Origin: a bacterium | GTDB taxonomy: Bacteria > Myxococcota_A > UBA9160 > UBA6930 | Assembly (NCBI GenBank): GCA_024228115.1 | Contig: JAAETT010000353.1 | Coordinates: forward strand, 1-64,000 | Length of the DNA: 64,000 nucleotides | Direction of reading: 5' to 3' | Shown: positions 1-64,000 of the stretch, in pieces | Layout of the letters: each line of letters begins with the position of its first letter | Position numbering within the stretch: the first letter of the stretch is position 1 | Notes under the pieces: model-generated | The model's input: the letters and a program-made list of their open reading frames with translations, nothing else | The model's database searches: none | Told to the model about the DNA's origin: nothing | Program-made: the position numbers and the translations under genes

Positions 1-135
1 AGGTGACAGTCTGTGCGGTAGAATCCGGCTTCATGAAGGGGCCCTTGTTGAGGGGAAACGGGTGTCGCAACACGTTTCTACCGCAACTGGGGCCTTCTTC
101 AATTCAAGAACGAGACTTCTTCATGAATTTTCCGG
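1..135. other. Junction region upstream of a truncated oxidoreductase gene
   Basis: These bases look less GC-rich than the rest of the window, and I can assign no gene to them. They hold a 10-bp inverted repeat, TGCGGTAGAA at 14-23 against TTCTACCGCA at 76-85, and a repeated CTTCATGAA at about 29-37 and 119-127. Recognisable oxidoreductase coding homology begins only after about 136, with an in-frame TGA at 124. The stretch therefore looks like the edge of an insertion or rearrangement that removed the 5' end of the next gene. No transposase could be identified. Confidence 0.35.
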
Positions 136-150
136 GCTAAGGCGGTCGCA

Positions 151-2217
151 TTGTCCGCGTTGTCGGAAGATCCGGATCGGCTGCGTGCGCCGGTGAAGAA
201 GGTGGATGGGGAGTTCGTCGAGATCGGCTGGGACGAGGCGCTGGATCTGGTCAGCTCGCGGCTTGCAGAAATGCGCGAGCGTCACGGGGCCAACTCCGTC
301 GCAACCTACCTCGGCAATCCGAATGCCCACGATTTCGCGTCCAATCTTTCCGTCGCGCCGCTCGTACGTGCCCTCGGAACGAAATGGCGCTTCTCCGCCA
401 GCAGCGTCGATCAGCTTCCGAAGCATTTCTCCAGTTGCCTCCTGTTTGGAGGCGTCAGCATGTTCCCCATTCCGGATGTCGACCGGACGGATTTCATGCT
501 CGTTCTCGGCGCCAATCCGTTGGCCTCCAATGGAAGCCTGATGACGGCACCCGATATGCGTCGCCGTCTGCGTGAGCTGCGCGAGCGCGGCGGTGAGCTG
601 GTGGTCGTAGATCCACGGCGTAGCGAGACGGCCCGGGTCGCGGACGAGCACCTGGCGATCCGCCCGGGCACGGATGCGCTCTTCCTCTTCTCTCTCGTGC
701 ACGTCCTCTTCGACGAGGATCTCGTTTCGCTGGGAAGGCTGGCGGATTTCACGAACGGTGTGGATGCGGTGCGCGATCTCGCCCGGGAGTTCTCTCCCGA
801 GGCGGTCGCCCGTTCCACCGGGCTCGAGCCGGAGGCCGTTCGCCGACTTGCACGCCGCTTCGCCGGCGCACCGACCGCTGTCTGCTACGGGCGCATCGGT
901 ACCTGCACCCAGGAGTTCGGCGCAACATCGAGCTGGCTGGTCGACGTGGTCAATGTGCTGACCGGCAATCTGGATCGGGCGGGGGGAGCCATGTTCCCCT
1001 GGACGGCTCACGAGGCGGCCGATCCGACACCGCGCCGAAAGGGTGTCGTACCTCGGGGTCGCTGGCATAGCCGGGTGCGCGGCCTTCCGGAATTCATGGG
1101 CGAACTCCCGGTTTCGGCTCTCGCCGAGGAGATCGAACCGCCCGGAGAGGATCGGGTGAGAGCGCTGTTGACGATCGCTGGGAACCCGGCGCTTTCGACG
1201 CCAAATGCCGATCGCCTGGAAGCGGCACTCGAACAGCTCGAGTTCATGGTATCGATCGATCTCTACGTGAACGAGACGACGCGTCATGCAGACGTGATCC
1301 TTCCGGTCACCGCCCCTCTCGAGCGGACCAACTACGACATGGTGTTCCACGGCTTCTCGGTGCATCAGCACGCCAAGTGGTCGCCCGCCGTCCTCGAGCC
1401 TCCGGCGGGGGTACGTCCGCTCTGGGACGTCAGTCTGGAGCTGGCTGGCCGGACGCAGGGCGCGGATCAGGCTGCCGTCGAGGAACTTCTGCTCTCCGGT
1501 TTGCTAGGCGCAACGGTTGGCATGGGGAAAGCGTGCTCGGAAACGGACGAGAGCCACGCCCGCGAACAGCTGGCCAAGCACGAGGGACCGGAGCGTCTTC
1601 TCGATCTGATGCTCCGGGCCGGAAGGTTTGGGGATCGGCTGAAGGAGGGAGCCGAAGGGCTCTCGCTCGATTCCATGATCGAATCCGTGCACGGCGTGGA
1701 TCTCGGACCCATGGAGCCGCGTCTGCCCGAGAAGCTCGGCACCGAGAGTGGATGCATCGAGCTGGCCCCAGAACTCTTCATAGAGGACGTTGCCCGGCTC
1801 CGCGAGGCGATGGACCGAGAGCCCGAAGAGCTCGTCCTGGTCGGCCGGCGCCAGATGCGCACCAACAACTCCTGGATGCACAACGTGCCTGCCCTCGCCA
1901 AAGGAAAGGCGCGCTGCACTCTTCTCGTTCATCCCGAAGACGCAGCTCTTCACGGCATCGCGGCCGGGGGCCGAGTTCGCGTCCGCTCACGGGTGGGTGA
2001 GGTGGAAGCACCGGTCGAGATCTCGGACGAGATGCGCCCCGGCGTCGTCAGTCTTCCGCACGGCTTTGGCCACGACGTGCCCGGTGCCCGCCTCCAGGTT
2101 GCCGTCGAACGTCAGCCCGGCGTCAACTCGAATCGCCTCACCGACGAAGCCGCCATCGATCCCCTTTCCGGAAACGCCATCCTGAACGGAATTCCCGTTC
2201 ATGTGGAACCCGCTTGA
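151..2217 (+). CDS. Molybdopterin-dependent oxidoreductase, 5'-truncated
   Basis: This is a large subunit of the DMSO-reductase superfamily (bis-MGD molybdoenzymes). The visible protein starts around KAVALSALSEDPDRLR, which corresponds to the stretch just after the [4Fe-4S] domain (usual form CPK.VAL..L..DPDRLR). The first roughly 60-70 residues, with the CxxC...C cluster ligands, are missing, and the frame is closed by TGA at 124. The rest is intact. It has the central molybdopterin domain (VVVDPRRSETA near 150; NVLTGNLDRAGGAMF near 270; YVNETTRHADVILP near 370) and the C-terminal dinucleotide-binding domain (RQMRTNNSWMHN near 570; LPHGFGHD near 635). The TTG at 151 is only the first possible start, and a product from it would lack the cluster. 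Probably a non-functional remnant whose substrate cannot be told. Confidence 0.8.
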   Translation: MSALSEDPDRLRAPVKKVDGEFVEIGWDEALDLVSSRLAEMRERHGANSVATYLGNPNAHDFASNLSVAPLVRALGTKWRFSASSVDQLPKHFSSCLLFGGVSMFPIPDVDRTDFMLVLGANPLASNGSLMTAPDMRRRLRELRERGGELVVVDPRRSETARVADEHLAIRPGTDALFLFSLVHVLFDEDLVSLGRLADFTNGVDAVRDLAREFSPEAVARSTGLEPEAVRRLARRFAGAPTAVCYGRIGTCTQEFGATSSWLVDVVNVLTGNLDRAGGAMFPWTAHEAADPTPRRKGVVPRGRWHSRVRGLPEFMGELPVSALAEEIEPPGEDRVRALLTIAGNPALSTPNADRLEAALEQLEFMVSIDLYVNETTRHADVILPVTAPLERTNYDMVFHGFSVHQHAKWSPAVLEPPAGVRPLWDVSLELAGRTQGADQAAVEELLLSGLLGATVGMGKACSETDESHAREQLAKHEGPERLLDLMLRAGRFGDRLKEGAEGLSLDSMIESVHGVDLGPMEPRLPEKLGTESGCIELAPELFIEDVARLREAMDREPEELVLVGRRQMRTNNSWMHNVPALAKGKARCTLLVHPEDAALHGIAAGGRVRVRSRVGEVEAPVEISDEMRPGVVSLPHGFGHDVPGARLQVAVERQPGVNSNRLTDEAAIDPLSGNAILNGIPVHVEPA

Positions 2218-2283
2218 ATCCTAGAGCGAACCCGCTTGAATCCTGAAGCGAACCCGCCTGAATCCGAGAGGGAACCCACCTGA
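2206..2283. repeat. Four-copy 22-bp tandem repeat over the stop codon
   Basis: The unit GAACCCGCTTGAATCCTNNAGC recurs at 2206, 2228, 2250 and 2272 with a period of exactly 22 bp. The first copy contains the last codons and the TGA stop of the oxidoreductase; the fourth is diverged. Since 22 is not a multiple of three, the array cannot extend the protein in frame. It looks like slippage duplication of the gene end. Confidence 0.75.
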
Positions 2284-2284
2284 G

Positions 2285-2313
2285 CGCAACGGAGGAGCGT
2301 CTCCTCTGTTGCG
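2285..2313. terminator. Bidirectional hairpin terminator between convergent genes
   Basis: A 13-bp stem (CGCAACGGAGGAG against CTCCTCTGTTGCG, one G-U pair) with a CGT loop lies between the oxidoreductase (+) and the lipoprotein gene (-), one base past the latter's stop codon. There is no strong T-run on either side, so intrinsic termination is plausible but not certain. Confidence 0.55.
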
Positions 2314-2314
2314 T

Positions 2315-2530
2315 TCATCGATGGCAATGCCAGTGGCCCGCGTGAGCCGAGCAATGACGGCCTCGTGCGGGCCTCTTGTGAACCAGGACGAGATGGGCCG
2401 CCAGCGGAGCATGGCCGTGGACGACCACCTTCTTGGGCCCTGCCCGGTGGTGGCGGCTGTGGTGGTGGAGGCAACCCGTGGCCAGAAGGCTGAGGGCGAA
2501 GGCGAGCAGGAAGGTTGCGGTCTTGCGCAT
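2315..2530 (-). CDS. Small histidine-rich lipoprotein
   Basis: A 71-residue protein starting at ATG 2530 with a GGAGA ribosome site about ten bases upstream. Residues 1-20 form a lipoprotein signal: MRKT, a hydrophobic stretch, then LLATGC with the lipidated Cys at 20. The mature part is short and very rich in His and basic residues (LHHHSRHHRAG, VVVHGHAPLAAH, and an end of HAGHWHCHR). A metal-binding or envelope role is possible but I recognise no family. The start was chosen because longer in-frame extensions lack a signal peptide. It ends at the hairpin shared with the convergent oxidoreductase gene. Confidence 0.6.
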   Translation of the reverse strand: MRKTATFLLAFALSLLATGCLHHHSRHHRAGPKKVVVHGHAPLAAHLVLVHKRPARGRHCSAHAGHWHCHR

Positions 2531-2621
2531 CACTGAAGGTCTCCATGGGAATACTCCATGAAACCCAGTCGGTCGGATCTGGTTGCGTTGCGTTCGGCAA
2601 CGCGCAACCGGGCTGCAAGAT

Positions 2622-4160
2622 CTAGTTGCCGGCTCCGAGCCGGTTCCGGATATCCGCCCGAAGCTCTCCCTTGGCGATCTTCCCTCCGGAGGCCCTGGGG
2701 AGGGCATCGACCACGATCAACCGCTCGGGAAACCACTCCTTGGAGACCCCTCGTTCCTGCAGATGCTCCAGAAGCGCCTCGAGCGTGAGATTCGGCTCAC
2801 CTTCCAGGAGCTCCAGATAGACACACACCCGCTCTCCGTAGACCGGGTCGGGCATGGCCACCGCGGCGGCGAGAGCCACGGACGGGTGGCTCGAAACCGC
2901 GTCCTCCACGGCGGGGCCGCTGATGTTCTTGCCACCGCGGATGATGAAATCCGCCGTTCGACCGATCACGCTCAGGTAGCCCTCCGCATCGATGCGCGCG
3001 ATGTCACCGGTCAGCATCCAGCCGTCCCTGGTATAGAGCTTCGCGTTGGCGGCTTCGTCCCCGAAGTAACCACGGCTGGTGAGCGGCCCCCGGCAGGCGG
3101 GCTGGCCAACGCCCGTCGCGGTCACTTCATTGCCGCCATCGTCGTAGAGCCGCACCTGCATGCTGTCGATCAATCGGCCCGCGGTTCGCAGGCGCTTGTC
3201 ACGGCTATCCCGGATCGTCGTCCGGCAGAGCGCACCGGTCTCGTTGGAGCCATAGAACTGCAGGACCGACGCGCCGGTGCGTTCTTCGAATTCGGCTGCC
3301 CGTTCGTAGGGCACGGCCTCGCCACCCGTGAAGAGCACGCGAAGAGAGGAGAGATCGGCCTCTGCCAACTCTGGCGCGTTCAACATCATGATGAACTGGG
3401 TACTCACAGCGGCCAGGACGCTCACGCGATGGGTTTCGATCGCGGTAAGCATGGCGCCGGCATCGAATCGTTCCATCAGGACCGTCGGGGCGCCCAACAG
3501 AGTGGGTGTGAAATGCGCCGTCCACAAGCCGAAGCCGAACGGGGCCGGTAGGACGCTCATGAACACATCCGCATCGGTCATTTCGCCGGCTTCGACGGCC
3601 AGCTCATGGAAGTGGTGCCAACGCGCCTGGTGGTGGGTGACACATTTCGGAAGGCCGGTCGTTCCCGACGTCGAGTTCAGCAAGAAGAGATCGTTCACAT
3701 CGAGCCGGCGTTCTTCGATTGCGGGCCGGCGAGATCCTTCCGGTGCCGGCTCGTCCTCTTCGAGCTGCCCTGCGACGGGCACGAAATGCGCAATCCCACA
3801 CTTCTCGGCGAAGGCTGCCATGTCCGTACCGCGATGACTGGGTCGGGCGACCAACGCCCGGGCGCCCGAGAGCGCCAGGAGATGCGCGATCTCTTCCGTG
3901 CCGGCTCGTGGCCCGATCCCCACCACGACGATTCCGGCTTTCTCGCAGCCGACGAACGCCGCGTGGACACCCGGCCCGTCCGGAAGCACGATGCCCACCC
4001 GCTCACCGGGGTCGATCCCGAGCGCGACGAGGTGGGCCGCGAAACTCTCCGACCGTCTGGCGTAGTCGCTCCAGGTGAACGCATCGTCCACGCCGAGGAA
4101 GGCGGGATCGTCTGGCCTGCTGTCAGCCAGCCGATCGATCACGGAGGCCATGGGCTGCAT
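2622..4160 (-). CDS. AMP-dependent acyl-CoA synthetase/ligase
   Basis: An ANL-superfamily adenylate-forming enzyme of 512 residues that would activate a carboxylic acid with ATP and join it to CoA. The phosphate-binding loop STSGTTGLPK is at about 163-172, the A5 motif (FYGSNETG) near 315, the A7/A8 hinge (WMLTGDIARID, GRTADFIIRGGKNI) near 390-420, and the A10 lysine in SGGKIAKGEL near the C-terminus. The start was placed at ATG 4160; ATG 4151 (MASVIDRL) is the alternative, and neither has a clear Shine-Dalgarno. It is divergent from the M20 gene with 83 bp between them. The substrate is unknown; the conserved Trp/His-rich pocket suggests a 2,3-dihydroxybenzoate/cyclohexanecarboxylate-type branch, which is only a guess. 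Confidence 0.85.
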   Translation of the reverse strand: MQPMASVIDRLADSRPDDPAFLGVDDAFTWSDYARRSESFAAHLVALGIDPGERVGIVLPDGPGVHAAFVGCEKAGIVVVGIGPRAGTEEIAHLLALSGARALVARPSHRGTDMAAFAEKCGIAHFVPVAGQLEEDEPAPEGSRRPAIEERRLDVNDLFLLNSTSGTTGLPKCVTHHQARWHHFHELAVEAGEMTDADVFMSVLPAPFGFGLWTAHFTPTLLGAPTVLMERFDAGAMLTAIETHRVSVLAAVSTQFIMMLNAPELAEADLSSLRVLFTGGEAVPYERAAEFEERTGASVLQFYGSNETGALCRTTIRDSRDKRLRTAGRLIDSMQVRLYDDGGNEVTATGVGQPACRGPLTSRGYFGDEAANAKLYTRDGWMLTGDIARIDAEGYLSVIGRTADFIIRGGKNISGPAVEDAVSSHPSVALAAAVAMPDPVYGERVCVYLELLEGEPNLTLEALLEHLQERGVSKEWFPERLIVVDALPRASGGKIAKGELRADIRNRLGAGN

Positions 4161-4243
4161 ACACCCGATCGTCCCGGCTTTGGCGTGGATTCGCCAGCGG
4201 AGAGCTGGCACCATGGGGCGTCGCTTACAGGAGAAATCCGATC

Positions 4244-5434
4244 ATGAGCTCCACCGATGAGTTGCTAGCTGCCGCCCGGGAGATCCAGCCAGAGGTCATC
4301 GATCTGCGACGACGAATCCACGCTGAGCCCGAGTTGGGCCTCGATCTCCCCGCGACTCGCGAGAAGGTGCTCGCGAGTCTCGAAGGGCTTCCGCTCGAGA
4401 TCGCGCTTCACGAAAAGACGAGTGGGATCGTGGCCACCTTGCGGGGTGGCAAGCCCGGGCGAAAGATCCTGCTGCGTGGCGACATGGATGCCCTGCCCAT
4501 GCCCGAAGATACGGACTTGCCCTTCCGCTCGACGCGGGAGGGTGCCATGCACGCGTGTGGCCATGATGCGCATACCGCGATGCTCGCCGGTGCCGCACGG
4601 CTACTGGCAGATCGCCGGGACGAATTGGCGGGTGAGGTGGTGTTCATGTTCCAGCCCGGCGAGGAGGGCTTCGCCGGTGCAAGGTCCATGATCGAGGAGG
4701 GTGTGCTCGAGGGTTGCGAGGCCGCTTTCGCGTTGCACATCACGCCGATCATGCCGTCGGGGGTGATGGGAACCCGGACGGGTGCCTTGATGGCTTCGGC
4801 AGATTTCTTCCACGTGGCCGTCAAGGGCCGCGGAGGCCACGCCTCGATGCCCCACGATTGCGTGGATCCCGTCCCCGTAGCCTGCGAGATCGTCCAGGCC
4901 ATGCAGAGCTTCATCACGCGGCGCATTCCAGCTACGGACCCGGCGGTCTTGACGGTCACCCAGATCCACGGCGGCACGACGGGGAACGTGATTCCGGAAG
5001 AGGTCACACTTCATGGGACGCTTCGTGCACTCTCCGAGCGTTCCCGTGAGCTGGCCCAGGCGGGGATTCGTCAGATTGCAGAGCATGTGGCGCGGGCTCA
5101 TGGGACCGAAGCCCACGTGGAGATCGTCGTCGGCTATCCGGTGACAATGAACGACGGTCGTGCAGCGCGTCTGATGCTCGACGTCGCTCGGGACGTAACC
5201 GGGGGTAGCGCCGTCGAGATGCCCCAACCGGTCATGGGGGCCGAAGATTTTTCGTACGTGTTGAACGAGATTCCCGGAGCGATGGGTTTTCTGGGTGTGC
5301 GCCCCAAGGGCGAAGGCCCCGCGGCGCCATGCCATTCGAACCGCATGCTGCTCGATGAAGCGGGGATGGTGTACGGCACGGCATTCCATGCCGCGGTTGC
5401 GATGCGGATGCTCGAAACGGGATTTCCCGGTTAG
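4244..5434 (+). CDS. M20 family metallo-amidohydrolase (hippurate hydrolase-like)
   Basis: A 396-residue zinc hydrolase of the M20D/amidohydrolase family (hippurate hydrolase, IAA-amino acid hydrolase), which cleaves N-acyl amino acids. Visible motifs are RGDMDALPM at 78-86, HACGHDAH at 103-110 with the metal-binding Cys and His residues, FQPGEEG at 136-142 with the catalytic Glu, and GAEDFS near 330. The lid/dimerisation domain is present (KGRGGHASMPH near 195; HGGTTGNVIPEE near 240). The length is normal and the start is ATG 4244. The next gene, an alcohol dehydrogenase, follows after 30 bp and is probably cotranscribed. Substrate unknown. Confidence 0.88.
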   Translation: MSSTDELLAAAREIQPEVIDLRRRIHAEPELGLDLPATREKVLASLEGLPLEIALHEKTSGIVATLRGGKPGRKILLRGDMDALPMPEDTDLPFRSTREGAMHACGHDAHTAMLAGAARLLADRRDELAGEVVFMFQPGEEGFAGARSMIEEGVLEGCEAAFALHITPIMPSGVMGTRTGALMASADFFHVAVKGRGGHASMPHDCVDPVPVACEIVQAMQSFITRRIPATDPAVLTVTQIHGGTTGNVIPEEVTLHGTLRALSERSRELAQAGIRQIAEHVARAHGTEAHVEIVVGYPVTMNDGRAARLMLDVARDVTGGSAVEMPQPVMGAEDFSYVLNEIPGAMGFLGVRPKGEGPAAPCHSNRMLLDEAGMVYGTAFHAAVAMRMLETGFPG

Positions 5435-5464
5435 TCGCCGGCCGAAGAAGGAAGGGAGGCAAGC

Positions 5465-6403
5465 GTGAGGGCCGTTCGTTGCGGTGAGAAGGGCATCGAG
5501 GTCGTCGAGATCGAGGCACCTCGGGGTGAGGGCGTGCGCGTGAGCGTACGCGCGGCCGGGATCTGCGGCTCCGATCTGCATCTGATCAGTGGCCCGATGC
5601 CGCCGCCGACCACCCTGGGCCACGAGATTGCCGGGGTGACCGACGACGGAACGCCGGTAGCAGTCGAGCCGCTCTCGCCTTGCATGGAGTGCGCGCCCTG
5701 TCGTTCGGGGGAATACAACCTGTGCGAGAGGGGTCCGACCATCATTCATGGCGTGTTTCAAGAGGGAGGTATGGCCGACGAGATGCTCGTGCCCGAGCGG
5801 GCCATCGTGCGCCTGCCCCATGGCCTCGACCCGGCCAACGCGAGCCTCGTCGAACCCCTGGCCGTCGCCCTGCATGGCCTGAGACTGGCGGGGCAGCATG
5901 CGGGTCAGCGCGTGCTCGTGGTAGGTGCCGGGCCGATCGGCCTGCTTGCGGCCTTCGGGGCCCGAGCGGGGGGCGCGAAGGTGGATGTCGTCGCGCGGCA
6001 TGACCACCAACGTGAAGCTGCCGCGAGGCTCGGCTGCGGTGAGCCCGAGGGAACCTACGACCTCGTCGTCGAGGCTGCTGGTACCGAGAGCGCGGCCGCA
6101 GCAGCTGTCGAAGCGTGTCGCCCGGCTGGCACGGTGGTGCTGGTCGCCTCCTATTGGGACGGTCAGCTGAGCTTGCCGGCCTTTCCCCTATGCCTGAAGG
6201 AGATTCGCATCGTCCCCGCGTCGCTCTACTGCACGCATGGTGCCATGCGGGATATCGACGTGGCGGCAGGGTTGTTGGCCCGGCATCCGGAAGTCCCAGA
6301 GTGCTTGATCACGCATCGGTTCCCATTGGATTCCGCAGCGGAGGCCTTCGGAACCGCGGGGAAGCGGGAGGCTGGCGCGATCAAGGTCGTGCTCGAGCCG
6401 TAG
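5465..6403 (+). CDS. Zinc-binding alcohol dehydrogenase (MDR family)
   Basis: A medium-chain dehydrogenase/reductase of 312 residues, NAD(P)-linked. The catalytic zinc ligand Cys34 lies in AAGICGSD and H53/E54 in LGHE; the structural zinc lobe has Cys73, Cys76, Cys79 and Cys87. The Rossmann motif VVGAGPIGLLA is near 155. It is shorter than typical sorbitol/threonine dehydrogenases (about 340) because the loops are trimmed. The start GTG 5465 has an AGGAAGGGAGG-like site just upstream. It lies 30 bp after the M20 hydrolase, so the pair may act on one compound. The exact alcohol cannot be told from sequence. Confidence 0.85.
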   Translation: MRAVRCGEKGIEVVEIEAPRGEGVRVSVRAAGICGSDLHLISGPMPPPTTLGHEIAGVTDDGTPVAVEPLSPCMECAPCRSGEYNLCERGPTIIHGVFQEGGMADEMLVPERAIVRLPHGLDPANASLVEPLAVALHGLRLAGQHAGQRVLVVGAGPIGLLAAFGARAGGAKVDVVARHDHQREAAARLGCGEPEGTYDLVVEAAGTESAAAAAVEACRPAGTVVLVASYWDGQLSLPAFPLCLKEIRIVPASLYCTHGAMRDIDVAAGLLARHPEVPECLITHRFPLDSAAEAFGTAGKREAGAIKVVLEP

Positions 6404-6418
6404 ACGCGGCCACGAACG

Positions 6419-8055
6419 TCAGGCGTCGCTGGTCTGGGGACTTCCGAGCCAGGCGTGGGCGCGCATGCGGGTGGCGTTGTGGCTGCCGTGGCGCAAGGGG
6501 CGACCGCGGATCGGGCCGTCGCCTAGCCATCGGTCGATCAGTTGGCGCTCCTCGTCCAACGGGCTCTCCGCGAGGGCGCAGTCGCGTCCGAAGATCAACG
6601 TCGAGCGCCGCTCGGGATCATAGGTAGGCCAGCGGGGCAGTCGCTCGTGCCCCGGTGTGCCGTGGCGCGCAAACCCGATCCAGGCATGTTGCAGCCGCCG
6701 CGAGAGTTTCCCCGCCTTGGCCGAGAGCCCGGTGAGTGGACGCGCGATCGGATGCGAGGTCGAGCCGAACACGAAGGGGATCTCGATGGCGTGGCATGCG
6801 CCGACCGAGCGCCGCATTGCCGGCGCCCGCCAGGTAAAGAGATAGGAGTAGGCCTCGCCACCCCCGGCGTGGTGCGCCTCGGCCAGCCGGTTGGACGGGT
6901 GATGAAAGGTGCGGGCGCTCTGGAATGCGCTCCATACATCGCTGGGGCGCGACGCGACGGATCGTTCGCCCAGGGCCTCGCGGAACCGCCGGGCGGCGAC
7001 ATCCGCCCGAGGTGCGTGGGGAAGGCTCGGTAGCACCTCGCGAAAACGATCGACCAGATCCGCCTGGCTGAAGCGTCCGATGCCATGATCGATCATGCGG
7101 AACAATCGCCATTCGTCGAGCGTGGCACCGGTAACGATCGGTATGCCTGCGGCTTCACCGGCCCGCAGCGCGGCAAGCGGTTGACGGGGAATCAGATCGC
7201 CATCGACGGCGGGCAGCAGCACCATCAGATTGCTGAGGTTTGAAGCGCGGGTGAGGATCGCGCGCTGGGCGGCAAGGAGTTGACCGAGGGGAATCTCGGC
7301 CAGGGATGCGGGGGTCGGCCGACGCTGGCCGAGCTCCCGAAGCAGGATCTGGGCGACGTCCGCGGCCTCGTTCCGATCGATCACGTGGTCGGCCGCGCCG
7401 CTCTGGCAGATCGCGCGGTGGAAGAGTGGGCGTGCTCGCGGTGCGCCGAGCAGCGTGCCGACACTCATGCCACCGGCAGATTGCCCGAAGATCGCCACGC
7501 TCTTCGGATCGCCGCCGAAGCGCTCGATGTTGTCACGCACCCATTCGAGCGCGGCAATCTGATCCCGGATGCCCCGTTCGTGGCTTCTTCCAGGCCCTCG
7601 AGGCCGAGCAGCCCGAGGTGCGAGAAGCCGAGTACGCCGAGGCGGTAGTTGATCGAGACCACCACGACATCGCCCCGCTCGGCCAGTGCGGCGCCGTCGT
7701 AGACCGCCGTCGAGCCAGAGCCCACCAGGAAGCCGCCGCCGTGGATCCAGACCAGCACGGGGCGCCTTGCGTCGTCCGCGGCCGGGGTCCAGACGTTTAC
7801 CGAGAGGCAGTCGTCTCCCAGCGGGCCCGCCGCCGCATTGATCCAGGAGAAGGCCGGCAAGGAGAACTGGGGCGCTGCCGGTCCCGATTGCTGGGCATCC
7901 CGGACGCCGGCCCAGGGCTCCGGGGGCCTGGGCGGCAGGAAGCGAAACTCACCCCGAGGCGCCGCCGCGAACGGCACGCCTTGAAACGAAACCACCCCCC
8001 CCAGGTCTCGCCCTCGGACACGGCCCGAGAGCGTCTCAGCAACTGCTTGCACCAC
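6419..8055 (-). pseudogene. Carboxylesterase type B, one-base frameshift
   Basis: The two halves of a carboxylesterase/lipase (COesterase family, about 545 residues when joined) lie in different frames. The 5' half carries the oxyanion motif WIHGGGFLVGSG and SINYRLGVLGF. The 3' half begins WVRDNIERFGGDPKS and carries the nucleophile in FGQSAGGMS, an acidic residue in TLDEWRLF and a His in CHAIEIPFVFG. The switch occurs at the CCCC run at 7572-7575 (GGGG in the gene): one more G restores the expected NGGIRDQIAALEWVRDN. All catalytic residues survive, so this is either a very recent lesion or a homopolymer sequencing error. The start was set at GTG 8055, close behind a promoter-like sequence. 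It converges on the alcohol dehydrogenase gene. Confidence 0.8.
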
Positions 8056-8066
8056 GACTTTCGTCC

Positions 8067-8097
8067 AGTGTACTCCGATCGTGCCGCAGCGTGTCAA
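8067..8097 (-). promoter_or_regulatory. Sigma70-type promoter for the carboxylesterase
   Basis: On the minus strand TTGACA (8097-8092) and TACACT (8072-8067) are separated by 19 bp, and the presumed GTG start follows 11 bases later. A transcript starting about seven bases past the -10 would be almost leaderless. The -35 is perfect, but the spacer is longer than ideal. Confidence 0.4.
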
Positions 8098-8200
8098 GTC
8101 ATCTTCGGCTCCATTGGGCAAAAATGAGCCCATCTCTCCTGCGTAGGAGGGGGTCGTTCAGGAGCAAGACCCACCTCAACCTTGCCGTAGAGACTTGGAA

Positions 8201-8540
8201 TCAGCCGTTTGGCGGGGTGCGCAGCACCAGCAGCCGGATCTCGGTCAACTCCTCGATGGCGAACCGGATGCCCTCTCGGCCGATACTGCTGTCCTTCACG
8301 CCGCCGTAGGGCATGTGATCGACCCGCCAGGAGGGCACGTCACCCACCACGACGCCGCCCACTTCGAGCGTGTCCCAGGCTCTTCCGCCCGTTCTTCGAA
8401 CCGCGTGACACAATGCTGGAGAACGGCCTGCCGCGCGTAGGCCGGCATCCGCGCCTTCGGCGACTGAGGCTGCTGCAATGGCCTGGCCGATCTCGGCCTC
8501 ACCGACGAATCGCCTCAGCCTTGGTTGAAAACGGGTCGTC
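8201..8540 (-). pseudogene. Relic of an NAD-dependent aldehyde dehydrogenase
   Basis: The end reads [18 protein letters not shown] then [15 protein letters not shown], the unmistakable C-terminus of an aldehyde dehydrogenase, followed by [14 protein letters not shown] and a stop at 8201. Just upstream lie pieces of the N-terminal region: [19 protein letters not shown] in the same frame, then [20 protein letters not shown] in another frame. About 350 central residues, with the NAD site and the catalytic Cys and Glu, are gone. The relic therefore has at least one frameshift plus a large internal deletion near 8380. Its 5' end abuts and overlaps the 3' end of the enoyl-CoA hydratase gene upstream. 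Confidence 0.75.
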
Positions 8541-9297
8541 GCTTTTCGAGAAACGCCCGCATTCCCTCTTGCTGGTCGGGTGTCCCCATCGTTGCCATGA
8601 CCGCGCGGCGCTCCTCTGCCAGCGCCTCGTCGAGTGGGGCATCTCCCGCGCCGACGACGCATCGCAACACGCCGGCGACACCTAGCGCCGGCTGTGCGGC
8701 CAGCTCCTCCGCCAGGGCTTCGCCACGGGCACGGAGTTCTCCGATCGGCCAGAGTTCGTGGACGAGGCCGATGCGCAAGGCCTCCTCGCCGGAAATCTTC
8801 TTGGCCCGAAGGATCATGTCGAGCGCGTGGTCGCGGCCTACGCAGCGGGTGAGGCGGGCCGTACCGCCCCAAGCAGGCACCGAGCCCAGATCCATCTCAG
8901 GCAGTCCGATCTTCGCGCCTTCAGACGCCGCCAGGCGGAAGTGGCAAGCCAGGGGAAGCTCGAGGCCTCCTCCCAGGCAGTAGCCGTACATCAGGGCGAC
9001 CACCGGCTTTTCGAGCGCTTCGATGGCAGCCAAGACGCGTAGTCGCTGATCGAAGACAGCCTCGATACTGCCCATGCGTTTCGCGCCTTCGGGGAGTTCC
9101 TTGAGATCCATTCCGACAGAGAAATGCTCGTCGCCGGATCCGGTCAGCACGAGCGCGCGAACCGACGTGTCGGCGCCCAGCAGCGCGATCTGCTCCTCGA
9201 GCTCGTCCATGAAGGCCAGGCTCATCCGGTTCCGGGGCGGGTCGTTGTTGATCAGCGTGGCGATGGCGCCCTTGCGCTCGACCAGCAGTGCAGGCAT
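8515..9297 (-). CDS. Enoyl-CoA hydratase/isomerase family protein
   Basis: A crotonase-fold protein of 260 residues starting at ATG 9297. The oxyanion-hole segments are seen at [16 protein letters not shown] (about 58-73) and [16 protein letters not shown] (about 104-119); [20 protein letters not shown] follows near 130, where canonical hydratases carry the catalytic Glu. This points to hydration or isomerisation of an enoyl-CoA, but crotonase-fold enzymes also include hydrolases and dehalogenases. The intact gene is followed at once by an aldehyde dehydrogenase relic, so a former operon appears to have decayed downstream. Confidence 0.85.
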
Positions 9298-9417
9298 TCA
9301 GGTCTCCTTCGCAACGAGTTCTCCAGGCGAGAAACCTCACCAGGTTTGACCCGGGGGCCACTGAGGAAAGATGGGGTTGAAAGACCAACCATCGACCCCC
9401 CCAGAGGAGATTCCCGA

Positions 9418-9636
9418 GTGCAACTTCATGCTAACGCGAAGCTGACGCCGGCGTCCCGCCGGCTCCTGATCCGTCGGGTTCGAGAGAAGGGCTGGCCCGT
9501 GAAGCGGGCCGCCGAAGCTGCTGGTGCAAGCCAGCAGACGGCTCACAAGTGGCTGAGGCGATTCGACGACGCCTGGAAGGGGATCAGCTTTCCGGGTCGT
9601 GTTTCGTTCAGAGAGGTGCTGGCGTGTCTTCGATGA
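9418..9636 (+). pseudogene. IS481-family transposase, N-terminal fragment
   Basis: From GTG 9418, with AGGAGA nine bases upstream, the frame reads LHANAKLTPASRRLLIRRV and continues through AAEAAGASQQTAHKWLRRF. This is the N-terminal helix-turn-helix block of IS481-type transposases. Recognisable sequence stops near 9565, before any DDE catalytic core, and the frame runs on to 9636 into the 3' end of the convergent hydrolase gene. It is a one-ended remnant of about 50 codons, and I could not find a matching right end. Confidence 0.65.
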
Positions 9637-10519
9637 ATCCCGTGATCGCCTCGGCGAGCCGACCCGGGGCCTCGACATGGACGTCATGCCCGACGCCTGC
9701 GAAGGCGAGGAAACGGGTGTCTTGGAGTCGGGAGGTCAGGCCGCGGGCGGCCGCGATTGGAATAGATGCGTCGGCAGCGCCATGAACCTGGAGTACGGGC
9801 CGCCGAATCTCTTCGTAGGTGCCCGTCACGAGCCGCAGCCCGTCGACGGTGTACTGGCGTCGCAGGAAAGTGAGGAGCGCAGCTCGGGTGCCACGAATGG
9901 CATACGCCGCTGCCAGGCGGCGCTCGTGAGCTTCAGAGAACACGTCGCTGAAGATCGCCGTGCGTGCCATGGCGATCTCCCCGATGCCTGGGAGAAGCGG
10001 GACGATCTGCATCGGATCCATTGCCATGCCGTGCCCGATGAACACAGTTCGGTCTACGCGTTCGGGATGATCCGCGGTGAGGATCGCCGCTACGGCGCCT
10101 CCGGCAGAATGGCCCACGACCGTGGCCCGGTCGATCTCCAAAGCGTCGAGGACGTCGCGGGCCTCCTCTGCCCAGAGCGCGATTCCATAGCGTCCCGAAT
10201 GGGTGCGATCACTCAGACCGAGCCCGTAGTAGTCGATCCCGATGACCCGGTGGCTCTCGCCAAGGCGCGCGGACAGACCCTCCTGCCAGTCTGCCACGCT
10301 GCGTCCGGTTCCGTGGAGGAGCAGGATCACGTCTTCGCTCTTGCCAACGTCCAGCACGTGCACCCTTCCCGAGCGTGTTTCGACAAAACGGGTCTCCGGA
10401 TCGCTGGGTGCCTCGGCGCGAGGCATGGGCTCGGAGCCTCGGTTCAAGAGGGAACCGACGCCACAGCTGAAGAGGAGGACGAGTGTCAGGCCGGCCGAGA
10501 TGATGAGCTTGTTTTTCAA
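9608..10519 (-). CDS. Alpha/beta hydrolase, exported or lipid-anchored
   Basis: A 303-residue alpha/beta-hydrolase fold enzyme. Residues 1-19 are a hydrophobic signal ending LLFSC, so Cys19 may be lipidated. The oxyanion motif is LLLHGTGRS near 68-74, the nucleophile elbow VGHSAGG has Ser138, and candidates for the acid and base are GAADASIP near 245 and GVGHDVH near 275. Substrate unknown. The gene overlaps the upstream TetR gene by four bases (ATGA), so the regulator and hydrolase are cotranscribed. Its 3' end runs into the IS481 fragment on the other strand. Confidence 0.82.
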   Translation of the reverse strand: MKNKLIISAGLTLVLLFSCGVGSLLNRGSEPMPRAEAPSDPETRFVETRSGRVHVLDVGKSEDVILLLHGTGRSVADWQEGLSARLGESHRVIGIDYYGLGLSDRTHSGRYGIALWAEEARDVLDALEIDRATVVGHSAGGAVAAILTADHPERVDRTVFIGHGMAMDPMQIVPLLPGIGEIAMARTAIFSDVFSEAHERRLAAAYAIRGTRAALLTFLRRQYTVDGLRLVTGTYEEIRRPVLQVHGAADASIPIAAARGLTSRLQDTRFLAFAGVGHDVHVEAPGRLAEAITGFIEDTPAPL

Positions 10520-11172
10520 GATGATGCTTCCTCCGCCCCGAATGCGTCACGCAACACGGCTTTGAAGAGGGTGAGCGTACGCTCGCGAAGAGCTGCCGTT
10601 TCGGCATCGAAGGGGCGAGTTGCGTTTACGAGACCAAGCCCCTGCATCACCTGGAAGATCAGGCTGATCCACGTCGCGAAGTCGGGCAGCCGCTCAGCGA
10701 CTTCCGGGAACAACGCCTCGGCCAGCGGAACATTGCCTTCATCGAAGGCCTGCGCTTCGGGCCATAGGGACCAGGACAACTCGGCGTGGCTCGCGGCTGC
10801 GAGCCACAATTCCAGGACGGCCTTGAACTCAGGAGCGCCGAAGGCGGACCACATGACATCCACCAGCGCGTCGACCCGGTCGCCATTCGTAGGCAGGGCT
10901 TCGAGTTGTGTGACCACTCCGTCTCGCAAGCGGCCGTACACGGCTTCGAGGGTCGCTCCGAGCAGGTGCTCCCGCGTGCCGTAGTGGTGCAACAGCGATC
11001 CATTGGATACGCCGGCACGCTTGCAGACAGCCAGCGTGGTGGTTCCGGCGTAGCCGTGGTCGATCAGGCAGCCGATCGAGGCGTCGAGCAGACGTGTCTT
11101 GGTGGCGGCGCTTCGTTCCGCCTGACTTCTACGGGCCCGCGGAAGGGGAGTCTGGCTCGGCATGGTGGGCAT
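10516..11172 (-). CDS. TetR/AcrR family transcriptional regulator
   Basis: A 218-residue regulator. The N-terminal helix-turn-helix (about 24-70) reads TKTRLLDASIGCLIDHGYAG then VCKRAGVSNGSLLHHYGTRE, typical of TetR proteins; the C-terminal half is the variable ligand-binding domain. The gene is translationally coupled to the downstream alpha/beta hydrolase, so it probably controls that gene and itself. The upstream promoter carries a palindrome between the -35 and -10 boxes, as expected for autorepression. Ligand unknown. Confidence 0.88.
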   Translation of the reverse strand: MPTMPSQTPLPRARRSQAERSAATKTRLLDASIGCLIDHGYAGTTTLAVCKRAGVSNGSLLHHYGTREHLLGATLEAVYGRLRDGVVTQLEALPTNGDRVDALVDVMWSAFGAPEFKAVLELWLAAASHAELSWSLWPEAQAFDEGNVPLAEALFPEVAERLPDFATWISLIFQVMQGLGLVNATRPFDAETAALRERTLTLFKAVLRDAFGAEEASS

Positions 11173-11182
11173 CGTAAGCGAA

Positions 11183-11212
11183 ATTATACATTTAGTCTAG
11201 ACTCATTGTTAA
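11183..11212 (-). promoter_or_regulatory. Promoter with palindromic operator for the TetR gene
   Basis: The minus strand has TTAACA (11212-11207), an 18-bp spacer and a perfect TATAAT (11188-11183), eleven bases before the TetR start codon at 11172. The spacer contains the perfect palindrome AGTCTAGACT (11194-11203). An operator in this position would block polymerase, consistent with autorepression by the TetR protein. Confidence 0.6.
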
Positions 11213-11247
11213 TATCTGGGCCGCTGAAGGTCGTAGTCTGGTTCCAT

Positions 11248-12153
11248 TCAGGAACTCGAGGAGGGGCCAGCGGAGGTCGGCCGCCGTTTTGCCCAACCCA
11301 GGACAGGGATCGCAATCCCGATCAGCATCACGACGCCACCCTGGATTTCTCTGGCACTTGGTTGATCCGAGAGGAGGACGGCTCCGAGCACGAGGGTGAG
11401 CGGAGGGGCGGCCAGGGTCGCCAACGTGGTGATCCGCGCCTCGATGTACCTGGCCGAGTTCATCATGCACAACCGACCCATGAACGGGCCGAAGAAGGCC
11501 GCGAGGCCTACATAGCCAGCTTGGGCAGCGGAGATATCCAAGATCTCCGGCGGGAAGCCGTTGAATACGAACCACAGGGCGACAGCGATCCAGAGTCGCA
11601 ACGCGTTGACGGCGACCAGATCGATGCGTCGGATGAAGAGTCGGGTGATCACGGCCATCGAAGCGAAGCAGAACGCAGAGACGGCGGCCCAGACGATGCC
11701 GACGGCTCGAGGCTCGGAAGCTGAAACCGCGTCTTGCAGGAGGAACAGGCCACAACCGGCCACGGCGGCGCCAATCCAGAAGCGGGCATCGATTCGCTCC
11801 CCGATGATCGGCCATGCGAGGAGCGCGACGATGATCACCTCGCTGCGTTGCATGACGGTCAGCAAGGCTGGGGAGAGGAGTTGAATGGCGGAGGCACTCG
11901 CGAGATTTCCGAAAAGGGTGAACGCGGCGAGGGCTGTTGCGATTCCGAGGTCGACCGGACCGAACCTCGGAATCGATCGCTGGCGGTAGCCCGTCAGGAG
12001 GCTGTTGAAGATCGCAGCAATCGCCAACAACAGGAGTGTATTGATCGCGCTTTCGCCGTAGGTGCTGGCGACCTTCCACGGGATGACGAAGCCGGCGATG
12101 CCAATCGCCGCAGCCAACGCCCATAGGATTCCGCGGCGATGTTCGGTCGGCAT
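11248..12153 (-). CDS. DMT superfamily (EamA) membrane transporter
   Basis: A 301-residue protein with about ten transmembrane helices in two EamA repeats (residues 8-140 and 150-285), the plan of drug/metabolite exporters. Characteristic segments are the first helix with IPWKVAS, the GNLASASAIQLLSPALLTVM stretch closing repeat one, and APPLTLVLGAVLLSDQP in repeat two. It sits in the inner membrane; the substrate cannot be predicted. The start is ATG 12153. The TetR gene lies downstream on the same strand but has its own promoter. Confidence 0.82.
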   Translation of the reverse strand: MPTEHRRGILWALAAAIGIAGFVIPWKVASTYGESAINTLLLLAIAAIFNSLLTGYRQRSIPRFGPVDLGIATALAAFTLFGNLASASAIQLLSPALLTVMQRSEVIIVALLAWPIIGERIDARFWIGAAVAGCGLFLLQDAVSASEPRAVGIVWAAVSAFCFASMAVITRLFIRRIDLVAVNALRLWIAVALWFVFNGFPPEILDISAAQAGYVGLAAFFGPFMGRLCMMNSARYIEARITTLATLAAPPLTLVLGAVLLSDQPSAREIQGGVVMLIGIAIPVLGWAKRRPTSAGPSSSS

Positions 12154-12444
12154 ATCCGGAGTCTTCTCTGCTTTCCGCCGTGAAAATGGATCTCCAGGGC
12201 CACCGATCCGTCACTCCGAGTGATCGTGGCATATTCCGCGGGCTTTGCGGGGATGGTCACCGGGGCCCTCGGAAGGGGAGATCCAGCTCGAGTCTAGCAG
12301 GGCCCCCTCCCGGCCATCCGAAGAGGAAGAGCCGTTCAGCTCCACCCGGGGGCCTTGATTCCGCTGGGTCGCAGCAGGATTCAACCGCGGGCGTCGCCAG
12401 ACCGATGAGAAAGCCGAGTGCCGTAGGGAGATCCACGGAAGAGT
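12154..12444. other. Intergenic stretch without a supported gene
   Basis: This is the spacer between the divergent DMT transporter and a membrane protein gene. It contains a short open frame on the minus strand from ATG 12260 that runs into the transporter gene, but I recognise nothing in it. I see no clear promoter boxes, repeats or RNA gene here. Confidence 0.4.
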
Positions 12445-13178
12445 ATGACGGCTGCCATCTGCAACGCTGGCCTGATCGCATTCTTGTTAGTCAGTCTGGT
12501 CGTCGGGCTTCGGCTGCTGCTGCTCTGGCGCAAGACCCGTGGGCTACCCGAGCTGATGATCGGAGCGGGCTTCCTGGTAGGCGGCGCGTTCGGCTTCATC
12601 CCGGAGCATCTCGTCATCACGGGGTAGTCCAGAGCTCGTGGGATGGCCCCATCCTGGCAATCGCCGAGCTGGCGATCCGTTCCACGGCTGTCCTGTGCGC
12701 GGTTTTCACCTGGCAGGTATTCCGGCCGGAGTCGAGTTGGGCTCGCAATCTCACGCTGGGCATCGGAGCTACATTGGCACTCGCCCATCTGGCTCATCCG
12801 GGGCCGTGGGCCACGGCCGAAACCCCGATGGCCTGGTACGCATCGATCCTTACCGCGATCGTGCGCTCCGGGGCTTTCGCGTGGGCGGCGGCAGAAGCTC
12901 TTCGCGAGGGAGTGATGGCGCGCCGTCGTGCTCGGCTCGGCCTGGTGAGCCCCGAGACCGCACGTCGCTTCCTGCTGTGGGGCTTCGCGATGCTCGGACC
13001 CTCCTGCATGTCCGCGGTGCCACTCCTCATGCGCTGGCTGCTCCAGCCCGACCCGGGACCGGAACTCTTCTGGGCCGGGCTCCAATCCTTCTTTGGCCTG
13101 GTGGCAGCACTCGCCAGGTCCGCGGCCTTCCTTTCGCCCCAGCGAGCGAAGGAAATCCGGACCGCCGAGACTTCCTGA
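12445..13178 (+). pseudogene. Multi-pass membrane protein, one-base frameshift
   Basis: A protein of about 244 residues with seven predicted membrane helices, split between two frames. The first 60 codons (start ATG 12445; a helix around LIAFLLVSLVVGLRLLLLW, then LPELMIGAGFLVGGAFGF) end at TAG 12625. The rest continues in the adjacent frame (ILAIAELAIRSTAVLCAV, and later helices) to 13178. The switch is at the GGGG run 12621-12624: one more G gives VITGVVQSSWDGP and joins the halves. As in the carboxylesterase, this may be a sequencing error. I recognise no named family; the layout suggests a seven-helix envelope protein. The cyclopropane synthase gene follows after 51 bp. Confidence 0.65.
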
Positions 13179-13229
13179 CGCTCGGCCCAGGGCTTGTGCC
13201 CGAGCCATTTCCCTGGTTGATTCAAAACC

Positions 13230-14498
13230 ATGGGCCGCTCCATCCTCCCGCCGGGCCTCGCTCATCGCATCGCGAATGCACTCTACCGGGCCGCCGGTTC
13301 GCCGGAATTGCGCATTCGGCTCTGGACCGGCGACGAAGTCGGCACCTCGCCGGATACTTCTGCAGGCACGCTCGTGATCCGAAGTCCCCTTGCCTTGATT
13401 CGCCTGGCGATCGATCCGGAACTCGAGCTCGGAGATCTCTTCGTGCAGGAGCGGATCGAAGTGGAAGGTGCCCTGGATGAGTTCCTGGCGGCGCTCCTGC
13501 GTCGCGAGCCCCGGGTTGGAGTGAGCCATTGGATTCCTGATTCGTTGCGAGAACTGGCCCTGAATACGGGGCGCAGCAAGGCAACCCAGAATGCGAGCCA
13601 CCACTACGACGTGGGAAACGAGTTCTACGCCTGCTGGCTCGACGCCGGGATGACGTACACCTGTGGCTACTTCCCGCGCCCGGATGCGAGCCTGGAGGAA
13701 GCGCAATTCGCCAAGATGGATCACGTCTGCCGCAAGCTCGGGTTGCGCCCCGGTGATGAAGTGGTCGAGGCAGGTTGCGGTTGGGGAGGCCTGGCCCTGC
13801 ATATGGCTCGCCACTACGGCGCGCGTGTACGGGCCTGCAACGTGGCCGAGGAGCAGGTGGCCTACGCCCGGGAGCGTGCCGAGAAGGAAGGCCTCACCGA
13901 TCGCGTGGAGTTCATCCACGATGACTACCGAAACCTGCACGGGCAATACGACGTGTTCGCCTCGGTTGGCATGCTCGAGCATGTAGGTACGGATCACTAT
14001 GAGGAACTCGGTTCAGTGATCGATCGCTGCCTGCGTCCGCATGGCCTCGGTCTGCTCCACACGATCGGACGCAGCCGCCCGCAGCTCTTGAACCGCTGGA
14101 TGCGCAAGCGCGTCTTCCCCAACGCACATCCCCCAACTCTTGGTGAGATGATGCGCATTCTCGAGCCGAAGAACTTCGCGTTGCTCGACGCGGAAAATCT
14201 GCGCATCCACTACCGACTCACCGCAAGCCATTGGCTGCGCCGGTTCGAGCGGGAGACGGATCGAATCGAAGCCCTCGTGGGTCGCGAGCTGGCCCGGACC
14301 TGGCGCTTCTATCTGGCCGGCACGACGGCCTCGTTCGAGACGGCCACGGTTCAGCTCTTCCAGGTGCTCTTTTCGCGTGCCGGGAACGATCACATTCCCT
14401 TTACCCGCGAGCATCAGTACAGCGGGGATGCGCCCTGCTTCGCAGACGAGGCAATCGAAGAGCTTCTCCAGGAAGGTGGCGCGCTTGGAGAGCGCTGA
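13230..14498 (+). CDS. cfa: Cyclopropane-fatty-acyl-phospholipid synthase
   Basis: A 422-residue SAM-dependent methyltransferase that adds a methylene bridge across the double bond of membrane unsaturated fatty acids. The N-terminal lipid-binding domain spans about 1-110, then comes HHYDVGNEFYACWLD near 124-138. The SAM-binding motif VEAGCGWGG is at 179-187, and SVGMLEHVG near 252-260 includes the conserved Glu/His of the bicarbonate site. The length and order match Cfa proteins. The downstream FAD-dependent oxidoreductase overlaps it by 14 bases; such a pair may further modify the lipid, for example by reduction or desaturation, which is inference. Confidence 0.9.
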   Translation: MGRSILPPGLAHRIANALYRAAGSPELRIRLWTGDEVGTSPDTSAGTLVIRSPLALIRLAIDPELELGDLFVQERIEVEGALDEFLAALLRREPRVGVSHWIPDSLRELALNTGRSKATQNASHHYDVGNEFYACWLDAGMTYTCGYFPRPDASLEEAQFAKMDHVCRKLGLRPGDEVVEAGCGWGGLALHMARHYGARVRACNVAEEQVAYARERAEKEGLTDRVEFIHDDYRNLHGQYDVFASVGMLEHVGTDHYEELGSVIDRCLRPHGLGLLHTIGRSRPQLLNRWMRKRVFPNAHPPTLGEMMRILEPKNFALLDAENLRIHYRLTASHWLRRFERETDRIEALVGRELARTWRFYLAGTTASFETATVQLFQVLFSRAGNDHIPFTREHQYSGDAPCFADEAIEELLQEGGALGER

Positions 14499-15594
14499 CG
14501 TCGTCATCGTCGGCGGAGGGCCGGCTGGGTCCTCCATGGCCTTCGGTCTCCGTGGGAGTGGACTTCGCGTCGTGATCCTCGACCGTGCCCGCTTTCCTCG
14601 GGACAAGCTCTGTGCCGGCTGGGTGACCCCACGGGTCTTCGACGCACTCGGTATCGAGACCGAAGCCTATGCCAGGGGAAACGTCCTGCAGCCCATTCAC
14701 GGTTTTCGTGTAGGCGTGTCCAGTGGGCGGGAATCAGCCACCCGTTCGGATCAGGTCGTTAGTTACGGAATCCGACGCTGTGAGTTCGATACGTACCTCC
14801 TGAGAAGAACAGATTCCGATGTTCGAGACGGCGAACCACTTCGTTCGCTGGAGTGCCAGGGCTCTGGTTGGTTGGTGAACGGCTCGATTCACGCCCCCCT
14901 GGTCGTGGGGGCGGGCGGCCATTTCTGTCCCGTGGCACGTCGATTGATGCTCGGACCCAAATCCGAAGAGCCTCTCATCGCCGCCCAGGAAATCGAGTTC
15001 CGGATGACCGAGGCACAGGCGCTTGCCTGTCCTGTCGCAGCCGATACGCCGCTGATTTCCTTCCAGCGTGATCTGAAGGGCTACGGGTGGATCTTCAGGA
15101 AGGGAGATTGGCTGAACCTGGGCCTGGGGCGACAGGATCGCGAGCATCTCTCGACGCACCTGGCCGGCTTCCTCGACGAGTTGCGCCAACAGGAACGCCT
15201 ACCGCCTGAACTGCCCACGGCCTTCCGTGGGCATGCCTATCTGTTGTACGACCAGGCGCCACGCCGCCTCTTCGACGACGGGCTCGCTTTGATCGGTGAT
15301 GCGGCTGGATTGGCCTACCCGCGAAGCGGCGAGGGCATCCGACCCGCCGTGGAATCGGGCCTCCTGCTGGCCGGCACACTTCGCAACATGCGATCGGCGG
15401 AGAAGCTCGGTGCGCCGGAAACGCTGGCCGGCTACGAGCGAGATCTGCTCGGTCGTTTCGGACCGCGGGAACATCGCCCGGGTCCGACGGATCGCCTTCC
15501 CGCTCCCCTCGTCCGCTTCCTGGCCGCGCGGCTCCTGGGCCACCCGCGGATTGCCAACGACATCGTCGTCCGCCGCTGGTTCCTGCGCGCCTAG
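14485..15594 (+). CDS. FAD-dependent oxidoreductase, geranylgeranyl reductase-like
   Basis: A flavoprotein of 369 residues in the p-hydroxybenzoate hydroxylase/geranylgeranyl-reductase superfamily. The dinucleotide motif IVGGGPAGSSMAF is near residue 7, RARFPRDKLCAGWVTP (the DxxxFPRxKxCGG-like segment) near 33, and the second FAD motif LALIGDAAGLAYPRSGEGI near 270. TTG 14485 was chosen as start because AGGAAGG lies eight bases upstream and the FAD motif must be near the N-terminus. The gene overlaps the end of cfa and so is translationally coupled to it. A role in modifying lipids or isoprenoids is likely, but the substrate is unknown. Confidence 0.8.
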   Translation: MESADVVIVGGGPAGSSMAFGLRGSGLRVVILDRARFPRDKLCAGWVTPRVFDALGIETEAYARGNVLQPIHGFRVGVSSGRESATRSDQVVSYGIRRCEFDTYLLRRTDSDVRDGEPLRSLECQGSGWLVNGSIHAPLVVGAGGHFCPVARRLMLGPKSEEPLIAAQEIEFRMTEAQALACPVAADTPLISFQRDLKGYGWIFRKGDWLNLGLGRQDREHLSTHLAGFLDELRQQERLPPELPTAFRGHAYLLYDQAPRRLFDDGLALIGDAAGLAYPRSGEGIRPAVESGLLLAGTLRNMRSAEKLGAPETLAGYERDLLGRFGPREHRPGPTDRLPAPLVRFLAARLLGHPRIANDIVVRRWFLRA

Positions 15595-15624
15595 GATTTC
15601 TTCCGCTACTCGCACCGCGCTCGT

Positions 15625-16341
15625 TCAGGCGCGGAAATCGATCTCGCCGCTGTGCTGCTCCGGCCCATGGGCACCCTCGCCGCATACGGGGCAGGAACCC
15701 GAGACGGGAGCCTCTTCGGTTTCTGCCGGGCCGGCCGTCGTGCCCGTGGCATCGCTCTCTAGGCCCATGGCTTCACGGGTCGCGGCGACTCGCGCCTGCT
15801 GGGCCTGTCTGGCTGCCGTGGCAGCGATCTGGCGATCGTGGCCGGAGGGATCCGCCGGTGCGAGAGCTGCTGCCCGGACCCGCTCCATCTTGTGTGCGGT
15901 TGCAGCCGGATCGCCCCCGACGGGCGAAGCATCGATCGAGACTTCTCCACCGACCGCATAGCGTCGGCCGTCGGGTCCGTTCTCGTACGTGAAGCTCGCG
16001 CCACCCCTGGCCAGGCTGCCTGCTGCTGCTTTGTGGGCCGCTTCGTGGGCGCGCACTTCGCGGTCGCGGCGTGCGAGTTCATCGACCTCGCGTCGCTCGT
16101 CTTCCGTGAGCTCCGAGCCCGTGGGTTCCGAGCGCGTCGATTCCGAGCGCGTCGATTTCTCGTCGTCGGCTCGGCTCCGGGCCAGGCCTTCGGCGCTCAG
16201 AGACATGCGGACACCGCGGCTCTCGCCACGTGATTCATCGGTCTGCCCGGCAGGCTGATCGGAGCCACGGGGGGCGGGGCGCGGGTCGCCGAGGAGCTGC
16301 CCGCGAAGCGCGCCGAGATCGAAGAGGGAAGACACGTCCAC
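15625..16341 (-). CDS. SprA-related putative metalloprotease (CJM1_0395 family)
   Basis: A 238-residue protein with a low-complexity N-terminus rich in Ser/Arg/Glu (about 20-80) and then the SprA-family core: DREVRAHEAAHKAAAG (about 93-108) with a HExxH-like motif, followed by YENGPDGRRYAVGGEVSIDA and AALAPADPSGHDRQIAATAA. The tail has a CPVCG pair. HEAAH could bind zinc, and the family is annotated as putative metalloprotease, but no activity is established to my knowledge. It is convergent with the FAD oxidoreductase gene. Confidence 0.75.
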   Translation of the reverse strand: MDVSSLFDLGALRGQLLGDPRPAPRGSDQPAGQTDESRGESRGVRMSLSAEGLARSRADDEKSTRSESTRSEPTGSELTEDERREVDELARRDREVRAHEAAHKAAAGSLARGGASFTYENGPDGRRYAVGGEVSIDASPVGGDPAATAHKMERVRAAALAPADPSGHDRQIAATAARQAQQARVAATREAMGLESDATGTTAGPAETEEAPVSGSCPVCGEGAHGPEQHSGEIDFRA

Positions 16342-16481
16342 GTCGCCGGTCTATCGGGTATCCGATTCCCGGCCTACACCGGGTGAACCACCCAGGCCGA
16401 TGCGGCGAATACCGGACGGCTGGGTCTTCGGCAAAAGCCTGCTCGAGCGTGCAGCGCAGTTCCAGGAGCGATGGGCCCGGG

Positions 16482-16730
16482 TCACCCCCGCAGTTTGCGA
16501 TGTGCAAAGAGCAGCACCAGGGCGCCGCCGGTTGCGAGCGCGAGGCTGCCCAGGTTGAAGCCGGTCACGTCGCCGAGGCCAAGCCGGGTTCCGAGAAACC
16601 CTCCGAGGAATGCGCCGGCGATTCCGATCAGGATCGTCACGACGAGGCCACCCGGATCGGGACCGGGCATGATCCATTTGGCGAGAACGCCAACTACGAG
16701 GCCGAGCAGGATCCAAGACAGGATGCCCAT
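16482..16730 (-). CDS. GlsB/YeaQ/YmgE family small membrane protein
   Basis: An 82-residue protein with three membrane helices and the family signature (MGILSWILLGLVVGVLAKWI, then GIAGAFLGGFLGT). The family is formerly called transglycosylase-associated and is often induced by envelope or general stress; its mechanism is unknown. It lies 85 bp downstream of the last SDR gene of the steroid operon on the same strand, so read-through is possible. A 140-bp stretch without a recognised gene separates it from the SprA-like gene. Confidence 0.85.
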   Translation of the reverse strand: MGILSWILLGLVVGVLAKWIMPGPDPGGLVVTILIGIAGAFLGGFLGTRLGLGDVTGFNLGSLALATGGALVLLFAHRKLRG

Positions 16731-16815
16731 GGGGAGTCCTCCGTGCAGGGGACCTGAGGATACCCGAACCGGGCGACGAGGCGCTCTGCCGGCCTGCTCG
16801 CATTCCGTGCTGGCG

Positions 16816-17586
16816 TCAGCTCCGGGCGGCGCTCAGGAACGCCGGCGCCTCGCCCCCGCCGTGGAGCAGCAAGTTGGCACCCGTGACATAGCTGGCCAGC
16901 GGTGACGAGAGGAAGACGCAGGCATCGCCGATTTCTTCCGGCTTGGCGAGGCGGCCCAGAGGCACGGTGGCTTCGACGCGCGCCAGGCCGGCCGCATCCC
17001 CGTAGTGGAGGTGCGATTGTTCCGTGCGCACCATCCCGACCGCGATCGCATTCACTCTCACCCGCGGCGCCCACTCGACGGCGAGGCTCTGCGCGAGGGA
17101 GATCAGCCCGGCCTTCGCAGCGCCGTAGGCGGCGGTTCCGGGGGACGGTCGCAGGGCGGATACGCTGGAGATCATCACGATCGAGCCGCCCTGCTCCTGG
17201 CCCTGCATCACGGCATTGGCTTTCTGGGCGAAATGAAGGGGCGCCATCAGGTTCAGCGCCATGATCTTCTCGTGGAAGCGAGGCGAGGCATCGGCTGCAT
17301 CCGCGAATGGGGCACCGCCGGCGTTGTTCACCAGGATGTCGAGCTGGCCGAAGCGTTCGACGGTTCCTTCGACGACGCCAGCGATCGCGTCCACGTCGTG
17401 CACATCGGCAGGGAGGAATACCGCGGCGTGGTCGCCCGCACTCGGCAGCACGTCGGGTTCGTTGCGTCCGCAGACGACGACATCGGCGCCGGCTTCGAGG
17501 AAGCGTTGGGTGATGCCGCGTCCCACGCCTCGACCACCGCCCGTCACGATTGCGACTTTGCCCTGGAGATCGATGTCGATGGACAC
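16816..17586 (-). CDS. SDR family oxidoreductase (last gene of steroid operon)
   Basis: A classical short-chain dehydrogenase of 256 residues. The cofactor loop TGGGRGVG is at 15-22, NNAGG near 88, the active-site Ser in MISSVSA and the YGAAK pair near 155-159. The end, LLLHGGGEAPAFL, resembles from memory the second SDR of the mycobacterial KstR2 regulon (Rv3549c type). It is the last gene of the ten-gene operon that starts with ipdA, 12 bp after an acyl-CoA dehydrogenase. It probably oxidises or reduces a hydroxyl/keto group of a ring-degradation intermediate; the exact step is not decided by sequence. Confidence 0.85.
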   Translation of the reverse strand: MSIDIDLQGKVAIVTGGGRGVGRGITQRFLEAGADVVVCGRNEPDVLPSAGDHAAVFLPADVHDVDAIAGVVEGTVERFGQLDILVNNAGGAPFADAADASPRFHEKIMALNLMAPLHFAQKANAVMQGQEQGGSIVMISSVSALRPSPGTAAYGAAKAGLISLAQSLAVEWAPRVRVNAIAVGMVRTEQSHLHYGDAAGLARVEATVPLGRLAKPEEIGDACVFLSSPLASYVTGANLLLHGGGEAPAFLSAARS

Positions 17587-17598
17587 GAAGGTTCTCCT

Positions 17599-18732
17599 CT
17601 AGAGCCCGATGGCCCGGGCGACGAGTTCGCGGTGGTAAGGCGCGTCGCCTAGCAAGCTGGCGCTCGATCGCGCGCGTTTGAAGTAGAGGTGGATGTCGTA
17701 CTCCCATGTGAAGCCGACACCACCGAAAATCTGGAGCGCTGTACCCGCGCAGAACGAGTAGGTATCGGAGGCCGCAGCCTTGGCCATCGATGCCGCGAGC
17801 GCGAGCTCGTCGCCCTGATCTGCGGCAACGCAAGCTGCGTAGTAGACGGCGGAGCGGGCCGATTCGATCTTGACCATCATGTCCGCACATTTGTGCTTGA
17901 TGGCCTGGAACGATCCGATCGGACGCCCGTACTGCACGCGCTCCTTGGCGTACGCCACCGCCATCTCGAGGCAGCGTTGTGCGCCGCCGACCTGCTCGGC
18001 GGCGAGGGCGATCGCGGCGCGTTGGAGGATCCGATCGAGAGCGTCGGCACCGCCATCGCCGAGCCGGGTGAACGCTGGCACACGCACACCATCGAGCCGA
18101 ATCTCCGCAAGGCGGCGCGTCTGGTCGAGTGTCGGGAGCGCTTCGCGCTGGAGCCCGGTCACATCGCCAGGCAGCACGACGAGGGCCAGGCCTTCCCTGC
18201 CGCTCGAGCCCTCTTCGCGAAGAGCCACGACGATGCGATCGGCGAAGTGGCCGTCCACCACATGACGCTTGGTCCCAGTCAGCACCAGTTCGTCGCCTTC
18301 GCGTCGAAAGCTGGCGCGGATGTCCTCGGCCGCCCAGCCTCCGCCCTGTTCGGCGACAGCGAGCGTGGCCGTGCACACACCTTCGGCAAGTTCCGGCAGC
18401 AGTGCTTGTCGGTGATCTTCGGTTCCAGCCGTGAGGATGGCATTGGCACCCAATGCAACGCTTGCGAAGAAAGGCGAAGCGAAGAGGGTCTCGCCCATGA
18501 CCTCCATCAACGCGACCAGCTCGACATCCCCCAGGCCGAGGCCACCATACGTATCCGGGGTGGTGACGGCGGGCCAGCCGAGTTCGGCGCCGACACGTTT
18601 CCACACCTCCGGGTCGTGTCCGAGCTCGCTGGCCATGGCGGCACGCACCTGGTCCGAGCTGGAGACCTCCACGAGGAATCCACGTGCCATTTCGCGGAGC
18701 TCGTCTTGCTCTTCCGTGAACCGGAAATCCAT
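17599..18732 (-). CDS. Acyl-CoA dehydrogenase
   Basis: A 377-residue flavoprotein of the acyl-CoA dehydrogenase family, made of an N-terminal helical domain, a beta domain (about 125-230) and a C-terminal helical domain. AEQVGGAQRCLEMAVAYAKE and YGRPIGSFQAIKHKCADM carry FAD and dimer contacts, and QIFGGVGFTWEYDIHLYFKR carries the catalytic-Glu motif of this subfamily. The ATG directly follows the stop of the upstream SDR (TAG-ATG, no gap), so the two are coupled. Within the operon it is a candidate for one of the alpha,beta-desaturations of steroid ring intermediates (a FadE31/32/33-like role). This assignment is inference from context. Confidence 0.88.
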   Translation of the reverse strand: MDFRFTEEQDELREMARGFLVEVSSSDQVRAAMASELGHDPEVWKRVGAELGWPAVTTPDTYGGLGLGDVELVALMEVMGETLFASPFFASVALGANAILTAGTEDHRQALLPELAEGVCTATLAVAEQGGGWAAEDIRASFRREGDELVLTGTKRHVVDGHFADRIVVALREEGSSGREGLALVVLPGDVTGLQREALPTLDQTRRLAEIRLDGVRVPAFTRLGDGGADALDRILQRAAIALAAEQVGGAQRCLEMAVAYAKERVQYGRPIGSFQAIKHKCADMMVKIESARSAVYYAACVAADQGDELALAASMAKAAASDTYSFCAGTALQIFGGVGFTWEYDIHLYFKRARSSASLLGDAPYHRELVARAIGL

Positions 18733-19635
18733 CTACGTCCCGTAGACCTTCTGGGCTGGTGTGGCCTTGTTCATCAATTCGTGGACGGCCGCTCCGATTT
18801 CGTCCGGGGCCCAGCGAGCGCCCTTGTCGATGGCCGGGCCGGCCCGCCAGCCGTCCGCGATGCTGATCTCGCCGCCGGAGAGCTCGAAGATCTGGCCGCT
18901 CACATCCTTCGATTCAGCGCTGCCAAGCCAGACGACGAGGGGCGAGATATTGGCGGGGTCCATTGCGTCGAAGCCGTCTTCGGGCTTCGCCATCATTTCC
19001 GCGAAGACGCCTTCGGTCATACGGGTGCGTGCAGAGGGGGCGATGGCATTGGAGGTGATGCCGTAGCGGCCGAGTTCAGCGGCCTGGATCAAGGTGAGCG
19101 CGGCGATCCCCGCCTTGGCTGCGGAATAGGAACTCTGACCGATGCTGCCCTGGAGGCCCGCGCCAGAGCTGGTGTTGATGATGCGCGCATCGACGGCATT
19201 CCCGGCCTTCGACTCGCCTCGCCAATGCTCGGCGGCATTTCGGGCGAGACAGAAATGCCCCTTCAGATGAACGCGCACCACGGCGTCCCATTCTTCTTCG
19301 CTGCAGGAGACGAACATGCGATCGCGGACGAAGCCGGCGTTGTTCACCACCACGTCGAGGCGACCGAAGGCTTCGAGAGCCTGCTCGACCGCCAGCCCGG
19401 TCTGCGCGAAATCCGCGACATCGGCGCCGTTGATGATCGCTTCGCCGCCTTCATCGCGGATCTGTTGCACCACATCATCGGCAGGGCCCGCACCACCGCC
19501 GCTACCGTCGAGCTCCACACCGATGTCGTTGACGACGACCTTGGCGCCTTCGCGAGCGAAGGCAAGGGCGTGCTCGCGGCCAATGCCGCGGGCAGCTCCC
19601 GTGATGATGACGACACGTCCGTCGCAGGTTCCCAT
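18733..19635 (-). CDS. SDR family oxidoreductase, Rv3548c/HSD17B4-like
   Basis: A 300-residue SDR with a long insertion after the cofactor loop: VVIITGAARGIGREHALAFA near 8-27, then VVVNDIGVELDGSGGG, as in peroxisomal-type hydroxyacyl-CoA dehydrogenases. NNAG is near 102, the Ser in INTSSGAGLQGS, and YSAAK near 170. The tail IDKGARWAPDE is, from memory, shared with Rv3548c of the mycobacterial KstR2 regulon. The start was placed at ATG 19635 because the Rossmann motif begins a few residues later. It lies 13 bp after the thiolase and directly abuts the next acyl-CoA dehydrogenase. Probable NAD-dependent hydroxyacyl-CoA dehydrogenase. Confidence 0.87.
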   Translation of the reverse strand: MGTCDGRVVIITGAARGIGREHALAFAREGAKVVVNDIGVELDGSGGGAGPADDVVQQIRDEGGEAIINGADVADFAQTGLAVEQALEAFGRLDVVVNNAGFVRDRMFVSCSEEEWDAVVRVHLKGHFCLARNAAEHWRGESKAGNAVDARIINTSSGAGLQGSIGQSSYSAAKAGIAALTLIQAAELGRYGITSNAIAPSARTRMTEGVFAEMMAKPEDGFDAMDPANISPLVVWLGSAESKDVSGQIFELSGGEISIADGWRAGPAIDKGARWAPDEIGAAVHELMNKATPAQKVYGT

Positions 19636-19648
19636 GTCTTGAACTCCC

Positions 19649-20800
19649 CTACAGACGTTCGATGATGGTGACGTTGGCCTGACCACCGCCTTCACACATG
19701 GTCTGGAGGCCGTAGCGCCCACCCGTGCGTTCCAATTCGTGGAGCAGGGTCGTCATCAGGCGTGTTCCGGTGGCTCCGATCGGGTGCCCCAGGGCGATCG
19801 CGCCGCCGTTGACGTTCACCTTTTCGAGGTCCCAGTTCGTCTCCTTCTGCCAGGCCAGGACGACCGGAGCGAAGGCCTCGTTGATCTCGACCAGGTCGAT
19901 CTCGTCCTTCGACATGCCGGCCTTGGCGAGCGCGTGCTTCGTGGCCTCGATCGGTGCCGTCAGCATGTAGATGGGGTCGTCGGCGCGAACACTGATGTGA
20001 TGCACGCGCGCACGCGGCTTGAGGCCGTGATCCTTCACCGCCTGCTCGCTGGCGATCAGCATGGCCGAGGCGCCGTCGGAGATCTGGCTGGCCATGGCTG
20101 CGGTGATGCGCCCGTCTTCGATCAACGGCTTCAGTCCGGCCATCCTCTCGAGGGTGGTGTCCCGTCGCGGCCCCTCGTCGTCTTCGACTCCCGCCAGCGG
20201 CACGATCTCCTTCTTGAACCGTCCTGCATCGACGGCCGCGATCGCGCGTTGATGGCTCTCATACGCGAAGCGCTCCATCTCCTCCCGGGAGATCTCCCAC
20301 TTCTCGGCGATCATTTCCGAGCCGCGAAATTGCGAGACCTCCTGGGTGCCATAACGTGCCTCCCAGCCTTCGGAACCCGCAAATGGAGTTTCGAAGCCGA
20401 GGGGCTGGGCCAACGTCATTGCGGAGCTGATCGGAATGGCGCTCATGTTTTGCACGCCACCGGCAACGATCAGGTCGCTGGTTCCGCTCATCACGCCCTG
20501 GGCGGCGAAGTGGACCGATTGCTGAGAAGAACCGCATTGGCGATCGATGGTCACGCCCGGCACGTGCTCGGGAAGGCCCGCTGCGAGCCAGCAAGTGCGC
20601 GCGATGTCGCCGGCTTGGGGACCGATCGTGTCGCAGCAGCCGAAGATCACATCGTCTACGGCATTCGGATCGACGCCGCTGTTGGCGACGAGCCCCTTGA
20701 TCACGTGGGCGCCCAGGTCTGCGGAGTGCACCTGGGCCAGGCCGCCGCCCCTGCGGCCGACCGGAGTGCGGATCGCGTCGATGATATATGCCTCTGCCAT
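19649..20800 (-). CDS. Acetyl-CoA acyltransferase (thiolase), FadA6-like
   Basis: A 383-residue degradative thiolase. The nucleophilic Cys lies in DRQCGSSQQSVHF (near 90), the His in GGAIALGHPIGATG (near 340) and the second Cys in TMCEGGGQAN (near 371), so the full Cys-His-Cys set is present. The start ATG 20800 is one base after the stop of the preceding acyl-CoA dehydrogenase. Thiolytic cleavage of a 3-ketoacyl-CoA fits the last steps of ring-C/D breakdown, where FadA6 acts in mycobacteria. Assignment to that exact step rests on the operon context. Confidence 0.88.
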   Translation of the reverse strand: MAEAYIIDAIRTPVGRRGGGLAQVHSADLGAHVIKGLVANSGVDPNAVDDVIFGCCDTIGPQAGDIARTCWLAAGLPEHVPGVTIDRQCGSSQQSVHFAAQGVMSGTSDLIVAGGVQNMSAIPISSAMTLAQPLGFETPFAGSEGWEARYGTQEVSQFRGSEMIAEKWEISREEMERFAYESHQRAIAAVDAGRFKKEIVPLAGVEDDEGPRRDTTLERMAGLKPLIEDGRITAAMASQISDGASAMLIASEQAVKDHGLKPRARVHHISVRADDPIYMLTAPIEATKHALAKAGMSKDEIDLVEINEAFAPVVLAWQKETNWDLEKVNVNGGAIALGHPIGATGTRLMTTLLHELERTGGRYGLQTMCEGGGQANVTIIERL

Positions 20801-20801
20801 G

Positions 20802-21863
20802 TCATGCGTCTCCTGAGAACGTGGTTCCGGGCCCGATCGGAAGCGTGCCCGCGAAGAGCGCCTCCCGAACGCGCCCCAGATGAAAAGCGCTGCGGCCCCA
20901 CGCGTGGTCCAGGGACCAGGCGCGGCGCATCCAGATGTGGAGATCCTGCTCCCAGGTGTAGCCGATCGCGCCGTGGGTCTGCAGCGCAGCCTTGGCGCCG
21001 AGCGTCGCGGCTTCGCAGGCGGCGAGTTTCGCCATCGAGACGTGCACGCCGCGGGCGGCGCTTCCATGGGCCACCGAGTGCGCCGCACGTTGTACCAGGG
21101 GCCGCGCGTACTCGAGTTTCACCTTGATGTCCGCGAGCATGTGCTTGACGGCCTGGAACGATCCGATCGGCTTGCCGAACTGCTTGCGTTCGCTGGCGTA
21201 CGCAGCGGCGAGGCTGATGAGACGATCGCAGACGCCCAGTGTTCCGGCGGCGCAGGCCAGGGCTCCGCGGTCGAGCGAAGCCGCGAACAATCCGGCAGCC
21301 GCGCCTCCGCTTGCGATGCGGGTGCTCTCGTTGGCTTTGAATTCGACACTGGCGATGCGTCGGGACGGGTCGTTGGCGGGTTGAACCTTCACCTCGGCTG
21401 CGTCCCGGGGAACGGCATGGAGCGCCCCATCGTTGTCGGGCAGCAGGAGGAGGTTGGCGACGTGCGCGTCCTCGACGAACGGGCTGATCGGATGGCCGAC
21501 GGCCGCGATGGCTTCCCCTGCGGCGATCTTCGGGAGCCATTCGTTCGCCAGATTCCCGCCGATCTCCCCGAGCAACGGCACGGCAACGGCAGCCGTGCTG
21601 ATCACGGGCTCCGCAAGCGCCGCGCGCCCGGCCTCTTCGATCAGAAGCACCATCTCTTCCTCGCAGAGACCCATGCCGCCATGCTGTTCCGGGACGAGCA
21701 GGCCCGGCAGGCCGATCTCCGCCAACTGCTTCCACAGCTCGGGCGAGCGCCCCGTTTCCGTCTCCCACAGCGCACGCACGGATTCGGGTGTGACTTCGCC
21801 CTGCAAGAACTCACGCACGGTGCTCTGCAACAGCTCCTGGTCTTCGTCGAAGCGAAAATCCAT
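20802..21863 (-). CDS. Acyl-CoA dehydrogenase, probable small partner subunit
   Basis: A 353-residue acyl-CoA dehydrogenase homologue with the usual three domains but a short middle part. Conserved segments are VPEQHGGMGLCEEEM near 57, LGVCDRLISLAAAYASERKQ near 215, FGKPIGSFQAVKHMLADIK, and LQTHGAIGYTWEQDLHIWMR near 305. It is two bases from the preceding acyl-CoA dehydrogenase (385 residues). Adjacent pairs of this kind form alpha2-beta2 heterotetramers in actinobacterial steroid catabolism (FadE26-27, FadE28-29), so it probably pairs with the upstream gene product. The pairing is inference. Confidence 0.86.
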   Translation of the reverse strand: MDFRFDEDQELLQSTVREFLQGEVTPESVRALWETETGRSPELWKQLAEIGLPGLLVPEQHGGMGLCEEEMVLLIEEAGRAALAEPVISTAAVAVPLLGEIGGNLANEWLPKIAAGEAIAAVGHPISPFVEDAHVANLLLLPDNDGALHAVPRDAAEVKVQPANDPSRRIASVEFKANESTRIASGGAAAGLFAASLDRGALACAAGTLGVCDRLISLAAAYASERKQFGKPIGSFQAVKHMLADIKVKLEYARPLVQRAAHSVAHGSAARGVHVSMAKLAACEAATLGAKAALQTHGAIGYTWEQDLHIWMRRAWSLDHAWGRSAFHLGRVREALFAGTLPIGPGTTFSGDA

Positions 21864-21865
21864 GA

Positions 21866-23023
21866 CTACCTCGGCAGCCCGAGAATGCGTTCGGCGATGA
21901 TGTTGCGCTGGATCTCGTTCGTGCCCGCGTAGATGGGGCCCGAGAGCGCAAACAGGTAGCCGTCGAGCCAGCCGCCAACGTCACCGGCCGCCGGCGCTTC
22001 CGGCAGCAGCTCGCCCCGGTCGCCCAGGATTTCGAGGGCCAGCTCGTGCATGCGCAGATCGAGTTCGCTCCAGAAGATCTTGTTGAGGCTGGCTTCGGCA
22101 CCGATCTTTCCCGCCGCCAGCAAGCGTGAGACCGTGCGATGGGTTTCCAGGGTGTACGCCTCCGCCGCGATCCAGCAGCGTGTGACTTCATCACGCACGG
22201 ACCTTTCGACCGCATCGCCGTGCAAACGCGCCAGCTCCACCAGGCGCTTCGCCGTTGCCTGGAAGCGCGCAGGGCTGCGCAGCATCAGGCCGCGTTCGAA
22301 GCCCGCCGTTGCCATGGCGACGTTCCAGCCCTTGCCTTCTTCCCCGAGCTGGTGCTCCGCGGGTACGCGCACATCGTCGAAGAAGACCTCGGCGAAGCCT
22401 GGCAGGCCGTCCAGTTGTTCGATCGGTCGGACGGTGATGCCCGGCAGGTCGAGAGGTACGAGAATGAACGTGAGGCCTCGGTGACGCTCCGATTCCGGAT
22501 CCGTGCGGAACATTCCGAAGAGCCAATCGGCGAATGCGCCGCGCGAGGCCCAGGTCTTCTGGCCGTTCAGCACGAAATGATCGCCATCCCGGGAGGCGGC
22601 GGCCTGGATGTTGGCCATGTCCGAGCCCGCGTTCGGTTCACTCCAACCCTGAGCCCAGACTTCTTCGCTTGCCGCCATCGGCGGCAGGAAACGCGCCTTC
22701 TGTTCGGGCGTGCCGTATTCCATGATCGTCGGGCCGAGCAGGAAGATCCCGTTCTGATTGATGCGTTTCGGTGCGCCGACCCGGTAGTACTCTTCTTCGA
22801 AGATCAGCCACTCGAGCAGGTTGGCGCCGCGGCCGCCGTACTCGACGGGCCACGGCACCATCGCCCAGCCGCCGGCATTGAGCTGCGCCTCCCACTCCCG
22901 ATGTTGCTTGGCACCCTCCGCGGTATCGAAGGATTTCAAGGGTTCTGAAGGGACGTTCGCTTCCAGCCACTTCCGCGCATCCGCACGGAACGCACGTTGG
23001 TCCTGGGTGTAGTCGAGATCCAT
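21866..23023 (-). CDS. Acyl-CoA dehydrogenase, FadE30-like large subunit
   Basis: A 385-residue acyl-CoA dehydrogenase starting at ATG 23023. Motifs are WPVEYGGRGANLLEW near 58, QGWSEPNAGSDMANIQ near 123 and LNGQKTWASRGAFADW near 148 (FAD/substrate contacts), and the C-terminal IYAGTNEIQRNIIAERILGL. The ending differs from the GxGYTWE ending of the two sister genes, so this is the other subunit type of heteromeric dehydrogenases. It follows echA20-like by 27 bp. A role in dehydrogenating HIP-CoA-type intermediates is inferred from the operon. Confidence 0.87.
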   Translation of the reverse strand: MDLDYTQDQRAFRADARKWLEANVPSEPLKSFDTAEGAKQHREWEAQLNAGGWAMVPWPVEYGGRGANLLEWLIFEEEYYRVGAPKRINQNGIFLLGPTIMEYGTPEQKARFLPPMAASEEVWAQGWSEPNAGSDMANIQAAASRDGDHFVLNGQKTWASRGAFADWLFGMFRTDPESERHRGLTFILVPLDLPGITVRPIEQLDGLPGFAEVFFDDVRVPAEHQLGEEGKGWNVAMATAGFERGLMLRSPARFQATAKRLVELARLHGDAVERSVRDEVTRCWIAAEAYTLETHRTVSRLLAAGKIGAEASLNKIFWSELDLRMHELALEILGDRGELLPEAPAAGDVGGWLDGYLFALSGPIYAGTNEIQRNIIAERILGLPR

Positions 23024-23050
23024 CTTCCGGCTCAGTCTTCTACTCTGGAA

Positions 23051-23803
23051 TCACTCATCGAATTTCGAGTCACGCTTCTCGACGAAGGCATCGCGCGATT
23101 CCTGGGAATCGGGGCTGGTGTAGAGCTCGAAGGTAAAGCCCTGCTCGTAGCGGTAGCTCTCCTTCGGGTCCAACAGCTCGATTCCATTCAGCGACCACTT
23201 GGCGAGTTCGACCGCCTTCGGGCTCTTGCTGGCGATCTTGCCCGCCAACTCCATCGCCGTATCGCGCAGCTTGTCCGCCGGAACCACCTGGAGGACGCCG
23301 CCCAACCGGTAGGCTTCGGCTGCGCTGATCGGCTCGCCAGTCAACAGCATGCGCCGCGCCTCCTGCATCCCGAACATGCGCATGGCGTGGGTCGCCGCAC
23401 CGAGCGCGCCCCGATCGATTTCCGGCAAGCCGAAGCTGGAATCCTCGGAACAGATCACAAGATCGCTCGCCCCGGCGATGCCGATGCCACCGCCAAGGCA
23501 GTAGCCGTGCACGGCGCTGATCACGGGGACTTTGCAGTCGTAGATGGCTCCGAATAAGTCGTAGCAGCCGCGATTGGCTTGCACGATCAGCGTGCCGTCT
23601 TCCGCGAGTTCCTTGACGTCCACGCCGCACTGAAAGCCTCGTCCCTCGGCGCGGATCACGACGACGCGGGCTTCCCCGCCGCGGCCGAGTTCGGTGATCC
23701 GCTCGGCAAGCTCGCCCCAGTGCCGAGTGGCGAAAGCGTTGACCGGCGGATTGTCGATCACCAGCTCGGCGATACCGCTTTCGAGGGATACGGAGAAGGC
23801 CAT
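23051..23803 (-). CDS. echA20: EchA20-like enoyl-CoA hydratase family protein
   Basis: A 250-residue crotonase-fold protein. The oxyanion segments are RAEGRGFQCGVDVKELAE near 52-69 and VHGYCLGGGIGIAGASD near 100, followed by FGLPEIDRGALGAATHAMRM. In mycobacteria EchA20 opens ring D of the HIP-derived CoA ester by hydrolysis rather than hydrating an enoyl group. Here it lies in one operon with ipdA, ipdB and ipdC, which strongly supports the same role. ATG 23803 was chosen because longer in-frame readings have no crotonase homology; GGAG of the ribosome site lies inside the end of ipdC, four bases away. The name is by homology and context. Confidence 0.82.
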   Translation of the reverse strand: MAFSVSLESGIAELVIDNPPVNAFATRHWGELAERITELGRGGEARVVVIRAEGRGFQCGVDVKELAEDGTLIVQANRGCYDLFGAIYDCKVPVISAVHGYCLGGGIGIAGASDLVICSEDSSFGLPEIDRGALGAATHAMRMFGMQEARRMLLTGEPISAAEAYRLGGVLQVVPADKLRDTAMELAGKIASKSPKAVELAKWSLNGIELLDPKESYRYEQGFTFELYTSPDSQESRDAFVEKRDSKFDE

Positions 23804-23807
23804 GGCG

Positions 23808-24878
23808 TTACTCCTGGTTCCGGTTGGCGAGGCGCGCGAGTGTCTCCTCGGCCTCGCGGACGATGCGCTCGATGAGCTCTGCGCAGGTGGGCCGGTCGTC
23901 GAGCACGCCGGCCACCGTGCCACTCGGTAGATAGCCTCCGATCGGGTCACCATCGTTCATGGCCCGTTTGGCCAGGATCGGCGCGTTGGCGGCCAACAGC
24001 ATCTGAGCTCGGGTCAGGCCTTCGTTCTTGCGCATGGAGAGCGCCGAACGCAGGAGCTCGGGAATCGTCGCGCCGGAAACGCGCCGGAACTCGAGGCCAT
24101 TTCGCAGGGCCAAGAGCAATCGCTTCAACGGCCCCGCCGATTCGAGTGCATCGACCAGTTCATTCACAATGACTCGTTGGGGCATGCCGTCGATTTCTCG
24201 CGTGACGATCACGTCCGTGAGGCTCGCGTCGGCGTAACGCTCCTGTGTGAGATCAGGGACCGGGCTCTCCGCGGTCATCAGGAAGCGCGTGCCCATCGCG
24301 ATTCCCTCGGCGCCATAGGCCAGGGCCGCGACCAGTCCGCGCCCGTCCTTGAATCCACCGGCGGCAATTACGGGAATCTCCACGGCATCCACACATGCGG
24401 ACACCTGGAGGCTCGTCGGGATCGTCCCCGTATGCCCTCCGCCCTCGCCGCCTTGGACGATCACCGCATCGGCCCCGAGCTTCTCCGCTTTCTGTACGTG
24501 GCGCGGCGCTCCGCAGGTCGGCACACATACGACGCCGCCGGCCTTCAACGTGTCGATCAGCTCGGCGCTCGGCGCCCGGTTGTATCCCGCGGCGCGTACG
24601 CCGTGGGTGAGGATCATTTCCGTGATTTCCTTCGCGCCCGGTGCATCCATCAGGAAGTTCACGCCGAAGGGCTGCGACGTCAGCTCCTTGGTGGCAACGA
24701 TGCGCTTCTCGACCTCGTCGAGCGGAAGCGCCGCCGCTGCGAGGAAGCCGAAGGCGCCCGCGTTGCAAACGCCGGCCACGAGTTCCGGCGTGGCCACCCA
24801 GCCCATACCCGTCTGGACGATGGGCAAACGCATGCCAAGCAGATCGCAGAGCCGGGTGTGGAGGGGGTGCAACGGCAT
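23808..24878 (-). CDS. ipdC: IpdC-like flavin-dependent oxidoreductase (NPD family)
   Basis: A 356-residue TIM-barrel flavoprotein of the nitronate monooxygenase/2-nitropropane dioxygenase family. It has PIVQTGMGWVATPELVAGV near 19, FGVNFLMDAPG near 71, the FMN-phosphate segments VIVQGGEGGGHTG near 140 and VIAAGGFKDGRG near 168, and AEGIAMGTRFLMT near 188. The sequence matches what I recall of mycobacterial IpdC (Rv3553), and its neighbours are ipdB and echA20. IpdC performs a flavin-dependent oxidation/reduction that prepares the ring-D-opening substrate. It has 12 bp to ipdB and four bases to echA20. A bona fide nitronate oxidase is the less likely alternative. Confidence 0.82.
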   Translation of the reverse strand: MPLHPLHTRLCDLLGMRLPIVQTGMGWVATPELVAGVCNAGAFGFLAAAALPLDEVEKRIVATKELTSQPFGVNFLMDAPGAKEITEMILTHGVRAAGYNRAPSAELIDTLKAGGVVCVPTCGAPRHVQKAEKLGADAVIVQGGEGGGHTGTIPTSLQVSACVDAVEIPVIAAGGFKDGRGLVAALAYGAEGIAMGTRFLMTAESPVPDLTQERYADASLTDVIVTREIDGMPQRVIVNELVDALESAGPLKRLLLALRNGLEFRRVSGATIPELLRSALSMRKNEGLTRAQMLLAANAPILAKRAMNDGDPIGGYLPSGTVAGVLDDRPTCAELIERIVREAEETLARLANRNQE

Positions 24879-24890
24879 GGGTCGTACGGG

Positions 24891-25652
24891 CTAGGACCGC
24901 ACCTCCTTGTTGAGGGTGCCCCCTGGATCGATCGCCTGGCGGATCAGTTGCAGCTCTTCGTCCGTCGGTGCGCGCGTCGTAGGCACGTTCTCGTCGATGA
25001 CGAGTTCGAATCCGGTCTTCTCGACGACCTCGTCCACGCCGACACCCGAGTGCAACGAGGCGAGCCGCATGCGGTGATCGGGCGTCTCGAAATCGAATAC
25101 ACCGAGGTTCGAGATCACATGATGGATGTGGTGGAAGCGCGAAGTCTGGGGCCCAAGCGCAGCCGCCCGGTCGTAGCCGACACCCGAGACCACATCGACC
25201 TTCTCGACGAAGACCTTCGGCGAGTGGTTCGGGATCCAGTACGAGGTGCGGTGACTGATCGTGTTGCCCGGCGCGCCACGCATGCCGAGGAGCTGGGCCT
25301 TGGGTTTCGCATGTTCACCGATGCAAGCGAAGTTCTGGTTGCCGTAGCGATCGATCTGGCTGGCGATCATCATCACGTGGCGGCGGCCGCCCCACAACAA
25401 GTCGAAGATGCCGCGGAAGGGTGTCCAGCCTTCGATGACGGCTTCTGGCTTCTCTCCGCTCACCGGGTCGACATTGGCCAGGAGCGAGCAGATGCCGTCT
25501 GTCATCAGCAGGTCGGGTTCGAAGGTCAGCCGCGCGAGCCGCGCGCCCACGGCCGGGGTCGTGCCGAAGCAGCTCACCAGGATCTCGCCATCGCCACGGA
25601 AGGCCTCCGCCACCGCGACGGCGCAGACTTCGGCCCGGGTTGAGTCACTCAC
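24891..25652 (-). CDS. ipdB: Ring-C-opening CoA-transferase-like hydrolase, subunit IpdB
   Basis: A 253-residue protein of the class I CoA-transferase fold (beta-subunit type). STRAEVCAVAVAE opens the protein; RLTFEPDLLMTDG, the segment IEGWTPFRGIFDLLWGGRRH, DRYGNQNFACIG, RGAPGNTISHRTSYW and VVSGVGYDRA follow in the order I recall for mycobacterial IpdB. IpdAB hydrolyses the C-ring ketone of COCHEA-CoA and is not a true transferase. GTG 25652 overlaps the ipdA stop (GTGA), giving the known length; the longer upstream frame is not homologous. Strictly coupled to ipdA, with which it forms the heteromer. Confidence 0.88.
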   Translation of the reverse strand: MSDSTRAEVCAVAVAEAFRGDGEILVSCFGTTPAVGARLARLTFEPDLLMTDGICSLLANVDPVSGEKPEAVIEGWTPFRGIFDLLWGGRRHVMMIASQIDRYGNQNFACIGEHAKPKAQLLGMRGAPGNTISHRTSYWIPNHSPKVFVEKVDVVSGVGYDRAAALGPQTSRFHHIHHVISNLGVFDFETPDHRMRLASLHSGVGVDEVVEKTGFELVIDENVPTTRAPTDEELQLIRQAIDPGGTLNKEVRS

Positions 25653-26497
25653 CTGGCAGCCACCTTCTTCTGGTACTCGAGTTCGGAGATATCGAGGTAC
25701 TCGGCCTTGAAGGCCTCCCAGGCTTCCGGGTCCTTGGCGGTCGCCGCGTACTCGCTCTGGAATCTCTCGTCTCGACCGTAGTCGGGCGTGCACTCGGTAA
25801 AATGAGCGCCGCCGGGCGCCTCGATCACGCCATCGACCATCGTGCGATTGATGCGCAAGGTGTGAAGCGTGCCTTCAGTAAGCAGGTTCTTCGTTTCGAT
25901 GATCTTCTCACAGGTCATGAAGCGTCGCTTCGCCGCCATGCAGTAGAGATCGTCGAAGTAGAAATCCGGCCCCAGGTACTGGCCGTTGCCGTGCATGTCG
26001 GCCCGGTTCATGTGGATGAAGGCCATGTCGAGCTCGAGTGCCGGCATGGCAACGAGCTGTTCCGCATCCTGGTAGGGCGAGGTGACGAGCTGGAGCTCCG
26101 GATTGATCTCCATGACATCGGTGCCGAGGCCCGCGCGGGTCGGGAGGAAAGGCAGGCGGAGGGCGGCCGCGTAGAGACCCCATTGGAGCATGCCTTCATC
26201 GAGCTCGCGGACTTCCGGGATGGCTCCTTCTTGGCGTGCCCGGCGGAAGTGGGGCTCGAGCGGAATCGAATCCAACGAGACGAAGCCGTAGACGAGGCGC
26301 TTCACCTTGCCGTACTTGCAGAGCAGCCCCACATCCGGCCCGCCGTAGGTGACGATCGTGAGATCGCGGACCGATGAGCGCAAGATCTCACGCACGATCG
26401 ACATCGGCTTGCGCCGGGAGCCCCAGCCCCCGATGCCGATCGTCATGCCATCGCGGAGCTCCGCGACGGCCTCCGTCTCGGTGGTGCGCTTGTCCAT
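25649..26497 (-). CDS. ipdA: Ring-C-opening CoA-transferase-like hydrolase, subunit IpdA
   Basis: A 282-residue class I CoA-transferase-fold protein (alpha-subunit type) and the first gene of the ten-gene operon. GMTIGIGGWGSRRKPMS near 17-33, VTYGGPDVGLLCKYGKVKR near 49-67, RELDEGMLQWGL near 97-108 and VEAPGGAHFT-like IEAPGGAHFTECTPDYGRDE near 230 closely follow mycobacterial IpdA as I remember it. The acidic residue in LDEGML (Glu101) likely corresponds to the Glu essential in IpdAB. With IpdB it opens the last steroid ring. The start ATG 26497 is about 100 bp downstream of a promoter with an embedded palindrome. Confidence 0.9.
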   Translation of the reverse strand: MDKRTTETEAVAELRDGMTIGIGGWGSRRKPMSIVREILRSSVRDLTIVTYGGPDVGLLCKYGKVKRLVYGFVSLDSIPLEPHFRRARQEGAIPEVRELDEGMLQWGLYAAALRLPFLPTRAGLGTDVMEINPELQLVTSPYQDAEQLVAMPALELDMAFIHMNRADMHGNGQYLGPDFYFDDLYCMAAKRRFMTCEKIIETKNLLTEGTLHTLRINRTMVDGVIEAPGGAHFTECTPDYGRDERFQSEYAATAKDPEAWEAFKAEYLDISELEYQKKVAAR

Positions 26498-26597
26498 GGG
26501 CCTCCCGCGGCATTCCCTGCACCAATCACGGATTGGCTGGACCGGAAGTCTGTGCCGCCAGGCACGGACACACCACTCGTGCCGGAGCGAGACGAAT

Positions 26598-26626
26598 ATA
26601 ATAACGATACGTATCGTTTCTGTAAA
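26598..26626 (-). promoter_or_regulatory. Promoter with 16-bp operator for the ipdA operon
   Basis: The minus strand has TTTACA (26626-26621), a 17-bp spacer and TATTAT (26603-26598). The spacer is almost filled by the perfect palindrome AACGATACGTATCGTT (26603-26618), a typical TetR-family operator shape. It differs from the KstR2 consensus (AnCAAGnnCTTGnT), so another repressor is likely. The whole 240-bp gap (26498-26737) separates the operon from the divergent acyl-CoA synthetase gene, and its part from 26590 to 26700 is unusually A+T-rich. Control of both directions is plausible. Confidence 0.65.
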
Positions 26627-26737
26627 TCAAATCCCAGATCAGAGCGAATGCGCAGAACATCCTATAACTCATTGATTTAATTACAAAAATGACAAGTCTC
26701 CGAGCTATGCGACCCTGTTCGCGCTAAACCCCGATTC

Positions 26738-28216
26738 GTGATTCACGACCTCGCCCGAACGAATCCCGAGGGCCGGGCCTTGTCCGACGGCACGCGGCAG
26801 CGGGGCTGGGCGGAACTCCTCGATCGCATCACGCGCTGGGCGCGGCTGCTCCACGGAGAGCTGGGAATGGCGCCCGACGATCATGCGGCGCTGTTGATCG
26901 GAAACCGGGTCGAGGGGATCGAGGGCATTCTCGCGGGGATTCACGCGGGCGTGTGGATGACGCCGGTCAATTGGCACCTGACGCCAGGCGAAATCAGCTA
27001 CGTCGTCCAGGATTCCGGCGCGAAGGTGCTCTTCACGGATCCGGAACACGAAGAGGCGGCCCGGGCCAGCGGAGCGCCGCGGGTGATCGTCGTTGGCGAG
27101 GAACTCGAAGCGCTGTTGGCGTCCGCCTCCGACGAGCCGATGCCGCTCGATGGGCCGGCCGGCGGCAACATGATCTACACCAGCGGAACCACAGGCCGGC
27201 CCAAAGGTGTGATGCGGCGCCGGGCCTCGAGCCTGGGCCAGGCCCTGGTCGGGCAGGAGACCTACGCCCGCTCGATCGCTTGCGACGGTAGTGGGCCCCA
27301 TCTGGTCACGGGCCCGATCTACCACGCGGCGCCGCTGATGTTCGCGATCTACGACCAGGCTTGCGGTGCGCCGGTGCGCATCCTGCCACGCTGGGACGAT
27401 CGGGAAGCGCTGCGCGTGCTTCGGGACGAGGAGATTCATCACACCCATCTGGTGCCAACCATGTTCGTCCGGCTCCTGCGGCTGCCCGAGGAAGAGCGCT
27501 CGGCCCATCAGGCTCCGGCGCTCCACACGGTGCTGCACGGTGCGGCGCCGGTTTCGGTGGCGACGAAGCAGCGCATGCTCGATTGGTGGGGGCCGATCCT
27601 GCTCGAGTATTGGGGTGGGACCGAAGGTGGTGTGACGACCCTCGTCGCTGCCGCGGACTGGGCCGCCCGGCCGGGCACCGTGGGTCACGCCTTGCTTCAA
27701 TACGAGGTCTTCGCCGTCGGGCCGGACGGTCAGCGCCTGGGGCCGGACGAGGAGGGCGATCTCTACGCTCGCCACGCGACGGCCGAGTGGTTCTTCGAGT
27801 ATCACGGGGACCGCCAGAAGACCGAAGAAGCGTTCCTCGACCCGATGACCCATACCCTCGGCGACATCGGCCGGGTCGATGCCGAAGGCTGGGTCTACCT
27901 CTCGGATCGCCGCTCGAACCTGATCATCTCCGGCGGTGTGAACATCTATCCCGTCGAGATCGAACAGGTCATGCAGGAACACCCGGCCGTTTCGGACGTG
28001 GGTGTGTTCGGAATCCCTGACGAAGAGTGGGGAGAGCAGGTCAAGGCAGTCGTGGAATTGGTGCCCGGGCACGACCCGAGCCCCGAGCTTGCAGAAGCCC
28101 TGCGGAGCTACGCCCGGGAGCACCTGGCCGGCTACAAGGTTCCCCGGACGATTGCCTTCGAGGACAAACTACCCCGCACCGAAGCGGGGAAGCTCTACCT
28201 CAAGCGTCTGCGGTAG
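26738..28216 (+). CDS. Acyl-CoA synthetase divergent from the steroid operon
   Basis: A 492-residue ANL-family acyl-CoA ligase. IYTSGTTGRPKGVM is near 148-161, the A5 motif EYWGGTEGG near 290, TLGDIGRVDAEGWVYLSDR near 373-391, and PRTEAGKLYLKRL ends the protein with the catalytic Lys. It starts at GTG 26738 without a good ribosome site, and an N-terminal extension is impossible because of stops. It is head-to-head with ipdA across a palindrome-bearing control region, so its substrate may be the steroid-derived acid that enters the pathway (HIP or similar). Its sequence is not especially like FadD3, the known HIP-CoA ligase, so this is tentative. Confidence 0.85.
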   Translation: MIHDLARTNPEGRALSDGTRQRGWAELLDRITRWARLLHGELGMAPDDHAALLIGNRVEGIEGILAGIHAGVWMTPVNWHLTPGEISYVVQDSGAKVLFTDPEHEEAARASGAPRVIVVGEELEALLASASDEPMPLDGPAGGNMIYTSGTTGRPKGVMRRRASSLGQALVGQETYARSIACDGSGPHLVTGPIYHAAPLMFAIYDQACGAPVRILPRWDDREALRVLRDEEIHHTHLVPTMFVRLLRLPEEERSAHQAPALHTVLHGAAPVSVATKQRMLDWWGPILLEYWGGTEGGVTTLVAAADWAARPGTVGHALLQYEVFAVGPDGQRLGPDEEGDLYARHATAEWFFEYHGDRQKTEEAFLDPMTHTLGDIGRVDAEGWVYLSDRRSNLIISGGVNIYPVEIEQVMQEHPAVSDVGVFGIPDEEWGEQVKAVVELVPGHDPSPELAEALRSYAREHLAGYKVPRTIAFEDKLPRTEAGKLYLKRLR

Positions 28217-28221
28217 AAGCG

Positions 28222-28330
28222 AGAAAGCGGAAGCGGGGACGTTCTTTCCGATGTTTCCGTTATTCAGATCGGGCTTTGCCCGACCTGAATAGCGGAAACA
28301 TCGGAAAGAACGTCCCCGCTTCCGCTTTCT
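28222..28330. repeat. Long inverted-repeat hairpin element with GCGGGGACG core
   Basis: Two 53-bp arms, starting AGAAAGCGGAAGCGGGGACG and its complement, enclose a three-base loop (TTT) and differ at only two positions. The element sits between the stop of the acyl-CoA synthetase (+) and the stop of the sigma factor gene (-). Its AGCGGGGACG core recurs in the palindrome at 40404-40502. It looks like a REP/MITE-like element mobilised in trans, for example by an IS200-type REP-associated transposase, and could also act as a terminator for both genes. No transposase lies in the window. Confidence 0.85.
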
Positions 28331-28337
28331 TCCGCCT

Positions 28338-29009
28338 CTAGCCCGCTGCGAGGTTGACACCTGCCTCCGGTGTGCTGAGCCCTCTCAGCCGCGGTGCCAA
28401 TCGGCGCAGGGCGCGCGCACGGATCTGGTGGGCGCGGGGCTGGCTGACGCCAAGCTCCACGGCGACTTCCGCCAGGGGCGCGTCGGCCAGGACGTGGCGT
28501 CGGATCAACGTGGCTTCGGCGTCGGGTAGGGCCCTGACGGCCTCTTCGACGGCCCCTTCCAACTCTCGCCCGCTGGCCCGGGCTTCCGGGTCGGGCTCGT
28601 TCGTCAGGGCGATCGGCTCGCCCCACTCGTCGGAGCCGGTCTCTGCCAGCCATCCGCTCGTCCGGGCACCGGCGAGGCGCTCGGCATGAGCGGTCAAGGC
28701 CGCCGTCGATGCTTCACTCTCCTGCCGGCGAGCACGCCATAGGCTCTGGGACCCTCCGCTCGTCTCACGCATCCCGTCGAGCATGGCTCCGCGGACGCGA
28801 TGCCGCGCATATTGGACAAACGGAACGCCGCGCTCGGGCCGGAAACGTCTGGCGGCTTCGAAAAGCCCCATACCGCCCCATGACACCAACTCGTCCCGGC
28901 TCACCCAGCCTGGGAAGCGACGTTCCATCCGCCGCGCTTCACGGCCTACTTCACCGAAATGTTGTTGGACGCGATCATGGACCGCGTTCCCTGAACCTCT
29001 CTTCATCAT
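28338..29009 (-). CDS. Sigma-70 family RNA polymerase sigma factor, FliA/WhiG-like
   Basis: A protein of about 223 residues with sigma region 2 (VQQHFGEVGREARRMERRFP, then SRDELVSWGGMGLFEAARRF with the YARHRVRGAMLDGMRE helix typical of sigma-28). Region 3 is degenerate. Region 4 (ALPDAEATLIRRHVLADAPL, then ELGVSQPRAHQIRARALRRL) is a helix-turn-helix. The likely start is ATG 29009 or 29006, although the frame continues upstream; no strong ribosome site decides it. No flagellar or anti-sigma gene is near. The middle part between regions 2 and 4 is longer and more acidic than in FliA, so the regulon cannot be guessed. Confidence 0.8.
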   Translation of the reverse strand: MMKRGSGNAVHDRVQQHFGEVGREARRMERRFPGWVSRDELVSWGGMGLFEAARRFRPERGVPFVQYARHRVRGAMLDGMRETSGGSQSLWRARRQESEASTAALTAHAERLAGARTSGWLAETGSDEWGEPIALTNEPDPEARASGRELEGAVEEAVRALPDAEATLIRRHVLADAPLAEVAVELGVSQPRAHQIRARALRRLAPRLRGLSTPEAGVNLAAG

Positions 29010-29108
29010 GCGGGGAGTGGAGCAGATCCAACCCAGTTGGGGAGTGATGGGGCACACCAACCACGGCTGAATTCACCCGGACTTCATGAACGACTGCGAA
29101 CTCCGGGG

Positions 29109-30149
29109 CTACTCGGCTCTGGCCCTCCAGAGCCGATCGTTGTCGTTGATTCGGCCGCGGTCGTCGAGAATTCCGTCGAGCAGAAGGTTCGCGATGCTCG
29201 GACCTTCCTCGGTCATCGTCACCAGGACGAGATGATCGAAGTTCCCCGTCGTACCGGGCACGAGCCACTCGCCGCCGGTCGTTCCGAGCCGGATGTGAAC
29301 GCGGCCGTCCACTTCGAATCGGTGGTAGTTGTGCACGTGCCCGGCGAAGGCGGTGAAGGGCCTTCCCCCCAGGGCGGCTTCGATGCGTCGCAGGCCGTCG
29401 TTCCCCGCGCCCTGCCAGATCGGCTTGTGCATCAACAGGAACGTGTGGCGCGCCTCCGGGTGCGCGGCGATGACCTGTTCGAAGTACTCGATCTGCTCTT
29501 CGCCCAGCTCGGTGGGCATGTCACCCACCCAGTTGACCGAGCGCCCCAGCTCCGCTGCCAGTTTCTTGGCCGCGACCGGATCGGTCGCCTGGAGGGCTCG
29601 TACCCGCCCGAGCTTGCTGGCGAGTTCCGGCGGCAACGGGAACTGCTTCTTCTCCGTATTGAGGACGAGAAAAAGCACGTCTCGGTAGAGCAGGTGGTAG
29701 TAGTCCCGCCCCAGGCGCTCTTTCCACACGTTGGCCATCACCGGGTTGCTGTAGTCGTGGTTGCCCGCGGCGTAGAAGAACGGCGCGTGAAGCGGTGCGA
29801 GCATGGCGTCGAAGGCCTCCCATTCCCGCGTCAGCACGGCGCGATCTTCGGTGTAGCCCTCGATCAGGTCTCCCACGCTCACGACGAACTCGGGCCGCAG
29901 CAGGTTCAGCCGTTCGACGGCTGCCGGAAAGACGCCCGGCCGGTAGCCGCCGGTCAGGTCCGAGACGATGGCAAACGTGAAATCCTCCGGGCGATTCTGG
30001 AAGTCCAGATGGTTCCAGGGCTGCGGCCCCTCTTGCTCCAGGCTCGCAGCCGATCCCGAGATCGCCTCGGAGATCCCACCCTTGTCCAATCCGGTGAACT
30101 CGCAGCCAAGGGCGGTGAGGCACAGCGCGGCGAACACGATGCGGTCCAT
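29109..30149 (-). CDS. Metallophosphoesterase, lipoprotein
   Basis: A 346-residue calcineurin-like phosphoesterase carried on a lipoprotein signal: MDRIVFAALCLTALGCEF, with Cys16 as lipidation site. Metal motifs are AIVSDLTGG (a DxT where DxH is usual), VVSVGDLIEG, YAAGNHDYSN, LLMHKPIW and FAGHVHNYHR, in the correct order. The start ATG 30149 is preceded by AAGGAGG at optimal distance; the upstream in-frame ATG would hide the signal peptide. A periplasmic or outer-membrane phosphatase/phosphodiesterase is likely, substrate unknown. Replacement of the first His is unusual and may alter metal binding. Confidence 0.85.
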   Translation of the reverse strand: MDRIVFAALCLTALGCEFTGLDKGGISEAISGSAASLEQEGPQPWNHLDFQNRPEDFTFAIVSDLTGGYRPGVFPAAVERLNLLRPEFVVSVGDLIEGYTEDRAVLTREWEAFDAMLAPLHAPFFYAAGNHDYSNPVMANVWKERLGRDYYHLLYRDVLFLVLNTEKKQFPLPPELASKLGRVRALQATDPVAAKKLAAELGRSVNWVGDMPTELGEEQIEYFEQVIAAHPEARHTFLLMHKPIWQGAGNDGLRRIEAALGGRPFTAFAGHVHNYHRFEVDGRVHIRLGTTGGEWLVPGTTGNFDHLVLVTMTEEGPSIANLLLDGILDDRGRINDNDRLWRARAE

Positions 30150-30251
30150 CGAGGCAACCTCCTTCCAGGAGTTCATGGGCGGCGTCTCGGTCGAGTCTAC
30201 GTCAGCTGGCGAGGGTCAGCGGACCCGCCGCTGTTGTGATACAACCCCGCG

Positions 30252-30683
30252 ATGACAAAGACTCGCGTCCCTGCCGTCGAAGGCTGGTTCACCATGGATT
30301 CGGAAGCCCCGCATCTGCTGGGCACCCGTTGTACGCGCTGTAGCAACGTCTTCTTCCCGAAGGAAGAGAGCTACTGCCGCAACCCGGAGTGTGGTGGCAC
30401 GGAATTCGAAGAAACGAAGCTCTCCCGCCGTGGCCGCGTCTGGTCCTTCACGAACAATTGCTACGCGCCGCCCGAGCCGTTCATGGCCAGTGATCCGTTC
30501 GAGCCCTATTCGATCGCCGCAGTCGAGCTCGAGGCCGAGAAGATGATCGTCATCGGGCAGGTGACCGCAGGTACCCAGGTCAGCGATCTGGAAGCCGGAA
30601 TGGAGATGGAACTCGTCCTCGACACGCTCTACGAGGACGACCAGAACGAGTACGTCGTCTGGAAATGGCAGCCCGCGGCCTAG
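30252..30683 (+). CDS. Zn-ribbon OB-fold protein (DUF35), thiolase partner
   Basis: A 143-residue protein with a rubredoxin-like zinc ribbon (CTRCSNVFFPKEESYCRNPEC, four Cys near 27-48) followed by an OB-fold of the DUF35 type (GRVWSFTNNCYAPPEPF near 60; VIGQVTAG near 98). Proteins of this type bind thiolase-like partners: the DUF35 domain of ChsH2 binds the aldolase Ltp2 in steroid side-chain removal. The next gene, 16 bp downstream, is exactly such a thiolase-like protein, so the two likely form a complex. Specific substrate unknown. Confidence 0.85.
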   Translation: MTKTRVPAVEGWFTMDSEAPHLLGTRCTRCSNVFFPKEESYCRNPECGGTEFEETKLSRRGRVWSFTNNCYAPPEPFMASDPFEPYSIAAVELEAEKMIVIGQVTAGTQVSDLEAGMEMELVLDTLYEDDQNEYVVWKWQPAA

Positions 30684-30699
30684 CGCCGGAGGAGATCTG

Positions 30700-31890
30700 A
30701 TGTCGAATGAAGTCGCGATCCTCGGTGTCGGGATGCATCCCTGGGGAAAATGGGGCCGGAGCTTCGTCGAGTACGGAGTGAAGGCCGCCAAGGATGCCTT
30801 GCTCGATGCGGGCATCGAGTGGAAGGATGTCCAGTTCGTGGCCGGCGGCGATACGATCCGCAACGGCTATCCAGGTTATGTGGCCGGCGCCACCTTTGCG
30901 CAGGCGATGGGCTGGCAGGGCGCCCAGGTCGCGAGTTCCTATGGCGCTTGTGCCAGTGGCTCCCAAGCCATCGCGACGGCGCGGGCGCAAATCCTCGCGG
31001 GGCTATGTGATGTCGCCCTGGTCGTCGGCGCAGATACGACGCCCAAGGGTTTCTTCGCTCCGACGGGTGGCGGAGACCGCAGCAAGGATCCGGATTGGCT
31101 GCGCTTCCGCCTGGTCGGCGCCACGAACCCGGTCTATTTCGGCTTGTGGGCGCGCCGAAGGATGGAGCTCTTTGGAGCCACGGAGGAGGATTTCGCCAAG
31201 GTCAAGGTGAAGAACAGTCACCACGGCGCCCAGAATCCGAACGCACGCTACCCGAAGACGTTCAGCATGGAAGAAGTGCTGGCCTCGCCTATGGTGTCCG
31301 ATCCGCTCCGGCTCCTGCAGATCTGCGCGACCAGCGACGGGGGTGCGGCGATCGTCTTGACGAGCATGGAGTACGCGCGCAAGCATGCGACGGATTTCGT
31401 GACGATTCCCGCGGTATCGAACGTCACGCCGAAGTACCCCAATACCTTGATCGAGATGCCCAACTTCTCGACGGATTCGGGTGCGGGGGTGCAGATGCCC
31501 GATGTGCCGTTCCGTCCGTCGATCGCAAAACATGCCTACGAGCAGGCGGGAGTCGGTCCGGAAGACATGGATCTGGCCGAAGTCTACGATCTCTCCTCTG
31601 CCCTGGAGCTCGATTGGTACGAGATCATCGGATTGTGCAAAGAAGGTGAGGCTGAAAAACTGGTCCGCGACGGTGATACCTCCGTTGGCGGGCGCATCCC
31701 GGTCAACACCAGTGGTGGGCTCGGTGCTTTTGGCGAAGCCATCCCGGCCCAGGCCATCGCCCAGGTTTGTGAGCTGACCTGGCAGCTGCGCGGGCAGGCC
31801 CAGGGCCGCCAGGTCGAAGATGCGCACCTGGGGATCACCGCCAACTACGGCCTCTTTGGCCACGGATCTTCCGTGATCGTGAAACGCTAG
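30700..31890 (+). CDS. Thiolase-like lipid-transfer/aldolase protein (Ltp2/SCP-x type)
   Basis: A 396-residue thiolase-fold protein starting at ATG 30700 after GGAGGAG. The N-terminal Cys84 is kept (YGACASGSQA), but the usual GHPxGATG motif is replaced by FGEAIPAQA at 344-352, so the thiolase His is missing. Tyr296 in EVYD and Tyr383 in NYGLFGHGSS are conserved positions of the SCP-x/Ltp branch. Ltp2-type enzymes are retro-aldolases that remove the last steroid side-chain carbons using tyrosines and a DUF35 partner. The upstream DUF35 gene fits. Ordinary thiolysis seems unlikely; the true substrate is inferred. Confidence 0.82.
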   Translation: MSNEVAILGVGMHPWGKWGRSFVEYGVKAAKDALLDAGIEWKDVQFVAGGDTIRNGYPGYVAGATFAQAMGWQGAQVASSYGACASGSQAIATARAQILAGLCDVALVVGADTTPKGFFAPTGGGDRSKDPDWLRFRLVGATNPVYFGLWARRRMELFGATEEDFAKVKVKNSHHGAQNPNARYPKTFSMEEVLASPMVSDPLRLLQICATSDGGAAIVLTSMEYARKHATDFVTIPAVSNVTPKYPNTLIEMPNFSTDSGAGVQMPDVPFRPSIAKHAYEQAGVGPEDMDLAEVYDLSSALELDWYEIIGLCKEGEAEKLVRDGDTSVGGRIPVNTSGGLGAFGEAIPAQAIAQVCELTWQLRGQAQGRQVEDAHLGITANYGLFGHGSSVIVKR

Positions 31891-31985
31891 GCACGACGTC
31901 GGTTCCTTCGCGCTCCAAATCCCCACCGGAACTCGCGTTCGGATAGCCCCCGGGACCGCGCCGCGGAGGGCGCTATCCTATTCGC

Positions 31986-32276
31986 GTGGTTCAATCCGAC
32001 GTCCCTGAAGTGCGCTGCGAGCGTTGCCAGACATCCTTCGCTCCCGAGACCAAGCAATGCGTCCACTGCGGCGGACCCCTGGGCCGTGGGCTGATCTTCG
32101 GAGGCCGAAAACAGAAGAGCGATTCGGCAGGCGACGAGATGGTGTTGCCCTACGAGCACGATGATGAGTCCGAGGAGTCGGTGCTTCAGAGCCGTGGTCG
32201 AAACGTCGTCTGGATCCTCACGGCAGTCCTGGCGATGGCGATGTCGATGCTCAGGACCTGCGGCGGGAACGGCTAG
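31986..32276 (+). CDS. Small zinc-ribbon membrane protein
   Basis: A 96-residue protein of unknown function. It has a zinc-ribbon at the N-terminus ([20 protein letters not shown], two CxxC pairs), an acidic linker and one C-terminal membrane helix ([16 protein letters not shown]). The start is GTG 31986; no other start gives the ribbon. It is ten bases upstream of msrB and probably cotranscribed with it. The ribbon would face the cytoplasm if the helix is a tail anchor. I do not recognise the family. Confidence 0.6.
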
Positions 32277-32286
32277 GGAGACCCGG

Positions 32287-32694
32287 ATGGCGGGCAAGAC
32301 GGACGACGAGTGGAAGAGTGAGCTCACGCCGGAGCAGTACGCCGTACTGCGCAAGGCGGGGACCGAGCCCGCGTTCACAGGTGCCTATCACGACACGAAG
32401 ACACCCGGCATCTACCGCTGCGCCGGCTGCGACACGCCGCTGTTCCGCTCGACGACGAAATTCGATTCCGGTTCGGGTTGGCCAAGCTTCTGGGAACCGA
32501 TTGCGGAGGGCCGCGTCGTGGAGCACAGCGATTCCAGCCACGGCATGCTGCGCACCGAGGTCGTCTGCGGAACCTGCGACGGCCACCTCGGGCACGTCTT
32601 CCCCGACGGCCCGAAGCCAACCGGGCAGCGCTACTGCATGAATTCCGTGGCGCTACAGCTCGACGAATCCATGGATCCCGAGGCAGACGGCTAG
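32287..32694 (+). CDS. msrB: Peptide methionine (R)-S-oxide reductase MsrB
   Basis: A 135-residue MsrB that repairs methionine-R-sulfoxide in proteins. The two zinc pairs are [12 protein letters not shown] (near 44) and [14 protein letters not shown] (near 93), and the catalytic Cys lies in RYCMNSVAL (near 117); [10 protein letters not shown] binds substrate. The catalytic residue is Cys, not selenocysteine. The start was placed at ATG 32287 with GGGAGA just upstream; the longer upstream frame has no MsrB homology. It is probably cotranscribed with the small zinc-ribbon gene ten bases upstream. Confidence 0.93.
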
Positions 32695-32744
32695 GCCGTT
32701 GACCGGCCGACGGATTGGCGGTCGATTTGCCGACCGCCAGGCGG

Positions 32745-32960
32745 CTACTCGATGATGGAGAGGGCCTGCCGCGGACAGAGGCGTACCGCCTCCTTCGCCT
32801 TGTCGACCTGATCCGCGGGAAGATCGCCCGAGGTGTCTTCTTCCGCACCCTTCGCCAGATGATGGAAGTTGTCCTCGTCGTCCACCTTGAAGAGCGCCGG
32901 GGCGACGTCCATGCAGACGGCGTTGGCCTCGCAGAGGTCCCAATCGACCTTGACCTTCAT
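32745..32960 (-). CDS. 3Fe-4S ferredoxin
   Basis: A 71-residue acidic ferredoxin with Cys10, Cys16 and Cys62 in the pattern CxxxxxC...CP, which is that of single [3Fe-4S] ferredoxins that feed electrons to cytochromes P450 and some oxygenases. ATG 32960 was preferred over ATG 32978 because GGAGGA lies six bases before it. No P450 or ferredoxin reductase is adjacent; the AlkB gene at 48951 is the only obvious oxygenase in the window, and AlkB normally uses rubredoxin. The partner is therefore unknown. Confidence 0.82.
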   Translation of the reverse strand: MKVKVDWDLCEANAVCMDVAPALFKVDDEDNFHHLAKGAEEDTSGDLPADQVDKAKEAVRLCPRQALSIIE

Positions 32961-33016
32961 CGTTTCCTCCGTTGCCATTCCGTCCCCAGGCCGACCGGGC
33001 CAGGGCGAGGCAGAAT

Positions 33017-33952
33017 CTATACCCTATTGCTCCGGAACACGCCGGGTCGGATTTCCTCGATGCGTCCCTGGCGCATCAGCCGCTCGACGTGTTGGCTCAT
33101 GCTTCGCAGCTCTACGGGCTCCGCGAAATCGACCGGATCAGTCTGGCGGTAGATGAAGCGATGCTCGGCGATCTCATTCAAGGTGTGGGGCTCCGCCAGG
33201 TAGGCGAGCAGCCGGCTCTCCCGCTCCTCGATCTTCGCGGCGAAGCGCCCGAGGCGTTCCTGAAAGGTTGCGGGGCTGACGACACCCACGTGGTGGAAGG
33301 TCGCGTAGTGCCGGGCCTCGATCTTGCGGACACGATCGAGGCTTCGCTCGAAATCTTCGAGGTTCGACCAGGCGTCCCCGTAGTACGGGCCGAAGCTCGA
33401 GAGATCGATGTCCCCGAGGAACAACACGTCGGCGGGGAGGATGTGGAAGGCAGAGTGTCCGCGGGTGTGCCCCGGCGTGTGGATGACCTCGATGCGCACA
33501 TCGCCGCCAAGCTCGAACACGTCGCCATCGGCGAACGGAAGCGCCTCGGGTCGTGCCTGGAAGTTGAACTGCTCCAGGATCAACTTTTCCCATACGCGTG
33601 CGATCTCCGGGTAGGCGTCGAAATCGAAGATCTCCATGAAGCCGCGAAGGCTTTGCAGGCCGGGCAGATCGGCCTCGTGCACGTGGATGGGGATGTCCGG
33701 GAAGAGGTGGGCTCCCGCCTGATGATCCTCGTGGCAGTGGCTGAGCAGCAGGCGATCCACTTGGGGCAGGGCCTGTCGACGTGGGACCAGGCCGAGGCAA
33801 GGGTCGATCAGCAGCGTTTCCTCCGGTCCCTCGACGAGGACGGAGTTGCCTTCCGGATACTTGCCCTGCTTCGCACCGAAGAGCACGGTCACACTTCCGA
33901 GGTCGAGGTCCGTACGGGGGTCGAGTTCCTGAGGCTGCGGGGTATCGTCCAT
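33017..33952 (-). CDS. MBL-fold metallohydrolase
   Basis: A 311-residue metallo-beta-lactamase fold protein. LLLSHCHEDHQAG near 71 is the HxHxDH zinc motif, HTPGHTRGHSAFH near 163 gives the next His, FLGDIDLS near 182 the bridging Asp, and HHVG near 226 the last His. The C-terminal 80 residues form a helical domain (LNEIAEHRFIYRQ and others) as in LACTB2/glyoxalase-II-like hydrolases. The natural substrate is unknown. It is divergent from the EVE-domain gene, with the start codons 25 bp apart. Confidence 0.85.
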   Translation of the reverse strand: MDDTPQPQELDPRTDLDLGSVTVLFGAKQGKYPEGNSVLVEGPEETLLIDPCLGLVPRRQALPQVDRLLLSHCHEDHQAGAHLFPDIPIHVHEADLPGLQSLRGFMEIFDFDAYPEIARVWEKLILEQFNFQARPEALPFADGDVFELGGDVRIEVIHTPGHTRGHSAFHILPADVLFLGDIDLSSFGPYYGDAWSNLEDFERSLDRVRKIEARHYATFHHVGVVSPATFQERLGRFAAKIEERESRLLAYLAEPHTLNEIAEHRFIYRQTDPVDFAEPVELRSMSQHVERLMRQGRIEEIRPGVFRSNRV

Positions 33953-33977
33953 GCGCCCGAGAATAGAGGAGACTGCA

Positions 33978-34406
33978 ATGGCGCGGGCGCGCAGCTATTG
34001 GCTCGTGAAGTCGGAACCTTTCAAGTACGCCTGGGACGAGTTCGTGAAGGACGGCTCGACCTATTGGGATGGGGTTCGCAACTACACCGCACGCAACAAT
34101 CTGCAGGCGATGAAGGAGAACGATCGCGTCCTCTACTACCACTCCAACGAGGGCAAGGAGATCGTCGGCGTCGCGAAGGTCATTCGAGAGAGCTACCCGG
34201 ATCCCACCACCTCCGACGAGCGCTGGGTCGTGGTCGACCTCGCGCCCGTGAAGCAGCTGAAGGAGCCCGTGACCCTGGCGACGATCAAGGCGGATGCGAC
34301 GCTGAAGAAGATGGAGCTGGTGAGGCAATCGCGGCTTTCGGTGGTGCCGGTCGAGAAGGCGCAATTCGAACGGATCTTGAAGCTGGCGAAGACCTCTATC
34401 CGATAG
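33978..34406 (+). CDS. EVE domain-containing protein
   Basis: A 142-residue protein consisting of one EVE domain (YWLVKSEPFKYAWDEFV at the start; DGVRNYTARNNLQAMKENDR near 38; YYHSNEGKEIVGVAKVI near 62). EVE is a PUA-like fold that binds modified bases in DNA or RNA. The start ATG 33978 has GAGGAG six bases upstream; the longer frame would overlap the divergent metallohydrolase gene. The exact role in this family is not established. It is followed by the convergent membrane protein gene. Confidence 0.9.
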   Translation: MARARSYWLVKSEPFKYAWDEFVKDGSTYWDGVRNYTARNNLQAMKENDRVLYYHSNEGKEIVGVAKVIRESYPDPTTSDERWVVVDLAPVKQLKEPVTLATIKADATLKKMELVRQSRLSVVPVEKAQFERILKLAKTSIR

Positions 34407-34436
34407 CCGCGTCGAGCTCGGGCCAGAGACCTCGAC

Positions 34437-35066
34437 TCATGTGGCCTTGTTGTCGAAGCGTTGCCCGGGTCCGAACAGGATCGCCCCGAGTCGGATTCCC
34501 AATGCGATCACCAGGACGCCTATGAAGGGCAGGTAGTGAAGCGCGGGATAGGGCGGCGATTTGTGGCCGAAGCTGTCGGTCAGGCAGCCGAGGAAGATGA
34601 ACCAGACGAGGTACTGACCGAACGCGTGGACGCGCTTCCATAGAACGGGGTTCATCGAGGCGCGCACGCGGTTCAGCGATGTGACGACCATTGCGAAGAC
34701 GAACGCCAGGCCCAGTGCGCCGACCGTGAGATCCGCCACGGTAACGACGTCTGGAAGGGCCGGTGCGCTGAGATAGAACAGCCACAGGATCAACCAGAGG
34801 TGAATCGAGAGGCTGAGCCCGAAGCTGACGCCGAGTGTCTTGCGTTCCGCTACGAGCCATCGACTGAAGGGGCTGGGACGAAGATCGTCGAGGGGGCGCG
34901 CGACGAACGCGAGGATGAACGGTACGAAGGCGATCCTCGCGGTGCCGCGAAGCGCTTCCCGGGTTCCGGTCTCACCACTGCCATGCTCCAGCAAGATCCA
35001 GGCGGCCACCAGGAACGTCAGGGGCACCAGGGCTCGAACGAGATCCTTTCCGATCCGCGCGTTCAA
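34437..35066 (-). CDS. Ferric-reductase-like transmembrane protein
   Basis: A 209-residue membrane protein with about six helices. SIHLWLILWLFYL near 100 and KRVHAFGQYLVWFIF near 145 place His residues inside helices, as in ferric-reductase-like/MsrQ heme proteins, and the family resemblance is general. Two heme ligands are plausible, but no cytoplasmic flavin domain is fused. The start overlaps the stop of the upstream alpha/beta hydrolase (ATGA), so the two are coupled. Function uncertain. Confidence 0.65.
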   Translation of the reverse strand: MNARIGKDLVRALVPLTFLVAAWILLEHGSGETGTREALRGTARIAFVPFILAFVARPLDDLRPSPFSRWLVAERKTLGVSFGLSLSIHLWLILWLFYLSAPALPDVVTVADLTVGALGLAFVFAMVVTSLNRVRASMNPVLWKRVHAFGQYLVWFIFLGCLTDSFGHKSPPYPALHYLPFIGVLVIALGIRLGAILFGPGQRFDNKAT

Positions 35067-35902
35067 CGGCTTCGGACGGACTGAAGATGCGTTCCGACGG
35101 CGTCCAGCCAGGCGGCCTCGTTCTCGAACTGAGCGCTGTGGGCTGCGCCTTCGATCACGGCGAGTCGGGCATTCGGGATGCGCTCGGCCATCAGTTTCGC
35201 GGGTGCGACGAAGGGGAGATCTTGCTCGCCGACGAGCACGAGGGTCGGGCAGGCGATCTCTTCGAGACGGTCGACGACTGGATCCTGATCCATCAACACG
35301 CCGGAGAGTTCTGCGAAGGCCTCGGGATCCATGGCGAGTAACTTGGCTTCGATGCGCGCCCAGTAGCGGTCTTCGCCCATGCGCTCCATCGTGCGCTTGA
35401 CGGCTTCGGGGTTCATGGCCGGCGGGCGTGCACGCATGCCCGCGAACAGCGCCGCCATGCCGTGCTCGCGGGCCACTTTTGCGCCGGCCTCGATGAATTG
35501 CCGGGGCATGCTGGTCATGGGGCTTGGCATGGTGTCCATCAACACGAGAGAGGTGACACGCTCGGGATGGGAGAGCACGAAGCGCAGGCTGATCATTCCG
35601 CCGAGGGAATGGCCGAGCAGATCGACCCGTTCGTGGCCGAGGGCATCCAGGAAGTTCCCGAGGTCGTCGCGCATCTGCTCGAGGCTGTAGCCCTTCGGAA
35701 CGCCCGGATTCGTCGTGCCGCCATGCCCCCGATTGTCGGGCGTGACGGTATGCCCGTGTTCGCCGAGCTTCGGCAGGACGTCTGCGAAATCGTCACGGGA
35801 GCCCGTGAAACCGTGGACGAGGACGAAGGGCCGCCCCCCGGAGCCGGCCTCCGAATACTCCACCTCGATTTCACCGACTCGGATTCGCTTTGCCTCGTTC
35901 AT
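35063..35902 (-). CDS. Alpha/beta hydrolase
   Basis: A 279-residue cytoplasmic alpha/beta hydrolase. VLVHGFTGSRDDF near 27 is the oxyanion loop, LLGHSLGGM near 95 carries the nucleophile Ser, LVGEQDLPF near 222 the acid Asp and GAAHSAQFE near 250 the His. It resembles the broad 3-oxoadipate enol-lactonase/esterase group; the substrate cannot be predicted. Translationally coupled to the downstream ferric-reductase-like protein and divergent (22 bp) from the nitroreductase gene. Confidence 0.87.
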   Translation of the reverse strand: MNEAKRIRVGEIEVEYSEAGSGGRPFVLVHGFTGSRDDFADVLPKLGEHGHTVTPDNRGHGGTTNPGVPKGYSLEQMRDDLGNFLDALGHERVDLLGHSLGGMISLRFVLSHPERVTSLVLMDTMPSPMTSMPRQFIEAGAKVAREHGMAALFAGMRARPPAMNPEAVKRTMERMGEDRYWARIEAKLLAMDPEAFAELSGVLMDQDPVVDRLEEIACPTLVLVGEQDLPFVAPAKLMAERIPNARLAVIEGAAHSAQFENEAAWLDAVGTHLQSVRSR

Positions 35903-35924
35903 TCGAGGAGTCTAGCGTCCCGCC

Positions 35925-36620
35925 ATGCCTGACCCTGATGCTTCCGAGATCCTCTCCCCTGAAATCGATCGTCTCGGCGAAGACGTGCCGCTCCTGGAAG
36001 GGATTCGCACCACCCGAGCGATCCGTCGTCTACGGTCGGATCCCGTGCCACGCGAAGTGATCCGCAAGGTCTGCGAAGCCGGGACATTCGCGCCGAGTGG
36101 AGGCAATCGCCAACCGTGGAGGTTCGTCGCGGTGACGGACGCGGAGCGGCGTCGATGGGTGGCGGATCGCTATCGCCCCCGCTTCCACGCCTATCTTGCC
36201 CCGGCTCTGGAACGCGCAGAAAACGATCCTGCGTTTCCCGAAGCGGGGCGACGCCTGCAACGGGCCGCCATTCATCTCGCGGATCATCTCCACGAGGCAC
36301 CAGTCCACTTGTTCGTTGCGGCCTACACGCGGCGCGGCAAACCCCAGTTCCAGGCCGTGATGCCGTGCATCCAGAACGTGCTACTCGCCTGTCGGGCAGT
36401 GGGCCTCGGCGCGAGCCTGACGACCCTGCACACGGGCTTCGGGGAAGAATGCGACCGCTGGCTCGGCTTGCCCGAGAACTGTCCGAGCTGCGCGCTGATC
36501 CCGATCGGCTGGCCGGTCGGGAAATATGGCCGGCCGCCGCGCCGCAGCGTCGATGAGCTCCTGCATTGGGATCACTTCGAGGAGGCCGAAGTCCCTGTCG
36601 GGAGCAGGCCGACGCGGTAG
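35925..36620 (+). CDS. Nitroreductase family protein
   Basis: A 231-residue FMN-dependent nitroreductase-fold protein. IRTTRAIRRLRSDPVPREVI near 27-46 is the N-terminal FMN-phosphate segment, FAPSGGNRQPWRFVAV near 55-70 the FMN/isoalloxazine segment, and IQNVLLACRAVGLGASLTT near 148 the central helix. Such enzymes reduce nitro groups, quinones or enones with NAD(P)H; the physiological substrate is unknown. The start ATG 35925 overlaps no gene and faces the alpha/beta hydrolase promoter region. Confidence 0.87.
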   Translation: MPDPDASEILSPEIDRLGEDVPLLEGIRTTRAIRRLRSDPVPREVIRKVCEAGTFAPSGGNRQPWRFVAVTDAERRRWVADRYRPRFHAYLAPALERAENDPAFPEAGRRLQRAAIHLADHLHEAPVHLFVAAYTRRGKPQFQAVMPCIQNVLLACRAVGLGASLTTLHTGFGEECDRWLGLPENCPSCALIPIGWPVGKYGRPPRRSVDELLHWDHFEEAEVPVGSRPTR

Positions 36621-36662
36621 CAGAGCTCTCGGCGCGATTCGGTTCCCCGGTCGTTCCGGCGC

Positions 36663-37145
36663 CTAACGTTCCTCGAAGCTCGAAGCGAGAGCGTCTGCAT
36701 ACTCGTTCCAGCGAGAGCCGTCGTGGGCCTTGATCCACTGGAGTTTCACCTTGGAATGGGCCTTGGCCAGGGCGTAGAGTTCCTTGACCAGCTCCAGATT
36801 GGCGATGGGCCCCGTCTTTCTCTTCCAGCCGCGGCGCTCCCAGCCGACGGCCCATTCGTTGATGGTCTTCACGCAGAGTTGGCTATCGGAATGCACCGTG
36901 ACTTCCGCGTCTTCCGGAAGCACTTTGTAGGCTTCGATCAGCGCCTGCAACTCCATGCGGTTGTTCGTGGTCTGCGGGTCGAGGCCCGAACGCTCGATCA
37001 CGATCTCATCGTTCTCGACCCAGACGAAGCCCCATCCACCGGGTCCCGGATTTCCCTCGCAGGACCCGTCGGTGAACACTCCTTCTTTCGGGCCGGCGGT
37101 GTAGCGGGAGAGAACCTCGTCCGGCGTCAGCAGATCGCCCGCCAT
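36663..37145 (-). CDS. rnhA: Ribonuclease HI
   Basis: A 160-residue RNase H that cuts RNA in RNA-DNA hybrids. The catalytic acids are visible: Asp26 (FTDGSCEGNPGPGGWG), Glu65 (NNRMELQALI), Asp87 (VHSDSQLCV) and Asp151 (WNEYAD), with the flexible-loop His in KAHDGS. An N-terminal extension of about 20 residues precedes the domain. Its ATG overlaps the stop codon of ychF by one base (TGATG), so it is coupled to that gene. Convergent with the nitroreductase gene; no clear terminator in the 42-bp gap. Confidence 0.93.
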   Translation of the reverse strand: MAGDLLTPDEVLSRYTAGPKEGVFTDGSCEGNPGPGGWGFVWVENDEIVIERSGLDPQTTNNRMELQALIEAYKVLPEDAEVTVHSDSQLCVKTINEWAVGWERRGWKRKTGPIANLELVKELYALAKAHSKVKLQWIKAHDGSRWNEYADALASSFEER

Positions 37146-38239
37146 CAGGCGCCCACCCGGAACAAGATCACGTCACCGTCCTGCACGATGTAGTCCTTTC
37201 CTTCTGCGCGCATCTTTCCCTGGGCCTTGGCCCCGGTTTCGCCATCGCACGCGATGTAGTCGGCGTAGGGGATCACTTCGGCCCGGATGAACGTACGTTC
37301 GAAATCCGTGTGGATCTCCCCGGCGGCTTCTGGCGCGCTGGCACCCTGCCGCACCGTCCAGGCTCGTACTTCCTTCTCACCCGCCGTCAGGTAGGTGATC
37401 AGCTCGAGGAGCGCGTAAGCGGCTCGGATCAAGCGGTGGAGGCCGGGTTCCTCGAGGCCGAGATCGTCGAGGAATTCCCGCCGCTCCTCGTCGCTGAGTT
37501 CAGCCAATTCGGCCTCGACCTTCGCGCAGATGCGTACGCAGCCGGCGCCGACCTTCTCTGCATGGGCTTCCAGGGCGAGGACTGCGTCATTGCCATCCGT
37601 GAGGCCAGCTTCGTCGACATTGGCCACGTACAAGACGGGTTTCCCAGTGAGCAGGAAACTCTCGCGATAGATCCGCGCTTGCTCGACCGGCACTTCGAAG
37701 CCTCGAGCGGGGTTGCCTTCCGAGAGATGCGCCAGCAAGCCCTCGAGGAAGGCCGCTTCGTCTTTGTCTTCCTTGCGGCCGGCCTTGGCAGCCCGATGGG
37801 CCCGGTCGAATCGTTTTTCGACCGTCTCGATATCCGCGAGGCCGAGCTCGGTTTCGATCGTCTCCACGTCCCGGATCGGATCGATGGAGCCTTCGACGTG
37901 GGTGACGTCATCGTCTTCGAAGCAGCGGACCACGTGGACTACCGCTGCGGTCTCGCGAATGTTGGCGAGGAATTGATTGCCGAGCCCCTCGCCTTTCGAA
38001 GCGCCACTCACCAGGCCGGCGATATCCGTGAATTCCACGGTGGCCGGGATCACCTGCTTTGCATGCACCACGCCATCCAGGCCGGCCAGCCGCTCATCCG
38101 GTACCGGCACGATGCCCGAGTTGGGCTCGATGGTGCAGAACGGATAGTTCTCGGCCGCAATCCCCGCCTCGGTAAGGGCGTTGAAGAGAGTGCTCTTGCC
38201 GACGTTCGGAAGGCCAACGATGCCGCAGCGGAGTGCCAT
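37145..38239 (-). CDS. ychF: Redox-regulated ATPase YchF (Obg family)
   Basis: A 364-residue universally conserved P-loop ATPase associated with ribosomes and stress. [18 protein letters not shown] near 6-23 is the Walker [21 protein letters not shown] near 68 the switch/G3 region, and NVDE near 205 replaces NKxD and gives ATP specificity. The TGS domain closes the protein ([20 protein letters not shown]). ATG 38239 was chosen from homology, since the long upstream frame is unrelated. Length is exactly that of the family. Confidence 0.95.
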
Positions 38240-38298
38240 GGGCCGGGGAAGGTGACGGATTCGCGCCCATTTGCCATGCCGGAGAGGGCCACCCGATC

Positions 38299-39447
38299 CT
38301 AGACCGAATCCCTCTTGCCGGATCGCGTTCCGCGATCCTGGGCCGAGCCGTACTCCCCAAGGAAAGCTTCCCGCCAATCCTCGAAGTGTCCGCCGAGGAC
38401 GGCCTCCCGCGCCTCCCGAACGAGCCGCTGATAGAAGCGCACGTTGTGGATCGAGGCGAGGATGGCCGAGAGGATTTCGTTCGCCTGGAAGAGATGGTGC
38501 AGGTAGGCGCGGGTGAAGCCGCCGGTGCACGCCGTGCAGTCACAGGAAGGATCGATCGGGTATCCGTCCCTCCGGTAGCGCCGTTGGGTGAGACGGATGC
38601 GTCCGCGTCTGGTGAAGACGCTCGCCGAGCGCGCGTACCGAGTGGGGATCACGCAGTCGAAGAGATCGATGCCATAGCCGATGCAGGCGATCAAGTCTTC
38701 GGGAAGCCCGACGCCCATCAGGTAGCGAGGTTTTGCCTCCGGCAGGAGCGGCGCCGTCTGGGAGGTGATGCGGCAGAGCAGTTCGTGCCCCTCGCCGACG
38801 GAAACACCACCGATCGCGTAGCCCGGCAGATCCATCGCCACCAACGCCTCGGCGCAGGAGGCGCGAAGGTGTGGATAGGTGCTGCCCTGCACGATTCCGA
38901 ACAGCGCCTGGTCCTTCGCACGCGCATGGGATTTCTGGCAGCGCTCCATCCACGAGAGGGTGCGTCGAACGCCCGTCGCCGCGAGCGCTTCGTCGGCCGG
39001 GTAGGGCGTGCATTCGTCGAAGGCCATGATCACGTCCGCACCCAGGCTGTTCTGGATCTCGATCGAACGCTCGGGCGTGAGGTCCACCACCGAGCCGTCC
39101 ACTTCGTTCTTGAACCGGACGCCCCGGTCGCTGATCTCCTTGTTGGGAAGGGAGAAGACCTGGAAGCCGCCGCTATCGGTGAGGATCGGGCCATCCCATG
39201 CCATGAAGGTATGGAGGCCGCCCATCTTCTGGACGAGGCTCTCACCCGGCCGCAGTGACACGTGGTAGGTGTTGGCCAGCACGACTTCGGCGCCGGTCTC
39301 GCGTACCTGCACGGGGGTCATCGCGCGCACCGCTGCCTGGGTGCCGACGACCATGAACGCAGGCGTATGCACGTCGCCGTGGGGCGTGGCGAAGATGCCG
39401 GCACGGGCCGCACCGTCCGAACGTTGAAGCGTGTAGCGGAAGCTCAT
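38299..39447 (-). CDS. tgt: tRNA-guanine transglycosylase (queuine/preQ1 insertion)
   Basis: A 382-residue Tgt that swaps guanine-34 of GUN-anticodon tRNAs for preQ1. It has ANTYHVSLRPG near 62, the catalytic-base region LTDSGGFQVFSL near 90, the nucleophile region near DCVIPTRYARSA, and the zinc site CDCTACTGGF...H. The start ATG 39447 gives the family length; longer frames run into the pyrF control region. It is divergent from pyrF with 43 bp between start codons, which include a TAGCG-TTTT-CGCTA inverted repeat. No queA is nearby. Confidence 0.94.
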   Translation of the reverse strand: MSFRYTLQRSDGAARAGIFATPHGDVHTPAFMVVGTQAAVRAMTPVQVRETGAEVVLANTYHVSLRPGESLVQKMGGLHTFMAWDGPILTDSGGFQVFSLPNKEISDRGVRFKNEVDGSVVDLTPERSIEIQNSLGADVIMAFDECTPYPADEALAATGVRRTLSWMERCQKSHARAKDQALFGIVQGSTYPHLRASCAEALVAMDLPGYAIGGVSVGEGHELLCRITSQTAPLLPEAKPRYLMGVGLPEDLIACIGYGIDLFDCVIPTRYARSASVFTRRGRIRLTQRRYRRDGYPIDPSCDCTACTGGFTRAYLHHLFQANEILSAILASIHNVRFYQRLVREAREAVLGGHFEDWREAFLGEYGSAQDRGTRSGKRDSV

Positions 39448-39490
39448 TGGAGCGTCGGAACGTAGCGTTTTCGCTATCTTCCTCTCTCGC

Positions 39491-40435
39491 ATGGCCGAAC
39501 CCTTCGCCGATCGCCTCATCCACCGGACGCGCGCGCTTGGCCATCCTCTATGTGTGGGTTTCGATCCGCACCTGGCCCTGCTGCCGCCGCTCTTCCGGCG
39601 CGGGTCGATGGCACCAGGCGACCGGGAAACCGCGGCAGCGGTGGCGGATTTCTGCCTGGCCCTGCTCGACCGCGTTGCAGGGCGGGTCGCGTGCATCAAG
39701 CCTCAGAGCGCATTCTTCGAGGCTCTCGGTTGGCGAGGCATCGAGGTGCTGGATCAGGTGATGGGCGCGGCCCGCGAGCGCGATTTGTTGGTCATCCTCG
39801 ATGCCAAGCGCGGCGATATCGGCTCGACGGCTGAAGGTTACGCAAGCGCCTACCTCAGCGAGGACGCTCCGCTTCGTGCGGATGCTCTCACCGTGAACCC
39901 CTATCTGGGAGGTGACGCTCTCGAGCCGTTTCTCATGGCTGCCGAAAAGAGCGGCGCTGGTCTGTTCGTGCTGGTCAAGACGAGCAACCCGGGCTCTGGT
40001 GACCTACAGGATCGCGAAGCCCAGGGTCAACCGATTCACGCACATGTCGCGGCCCAACTCGCGTCCGCGGCCCAGCGCCTCGCCGGGCCCGCCACGGGTT
40101 GGTCCGGTGTAGGAGCCGTGGTCGGAGCGACCTTTCCCGAGGAGGCTCGCCAGGCGAGAGAGCGCATGCCGTCGAATCTGTTTCTCGTCCCGGGCTTCGG
40201 CGCCCAGGGTGCGGGGCCGGCTGAGGCGGTAACCGCATTCTCGCCGGGCCCGGACGGAGTGCTCGAAGGTGGCGTCGTCAGTTCGTCCCGCGGGATCCTC
40301 TTCCCAGACGCAGCCAACCTGTCCGACGCCAATGCCTGGGAGCGCGAGATCGACCAGGCACTCACCAATGCAACCACCGCCCTCGAACAAGCGGTCGCTC
40401 CGGAAGTCAACAGCGGGGACGGGGTTTACAATTGA
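39491..40435 (+). CDS. pyrF: Orotidine 5'-phosphate decarboxylase
   Basis: A 314-residue OMP decarboxylase of the longer (type 2) group, the last step of UMP synthesis. LCVGFDPHLALLP is near 20-32, CIKPQSAFFEALG near 69 and the catalytic VILDAKRGDIGST near 100-112; LVPGFGAQGAG near 234 binds phosphate. The last codons (EVNSGDGVYN) and the TGA are supplied by the left arm of the palindrome at 40404, so the C-terminal tail has been replaced by repeat sequence. The catalytic core is unaffected. Confidence 0.93.
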   Translation: MAEPFADRLIHRTRALGHPLCVGFDPHLALLPPLFRRGSMAPGDRETAAAVADFCLALLDRVAGRVACIKPQSAFFEALGWRGIEVLDQVMGAARERDLLVILDAKRGDIGSTAEGYASAYLSEDAPLRADALTVNPYLGGDALEPFLMAAEKSGAGLFVLVKTSNPGSGDLQDREAQGQPIHAHVAAQLASAAQRLAGPATGWSGVGAVVGATFPEEARQARERMPSNLFLVPGFGAQGAGPAEAVTAFSPGPDGVLEGGVVSSSRGILFPDAANLSDANAWEREIDQALTNATTALEQAVAPEVNSGDGVYN

Positions 40436-40502
40436 CTTGTTGAGAGGGGGCAAAGCCCCCTCTCAACAAGTCAATTGTAAACCCCGTCCCCGCTGTTGAC
40501 TT
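40404..40502. repeat. Perfect 99-bp palindromic element with GCGGGGACG core
   Basis: Two identical 48-bp arms, starting AAGTCAACAGCGGGGACGGG and its complement, with an AAA loop. It shares AGCGGGGACG with the element at 28222-28330. The left arm encodes the last codons and stop of pyrF, and the right arm provides the TAA of the convergent SDR gene (40503-40501). It is probably a recently inserted REP/MITE-like element, since the arms show no divergence at all, and it may now terminate both transcripts. Confidence 0.88.
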
Positions 40503-41415
40503 ATTCGAGGCCGCCGTCGAGATCCTGGCCGCCCATGCCTGCGTTCATGCGGGCCTGCTTCACCATGTCGCGCACGATCGGGCCCAGGGTCGTCGGGTCG
40601 GAAACCGGCGCGACCGTCGGGCCGCGGTGCCAGCCCTCGGCGATGGCCAACACGCTGCCTGAAGCCTCGAAGACGCGCCCGGTGACATCACGAGATTCTG
40701 TGCTCGCGAGCCAGGTGACAATCGGCGCGATCCAACGGGGACTCTGGGCTTCGCGCATTTCGTCGGTGATCTCGCCGGGCTGTAGATCCTCGGTGAGCCG
40801 GGTGAGGGCGCCGGGCGCGATGCAATTCACGGTCACCCCGTAGCGCTTGAGTTCGCGGGAAGCGATGACCGTGAACGCTGCGATACCGGCCTTGGCCGCG
40901 CCGTAGTTCGTCTGGCCCGGATTGCCATAGATCCCGGAAACGGAACTCGTGTTGATGAGACGGGCGTCGACCGGGTTGCCGGCCTTGCTCTGCTCTCGCC
41001 AGTATCCCGCAGCATGATGTGCGGGAGCGAAGGTGCCCTTCAGGTGGACCTGAATCACCGCATCCCACTCGCTCTCCTGCATGTTCACGAGCATGCGGTC
41101 GCGCAGGATGCCTGCGTTGTTCACCAATGCATCGAGCCGACCGTAGGTATCGATGGCCTGCTGGATCATCTCCTTTGCCTGGCCGAAATCGCTGACGTCC
41201 GAGCCGTTGGCCACGGCTTCGCCGCCGGCCGCCTTGATCTCGTTCACGACCTCGTCAGCAGGGCCAAGATCCGAACCCGTGCCATCGCGGGCGCCACCGA
41301 GATCGTTGACGATGACTTTCGCCCCATGGTCCGCCAGCATCAGGGCGTATTCGCGGCCGATGCCTCGCCCCGCACCAGTGACGATGACGACGCGATCTTC
41401 ACAAAAAGAACTCAT
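40501..41415 (-). CDS. SDR family oxidoreductase, HSD17B4-like
   Basis: A 304-residue SDR of the same branch as the one at 18733: VVIVTGAGRGIGREYALML near 9-27, VIVNDLGGARDGTGSDLG with the typical insertion, NNAG near 107, INTSSVSG and YGAAK near 176. Probable NAD-dependent 3-hydroxyacyl-CoA dehydrogenase. It is the third gene of a minus-strand group with an acyl-CoA synthetase and an enoyl-CoA hydratase, 90 bp after the synthetase. Its stop codon lies inside the palindrome at 40404-40502. It may act on a steroid or fatty acyl-CoA side chain. Confidence 0.87.
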   Translation of the reverse strand: MSSFCEDRVVIVTGAGRGIGREYALMLADHGAKVIVNDLGGARDGTGSDLGPADEVVNEIKAAGGEAVANGSDVSDFGQAKEMIQQAIDTYGRLDALVNNAGILRDRMLVNMQESEWDAVIQVHLKGTFAPAHHAAGYWREQSKAGNPVDARLINTSSVSGIYGNPGQTNYGAAKAGIAAFTVIASRELKRYGVTVNCIAPGALTRLTEDLQPGEITDEMREAQSPRWIAPIVTWLASTESRDVTGRVFEASGSVLAIAEGWHRGPTVAPVSDPTTLGPIVRDMVKQARMNAGMGGQDLDGGLE

Positions 41416-41505
41416 GGCGTTTCCTCCATTCGAGGCCAGGACGGTAGCGCGTCTCAGAACGCCAGGCAGTAGACGGCGAGCGCGAGCCCCGTCCCTCGTC
41501 AGGGA

Positions 41506-43122
41506 TCAGGCGAGCGCGTCCTCCACAGCCTGACGTGCCCATTGGTAGTCAGCTTTCCCGTTCGGCGCGCGACGCACCTGATCGACCACGAAGAGCTGCT
41601 TCGGCACTTTGTAGGCCGCGAGATTCCCGCGCGTGAACTCGCGCAGGGCTTCGCCGTCGGCGCTCGCACCCGCGCGGAGGGAGGCGACACCGGTAACCCG
41701 TTGTCCGAACTTCTCGTCCTCGATCCCGACGACCAGGCAGTCCACCACATCCGGATGCTGCTTGACCGCTTCCTCCACCTCTTCCGGGTAGACCTTTTCG
41801 CCTGCGGTGTTGATGCAGTTCGAGCCACGGCCGAGAAGCGTCAGGCTGCCATCAGCCTCGACGATCGCCCAATCGCCCGGGAAGGAGTAACGCACACCGT
41901 CGATCGTCCTGAAGGTGGCGCGGCTCTTCGCTTCGTCTTTGTAGTAGCCGAGCGGAACGCTTCCACCGGCAGCCACCATGCCGGACTCACCGGAGCCCGG
42001 CGCGATCTCCCGGCCGTCCTCGGCGAAGACCTTGGTGGTGGGGTTCATGGCGAACCTCGCTGTCTCCCCGATGTTTCCGCGGGTCGTGATCTGGGTGCCC
42101 ATGCTTCCCTCACTCGAGCCCATGGCGTCGATCAACACGAACCCGTGGTGCTCGAGCAACTGCGCTTTCACTTCGGAGGTCCACATCACCCCGGACGAGA
42201 CGATGCGCTTCACACTGGTCGGATCGTAGGGCTGGCCCTCGTCCTTGGCCTCTGCGAGCGCCCGGAGCATGGGTTTCGCGAACGCGTCACCGACGATCAC
42301 GAGTTGCCCCGCCTGCTCACGCTGCGCCGTCGCCCACAGCTCGTGCGCATCGAAGGAGCGCTCGGTCAGCATCACCACGCGGGCGCCCGCACAATGAGGG
42401 ACCAACGCGCCCAGCCACATCCCCGTGCCATGCATCAGCGGACACGCCGGGATTGCGACCTCGCCGGCCCCCTCCTCCCACATCTTCTTCGTGAGTGCAG
42501 GAATCGCATCCGCCTCGGGGATCCCGTGCTCGCCGAACATGAATGCGTATCCGATGAACCCCTGGAGCATTCCGCCGATGTCGTACATCACGCCCTTGGG
42601 CATGCCCGTCGTGCCGCCGGTGTAGAGCATGTAGACGTCGTCCGGGGATCGCGTGATCCGTGGCGCCGGCTCATGGCTCGCGATCAATGTCTCGTAGGCG
42701 ATTGCCCCATCGATGGATTCTCCACCATCATCGACTTCCACCCAGAGCTTCACCTTGGGTGCTTTGTCTTTCACGCGGGCCACGCGTTCGCCCAGGCTCG
42801 TATGGAAGACCAATGCTTCGGCGTCCGAGTTCTCGAGCAGATAGAGAAGCTCGTCGTCCAGATAGCGGTAGTTGATGTTGATCGGGACGTGGCGGCCCTT
42901 GAACGCGCCGAACTGGGTCTCGAGATACTCGTTTCCGTTGTACAGGTACAGGCCGACCTTCGAATCTGGCGCGAGCCCTGCCGCCGAGAAGGCGGAGGCG
43001 ACGCGCGAAGCACGATCGTCGTACTCGCTCCAGGTGCGGCGATCCTGGCCGCATACGAGCGCTTCCCGATCTCCGATCTGGTCGGCAATGCCCTCCCAGA
43101 GCGTCGCGTAGTGCATTTCCAT
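41506..43122 (-). CDS. Acyl-CoA synthetase, FadD17/FadD19-like
   Basis: A 538-residue ANL ligase. VYMLYTGGTTGMPKGVMYDI near 172-191 is the phosphate loop, DAMGSSEGSMG near 333 the A5 motif, FPGDWAIVEADGSLTLLGRG with INTAGEKVYPEEVEEAVKQH near 430 the hinge region, and PNGKADYQWA holds the catalytic Lys. The AGEKVYPEEVE form is typical of the FadD17/FadD19 group, which activates sterol side-chain acids; the substrate here is not proven. It starts two bases after the stop of the enoyl-CoA hydratase gene, so the two are coupled. Confidence 0.88.
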   Translation of the reverse strand: MEMHYATLWEGIADQIGDREALVCGQDRRTWSEYDDRASRVASAFSAAGLAPDSKVGLYLYNGNEYLETQFGAFKGRHVPININYRYLDDELLYLLENSDAEALVFHTSLGERVARVKDKAPKVKLWVEVDDGGESIDGAIAYETLIASHEPAPRITRSPDDVYMLYTGGTTGMPKGVMYDIGGMLQGFIGYAFMFGEHGIPEADAIPALTKKMWEEGAGEVAIPACPLMHGTGMWLGALVPHCAGARVVMLTERSFDAHELWATAQREQAGQLVIVGDAFAKPMLRALAEAKDEGQPYDPTSVKRIVSSGVMWTSEVKAQLLEHHGFVLIDAMGSSEGSMGTQITTRGNIGETARFAMNPTTKVFAEDGREIAPGSGESGMVAAGGSVPLGYYKDEAKSRATFRTIDGVRYSFPGDWAIVEADGSLTLLGRGSNCINTAGEKVYPEEVEEAVKQHPDVVDCLVVGIEDEKFGQRVTGVASLRAGASADGEALREFTRGNLAAYKVPKQLFVVDQVRRAPNGKADYQWARQAVEDALA

Positions 43123-43124
43123 TT

Positions 43125-44030
43125 CTACTTCTCCCCGGTGCGATAGTCGCCGAACTTCTCGTCACGCTCCTGGAGCGCACCCGTCAACTTGCCCTGGCCG
43201 GGGCCGATCTTGTTGATGAACTCGTGAAAGCTCGGCTGGTGGGTGGCAAGAGTGCAGAGCTCCGTGCCCTGTCGAATGCCGGCCCGAAAACCCATCGCAT
43301 CCATCTGGCGATGGACCGCTCGTTTGTTCAGCTGGACGATATCCGGCGGCAACGCGGCCATGCGCTCGGCCATCTCGAGGGTCTTGGCTTCGAGTTCTTC
43401 GGCCGGGAAAGCTCGGGTGGCCCAGCCGCGTTTCTCCGCCTCGATGCCGTTGATCGAATCCCCGGTCAGCATCATCTCCATGCCCTTGCGCATACCGACG
43501 AGCCAGGCGTGGAATTGCATGTCCGGCACGCCGAAGCGCACGGCCGGGTAACCCATCTGAGCGTCCTCGGCCATGTAGACGACATCGCAACCGGTCGCGA
43601 GTTCGCTGCCGCCGGCCAGGCAATAGCCGTGCACTTCCGCGATCACCGGTTTCGAGAGATCCCAGATCGACATCCAGCCTTCGGTCACATGGCGCGGCCA
43701 CTGGCCTTCGCCCGCTGCCGTGAAGAAGGGATACTCCTGGCCTTCATTCCCCCCTCCCAGGTCGTATCCCGCGGAAAAGCTCGGCCCGGCGCCCCGAACG
43801 ATCATCACATGGACATCTGCATCCTGATCTCCCTGCTGCAAGGCATCGAGCACCTGGCCGCGCAAGGCGTGATTGAGGGCATTGCGCTTCTCCGGACGGT
43901 TCATCGTGATGCGCCGGACATGAGGCGCCGGATCGTCGATGAGGACGACGCTGTCGTCCCCGGCGGATCGGGGCGGGCTCAGATTCGCGTTGCGATCGGC
44001 ATAGGGGTTGGCGTCGTTTTCTCTGCTCAT
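43125..44030 (-). CDS. Enoyl-CoA hydratase/isomerase family protein
   Basis: A 301-residue crotonase-fold protein with an N-terminal extension of about 40 residues. Oxyanion segments are GAGPSFSAGYDLGGG near 101 and VHGYCLAGGSELATGCD near 142, followed by MGYPAVRFGVPDMQF; the usual catalytic Glu is replaced in this segment, so it may not be a simple hydratase. Start ATG 44030 has GGAGG five bases upstream. It is the first gene of the operon with fadD and the SDR. The frame of the divergent gene at 44107 begins 76 bp away. Confidence 0.85.
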   Translation of the reverse strand: MSRENDANPYADRNANLSPPRSAGDDSVVLIDDPAPHVRRITMNRPEKRNALNHALRGQVLDALQQGDQDADVHVMIVRGAGPSFSAGYDLGGGNEGQEYPFFTAAGEGQWPRHVTEGWMSIWDLSKPVIAEVHGYCLAGGSELATGCDVVYMAEDAQMGYPAVRFGVPDMQFHAWLVGMRKGMEMMLTGDSINGIEAEKRGWATRAFPAEELEAKTLEMAERMAALPPDIVQLNKRAVHRQMDAMGFRAGIRQGTELCTLATHQPSFHEFINKIGPGQGKLTGALQERDEKFGDYRTGEK

Positions 44031-44106
44031 TCTTCCTCCGAGGCGACCGATTGCACTCGACCCCTTGCGTGCTGTCAAGATGCCCCGGCAGGCGTACCCT
44101 TCTCGG

Positions 44107-44742
44107 ATGCGCTCAGATGCCATCGACCAGGTCCTGAGCACCTACCTCAGGCAGCCCGTCCGGCTGAGTTGGAAGGGCGCGATCGCGGACACCATCCTGG
44201 GGACCTTCGAACGGCCGCGAGTCGAGCTGGGCGGGCTCGCGACCGCATGGGTGCCCTTCGAAGAGGTGGTGCTGGACGCCGACAAGGTGACCTTTCAGCC
44301 CGGTGTGCCGGCCCGTCTGGCCATCGAAGCCCCTCGCGTCGAGCTGGCAGTCGGGCAAGCCGAAATCGACAAATGGATGGGCCGCCTCCAGCTCCCGTTT
44401 CGTCTACTGCTGGAAGAAACCTCCCTCATCGCAAAGACAAGGATCGCTGGCTTCCCGGTCGGCGAACTCGAAGCCAGGCTCGACATCGTCGGGGGCTGGT
44501 TCGTGTTGAAGCCTCGACGCGCCTCCATCCTCGGCATTCCCGGCGCCCTCGCCCCGCTCTTCCGAACCTACCTTCCCCTACCCCCACTCCCGCAAGATGC
44601 TCGCCTGGTCGCCATCGACCACGAGCCGGGCCTCCTGCGTCTGACCGTCGAGGCCGACGATTTCGAAGAACGAATCACGCCAGGCCTGGTAGGTCGCTTG
44701 CAGAAACGGATGATGCCCGGCCCGGGCTTCGGACCCTGGTAG
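44107..44742 (+). CDS. LmeA-like (DUF2993) putative lipid-binding protein
   Basis: A 211-residue protein without signal peptide from ATG 44107. Its beta-rich pattern (VEEVVLDADKVTF-like FEEVVLDADKVTFQPG, RVELAVGQAEIDKWMGRL, RIAGFPVGELEARLDIV) resembles the LmeA/DUF2993 family, whose mycobacterial member binds phospholipids in the cell envelope. I could not confirm the match beyond pattern. Here no export signal is visible unless translation starts further upstream. Function uncertain. It ends 55 bp before the convergent TetR gene. Confidence 0.5.
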   Translation: MRSDAIDQVLSTYLRQPVRLSWKGAIADTILGTFERPRVELGGLATAWVPFEEVVLDADKVTFQPGVPARLAIEAPRVELAVGQAEIDKWMGRLQLPFRLLLEETSLIAKTRIAGFPVGELEARLDIVGGWFVLKPRRASILGIPGALAPLFRTYLPLPPLPQDARLVAIDHEPGLLRLTVEADDFEERITPGLVGRLQKRMMPGPGFGPW

Positions 44743-44797
44743 CTCGGTTCGCGTCTCTTGCGTAGACGGGAGTCGCCAGGCCGAGTACAGGCCCCGG

Positions 44798-45403
44798 CTA
44801 GGCGAGCAGCCGGCGAAGCGCCTTTTCGATGACGGCAGACGCGCGGTTTCGGCTGAGGCGTTGCTCGGATCGCAGGCGGTCCCAGGCCTCGGACGAAGTC
44901 GCCAACTCGGCGGCGTCGATCAGCTCGGCATCCCCTTGCTCGAACTCCGGGAGCCAGCGCAAGAGATTCGTGCGCAACTCGCGAACGTAGGTCGCGTGGC
45001 GTCCCCGCAGATAGTCGGAACGCCATCGATGCAGGGCCGCCGAGCGGTGATAGGGCGAAAAACGCTCGAAGAGATCTGCCCGCCGCGTAACCAGCGCCGC
45101 GATTCGCGCCTCGAGCCCGCCCTCGGGTTGGCCCCCTCTCAGCAGCGGACGAAGCTCGGCCCGCAGCCGCGCGTCCATCTCTGCGTAGAGGGTCTCCATA
45201 TCCGAGAAATGGCGGAACACGGTACGGATGCCGACGCCGGCTCGTTCAGCCACCTGCTGGGCCGTGGGCCGGGGGCTGCCCTCACCGATCAGCGCCATCA
45301 AGGCCTGCACGATCGCCTGGCGGCTGCGCTCCGAGCGACGGGCCCGGCCATCGGAACTGGTGGCCTCAGACGAAGGAACGGTACCAGGAGCAGAACGGGC
45401 CAT
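44798..45403 (-). CDS. TetR family transcriptional regulator
   Basis: A 201-residue regulator. The helix-turn-helix is clear: RSRQAIVQALMALIGEGSPR then QQVAERAGVGIRTVFRHFSD (about 23-68); the C-terminal ligand domain is diverged. ATG 45403 was chosen because the long frame upstream is antisense to another gene. An imperfect palindrome, ATGGCA-N7-TGCCAT, lies ten bases before the start and may be its own operator. Targets are unknown; neither the nearby lipid-binding-like gene nor the DUF4336 gene is evidently linked. Confidence 0.87.
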   Translation of the reverse strand: MARSAPGTVPSSEATSSDGRARRSERSRQAIVQALMALIGEGSPRPTAQQVAERAGVGIRTVFRHFSDMETLYAEMDARLRAELRPLLRGGQPEGGLEARIAALVTRRADLFERFSPYHRSAALHRWRSDYLRGRHATYVRELRTNLLRWLPEFEQGDAELIDAAELATSSEAWDRLRSEQRLSRNRASAVIEKALRRLLA

Positions 45404-45412
45404 GCCGAGAAG

Positions 45413-45431
45413 ATGGCAGAAACCGTGCCAT
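45413..45431. promoter_or_regulatory. Candidate operator upstream of the TetR gene
   Basis: ATGGCA (45413-45418) and TGCCAT (45426-45431) form a 19-bp inverted repeat with a seven-base centre, ten bases upstream of the TetR start codon at 45403. Position and symmetry suit autoregulation. I see no convincing -10/-35 pair for it. Confidence 0.4.
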
Positions 45432-45483
45432 AACTCGACCCCGAAATGGATGGCCGAGGGAGGCCTCTCGGCAGGGAAGCCTC

Positions 45484-46158
45484 CTAGCGAAGGAAGGCGT
45501 AGCCCTCCGCCAGGGCCTCCTTCCCCCCGGCCTCCACGACATCCCCATGGGCCACGATCACGCGTTCGAAAGGCCACTCGAGAATCCGGTCGAGGGACGA
45601 GCGGAAGGCGGTGCGATCCCGGATGCCGAAGCGCTCGAGCAGCGTCGGAGAGAGCCGACTCTTCACGCCGGCCAGGCGCATCGCAAACCGGGTGGGGGCG
45701 GAGAAGCTCTGCGAAAGATTGAACGCGAGATCCGTAGCCACGAGCGTGGCCGTTGCCGGGTGGTAGAAGACGACCTCGTTTGCGAGGGGGAAGCCCTTGA
45801 CGGCCACCTGTTCGACGTTTCCTGCCCAGGCTTTGGGTGAGTCGTCTCCGAGCACCTCGGCGGGCATCAGATCGGGCCGCTTGCTCTCGAGCCCAGGCGC
45901 GAGATGGAGGGAAGCAGCGGGAAATGCATCCCGCCAATCGCCGATGAACAGATGGTGGAAGCGCGTCGGCGCGATCAACGCGGCGGGTTCGCCCAGGGCC
46001 CGAACGGCCTCGAGGCGTTCGGGCGTCGCTTCGATAGGCGAGTGAATCCACAGACGACCCGTAGGCAGCCGGATCACCGTCATACGAGTGCCGATCTCGA
46101 CCCCCACGAAGCGGAGCGGCTGCTGGTCCACCCAGAGGTCCGTCGCCAACGACTGCAT
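45484..46158 (-). CDS. DUF4336 (metallo-beta-lactamase-like) protein
   Basis: A 224-residue protein of the DUF4336 family, a diverged metallo-beta-lactamase fold. TRMTVIRLPTGRLWIHSPIE near 26-45, LIAPTRFHHLFIGDW near 66 (in place of the HxHxDH motif), ATDLAFNL near 144 and VIVAHGDVV near 199 are visible. The zinc motif is mostly lost, so catalytic activity is doubtful. Start at ATG 46158; an upstream in-frame ATG exists. A GGAGGC/GCCTCC hairpin (45459-45484) covers its stop codon and might terminate transcription. Confidence 0.75.
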   Translation of the reverse strand: MQSLATDLWVDQQPLRFVGVEIGTRMTVIRLPTGRLWIHSPIEATPERLEAVRALGEPAALIAPTRFHHLFIGDWRDAFPAASLHLAPGLESKRPDLMPAEVLGDDSPKAWAGNVEQVAVKGFPLANEVVFYHPATATLVATDLAFNLSQSFSAPTRFAMRLAGVKSRLSPTLLERFGIRDRTAFRSSLDRILEWPFERVIVAHGDVVEAGGKEALAEGYAFLR

Positions 46159-46283
46159 CCGGGGAGTATCGAACACCCGCAACGACGGTGCCAAGAGCTC
46201 GAAAAACCAGCACAACTCCGCTTGTGATGGAGGTCATGCAAAGTGGCTGCTGCTCACCCGTTGTGTTGGAAGGGAGGGATGAG

Positions 46284-47024
46284 ATGCAGAAGCGCACTCA
46301 GCGGACCGTGCTCCTTTTGGATGTGGGCCACGATTCACTCGCGATCCTTGCGGCGCGGATCAGCAGGCTTGGCTTCCGCACCGTTCGAGTCAAGACTCCC
46401 GAGGAAGCCATCCCCGTCCTGGCGGATCCCCGCTTCTCGGTGCATGCACTCGTGGTGCCTCCGGACCTGCCTGTCGCCAACCTGAAGGCGACCCTCTCCG
46501 CGTTGCGCCTGGCTTCGCCGCGGGAGGCCCTGGCCGTCCTCGTGAGCCTTCCGCGCAGGACGCCAAAGCATGATCGCGAACGGCTCGCCCGTTCGGGAAT
46601 CGACCTGGCCTTGTTCGATCCGATCGATGCTCACACGCTCCGCTTCCAGTTGAACCGTGGCATCGCGGGGGAGATTCCAGCCCGCCGAGAACGGGGTGGA
46701 CGAAGGGCACCCTCCAGCCATGAGGTCTCGCTGCGCATTCGAAGAAGGCGGCGGCCGGCTCGGCTCTACACCTTCTCTTCGCATGGCGCTTTCCTCGTCT
46801 GTGAGGCGCCGGCCCTCCGCAAGACCCGCCTCGAACTCGAATTCGGCATCCCTGGGCTTCCCCGTCGCATCTCGAGCGAGGTCGTCATGACCAACGTTGC
46901 GGGCAATCTTTCGCGAGTCGATTTGCCGCACGGCATGGCGATCCGCTTCGACGGCCTGGAGGCCGATCACGAGACCGCGTTGGAGCTACTCGCGGACAAG
47001 GTGTTGAGGCGGCTCGAGCTCTAG
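46284..47024 (+). CDS. PilZ domain protein with receiver-like N-terminus
   Basis: A 246-residue protein. Residues 1-120 look like a response-regulator receiver fold (VLLLDVGHDSLAILAARISR start; LVSLPRRTPKHDRERL; LFDPIDAHTLRFQL), but the phosphorylation Asp is not in a normal place, so it is probably a pseudo-receiver. Residues 140-240 form a PilZ domain (SLRIRRRRRPARLYTFSSHG); the D/NxSxxG motif reads TFSSHG, so c-di-GMP binding may be weak. Start ATG 46284 follows GGAGGG. It is likely a c-di-GMP effector related to surface behaviour. Confidence 0.75.
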   Translation: MQKRTQRTVLLLDVGHDSLAILAARISRLGFRTVRVKTPEEAIPVLADPRFSVHALVVPPDLPVANLKATLSALRLASPREALAVLVSLPRRTPKHDRERLARSGIDLALFDPIDAHTLRFQLNRGIAGEIPARRERGGRRAPSSHEVSLRIRRRRRPARLYTFSSHGAFLVCEAPALRKTRLELEFGIPGLPRRISSEVVMTNVAGNLSRVDLPHGMAIRFDGLEADHETALELLADKVLRRLEL

Positions 47025-47281
47025 ACGCCGGGCGGCTGCAGCGGACGCGCGGCCAGCCACTCCAGCTTCGGCGGCCGACCTGCACACGGCCTGCACATGT
47101 GTTGCGCAACCGCCTGAGAATTCCCGGAAATGGATCGCTTTGGGGTCAATTCCACCCATCCTTCAACCGAAGAGATCTGCATAACCACAACACCTTTCGT
47201 GTTACCGCGGGAGCGGATCGAACAGGAGGCGACAGACGTCTCCCCAGATCCGGCCGGACGCGGACCGGAAAGGATGTTCCG

Positions 47282-47932
47282 ATGCTCCGCGTCTTTCTTG
47301 CTTCGGCGTTTCTCCTGGCCGCCTCTCACGCCACGGCCGCCACGATCATCACCAGCTCTCTCGATGCTGCCCTTTCGGGTGCGACGGTGATCGATTTCGA
47401 CGGGGAAGCAGATGGCACCGATTTCATGAGCGCGTCCGTCGGCGCACTCACGATGCTGAGCAACGCCAACACGTTGCGCTTCGATGACGACTGGGCCGTC
47501 CAATTCGGCACCACAGGAATCGCCCTCGAAACACGCTCCGGCGGTGCAGCCGATGACCTCGAGCTCGTGTTTGCCGCGCCCGTGACAGCCTTTGGCTTCG
47601 ACATCACCGCGCTCGATATCGATCTCACGATGAACCTGTTCGATGCGATGGACAACCTGATCGACTCGTTCACGATCGCGAACCAGCCGGGCCAGGGCCT
47701 GACCGGTTTCAACCGTCGCGGCTATGCGGGTGCCAGCTCCGCGACGCCGATCGCTCGTGTCCAGCTCATGAATGCGACACAGCACGATTGGTTCCTCGTC
47801 GACAACGTGGCCATGGTCGCCGCCGTGCCCGAGGCCGCAACGGGCGTGCTGCTGGCAACGGGAATGATTGGCCTGGCCCTGGCCGGAAGCGGCGGCCCAC
47901 TTGGAATCCGGCGAACGCGCGGCGGCAGCTGA
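47282..47932 (+). CDS. Secreted protein with PEP-CTERM-type sorting tail
   Basis: A 216-residue exported protein. Residues 1-20 are a Sec signal (LRVFLASAFLLAASHATAA). The body is an acidic, beta-rich domain as in other PEP-CTERM proteins (VIDFDGEADGTDF, GFDITALDIDLTMNLFD, VQLMNATQHDWFLVDNVAMV). The tail has VPEAATGVLLATGMIGLALA followed by a basic end (RRTRGGS), a PEP-CTERM-like motif in which the third position is Ala (VPEAA). It implies an exosortase elsewhere in the genome and export of a surface or matrix protein. The start ATG 47282 has GGAAAGGA upstream. The 257 bp before it hold no recognised gene. Confidence 0.75.
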   Translation: MLRVFLASAFLLAASHATAATIITSSLDAALSGATVIDFDGEADGTDFMSASVGALTMLSNANTLRFDDDWAVQFGTTGIALETRSGGAADDLELVFAAPVTAFGFDITALDIDLTMNLFDAMDNLIDSFTIANQPGQGLTGFNRRGYAGASSATPIARVQLMNATQHDWFLVDNVAMVAAVPEAATGVLLATGMIGLALAGSGGPLGIRRTRGGS

Positions 47933-47966
47933 CCAGGATCCGTCGCGTCGAGCTAGGCTCCCTGCC

Positions 47967-48824
47967 ATGAATCTCGGACGCATCAGATCCCTCCATCGTC
48001 ATCCGGTCAAGAGCCTGGGCGGAGAAGACCGCGCGTCGGTCTATCTCGGAGCCGCCGGAATTCCGGGCGACCGCTCCTGGGCCGTGCGCGACGAGCAACG
48101 CGGCGGGATCCAGGGCGCCAAGAAGATCCCGGCCCTGATGGATTGCGCGGCGAAGTTCCTGGAGGAACCGAAGGATGGCCAGATCCCGGCGCCGGAGATC
48201 TGCCTTCCCAGTGGCGAATCCTTCCGGGCGGATGCAGGCGACGCCGCATCCCGCCTGGGAGCGAGCGTGGGCCGGGAGGTGACGTTGTGGCCCCTCGTCC
48301 CCGCGGAAGCCCTGGATCACTACCGTCGTGCCGCGCCGGATGACCCGGATCTCGAGAAGGAACTGCGCGCGATCTTTGGTCGCCTCCCCCACGAGCCATT
48401 GCCGGAGCTGGGGAAGTTCCCGCCTGAGCTCCTGCAATACGAATCGCCCCCCGGTACCTATTTCGATGCCTTCCCGCTCGTGCTGATGACGACGAACTCA
48501 CTCGCCTCGATGCAGAAGGCCCACCCCGAATCCAACTTCGACGTGCGCCGCTTCCGCCCGAACCTGGTCGTCGATGCCGAGGAGGATGAGCCCTTTCCCG
48601 AACTCGCTTGGGCCGGCCGGAGGCTGCGCATCGGCGGCGCCATCGTGCAAATCGAGATGGAATGCCCGCGCTGCGTCATGACGACCCATGGCTTCTCGGA
48701 CCTGCCAAAGGATCCGGGGATCATGCGGGCACTCGTCAAGGAGACGGGCGGCAACCTGGGCGCCTATGCGACTGTTGAGGAGCCCGGAGATGTCAGCGTG
48801 GGCGATGAGGTCGCGCTTCTCTAG
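47967..48824 (+). CDS. MOSC domain protein
   Basis: A 285-residue molybdenum-cofactor-sulfurase C-terminal domain protein, with the N-terminal MOSC_N barrel (IRSLHRHPVKSLGGE near 5-19) and the MOSC core (NFDVRRFRPNLVVDAEEDEP near 190; the conserved Cys in MECPRCVMTTHGF near 232). MOSC proteins bind molybdenum cofactor and transfer sulfur or reduce hydroxylated compounds. No other molybdenum enzyme is adjacent apart from the decayed one at 151. It is 34 bp after the PEP-CTERM gene. Start ATG 47967 was chosen from homology. Confidence 0.85.
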   Translation: MNLGRIRSLHRHPVKSLGGEDRASVYLGAAGIPGDRSWAVRDEQRGGIQGAKKIPALMDCAAKFLEEPKDGQIPAPEICLPSGESFRADAGDAASRLGASVGREVTLWPLVPAEALDHYRRAAPDDPDLEKELRAIFGRLPHEPLPELGKFPPELLQYESPPGTYFDAFPLVLMTTNSLASMQKAHPESNFDVRRFRPNLVVDAEEDEPFPELAWAGRRLRIGGAIVQIEMECPRCVMTTHGFSDLPKDPGIMRALVKETGGNLGAYATVEEPGDVSVGDEVALL

Positions 48825-48950
48825 CGTTTCGCCTTCCGACCGAACATGATCCCGGCCGCCCGCCGTAGCGGACCTGCAGCCGGATTCCTGCAGGTTTTCC
48901 CGGGACTTGGCGGGCGATAGAATGAATGCGCCGCCCCCAACGGAGTCCCC

Positions 48951-50441
48951 ATGTCCGCCTCGACCGCACCGCTCGAAGCCCCTGCCCTCCGACCCTCCGA
49001 AGTACTCGGCATCTGGATCAAGCATCTGACGGCTCTCTATATCCCGGGGCTCAGTCTGGTCTTCGTACTCACCGGGCCGCATCCGTGGTGGGTCGCGATC
49101 CTCTTCATGCTGCCGATGGTCTGGGCCCATCACGCGGATTGCACCGCCCGGGTCGAACGCCGGCAGCCGGCCCAGGGCCTTCCCGCCTGGCCCTTCGATG
49201 CACTCGTCTACATCCTGGTTGGGCTCCAGCTCTGGATCGTCGGTGGGCTCGTCGTTCTCTTCGCGGGGCAACAGGGCGTGTTCTCCGTAGACATGGTCAT
49301 GGCCTTTCTCGTCGTCGGCGGCAGCTCCGGCTTCGCGATCATCACCGCCCACGAGCTGATCCATCGCCAGGGCAAGACCGATCGGTTGCTAGGCCGGCTG
49401 CTCCTATCCGTCGTTCTCTGCGAACATTTCTTCACCGAGCATCTGCGCGGCCATCACGTCCGCGTCGGAACCGCGGACGATCCGGCCACCGCGCGATTCG
49501 GCGAGCGCTACGAGCCTTTCTTCCGGCGCACGGTTCCGGCCCAGTTCCGAAGCGCCTGGAACATCGAAAAGAAGCGACTCGGCGATGAGCAGATGAAGCT
49601 CTTCGACCGACGCCAGTTCGGCAATCGTGTCCTGCAGGGTGTGATCTTCGAATGGACACTCGCGTTCGCGATTCTCGGATTCTTTGGAGTCGCCGCATTC
49701 CTGGCATTCCTCGCTCAGGCGTTCATGGCCGTGCGTCTCCTCGAGGCCGTGAACTACTTCGAGCATTGGGGCTTGCAACGCCAGGGCAAGCGCGTAGAGC
49801 CGATCGATTCCTGGGACACCCACGGCTGGTTCACCTACTACGGCCTGGTCGGGCTCTCCCGCCATGCGGATCACCACGCCCATCCGATCCGGCCGTACCA
49901 GAAGCTGCGGGTCTGGGAAGAAGCGCCCACCCTTCCCTACGGCTATGTGGGAGCGGTCGACCAGGTGCAGGGGAACAACGAGGAGTTCATGAAGACGGCG
50001 GCCCTGGAACTCGGCCGACGGCGTCTCGGCCCGTTCCTGCCGGATGGCGAGGACAGCGCTGCGCTCTCCCCCGAAGCCTCTCTCGCGCGGCTCGAGGAAG
50101 CAAAGCATTTGGAGAACCCGCCCGCTTCGGAAACGCCGGCCCTGCCAATCCTCTGGCTCCGGAACCTTTCACGAACGCTAGGCCGAACCGGAACTCGCGT
50201 CGCCGGGCTGGCGTTGGTCTTGCTTCTGACCACCGTTGCGGTCCATTGGGAATCAGGAAGCACCGAAACCGGCATCCTCGCACGGCTGGCCCTTCATACG
50301 TGGATCTTCGCTTCGGTCGCGGCACTGATCTTCGTCGGACACAATCTCAAGCTCCGCACCGAGCACGAATCGTTCGCCTGGAGCGCGGCCATGGGGCTCC
50401 TGGTCGTGTTGGGCGCGGCGTCGGACTGGCTGGTCGGCTGA
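48951..50441 (+). CDS. alkB: Alkane 1-monooxygenase AlkB with C-terminal extension
   Basis: A 496-residue integral-membrane di-iron hydroxylase that oxidises the terminal carbon of n-alkanes or related chains. Six helices hold the histidine boxes HELIH (134-138), EHLRGHH (163-169), NYFEHWG (268-274) and LSRHADHHAH (302-311), all intact and in the AlkB order. AlkB normally ends soon after the last box near LPYGY (about 330); here about 160 residues follow, with three further helices (LALVLLLTTVAVHW; LHTWIFASVAALIFVG; GLLVVLGAASDWL). No fused rubredoxin is visible, so electrons must come from a separate gene. Start ATG 48951 is directly after the intergenic stretch. The family assignment is certain; the role of the extension is unknown. 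Confidence 0.88.
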   Translation: MSASTAPLEAPALRPSEVLGIWIKHLTALYIPGLSLVFVLTGPHPWWVAILFMLPMVWAHHADCTARVERRQPAQGLPAWPFDALVYILVGLQLWIVGGLVVLFAGQQGVFSVDMVMAFLVVGGSSGFAIITAHELIHRQGKTDRLLGRLLLSVVLCEHFFTEHLRGHHVRVGTADDPATARFGERYEPFFRRTVPAQFRSAWNIEKKRLGDEQMKLFDRRQFGNRVLQGVIFEWTLAFAILGFFGVAAFLAFLAQAFMAVRLLEAVNYFEHWGLQRQGKRVEPIDSWDTHGWFTYYGLVGLSRHADHHAHPIRPYQKLRVWEEAPTLPYGYVGAVDQVQGNNEEFMKTAALELGRRRLGPFLPDGEDSAALSPEASLARLEEAKHLENPPASETPALPILWLRNLSRTLGRTGTRVAGLALVLLLTTVAVHWESGSTETGILARLALHTWIFASVAALIFVGHNLKLRTEHESFAWSAAMGLLVVLGAASDWLVG

Positions 50442-50496
50442 GGCACCGTCTCGCACCTGCCTCGTCCATCACGGGAAGCCACGTGGCGACGAGCCG

Positions 50497-53244
50497 CTAG
50501 AAATCGTCCTGCTTCAGGAGCTTCACGAATGCGTCCTCCGGAACCGGGTCACTGAACAGATATCCCTGCGCATAGTCGCAACCGAACTCCCGCAAGAAGC
50601 TGAACTGTGCCTCGGTCTCGACTCCCTCGGCAATCACCTCCATCCCCAGCCCGTGTGCCATGGCGATGCAGGCTCGGGTAATGGTGGCCGCCTGCTCGTT
50701 ATCGGGCAGCCCTCGAATGAAGGACATGTCGATCTTCAAGACGTCGAGCGGGAACCGCTGGAGGTAGCCCAGGCTCGAGTAACCAGTTCCGAAATCGTCG
50801 ACGGCCAGCCGGATGCCGAGACGACGAAGCCGGTCGAGATTCTCCGTGACGTCCCCGTCCATCAGCGACCGTTCGGTGAGTTCGAAGCTCAGACATTCGG
50901 GATGCAATGACACCGGGCCAAGCGCGCTCAGCACCTGGGCCCTGAGCCCCGGATCCTGGACCTGGCGCGCGCTCAAGTTGACGGCGATTCGCGGCGCATC
51001 CAGCTGCTGGGACTTCCAGGCTGCGATGTCACGGCAGGCCTGAGCCATCACCCAGGCGCCGATTCCAACCTCGAGCCCATTCTCCTCTGCAACGCCGATG
51101 AAGGCCTCTGGCCCGACGAGGCCGTGCCCAGGCCGCTGCCAGCGCACGAGAGCCTCGGCACTCGAGATGCTCCGGGTCTCCACGTCGATGACAGGCTGGT
51201 AGAAGACACGGAACTCCTGCTGGTCGATCGCTTCCCGAAGCGCCTCGATCAATTCCATACGTTCTCGCGCTCGTTCGTTCATCTCCGAAGTGAAGAGATG
51301 AATGGCGCCACCGCCAGTCTGCCTTGCCGCATTCAAGGCGGCATCGCTTCCACTGATCAGGGCTTCCACGGTCCTCGCATCGTCTGGAGCGACTGCAACC
51401 CCGGTGCTTGCCGAGAGTTGCAGCGATCGGCCGTCGATCTCGACGGGCACATCCAGCCGCCTGGTCCAGGCCTCGGCCCGATTCACGGCGGCGGCCTTTC
51501 CGCTGAATTCCTCGACGATGATCCCGAATTCGTTTCCAGCGATGCGTGCAACGCAACCCTCACCGAACTCTTCCGCAAGCCGGGTCGCCGCGACCTGAAG
51601 CAGCTGATCTCCCGTGCTGTGCCCCAGGGTCTCGTTGATGTTCTGGACGTCGTCGAGGCCGGTAATGAAGACCGCGAGCGGGATCGACCCCTCTTCCGAC
51701 CGGCTCAACGCCTGGCGGAGACGCTCCTTGAAGAGCGCGCGATTGGGCAGACCCGTCAGCGCATCGTAGTAGGTCAGAAACCGGTTGCTCTCGATCGTAC
51801 GCAGATTCCCGAGGGCCACCGATGCGCGGGCAACGATCTGCTGCGCCGAAGCGAGCGCCGACAATCCGCCTGGGTCCCGTTCGAAACGCAGCAGCGCGAA
51901 CCCGGCCGGCTGTTGGTTCGCAAAGAGCGGCAACCACGCGAACACCTGAGCCGCAGGGTTGCGGTCGATCCCAGGGAAGCGAGTGGACTCGGGGAGCATC
52001 TCGGCTTCCGGGTGCTCGGCCAGGAAGGCACGCCATTCCGTGGCCCCGTACAACTCGCTCGTCTCCAGGTTCCCGTCGTTCCCCACGCTGGCTAGAGCCA
52101 GGGATTCCGCGCCTTCGCGATCGATCCCGACAAATCCATCCACGGCCGAGGTAAGCGCCATCAGGTGCTCCGCCAGATGACCCGCGATGGATGCCTCATC
52201 GGCCGCTGCGATCAGATGGCGGTCGAATTCCAGGGTTTCCTCCTGGGCCTTGAAGTGTTGATCCAGGGCCCCGGCCATGAAGTTGAAGGAATGCGCCAAC
52301 TCCCCGAATTCGTTGTTTCCGGAAGTGGACGCCCGAGCCGAGAAGTTGCCGGCGGCGACCTCGCGCGTGCCGACCACGAGCGCATGAAGGGGCGCCAGAC
52401 GTCGGCGGATCTGCTGGAGGTTCACGAGCAGCACGAGCAGAAAGGCAAGCCCGACTGCTAGCGCAAAGAGGGCGCGGAACTCGGCGAGGGGAGCGTGGAT
52501 CGCTGCCACCGGCTCCAGGAGAACGACCAACCAGGGCTCGCTGGCGAATTGCGCGTTGAGGAAGAGAGACCAGTATTGACCGCGCAGGTCTTCGCCGCCG
52601 TTGGCGACTTCGACAGGCCCGGAAGTCGAATCGTAGGAGGCCAGCGCCGGCAACGTCAGACTCTCGGAACAACCGATCAATCGCGCGCCGGGCGCTGCCA
52701 GACAGAACTGCCCATCGGGAGGCAAGGTGTTGCGCGCGGCATGGAGGAGATGGTCCGGCTGCACCGCACCCACGAAGGGGAGAGTTCCCTCCCCTGCCCG
52801 GACAGCCAGGAAGATGCCAGCCTCGTTGGTGACAAGGCCTGCTCGGTCTGGGGCGAGCCCGGCAAGCGTTTCGAGTGCAGCACCAGAGCCGGCGACGTCT
52901 CCTCGAATCCACCGAACACTGCCATCGCGTCGGAACAGGCCGATCGCGAGGAAGCGCCCGTTGATCGAGGCGAGATCGGGAGGCGATCCATCGGCGATGA
53001 CCCGTAGCTCCGTTTCCAGGGCCGTCAGCCGCCCCAGCACTGCCATTCCTGTCGCACGGCTCGCCTGGCGCAGCCGTTGCTCGCTCTGATCCTCGAGCTG
53101 GTTCGTGACGGCCTGGAGAACCATGACTGAAACGATCCCGAGCGGAATGAGGGTTCCGGCGATGAAGAGCAGCAGGAACTGGCTGGCCAACTGGCGGCCA
53201 CCCGTCTGGAGGGGAGATTTCGCATCTCGGGAAGGAGAACTCAC
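50497..53244 (-). CDS. Membrane-bound EAL phosphodiesterase with degenerate GGDEF
   Basis: A protein of about 915 residues: membrane helix (20-42), periplasmic sensor domain (about 45-260), second helix, HAMP (about 285-340, RRRLAPLHALVVGTREVAAG), GAF-like domain (about 350-500), GGDEF and EAL. The GGDEF signature reads AGNEF, so cyclase activity is unlikely. The EAL domain keeps AEALVRW, the NLSARQ segment, FELTERSLM, DDFGTGYSSLGYLQRFPLDV and EGVET, so it should hydrolyse c-di-GMP. GTG 53244, with GGAGG four bases upstream, was chosen; the frame is open further upstream but shows no domain. It may control the PilZ proteins nearby. Confidence 0.85.
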   Translation of the reverse strand: MSSPSRDAKSPLQTGGRQLASQFLLLFIAGTLIPLGIVSVMVLQAVTNQLEDQSEQRLRQASRATGMAVLGRLTALETELRVIADGSPPDLASINGRFLAIGLFRRDGSVRWIRGDVAGSGAALETLAGLAPDRAGLVTNEAGIFLAVRAGEGTLPFVGAVQPDHLLHAARNTLPPDGQFCLAAPGARLIGCSESLTLPALASYDSTSGPVEVANGGEDLRGQYWSLFLNAQFASEPWLVVLLEPVAAIHAPLAEFRALFALAVGLAFLLVLLVNLQQIRRRLAPLHALVVGTREVAAGNFSARASTSGNNEFGELAHSFNFMAGALDQHFKAQEETLEFDRHLIAAADEASIAGHLAEHLMALTSAVDGFVGIDREGAESLALASVGNDGNLETSELYGATEWRAFLAEHPEAEMLPESTRFPGIDRNPAAQVFAWLPLFANQQPAGFALLRFERDPGGLSALASAQQIVARASVALGNLRTIESNRFLTYYDALTGLPNRALFKERLRQALSRSEEGSIPLAVFITGLDDVQNINETLGHSTGDQLLQVAATRLAEEFGEGCVARIAGNEFGIIVEEFSGKAAAVNRAEAWTRRLDVPVEIDGRSLQLSASTGVAVAPDDARTVEALISGSDAALNAARQTGGGAIHLFTSEMNERARERMELIEALREAIDQQEFRVFYQPVIDVETRSISSAEALVRWQRPGHGLVGPEAFIGVAEENGLEVGIGAWVMAQACRDIAAWKSQQLDAPRIAVNLSARQVQDPGLRAQVLSALGPVSLHPECLSFELTERSLMDGDVTENLDRLRRLGIRLAVDDFGTGYSSLGYLQRFPLDVLKIDMSFIRGLPDNEQAATITRACIAMAHGLGMEVIAEGVETEAQFSFLREFGCDYAQGYLFSDPVPEDAFVKLLKQDDF

Positions 53245-53349
53245 GGAGCCTCCATCGGCGTGCGGTCTACAACCGCTTAGCCCCACGCTGCCCCCGGGAA
53301 ACCCGCGTCGCTGGTAAATCGGGGCTGGCGTTCTGCCGATGACGAGGGT

Positions 53350-53778
53350 GTGTCGAGACGTGGAATCCGAGCAAAGACCGATGAGAAAGCGAAGCTCTGG
53401 GCGGTCGTCCTGCTGGTCGCCGTGGCCCTGACGGCGTCCGTGGGCGCGTTCCGGAAGAGCCAGGAGCCCCCTCCGGTGGTGCCGGAAGCATTGCAGGGGC
53501 ATTGGACGACCGCGGAGTCCAGCCATTCTGATCGATACATCGAACTGGGCCCGACGACCATCACGCTTGGCACGGGTGGGCTGCTGGGCACGATCAGCGC
53601 CGTCCGGCAGGTGAAGAGGCTGGCTTCCGGCCGTCCCGGTTACGTCCGCTACGAAGTCGAAATCCTGGACGACGAGGGAGCCATCGCCTCGACTGTGGAG
53701 CTCGACTTCCGAGACGGAATCGTACCAACCCTTGCGTTGCCTAACGTACCAGGATATTGGCGGCGCGAACGGACCTGA
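53350..53778 (+). CDS. Small single-helix membrane protein upstream of pseudopilin
   Basis: A 142-residue protein with a basic N-terminus, one membrane helix (AKLWAVVLLVAVALTASVGA, about 14-33) and an exported beta-rich domain (LQGHWTTAESSHSDRYIELG near 50; RYEVEILDDEGAIASTVELD near 100). The start GTG 53350 is uncertain. Its stop codon overlaps the start of the pseudopilin gene (TGATG), so the two are coupled and likely belong to one pilus or secretion-related system. I recognise no family. Confidence 0.6.
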   Translation: MSRRGIRAKTDEKAKLWAVVLLVAVALTASVGAFRKSQEPPPVVPEALQGHWTTAESSHSDRYIELGPTTITLGTGGLLGTISAVRQVKRLASGRPGYVRYEVEILDDEGAIASTVELDFRDGIVPTLALPNVPGYWRRERT

Positions 53779-54263
53779 TGAGCGTGATGAGTCGCACCCG
53801 CAGGGACAATGGCGGAGGTTTCACGCTCCTCGAGATCGTCATCGTCGTGGCGATCATCGGCATTCTTGCGGCCATCAGTAGCCAGCAGTACACGGTATAT
53901 ATCGATCGGGTGCGGGTCACCGAGGCGATCATGGACATTCGCGGTTTCCAGAGTGAGATCCGAACACAGGAGGTCACCGACGGTGAAACGCCCGACTCGC
54001 TGGCCGCGGCGGGAATTGGCGCTCCACTGGATCCCTGGGGAAACCCCTACCAATTCCTCAAGATCATCCGGCCGCCCGGGCCGGGCGTGAATATCGGGCA
54101 GGCGCGCAAGGACAAGTTCCTTGTGCCGATCAACACATCCTTCGACCTCTACAGCATGGGCAAGGATGGACAGACCAAAGCGCCGCTCAACCCCCCGGTG
54201 AGCCGCGACGATGTGGTCCGCGCCAACGATGGGTCCTTCATCGGGCTGGCGGAGAAGTACTGA
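53778..54263 (+). CDS. Type II secretion GspG-like pseudopilin / prepilin
   Basis: A 161-residue type IV prepilin-like protein. The leader ends GGG|FTLLEIVIVVAIIGILAA, with cleavage after Gly14 and Glu at mature position 5, followed by the hydrophobic helix. The C-terminal domain contains DPWGNPYQF (near 91), a hallmark of major pseudopilins of type II secretion (GspG). No other gsp genes are beside it, so the apparatus is encoded elsewhere. ATG 53778 overlaps the stop of the preceding gene. Convergent with the next gene, with only 12 bp between. Confidence 0.88.
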   Translation: MSVMSRTRRDNGGGFTLLEIVIVVAIIGILAAISSQQYTVYIDRVRVTEAIMDIRGFQSEIRTQEVTDGETPDSLAAAGIGAPLDPWGNPYQFLKIIRPPGPGVNIGQARKDKFLVPINTSFDLYSMGKDGQTKAPLNPPVSRDDVVRANDGSFIGLAEKY

Positions 54264-54275
54264 TCCAGCGGCTCG

Positions 54276-55121
54276 TCAGGCCGCCTTCTTCGTCTCGGTC
54301 TTGAGCTTGTCGACGCAGGGTTCGCAGAGCCCATGGGTGAACTGGGCTTCCGAGTTCTTTTCGACGAAGAGCTCGAGCTGGTTCCAGTAGCCCTGGTCGT
54401 CGCGGATGCTCTTGCACTGGGCACAGATCGGCAGCAGGCCCGTGAGAGATTGAACACGCGAGACGAGATGCATGGCGCGGAAGAGAACGAGGATGGTGGC
54501 CAGGATTCCACCGGTGGCGAGCATGCCGACGAGAAGGATCGCGCGACTCTCCTCCTCGGCGAGGCGTGTCAGCTCGGCCCGCGCACGCGCCGAGCCCTGG
54601 GCCAACACCTCCTCGAGCGCCGCCTGGAAACCCGCGCTCGCGGCTTCCGCCGCCGAAGCCCGGGCCCTGGCCGCGTCGCGATCACCTGCGGAGAGAGCGG
54701 AAAACACCTCCCGCGCCCGTTCCGCGTAGAGGTTGTGAGCCGCGTCCAGCTGCGCGACCGGTGGGAGCAGCTCCGCCGCCTCCCCCTCCTGCGGTGCGGA
54801 AGAGAGCAGCACACTCACCTCCTGGAGGCCGTCCCAGATCGCCGCCGCTCGCGCCTCGAAGCGACGCTCGCCCGGGGACCTTCCGGCTTCGGGACGCTGC
54901 TCCCAGAGGGCCCGCTCCAGCGCAGCGGTCTGCTGGAGATGACCGGCCGCCACCTGACCCAGGGTCTCGGAGACCTCGAGCTCCAACATCGCGGCTGCCT
55001 GGCTGCGCCGTGCGACCTTGTCCAGCGTCCAGATCGACACCGCAGAAGAGGCGGAGCCGAGCACCGTGGCGCCAACGAGAAGCGCGATGATCCGGTCTTT
55101 GAGGGACAGCTGACTGAGCAT
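54276..55121 (-). CDS. Four-helix-bundle membrane sensor with C-terminal CxxC domain
   Basis: A 281-residue protein with helix 1 (about 8-30), a periplasmic four-helix-bundle-like region rich in Ala/Glu (about 31-190), helix 2 (SRAILLVGMLATGGILATIL near 195) and a cytoplasmic 45-residue domain with two Cys pairs: LLPICAQCKSIRDDQGYWNQ and GLCEPCVDKL. This tail, from memory, is found at the end of many sensor kinases of deltaproteobacterial origin, here without a kinase. It may bind zinc or a redox metal. The promoter carries a palindrome. Output partner unknown. Confidence 0.65.
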   Translation of the reverse strand: MLSQLSLKDRIIALLVGATVLGSASSAVSIWTLDKVARRSQAAAMLELEVSETLGQVAAGHLQQTAALERALWEQRPEAGRSPGERRFEARAAAIWDGLQEVSVLLSSAPQEGEAAELLPPVAQLDAAHNLYAERAREVFSALSAGDRDAARARASAAEAASAGFQAALEEVLAQGSARARAELTRLAEEESRAILLVGMLATGGILATILVLFRAMHLVSRVQSLTGLLPICAQCKSIRDDQGYWNQLELFVEKNSEAQFTHGLCEPCVDKLKTETKKAA

Positions 55122-55128
55122 GACTCTA

Positions 55129-55156
55129 GTGATAGACGCAATGCGTCAAAAGTCAA
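55129..55156 (-). promoter_or_regulatory. Promoter with palindrome for the membrane sensor gene
   Basis: The minus strand has TTGACT (55156-55151), a 16-bp spacer and TATCAC (55134-55129), seven bases before the start codon at 55121. The spacer holds GACGCAATGCGTC (55135-55147), a perfect 13-bp palindrome. The motif CAATGCGTCA is found at 55139-55148 and again at 55216-55225, 77 bp upstream. Binding of a regulator is plausible. The -10 is weak; a TATAAT (55191-55186) lies further upstream without a good -35. Confidence 0.45.
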
Positions 55157-55258
55157 CTCACGATTTTTCGTAGCAATTTCAAATAATTATAGAGCGCGTC
55201 CCTCACTCGAACGCACAATGCGTCAGGATGCCCCCCGGGGCCGCTTTCGCACCCAATC

Positions 55259-55276
55259 CACAGCAGGGACGGGGTT
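55259..55276. repeat. Partial copy of the GCGGGGACG palindrome family
   Basis: CACAGCAGGGACGGGGTT matches the outer arm of the element at 40404 (ACAGCGGGGACGGGGTTT) at all but one of about 16 positions, but no complementary arm was found nearby. It is a solo or decayed half-element just past the stop codon of the carboxylase gene. Chance similarity is possible. Confidence 0.35.
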
Positions 55277-55286
55277 GATCGAGTGG

Positions 55287-58200
55287 CTACCAGGTATCGA
55301 TGCAGGGGCGTTTCTTGCCCGTTCGGGGCACGGGCGGCGGAGCCGAGCGGAGGGCGCGCAGCACCCAGGTTCGGGATTCAGCCGGGTCGATGACATCGTC
55401 GATCTCGAAGGTCGATGCGGTATTGAGGGCTTTCCCGTGCTGGTACATGCGGGCGACCATTTCGTCGTAGAGCGCTCGGCGTTTTTCCGGATCCTCTTCG
55501 GCGGCCAGCTCCTTGCGAAAGCCGAGCTTCACAGCGCCTTCGAGGCCCATCCCTCCGAACTCGCCCGTCGGCCAGGCCACGGTGAAGACACCGGCCTTGA
55601 AGCTGCCACCTGCCATCGCCTGGGCGCCCAGGCCATAGCCCTTGCGCAGGACGATCGTGAAGAAGGGCACGCTCACGCTGGCAGCCGTCACGAACATGCG
55701 GCTCGCATGGCGAACCAGGGCCGTCTTCTCTGCCTCGGGCCCCACCATGATGCCGGGCGTATCGCATAAGAACAGGATCGGCAGATCGAATCCGTCACAG
55801 AGCTGCATGAAGCGCGCGGCCTTGTCGGCGCCGTCGCTATCGATGGCACCTGCCAGGTGGGTCGGATTGTTGGCAATGATGCCGAGCGGGCGACCTTCCA
55901 TGCGCGCAAGCGCCGTGACCATCCCGGCGCCGAAGCCCCGGCGAAGCTCGAGCACCGAACCCGTGTCGGCCACGCTCTCGATGACCTTTCGCACATCGTA
56001 GATGCGCAGCCGGTTCTCCGGAATGGCGCTACGCAGCAGGCGCTGGTCGACACACTCCCATTCGGCCAGCGGGCCCTGGAAATACGAGAGGTACTGCTTG
56101 GCCACCTGCACGGCCTCGGCTTCGTCGGCGACCGGGATGTCGACCACGCCGCTCGGCACATGGTCGGACATCGGGCCCACTTCCTCGGGCCGGAACACAC
56201 CGAGGCCGCCGCCCTCGATCATTGCAGGGCCTCCCATGCCGATGTTCGAGCCCTCGGTCGCAATCACGACATCGCAGCAGCCCAGGAGCGCGGCGTTGCC
56301 CGCAAAACAACGGCCTGATGTGATGCCCACCAGCGGTACGAGGCCCGACAACCGCGCAATGAAGTGGAAGGCCATGCAATCGAGGCCCGCGACGCCAACG
56401 CCGTCCGTATCGCCGGGCCGGCCGCCGCCGCCTTCGGTCAGGAAGACCAGCGGGATCCGCAGGTTCTCGGCCAGCTCGAACATGCGGTCCTTCTTGCGAT
56501 GGTTCTGCAGGCCCTGGGTGCCGGCCAGCACCGTGTAGTCGTAGGAGAGGGCCGCGCAGCGCGAGGCCTGCTCCCCGAAGTGATCGCCGTTCACGCTACC
56601 GATGCCCGCCACCAGCCCGTCTGCCGGGGTGCGACGAATCAGATCATCGAGGCTGCGCCGGCGACGCTGCGCAGCGATGACGACCGCGCCGTACTCGATG
56701 AAGGAGCCCGGATCGCAGAGATCCTCCACATTCTCTCGCGCGGTTCGCTGGCCGGTCTTGCGTCGACGTGCCACCGCCTCCGGACGCGCCGGGTCGAGGC
56801 CCAATGCGTGGCGCTCCTGGATCTCAGCCAGATCCGGACGCACGTGATCCAGATCGATGGTTTCCTGTTCCTCTCCGGCCTCGCGATCGACTTCAGCTTC
56901 CTCGAGGAACAGCAGCGGATGGCCCTCCAGGACCGTGTCACCCGGAGCTACCGCCACGGCCCGTACGAACCCGCTGCGGTCGGCCGCGATGACGTGCTCC
57001 ATCTTCATCGCCTCCATCACCAGCAGGGGTTGGTCGCGGGCGATCGCATCACCGACGCCGATCGCCAGGCTGACGATCGTGCCCTGGAGAGGCGCGGGGA
57101 CGGGTTCGGTTCCGGGGGGGCCAACGGCCGGCGGCAAGGGCGGGGCGGGGCCGGCGCTCGTTTGGCTCGCGGCGACAGGCACCCCCTTGCCGTGCTCCAG
57201 CACCGCCAGGGGGTCGTTGCTTTCGAGACGTATACCCGCGTGCCCTGCATCCGCCGTTTGCTGTGAAGACACGACGGCAGGCATCGCCGCCAACAGCTCC
57301 GGAATCTTGGCTTCGACGAAACCGGTCGTCACACGGTTCGCACGGACGTCCGGATGGGCCAACAGGCTTCGGAGGAGCGGCAGATTGGTTCGCGTGCCTT
57401 CGATCCGGAACTCGCCCAACCCGCGAAGCGCTCTTGCAACGACCGCCTCGAAATCTCCCGAAGGCGAATGGGCAACGAGCTTTGCAAGCAGCGAATCGAA
57501 GCGTGGGTTGGTTGCGTAGCCGGCGTAGCCATAGCCATCCACCCGGATGCCCGGGCCCGCGGGCGGCTCATAGACCGCCAGGACACCACCCGACGGCCGC
57601 ACGCTGCCATCTTCCGCCAGCGTTTCCAGATTGATCCGCGCCTGGAGCGCGAAACCGCGGGGCGCAGGCACCTCTTCCTGTCGAAGTCTCAAGTCTCCCA
57701 GGGTTGCGCCGCCGGCGATGCGAAGCTGGGCGGCCACGAGATCCACACCGATCACCTCTTCGGTGACCGTGTGTTCCACCTGCAGCCTGGCGTTCGCTTC
57801 GATGAACGCCCAGCTTCCCTCGGAACCGTCCTCCGCATCCAGAAGGTACTCGAAGGTGCCGAGACTGCGGTAGCCGACCTCCCGGGCCATGCGAACGGCG
57901 GCCTCCGCAAGCTGGACGCGCAGTTCCTCCGAAAGCGTCGGGCTCGGAGCGATCTCGATCAGCTTCTGGTGCCGCCGTTGCAGGCTGCACTCGCGTTCGC
58001 CGAGTTGCGCGATGCCGCCCTGGCCATCCCCGATGATCTGGATCTCGATATGGCGGGCGGCCGGTACCAACCGTTCAACGTAGAGGGCATCGTTGCCGAA
58101 TGCCGCGCCGGCCTCTGAGGCGCAGCGCGCCCAGGCTGCCTCCAGCGCGTCCGAGCTCTCCGCGGGCCGCATGCCCCGGCCGCCGCCGCCGGCGAGCGCC

Positions 58201-58667
58201 TTGATCATGACCTTCTCACCCTCAGCGAGCGAAGCCAGGAAGGCTTGAGCCTCCTCCAGGCGGGTCGCTCCACCGGTTCCGGCCAGGACGGGAAGGCCAC
58301 AACGCTCGGCCAGCGCGCGCGCTGTCGTTTTGTCTCCGAGTGCCCGCAAGGTCTCCGACCGCGGGCCGACCCAGGTGATGCCCGCTTCTTCACAGGCCTG
58401 CGCCAGCTCGAAACTCTCGCTCAGCAACCCATAGCCAGGGTGGAGTGCGTCGCAGCCGGCCTCCTGTGCCGCGGCGACCAGGGCTTCGGCATCCAGATAG
58501 GCCGCGGGCCCGGCACCCGAAAGCATGTGCGTTTCATCGGCCAGACGCAGATGGAGGCTCGCCGCGTCATCCTGTGAAGCCGTGGCAACCGTCGCGATTC
58601 CCAGGTCTCCGGCAGCACGAAGCACGCGCACGGCGACTTCGCCTCGATTCGCCACCAACAGCTTCAT
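55287..58667 (-). CDS. Fused acyl-CoA carboxylase: biotin carboxylase, BCCP, carboxyltransferase
   Basis: A 1126-residue single-chain acyl-CoA carboxylase. Biotin carboxylase (about 1-440) starts MKLLVANRGEVAVRVLRAAG with the ATP-grasp loop KALAGGGGRGMR near 155; BCCP carries EAMKMEH at about 552-558 (biotinyl Lys555); the carboxyltransferase domain (about 600-1126) has the crotonase-like halves. It converts a short acyl-CoA, probably acetyl- or propionyl-CoA, to the malonyl/methylmalonyl form. These functions are normally split over two or three subunits, so the fusion is notable. It follows the selenoprotein gene by 12 bp and is cotranscribed with it. Propionyl-CoA from the steroid pathway is a possible substrate. 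Confidence 0.9.
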   Translation of the reverse strand: MKLLVANRGEVAVRVLRAAGDLGIATVATASQDDAASLHLRLADETHMLSGAGPAAYLDAEALVAAAQEAGCDALHPGYGLLSESFELAQACEEAGITWVGPRSETLRALGDKTTARALAERCGLPVLAGTGGATRLEEAQAFLASLAEGEKVMIKALAGGGGRGMRPAESSDALEAAWARCASEAGAAFGNDALYVERLVPAARHIEIQIIGDGQGGIAQLGERECSLQRRHQKLIEIAPSPTLSEELRVQLAEAAVRMAREVGYRSLGTFEYLLDAEDGSEGSWAFIEANARLQVEHTVTEEVIGVDLVAAQLRIAGGATLGDLRLRQEEVPAPRGFALQARINLETLAEDGSVRPSGGVLAVYEPPAGPGIRVDGYGYAGYATNPRFDSLLAKLVAHSPSGDFEAVVARALRGLGEFRIEGTRTNLPLLRSLLAHPDVRANRVTTGFVEAKIPELLAAMPAVVSSQQTADAGHAGIRLESNDPLAVLEHGKGVPVAASQTSAGPAPPLPPAVGPPGTEPVPAPLQGTIVSLAIGVGDAIARDQPLLVMEAMKMEHVIAADRSGFVRAVAVAPGDTVLEGHPLLFLEEAEVDREAGEEQETIDLDHVRPDLAEIQERHALGLDPARPEAVARRRKTGQRTARENVEDLCDPGSFIEYGAVVIAAQRRRRSLDDLIRRTPADGLVAGIGSVNGDHFGEQASRCAALSYDYTVLAGTQGLQNHRKKDRMFELAENLRIPLVFLTEGGGGRPGDTDGVGVAGLDCMAFHFIARLSGLVPLVGITSGRCFAGNAALLGCCDVVIATEGSNIGMGGPAMIEGGGLGVFRPEEVGPMSDHVPSGVVDIPVADEAEAVQVAKQYLSYFQGPLAEWECVDQRLLRSAIPENRLRIYDVRKVIESVADTGSVLELRRGFGAGMVTALARMEGRPLGIIANNPTHLAGAIDSDGADKAARFMQLCDGFDLPILFLCDTPGIMVGPEAEKTALVRHASRMFVTAASVSVPFFTIVLRKGYGLGAQAMAGGSFKAGVFTVAWPTGEFGGMGLEGAVKLGFRKELAAEEDPEKRRALYDEMVARMYQHGKALNTASTFEIDDVIDPAESRTWVLRALRSAPPPVPRTGKKRPCIDTW

Positions 58668-58679
58668 GATGCTAGGCCG

Positions 58680-59549
58680 TCACGCTTTGGCGTCACGCCG
58701 CTTGTTCATCAATGCGATGATGGGCGAAGGCTCGGCAGGATGCCATTTCGTCTGCTTGGGCTCCTCGTGCCAGACGAAGGGCAGATGCTCCACGACGCCA
58801 GGTTCCTGAGCCGTCTCGAAGAGGTCGAGAGCCGCGCGCAGAACCTTCCCCTGGGTCTCGCGATCGCCTACATCACCGAAGGGCCGCCCGAACGGATGCT
58901 CGATCGCCGCGACACGGGGCATGCCGATGGCCCGCTGAAACGGCCACAACATGTTCAATGTGACGGTCGGGATGCCCCGGGCCTCGATCTCTCGTGCGAC
59001 CAGCCCCACGGACCGGCAACAATCGGGTCAGACCGGCGTGAGAAGCGCAAGGTCGACCTCCTCGCTGCGCATGGCCTCCGCAATCTCCGGCGCGCTCTTC
59101 TCGACCAGATTGCTGGAATCGCTGCCCTGGAAGCCCATGATCGAATAGTGGCTCTCGGCACTCGCACCCACGCTGCCCTCGTCTACGAGTTCGCGGAGCC
59201 GATCGACCGGTAGCGCCACATTCAAATCACGCTCGACGTAGCCCGTATCGATGTGCAGGTGGTTCGCCTCGATCTCTGTGGCCGTCGCGTCGGATCGCAG
59301 CCGCCGCCAACTCGAATCGCCCCGGGTCGGATGCTGGCGCTCGTATTCCATGTCGAACGGCTCGTCGCCCTTCATCGAGAGGCCCGACGTCGAGAGAAGC
59401 GCGACTTTCGATTCGGCAAGCGGCCGGGTCACCGGCGTCCATGGGATCGGCGGGTGGTTCGGCTGCTCCGGAATCCCGCGGGAGAGGATCTTCTCGAGGA
59501 AGGAACCGGTAAAACGCCAGGGATCGACTTCGCGTCGGGAATCGCTCAT
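58680..59549 (-). CDS. GrdB/PrdB-like selenoprotein, TGA-encoded selenocysteine
   Basis: A protein of 289 residues read through an in-frame TGA (59030-59028) as selenocysteine at residue 174. The N-terminal part reads ESKVALLSTSGLSMKGDEPF, and the active region is LLTPV-U-PDCCRSVGLVA; then HPFGRPFGD near 208 corresponds to HPLGNP of GrdB. This is the selenoprotein family of glycine/betaine/proline reductase B subunits, with a UxxCC redox motif. No other grd or prd gene is near, so the substrate is unknown. A normal caller would report two fragments, 59028-59549 and 58680-59009. It is cotranscribed with the fused carboxylase. Confidence 0.87.
58999..59017 (-). promoter_or_regulatory. Candidate bacterial SECIS hairpin
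   Basis: Ten bases after the TGA the message forms GCCGGUC-CGUGG-GGCUGGU, a 7-bp stem with G-U pairs and a five-base loop containing GU. Its loop starts 18 bases past the UGA, within the spacing needed for SelB-guided insertion. The stem is short and lies within the coding sequence, as bacterial SECIS elements do. Not tested. Confidence 0.5.
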
Positions 59550-59620
59550 CGCCAGAAGCTAACACGGCCTCGGCCGATCAGTCCTGGGCCTCCGATCCTC
59601 TCACCGCTCCCCGGCGCCGG

Positions 59621-60067
59621 CTACGTGAGGATGGAGTAGGCGGAGCTCAAAGCCATCCAGATCGTGACCATGAATCCGATCGCCCAGACCGCCGTGCGGT
59701 GGGGCATGAGCCCCTTCATGTAGGCGACGAGATGCAGGATGCGGCCGATCGGGAAGCCCGCGAAGCAGATCCACAACCCGAGGGTGCTCGGCTGGGTCAG
59801 GGCGTAGATGAACCCCACCAGCACGAAGGGCAATCCCGCTTCCAGATCGTTCAGATGAACCCGACGCGCGCGCTCGACCTCCTCATCCGTCGCGGTCTGG
59901 GGCTGGAGCTTCTGCAGCTCGTAGTCCTCGGGCGAGCTGAACACGTTCTTGCGGATGCGGATGGAGCTGACGAGTACGCCTGTAGCGAGCGTCTTGAGTG
60001 CGACCACGATGGACGAAAGCGCCCAGGCCTTGATGGCGGCGTTCGAGAGAAGTTCTTCCAAGAGCAT
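59621..60067 (-). CDS. MAPEG family membrane protein
   Basis: A 148-residue protein with four membrane helices of the MAPEG superfamily (membrane-associated eicosanoid/glutathione proteins). The segments ATDEEVERARRVHLNDLEAG near 58-77 (the conserved ERxxRxHxND-like loop that binds glutathione in eukaryotic members) and RILHLVAYMKGLMPHRTAVW near 108 are visible. A glutathione-dependent role is possible but bacterial members are poorly known. It lies on the same strand as, and 71 bp upstream of, the selenoprotein gene. Confidence 0.85.
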   Translation of the reverse strand: MLLEELLSNAAIKAWALSSIVVALKTLATGVLVSSIRIRKNVFSSPEDYELQKLQPQTATDEEVERARRVHLNDLEAGLPFVLVGFIYALTQPSTLGLWICFAGFPIGRILHLVAYMKGLMPHRTAVWAIGFMVTIWMALSSAYSILT

Positions 60068-60169
60068 GGTTTCCTCCTTGCTGGAGCGACGCTAGCACGG
60101 GCTCCCGAGACCGAGTGCACCTGGGAGCTTCGGGTCAACCTCGCCCCCAATCCTGCCGATCGGGAGTGC

Positions 60170-60874
60170 ATGGAACATGCCCCCGAGCGGCGCCGAGAGC
60201 CTCGCGTGCCTGTAGACGCGGACGTGTGGCTCCTGGGTTGGAATGGCCTGCGCCGTGGCCGGTTGCGAAATGCGTCCTCGGCTTCACTGGGAATCTCCTA
60301 CCGAGGACGCGCGCCGGCTCGGGGCGCTCGCGTTCTCGTCTTCTTGCCCACCCGCAGGAAACTCCGATGGCCCGCCGCCCTGGTAGCGCGGGTCGTCCAT
60401 CGGGATGCAGAGTTGGGCCTGGCCTTCACGTCGATTCCCCGTGGCACCCGCCCGTGGCTGCGAAGCTTGATCGAAAGCTCCAGCCCCGAAGAAGCGCCGT
60501 CACCCCGCGGAACGGAACGCATGGGGGAACGCCGAGACGACCGGCGACAATACGCGGAACGCCTGACGGCCCTCTCCGATCGGACACCGCATCTGCTCGT
60601 CGCCCGTGACCTCTCTTCCGAAGGCCTCAGGGTGGATCTCCTCCACTGGGCCGAAATCGGGAGCGAGCTTCGCATTTCGTTCCCGGTGCCCGGAGCCGGC
60701 CCACCCATCGCACTTGCTGCGCGCGTGGCACGACACGACGGCACCCGCGGAACCCTGCTCCGCTTCGAAGCGATTTCGCCGGACCAGCGCGACTCCATCG
60801 GAAGCCTGCTCTCGCTACTCCCTCCCCTCCCCGATGGGCGCCGGGAAGGCGTTGCTCTCGCCGAAGTGGCCTGA
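60170..60874 (+). CDS. Protein with two PilZ domains
   Basis: A 234-residue cytoplasmic protein made of two consecutive PilZ domains. The first (about 1-110) has RREPR and the segment RNASSASLGISY, only partly matching D/NxSxxG. The second (about 120-225) has RRDDRRQYAERL and DLSSEGLRV, both canonical, so it should bind c-di-GMP. ATG 60170 was chosen because the upstream frame is antisense to the MAPEG gene. It is convergent with the amidohydrolase gene, with three bases between stops. Likely a c-di-GMP effector. Confidence 0.82.
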   Translation: MEHAPERRREPRVPVDADVWLLGWNGLRRGRLRNASSASLGISYRGRAPARGARVLVFLPTRRKLRWPAALVARVVHRDAELGLAFTSIPRGTRPWLRSLIESSSPEEAPSPRGTERMGERRDDRRQYAERLTALSDRTPHLLVARDLSSEGLRVDLLHWAEIGSELRISFPVPGAGPPIALAARVARHDGTRGTLLRFEAISPDQRDSIGSLLSLLPPLPDGRREGVALAEVA

Positions 60875-60877
60875 GCG

Positions 60878-62593
60878 TCAGGCCGTCGGCGCGGCCTGCG
60901 GCCCGCGTACGAGCCCGCCCGGCAATGTTCCGGTCGGCTCGCCGTCCTCGTAGATGATCTCCCCGTTCTTGATGGTGTAACGGTAGCCGTCGACCTTCTG
61001 GATCAGGCGGCGTCCCTCAGCGGGCAGGTCGTAGACCATTTCCGGCGCGTGCAGATGCAAGGCGTCGAAGTCGATCAGGTTCACGTCTGCGCGCATGCCG
61101 GGCGCGACAGTTCCGCGATCTTCCATCCCGTAGAACGCGGCGGTGCGACGCGTCTGCCGTTCCACCACCACCTCCAGCGGAATCCGTTCACCACGCTCCC
61201 GGTCGCGCACCCAATGGGTGAGAAGGAAGCTGGGCATGCTGGCATCACAGATCAAACCGCAATGGGCACCGCCGTCCGAGAGCCCGAATACGGAACTCTC
61301 GTGGAGCATCATCTGCCGGATCGGCTCCAGATCGCCGTTCGCGTAACCGAGCAGCGGCATGTAGACGAAGCCACCCTCGAGCATGAGGTCGTAGGCCACT
61401 TCGTCGGGGCTGCACCCTTTGCGGTTTGCGATGGCCGCCAGGCTCTGGTCCGGTGCCGGCTCGTACTCCGGCGGGTCGCCCAGGGGAAACATCATGTGCC
61501 AGGCGCCTGCGACCAGGGCGGCAACCCCGGGCAGGCCCGCCAGATTCGGCCGTTCCGCCAGGATGGCTTCGCGCACGGCCGGCTCTGCCAGCTTCTGAAG
61601 CCTCTCCTCTCGAGGCAGCGCGCCGTAGGGCGCAAATGCCTTCCGCAGCATGAAGGGCTGAAAGGTGCTCTCGAAGCCGAACAGCATGCCCGCCGGCCGT
61701 TGCGCCACCTGGGGTGTCAGGTGCCCGCCTTCGGCCCGATCCTCATCGACCACCGCCATGAGTCGTTTCCACTGGTCCGGATCGGCCGGGCTCTGCAGAC
61801 ACGCAAAGGTCACCGGGCGGCCCGTCTCCTTGCCAAGCTTGCGCATCCAGCGCAGCTCGTCGCCTTCGGGCGCGAGATCACTCGCCACCTCGAACACCCC
61901 GTGCCCCACTTCACCTAACATGCGTCCGATGCCGAGCACCTCTTCGTCCTCGGCCGTGGTGCCAGGTACCAGCTCGCCGTCCTTGGCCCGATGCAAGAGC
62001 GTGCGCGAGGTCGAGAAGCCGAGAGCTCCGGCCTCGAGGCCCTCCTTCACGATCGCCGCCATCTCAGAGATCTCCCCTGGGGTCGCTTTCTCGTTCTTCG
62101 CGCCGCGCTCACCCATGACATAGGCCCGCACGGCGCCATGGGGAACCTGGGTCGCCACGTCGATTGCGCGGGGAATCTTCTCCACAGCGTCCAGGTACTC
62201 GGGAAAGCTCTCCCACGCCCAGTCGATCCCTTCGGCCAGCGCGGTGCCCGGAATGTCTTCGACTCCCTCCATCAACTGAATCAGGAAATCCTGTTGGCCC
62301 GGGCGGACCGGTGCGAACCCGACGCCACAATTCCCCATCACGAGGGTCGTCACGCCATTCCAGCCGGAGGGCGTGAGATAGGGATCCCAGGTCACCTGGC
62401 CGTCGTAGTGGGTATGGATGTCGACCCAGCCTGGTGTGACGAGCAAGCCCTTGGCATCGATCTCGCGCTTGGCCGGGCCGACGTCGCTGCCGACCGCGAC
62501 GATGCGATCGCCTTGGATCGCCACGTCGGCCTGGCGCGCCTTGGCGCCCGTTCCGTCTACCACGGTGCCGCCGCGAATCACGAGATCATGCAT
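60878..62593 (-). CDS. Amidohydrolase, N-acyl-D-amino-acid deacylase family
   Basis: A 571-residue metal-dependent hydrolase of the amidohydrolase superfamily (D-aminoacylase/dihydroorotase-like group). The metal motif is [14 protein letters not shown] with His60 and His62, then NCGVGFAP near 94, and the late Asp lies in [15 protein letters not shown]. The N-terminal beta domain begins [20 protein letters not shown], typical of the group. Members cleave N-acyl-D-amino acids or cyclic amides; the true substrate is unknown. It is divergent from the epoxide hydrolase gene, with about 160 bp between. Confidence 0.87.
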
Positions 62594-62752
62594 CAGACGC
62601 TCCTCTGCCTTCTGGATTGGCCGAGGCTATCACAGCAGGAAGTCGCGCCTCAGAGGTCAATCGGCCGCTTCGATCCGAGCCATCTGCGTCACGATCCAGG
62701 GCTAGCAGGACCCCCTCCGGGCGAGGCATGCTCCCGCCCGGAGGAACCCGCC

Positions 62753-63889
62753 ATGTCCGACATCCAGCCCTTCCAAATTTCCGCCAGTGACGAAGAACTC
62801 GAGGATCTCCGCCGTCGCCTCCAGAACACGCGTTGGCCCGAGGCCGAGACTCCCGATGATTGGTCCCAGGGCATCCCTCTGGCCTACACCCAGGAAGTCT
62901 GCACGTACTGGGCGGAAAAATACGACTGGCGTGCCCGCGAGGCGCGACTGAACCGCTTCGAGCAATTCAAGACCGGGATCGACGGTCTGGGCATCCATTT
63001 CGTTCATGTGCGCTCACCTCATGAGAACGCGCTTCCGCTCGTGATCACCCATGGATGGCCTGGTTCGATCGTAGAGTTCCAGAAGATCATCGAGCCGCTG
63101 ACGAATCCGACCGCGCATGGCGGGGATGCCGCCGACGCTTTCCATGTCGTCTGCCCCTCGCTCCCGGGCTTTGGCTTTTCGGACAAGCCGACCGGGCCGG
63201 GCTGGGGCGTTCCGAAAATTGCAGCAGCCTGGGCCAAACTGATGCCGAAGCTTGGCTACCCGAGCTATGTCGCCCAGGGCGGCGACTGGGGCGCGATGGT
63301 CACGACGGCGATCGGCCTGCAGGATCCGGAGAACTGCCGCGGCATCCACCTGAACATGCCAATCGTGCCTCCGGACCCGGAGACCATGGCCGAGCTCACC
63401 GAACAGGAGAAGAGCGCGCTCGCCGGGATGCAGCACTACCAGGACAAGGACTCGGGCTACTCGAAGCAGCAGAGCACGCGTCCTCAGACCCTGGGCTACG
63501 GACTCACGGATTCTCCCGCCGGCCAGGCCGCATGGATACTCGAGAAGTTCTGGTCATGGACGGATTGCGATGGCCACCCGGAGAACGCTCTCACGCGGGA
63601 CGAGATGCTCGACAATGTGATGCTCTATTGGCTCCCGGCGACGGCCGCATCCTCCGGTCGCCTCTACTGGGAGAGCTTCACCCAGGTCAGTATGGATCCC
63701 GTTTCCATTCCCGTCGGCTGCACGATCTTCCCGAAAGAGATCTTCCGCTGCTCACGCCGCTGGGCCGAGAAACGCTTCCCGAATCTCATCCACTGGAGCG
63801 AGCCCGAACGCGGAGGCCACTTCGCCGCCTTCGAACAACCCGCAACATTCATCGACGAGATACGAACCTGCTTCCGCTCCCTCCGCTAA
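62753..63889 (+). CDS. Epoxide hydrolase
   Basis: A 378-residue alpha/beta-hydrolase of the microsomal-type epoxide hydrolase family, with the family N-terminal domain (ELEDLRRRLQNTRWPEA near 15-31 and YWAEKYDWRAREARLNRF near 52). The oxyanion motif is HGWPGS (100-105), the nucleophile Asp178 lies in QGGDWGAMV, and the His in GGHFAAFEQP near 350. Such enzymes add water to epoxides. ATG 62753 with GAGGAAC upstream is preferred; the long upstream frame is antisense to the amidohydrolase. The substrate is unknown; no epoxidase is adjacent. Confidence 0.88.
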   Translation: MSDIQPFQISASDEELEDLRRRLQNTRWPEAETPDDWSQGIPLAYTQEVCTYWAEKYDWRAREARLNRFEQFKTGIDGLGIHFVHVRSPHENALPLVITHGWPGSIVEFQKIIEPLTNPTAHGGDAADAFHVVCPSLPGFGFSDKPTGPGWGVPKIAAAWAKLMPKLGYPSYVAQGGDWGAMVTTAIGLQDPENCRGIHLNMPIVPPDPETMAELTEQEKSALAGMQHYQDKDSGYSKQQSTRPQTLGYGLTDSPAGQAAWILEKFWSWTDCDGHPENALTRDEMLDNVMLYWLPATAASSGRLYWESFTQVSMDPVSIPVGCTIFPKEIFRCSRRWAEKRFPNLIHWSEPERGGHFAAFEQPATFIDEIRTCFRSLR

Positions 63890-63895
63890 CCTGAA

Positions 63896-64000
63896 CTATG
63901 CACGAAAGTTGGCTGAGAAGCTGGCTTTCCAATGTTTCAGCGTGCCGCGCGGCGATTGACGCTGACGGATCTCGTTTTGGGTGGTCGATGCCCATTCCGT
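63896..64000 (-). other. Window edge: possible end of an incoming minus-strand frame
   Basis: The last 105 bases, which look less GC-rich than their neighbours, can be read on the minus strand as 34 codons without a stop (from beyond the window to TAG at 63898-63896), with QRQSPRGTLKHWKAS in the middle. This may be the end of a transposase or another gene; I do not recognise it. A plus-strand start at 63932 is also open. Too short to decide. Confidence 0.15.

Follow-up and report, generated by a model that had tools for sequence, protein, structure and literature searches.

A conserved palindrome in the ipdA promoter of an uncultured bacterium as the predicted operator of a TetR-family regulator

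A perfect 16-bp palindrome, AACGATACGTATCGTT, lies inside the ipdA promoter, which belongs to a steroid-degradation gene cluster of the bacterium studied here, and it probably serves as the operator of a TetR-family repressor, most likely the TetR protein encoded on contig C511 of the same genome, which is predicted to act also on its own gene and on two further operons. At the level of sequence, the evidence consists of the site itself, its conservation, the promoter geometry, the co-occurrence with the TetR gene and a motif common to four promoters.

The palindrome was found at 26603-26618 of the window (the whole stretch of 64,000 nucleotides that was analysed), within the promoter block 26598-26626 and 105 bp from the ipdA ATG, with the sequence and position that the sequence-only reading had assigned to it. 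A minus-strand scan of 26300-26900 returned TTTACA-17 nt-TATTAT as the sole sigma-70-like match (10/12 consensus; 0.2 matches expected in shuffles of the same region), giving a -35-like hexamer TTTACA at 26621-26626 and a -10-like hexamer TATTAT at 26598-26603, both on the minus strand. The earlier description of a palindrome filling the promoter spacer was right as to the spacer, but strictly the palindrome extends one base further, into the -10 hexamer. In the 6.4-Mb genome there is a single exact copy of the 16-mer; six further forward matches carry three mismatches each.

Nine co-directed genes were annotated from ipdA on, spanning 17599-26497 on the minus strand. The first, ipdA (25649-26497), encodes a CoA-transferase-like alpha subunit whose identity was confirmed by its matches to solved IpdAB structures (6co6/6con, E about 1e-104 to 1e-101; 6co6 itself, E 3e-104). 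It is followed by an ipdB-like beta subunit (24891-25793, the start probably internal to the ORF), assigned by position and by a weak CoA_trans match of 20.6 bits, slightly below the Pfam cut-off. Next come an ipdC-like NMO/FabK-type reductase (23808-24878, family match) and an echA20-like enoyl-CoA hydratase (23051-23953, start internal; NF005925, 336 bits against a cut-off of 260). Two acyl-CoA dehydrogenases recognized by family match follow, at 21866-23023 and 20802-21863, the second IpdE2-like at a score below the cut-off. The series ends with a fadA6-like thiolase (19649-21088, start internal; NF005865, 713 bits against 591), an SDR oxidoreductase (18733-19722; NF005861, 492 bits against 373) and another acyl-CoA dehydrogenase (17599-18732, family match). 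The divergent acyl-CoA synthetase that had been read as facing the ipdA promoter proved to be a real gene (26738-28216, plus strand, family match). Since the synthetase does not always adjoin ipdA in relatives, the palindrome would serve ipdA first; control of the synthetase by the same site is possible and is not backed by conservation.

Of the 97 genomes searched, 68 yielded an IpdA match, and ipdA upstream regions were taken from 67 genomes, 55 by sequence and 12 only by the position of the pattern match; G052 was excluded because its IpdA match is a contig-end fragment. Absence of the palindrome from orthologous promoters had been named beforehand as the outcome that would speak against the sequence-only reading, and instead a site scoring at least 14.4 was present upstream of ipdA in 60/67 genomes, whereas none of 2,650 Markov-shuffled upstreams scored above 12.2, with scores that are partly in-sample since the matrix derives partly from the same sites, and with relatives that share ancestry and so are not independent of one another. 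The site of G007 scored 10.5, within the shuffled range; in G009 and G071 the readable upstream comprised merely 58 and 80 bases; and the matrix scan gave no site upstream of ipdA in G057, G079, G082 and G086. Searched irrespective of position, the strict pattern WACGRWACGTWYCGTW matched 37 of the 97 genomes, once or twice each, and the reversed-pattern control gave 0 matches. When 27 genera were represented by one genome each, information content was 1.62 bits per base in the palindrome, 1.24 in the block from -8 to 22 and 0.25 in the other aligned upstream positions. The sequence TTTACAGA ahead of the palindrome and AT-rich -10 letters behind it recur in many of these genera, relatives again show TTTACA(GA) next to the palindrome, and the upstream region beyond the promoter block is unconserved. 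We read the alignment as a phylogenetic footprint of one promoter with one operator, and by this measure the palindrome is conserved across the whole group of uncultured bacteria.

The repressor gene was sought among the TetR genes of the genome. All 73 genes with a TetR_N match, together with their upstream regions, were scanned for the motif, and the C511 gene scored 14.9 while the runner-up scored 5.7; the genome search for TetR-linked copies of the palindrome suggested in the sequence-only reading thus singled out 1/73. This gene (G000:C511:141-734, minus strand, 198 aa; entry C511:531-668 of the 73) lies on a contig other than that of ipdA, and its upstream match, AACGGAACGTACTGTA, lies 93 bp ahead of the start. 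Because the gene sits on a contig edge, its linkage to ipdA comes from relatives only: in 16 genomes the tetR orthologue is on the ipdA contig, about 9-44 kb away. The C511 protein has an N-terminal TetR_N helix-turn-helix (PF00440, 51.3 bits against a cut-off of 24) and matches TetR_C_11 with 90.5 bits; TetR_C_24 is absent from its match list. Queried with this protein, 69/97 genomes gave a match and 68/97 an orthologue, usually one per genome, the match in G057 (44% identity) being counted as a paralogue. Across 30 orthologues, conservation is higher in the DNA-binding region than elsewhere (mean 0.94 against 0.75).

Other candidates were considered and set aside. The earlier remark that no regulator is adjacent to ipdA agrees with the fetched loci of the clade, which lack a nearby TetR gene in all but two cases (L270 of G018 and L255 of G021), and these two TetR proteins have no close relative among the TetRs of our genome. 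The upstream region of the window TetR gene at 10516-11172 (minus strand) fell outside the 15 highest motif scores of the 73, and the gene was rejected. A second window TetR gene, at 44798-46297 (minus strand), likewise has an upstream region outside the 15 best. Several KstR2-like proteins of actinobacteria find their best own-genome match in the TetR of contig C694 (26-29% identity); this candidate was rejected, with no motif in the surrounding 18 kb and an upstream region outside the 15 best of the 73. A LacI-type operator reading, suggested by the central CG and even spacing, was abandoned once the TetR association emerged.

Across the 97 genomes, 61 had both IpdA and the TetR, 7 IpdA only, 7 the TetR only and 22 neither. 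In the 66 genomes that have IpdA and a readable ipdA upstream, among which G007 and G052 were scored operator-positive, operator and TetR occurred together in 59, the operator alone in 3, the TetR alone in 0 and neither in 4. Fisher values for these counts take no account of common descent and do not serve as probabilities. The genomes with an operator and no TetR match, G037, G052 and G066, are 76-85% complete; those with neither are G057, G079, G082 and G086. The last three belong to the same class and possess IpdA, and their ipdA genes are probably under yet another regulator.

The site in front of tetR is a compound variant of the ipdA operator. In the upstream regions of 30 orthologous tetR genes, a site scoring at least 12.6 was present within 450 bp in 23/30; the others comprise two at 9.5 and 10.1, G073 at 5.7 and four below 0, and the tetR upstream of G007 also scored low. 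The recurring form is AACGRAACGTANNGTATCGTAAT, which on the opposite strand shows half-site TACGATAC followed, after five extra bases, by half-site GTTCCGTT, that is, the ipdA half-sites (AACGGAAC and GTATCGTA) spaced 5 bp wider. A free search with the compound pattern found it in 60/97 genomes, in many of them directly before the TetR gene, and 0 times with the reversed-pattern control. Three of the 30 orthologues (G019, G025 and G046) have no site within 450 bp of tetR; in these genomes the compound site was located about 1.4 kb upstream on the same strand. With a new 16-bp operator on one side and a compound autoregulatory site with wider half-sites on the other, it is somewhat probable that the regulator binds in one mode at its own promoter and in another at its targets. 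A cytochrome P450 gene is divergent from tetR in several relatives (L327 4028-5518, L329 17129-18388), and it may share the compound operator.

Beyond ipdA and tetR, motifs of the class TACG..CGTA were found in our genome on contigs C112 (L164, 3759-3774), C106 (L167, 2956) and C136 (L166, 3802), where they precede acyl-CoA dehydrogenase, CoA-transferase III and SDR genes, and orthologous operons keep the motif. Loose motif patterns gave about as many matches with the reversed control in some genomes, and were therefore used for named places only. In the type 1 operon the motif lies upstream of an acyl-CoA dehydrogenase gene followed by an SDR gene (G000, G002, G003, G004, G010, G013, G028, G048, G049 and G084), and the palindrome at its promoter reads TTGCA-TACGATACGTTCCGTA-TTGTAATAT. 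In layout this operon resembles the mycobacterial fadE30-ipdF/fadD3 genes. The SDR passes the NF005880 cut-off, tested in G004; a ligase gene divergent from the operon in several genomes scores 258 bits against a FadD3 cut-off of 657. The labels FadE30, FadD3 and IpdF are given by position and family, that of FadD3 by position. The one type 1 locus not chosen by motif, in G034, has a weak site (12.4) at the fadE30-like promoter. The type 2 operon combines an acyl-CoA dehydrogenase, a CoA-transferase III and a FAS1-type dehydratase behind an upstream motif; G084 has it without a dehydrogenase match, and in some loci the dehydratase lies past the fetched end. Ten extra loci selected by motif all belonged to these operons, 7 to type 2 and 3 to type 1. 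On C217 (L165, 4195-4215) a sixth own-genome site is made up of two motif matches that overlap at a distance of five bases; near it are an ORF with a rhomboid domain and a long, overlapping ORF on the minus strand. A pair of operator-like sites, likewise overlapping and five bases apart, was also seen in G018 (L270, 2580-2600), about 8 kb from ipdA and adjoining a relative of acyl-CoA dehydrogenases.

Taken together, the shared motif and the co-occurrence suggest that C511 TetR binds the palindrome as a dimer or dimers. By occupying the spacer, such a dimer would obstruct RNA polymerase at ipdA; the protein would repress its own gene through the compound site, and likewise the fadE30-like/ipdF-like operon and the acyl-CoA dehydrogenase/CoA-transferase III operon. 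Purely by analogy with KstR2, the protein might be released by one of the pathway's CoA thioesters, HIP-CoA for example. The strongest alternative is that another regulator uses the palindrome and controls the C511 tetR gene, the C511 protein having a different target. Binding of the palindrome by C511 is deduced, the tetR promoter carries the compound variant and not the plain palindrome, and two further TetR genes lie in the window, all of which leave room for such a regulator; however, a strong upstream motif is found with C511 alone among the 73 TetR genes, C511 co-occurs with the operator, and neither window TetR is among the 15 best-scoring upstreams, so that we regard this alternative as rather unlikely. 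It is very improbable that the palindrome is occupied by an activator. The sign of control is not fixed by sequence alone, but in both the ipdA and the fadE30-like promoters the site falls between the -35-like and -10-like letters, the typical position of a repressor, and TetR proteins are mostly repressors. The idea that the palindrome is accidental or structural, for instance a hairpin or restriction-type site, and has no regulator is hardly credible given 0.03 matches with up to three mismatches expected by chance in the window, both half-sites fixed at one place in many genera, and strict copies usually numbering one or two per genome where present.

To our knowledge, regulators of C/D-ring (HIP) steroid breakdown are well known from Actinobacteria only. 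For bile-acid-degrading Proteobacteria, the relevant part of a review describes KstR1 and KstR2 homologues as absent and the mechanisms as largely unknown (PMC8399759). Literature searches listed no title or abstract opening on this operator or on ipd regulation in the present group, and fragments of the palindrome sequence led only to two unrelated papers. The proposal names a protein, defines its operator and outlines a small regulon, all open to direct testing. If the proposal is true, the same pathway has gained the same layout of control, built on a different repressor, and the motif would provide a marker for steroid-degrading bacteria in metagenomes together with a candidate sensor of steroid metabolites.

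Among known regulators, KstR is, like C511, of the TetR family, and it matches C511 weakly (5cw8, E 3e-7, residues 12-80); the match is confined to the helix-turn-helix region, and KstR governs the upper cholesterol pathway and not the ipd genes in the passages cited (PMC8700777, PMC8399759). EdcR of Caenibius tardaugens, as far as its description in PMC8700777 goes, is an estrogen-dependent TetR repressor that acts on steroid breakdown in a non-actinobacterium, with a palindrome overlapping the -10 box and a less conserved site in its own promoter, as here; in contrast, it controls the upper estradiol pathway through the operator TnnCnnTACnAnTnGTAnnGnnA. The closest parallel is KstR2 of Mycobacterium and Rhodococcus, a TetR-type regulator with palindromes at the ipdAB operon, its own promoter and the fadE30-ipdF/fadD3 region. 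In the part of PMC3068626 that deals with binding, it occupies three mycobacterial regions, Rv3549c-Rv3550 beside ipdAB, its own promoter and Rv3560c-Rv3561 (fadE30/fadD3 by the gene names in Table 1 of PMC5380842), with AnCAAGnnCTTGnT (14 bp) as operator, and HIP-CoA is named as its effector in PMC5380842. In our group the promoters equivalent to these three targets carry the motif. The operator here is the 16-bp WACG..ACGT..CGTW, unlike that of KstR2, just as the sequence-only reading had held: AnCAAGnnCTTGnT has 0 full matches in the window, and its core CAAGNNCTTG occurs once, at 62444, far from ipdA. The motif here is also found on the extra acyl-CoA dehydrogenase/CoA-transferase III operon. 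Rhodococcus KstR2 (L049, identified by 4w97/4w1u, E 5e-38) matches TetR_C_24 best, whereas C511 matches TetR_C_11 and was not among the four best own-genome matches of any actinobacterial TetR query. The suggestion that a repressor other than KstR2 uses the site is supported as far as sequence goes, judging from a TetR of another C-terminal family with related sites in its own promoter; the word 'recruited' would further imply a direction of evolution. By these comparisons the C511 regulator is not a KstR2 and resembles it in target layout, and the palindrome is probably bound by a repressor with the role that KstR2 has in mycobacteria.

Follow-up and report, generated by a model that had tools for sequence, protein, structure and literature searches.

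A probable selenoprotein of the GrdB/PrdB superfamily, apparently without a pyruvoyl partner, in a genome of Myxococcota

Background

D-proline reductase and glycine reductase require a pyruvoyl-type subunit, PrdA or GrdE, according to PMC10838667 and to a 1999 proline reductase paper as it is cited in PMC13188914. Selenoproteins labelled PrdB have also been counted in marine bacteria. A survey of the Sargasso Sea in 2005 found 42 PrdB selenoprotein genes, which placed PrdB third in abundance among the known selenoprotein families (PMC1088965), the GOS study of 2008 listed 235 members (PMC2398784), and a proline-reductase selenoprotein is listed for Anaeromyxobacter (PMC1794560). The GOS paper neither mentions PrdA nor discusses proteins lacking this partner (PMC2398784). 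Alphaproteobacterial proteins of Haematobacter and Roseomonas, annotated as "glycine/sarcosine/betaine reductase selenoprotein B family protein", carry a C-P-x-C motif and have no PrdA or GrdE in the annotated surrounding stretch. The fluoroacetate reductase FarB/FarE of Cloacibacillus offers a possible precedent, by analogy, for pyruvoyl-free chemistry in a GrdB homologue: FarB is such a homologue turned to another small electrophile and leaving group, and FarE is devoid of the pyruvoyl-forming cysteines (PMC10838667). In our searches of the literature, whose coverage left out most subscription journals, we found no description of a separate partnerless branch with a U-P-x-C motif (U, selenocysteine), nor a function for a partnerless PrdB-like protein.

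Here we analyze a gene of this superfamily in a stretch of 64,000 nucleotides from a bacterium of the Myxococcota (the window). A first-pass annotation of the sequence had proposed a selenoprotein hidden behind an in-frame TGA, and regarded a copy next to an acyl-CoA carboxylase and without grdA, grdE, or prd partners as unexpected, GrdB and PrdB selenoproteins being known from amino-acid-reducing anaerobes. In view of the marine and Anaeromyxobacter cases, the idea that such a protein is unexpected, or restricted to these anaerobes, finds no support. Since "PrdB" selenoproteins of marine bacteria have been known since 2005, the window gene adds to a known kind.

Results

A single reading frame across an in-frame TGA

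The gene is described by the following features:

58680..59549, minus strand: the selenoprotein gene itself (PrdB/GrdB superfamily), coding for 289 aa from the ATG at 59549 to the terminal TGA at 58680-58682 (from homology, TGA conservation, dN/dS, and an AlphaFold2 model)
59028..59030, minus strand: in-frame TGA, very probably read as selenocysteine, residue 174 (TGA kept in relatives, Cys in alphaproteobacterial homologues, sel genes in the genome)
59016..59030, minus strand: putative redox motif U-P-D-C-C (U174, C177, C178), with U174, P175, and C177 invariant in 22 aligned proteins

The minus strand from 59549 to 58680 forms a single frame of 289 codons whose sole internal stop is the TGA at 59030-59028 (codon 174), in the context LLTPV-TGA-PDCCRSVGLVA and followed by 115 sense codons. 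The frame and its HPFGRP and U-P-D-C-C motifs are as the first-pass annotation had described them, and so is the splitting of the gene by standard gene calling, where the ORF list gives 59028..59549 (173 aa) and 58680..59009 (109 aa). The accompanying argument, that a chance stop would not be followed by matching homology, stands, but the 115 further codons add nothing to it. The window (65% GC) contains 29 TGA codons that are preceded by 173 or more open codons and followed by 115 or more, so how far the frame stays open is uninformative and was dropped as proof of recoding. In contrast, both halves belong to the same family. The TIGR04483 (PrdB) model matches the joined protein at 2.5e-46 in an alignment continuous over the TGA, and the halves searched singly match successive parts of the model (13-145 for the first, 151-235 for the second).

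We found 24 related loci in genome contigs whose records are titled as Myxococcota/Deltaproteobacteria, Gammaproteobacteria and other Proteobacteria, Thermodesulfovibrionales, and one Sumerlaeota bin. A TGA is present at codon 174 in all the 23 loci that span this codon, which come from independent assemblies, and in 37/37 of the distinct orthologue-like flanks (at least 45% identity). The homologues share the downstream frame, instead of having a true stop followed by an unrelated one, and those without the TGA have a Cys at the equivalent of position 174. Between the window gene and its relative in locus L018, dN is 0.068 and dS 0.88 upstream of the TGA, and 0.054 and 0.68 downstream. Values of dN far below dS on either side indicate purifying selection, and in most pairs the conservation behind the TGA equals or exceeds that before it. 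The AlphaFold2 model of the joined chain has a pLDDT of 91.7 and a pTM of 0.91.

A conserved hairpin downstream of the UGA

In bacterial SECIS elements, the apical loop is small, has a G among its first positions, and is placed some 16-37 nt from the UGA. The first-pass annotation had suggested looking for such an element, and the region downstream of the UGA folds as follows:

58995..59021, minus strand: bSECIS-like hairpin, with an inner 8-bp stem (59017-59010 / 59006-58999), a GUG loop (59009-59007), and an outer stem of 3 bp (59021-59019 / 58997-58995)

The GUG loop starts 18 nt after the UGA, and the hairpin fits the traits above. For comparison, we built a null in which the protein was kept and synonymous codons were redrawn from the codon usage of the family (300 draws). 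On average, the 37 sequences form 10.2 of the 11 pairs, where the null gives 7.4 (sd 0.18, maximum 7.9), an excess that does not translate into a probability given that the sequences are kin. The mean folding energy of the region is -15.8 kcal/mol, against -12.1 kcal/mol in the null. Codon choice is almost frozen at +4 to +10 (Arg CGG in 31/32, Gly GGA in 33/37, Leu CTG in 35/37) and looser outside, and in locus L031 a G-C pair of the stem is swapped for A-U. A scan of the hairpin against Rfam matched no model, which is not decisive. Judged against this null, the hairpin is retained far beyond what the coding of the protein requires.

Selenium machinery of the genome

The genome containing the window has 6.41 Mb in 700 contigs and is 97% complete. 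The sel genes that the first-pass annotation had proposed to look for are all there: SelA (1.7e-152), SelB (1.6e-84), selC as a tRNA-Sec above the Rfam threshold with a UCA anticodon, and two SelD genes above the cut-off, at G000:C360:14138-15061 (L045) and G000:C99:7755-8669 (L046). One member of this SelD pair has its own in-frame TGA and the other lies inside an open frame of 750 aa, possibly a fusion.

Taken together, the unbroken TIGR04483 alignment, the TGA in 23/23 loci, the purifying selection, the conserved stem-loop, and the presence of selA, selB, selC, and selD argue that the UGA at 59030-59028 very probably encodes selenocysteine.

Family, motif, and relatives

The assignment to the GrdB/PrdB superfamily, made earlier from motifs, is supported by the profile searches. 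PF07355 (GRDB) matches with 37 bits (cut-off 22; 3.3e-09), and the match corresponds to the C-terminal, selenocysteine-bearing half of GrdB. TIGR04483 aligns across the TGA with 158 bits, and its equivalog cut-off (300) is missed.

Over around 230 residues, the window protein is 33-37% identical to PrdB of Terrisporobacter, Peptoclostridium, and Ligilactobacillus, with selenocysteine at the same place, a Cys at +3, and the H and D that are conserved in the HGGYD stretch. It differs from these proteins by U-P-D-C-C in place of U-G-T-C-H, by HLHID in place of the HGGYD of PrdB and GrdB, by its lack of PrdA and sub-cut-off score, and by extra residues at both ends (around 30 at the C-terminus). 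In comparison with GrdB, GrdF, and GrdH (PF07355), it lacks the N-terminal half of GrdB and reads U-P-D-C-C instead of U-G-T-C-T-R-C. The Haematobacter and Roseomonas proteins, which have Cys for selenocysteine, fall in the same broad clade as paralogues of the window protein but group with one of these (L043), not with the PDCC group. The marine and Anaeromyxobacter "PrdB" sets share the family label, the UxxC motif, and marine or deltaproteobacterial hosts with the window clade, and very probably include it.

Partner-linked proteins read U/C-G-T-C and partnerless ones U/C-P-x-C. In a phylogenetic tree with some long branches and an arbitrary root, the U-P-x-C proteins are placed apart from the partner-linked GTC proteins with a support of 98/87 (96/91 with fewer rows). 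Their clade includes paralogues without the Cys at +3 (U-P-L-D), which means that a resolving Cys is not universal. The alignment of 22 proteins has many invariant residues outside the selenocysteine loop. No solved relatives were found by sequence, and a Foldseek search of the model against solved structures found none alike (best E 0.012) and no thioredoxin-fold match.

The genome has two further PrdB-like genes with a TGA. The one at G000:C326:18177-18938 (L042, L118) reads U-P-L-D-H-Q, without Cys at +3, and U-P-L-D recurs at L111, which belongs to another genus. This gene immediately follows one for a methyltransferase and one that weakly matches L-2-amino-thiazoline-4-carboxylic acid hydrolase (ATC-hydrolase). 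The other, at G000:C591:405-1079 (L043, L119), reads U-P-V-C-H-Q and is preceded, in the same orientation, by genes for a Rieske-domain protein and an acyl-CoA ligase. The Cys-bearing proteins of Roseomonas and Haematobacter belong to its clade.

Absence of the pyruvoyl subunit

The profile PF09338, which covers both PrdA and GrdE, has no match in the window's genome, and the same search is positive in three Bacillota control records. PrdA gave no hit across loci L017-L040. The earlier claim that grdA, grdE, and prd partners are missing is therefore supported for grdE and prdA; for grdA, PF04723 had no match in the genome in a search run without a positive control. Within the class, PrdB-like proteins occur in 69 of the 91 genomes, with up to 7 in each, and PF09338 in two, being absent from the other 89. 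In these two genomes (loci L092 in G040 and L093 in G033), GrdE adjoins a canonical U-G-T-C GrdB. The two loci look like real glycine-type reductases. In two very large genomes of the same phylum (L116 in G371, L117 in G369), the best match is a Cys-form PrdB (CGTCHRS) with PrdA directly adjacent, apparently a genuine selenium-free D-proline reductase. Hence, among the cases examined, the partner accompanies proteins of the GTC type, and those with U/C-P-x-C lack it. From these distributions, the window protein is predicted not to be a subunit of D-proline or glycine reductase. The suggestion that it acts on a different substrate is probable in view of the missing grdE/prdA partner.

Gene neighborhood and host

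The gene is flanked on the same strand by:

55287..58667, minus strand: fused biotin carboxylase / BCCP / carboxyltransferase (acyl-CoA carboxylase), 1126 aa, downstream after a gap of 12 bp (Pfam)
59621..60067, minus strand: MAPEG family protein, 148 aa, upstream with a gap of 71 bp (PF01124, 1.3e-24)

The carboxylase gene is possibly co-transcribed with the selenoprotein gene. The first-pass annotation had treated this adjacency as meaningful, but it deserves little weight, since, of the relatives' loci, just those of the closest two (L017 and L018) have a carboxylase homologue, and operon logic was dropped as a clue to function. A MAPEG gene is also found upstream of the relative in L018. 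Neighbors of the relatives, which are approximate owing to the choice of ORFs in GC-rich DNA, include enoyl-CoA hydratase, VTT, MFS, luciferase-like, PhyH, sulfatase, DUF748, and other proteins with no common theme, and no neighbor family recurs across the relatives' loci.

Elsewhere in the window, we noted a membrane fatty-acid desaturase/hydroxylase family protein (48951-50441, PF00487), a long protein that by eye is of the GGDEF/EAL type (50497-53526), and an epoxide hydrolase (61991-63889, PF06441). The genome encodes homologues of the heme-copper oxidase subunit I (COX1), which makes it likely that the host respires oxygen. The host, a member of the Myxococcota, thus probably breathes oxygen.

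Discussion

The account that we favor, and hold to be fairly probable as a whole, is that of a real selenocysteine protein of the GrdB/PrdB superfamily that would work without a pyruvoyl group, its Sec-174 acting on a small electrophile in a role other than Stickland fermentation. The hairpin just downstream of the UGA would recruit SelB, which would bring Sec-tRNA to the UGA (59030-59028) so that a single protein of 289 aa results, a step strongly supported by the sequence. As no PrdA or GrdE gene was found in the genome, we propose that this protein acts without such a subunit, unlike PrdB or GrdB. Going by family chemistry and by the motif, the selenolate of Sec-174 in the U-P-D-C-C loop would attack the electrophile, as nucleophile or reductant, while conserved residues (H97, D101, D108, and others) hold the substrate. 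Cys177 or Cys178 would resolve the selenium adduct as a selenenylsulfide, which cellular thiols or thioredoxin would reduce. The electrophile would presumably be able to react without a Schiff base to pyruvoyl. With a host that probably respires oxygen, a role in breaking down or detoxifying some small organic compound seems more likely than one in the Stickland fermentation of amino acids. FarB/FarE differs from this scheme, since it comes from an anaerobe and retains a GrdE-type subunit together with the GrdA/GrdC system.

Could the TGA be a genuine stop, in a pseudogene, through a sequencing error, or between two separate proteins? The open frame by its length does not speak against this, but the recurrence of the TGA in every spanning locus, across independent assemblies and several phyla, the selection acting downstream of it, the continuity of the family model, and the conservation of the hairpin make it hardly credible. 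Recoding of the UGA to some other residue, such as Trp by leaky read-through, comes close to negligible given the complete selenocysteine machinery, the bSECIS-like hairpin, and the Cys, not Trp, found in homologues without TGA.

Different considerations apply to function. The protein could be a true subunit B of a D-proline- or glycine-type reductase with its partner encoded elsewhere in the genome: PrdB is its best model match, and a genome 97% complete in 700 contigs may miss the partner gene. This is very improbable, because the TIGR04483 score is little more than half of the cut-off and PF09338 is lacking here and in 89 of the class's 91 genomes, more than gaps in the assemblies could account for. 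Moreover, GrdE in the two exceptions adjoins a canonical GrdB outside the window clade, the true PrdB of the phylum is a GTC protein adjoining PrdA, and the HGGYD motif is replaced by HLHID. A role in general redox chemistry, as a selenocysteine-dependent thiol oxidoreductase or in the defense against peroxides and electrophiles rather than as a reductase of one carbon-heteroatom bond, would agree with the U-x-x-C motif, which thiol redox proteins typically have, with the aerobic setting, and with the MAPEG and a GST among the neighbors at some loci. Yet we consider it rather unlikely, since no thioredoxin fold was matched, the many invariant residues away from the selenocysteine loop suggest a substrate pocket, and the diverged copies, as many as 7 in one genome, seem to reflect specialization for substrates.

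The part worth following is the partnerless branch. We tentatively propose, from motif, tree, and partner distribution, that the U-P-x-C proteins may be a distinct branch of the superfamily that uses selenocysteine for an undescribed, pyruvoyl-free reductive cleavage of carbon-heteroatom bonds in oxygen-respiring bacteria. Standard gene calling cuts such genes in two, which keeps them hidden in annotations. Among marine selenoprotein families, one of the commonest bears the name of a clostridial proline reductase, and in a class so rich in PrdB-like proteins and almost devoid of the pyruvoyl subunit, the name "PrdB" is probably wrong for the U-P-x-C branch, whose substrate thereby becomes a concrete and testable question. 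If our proposal is true, marine counts would have labeled U-P-x-C proteins as "proline reductase PrdB" for twenty years without their having that activity.
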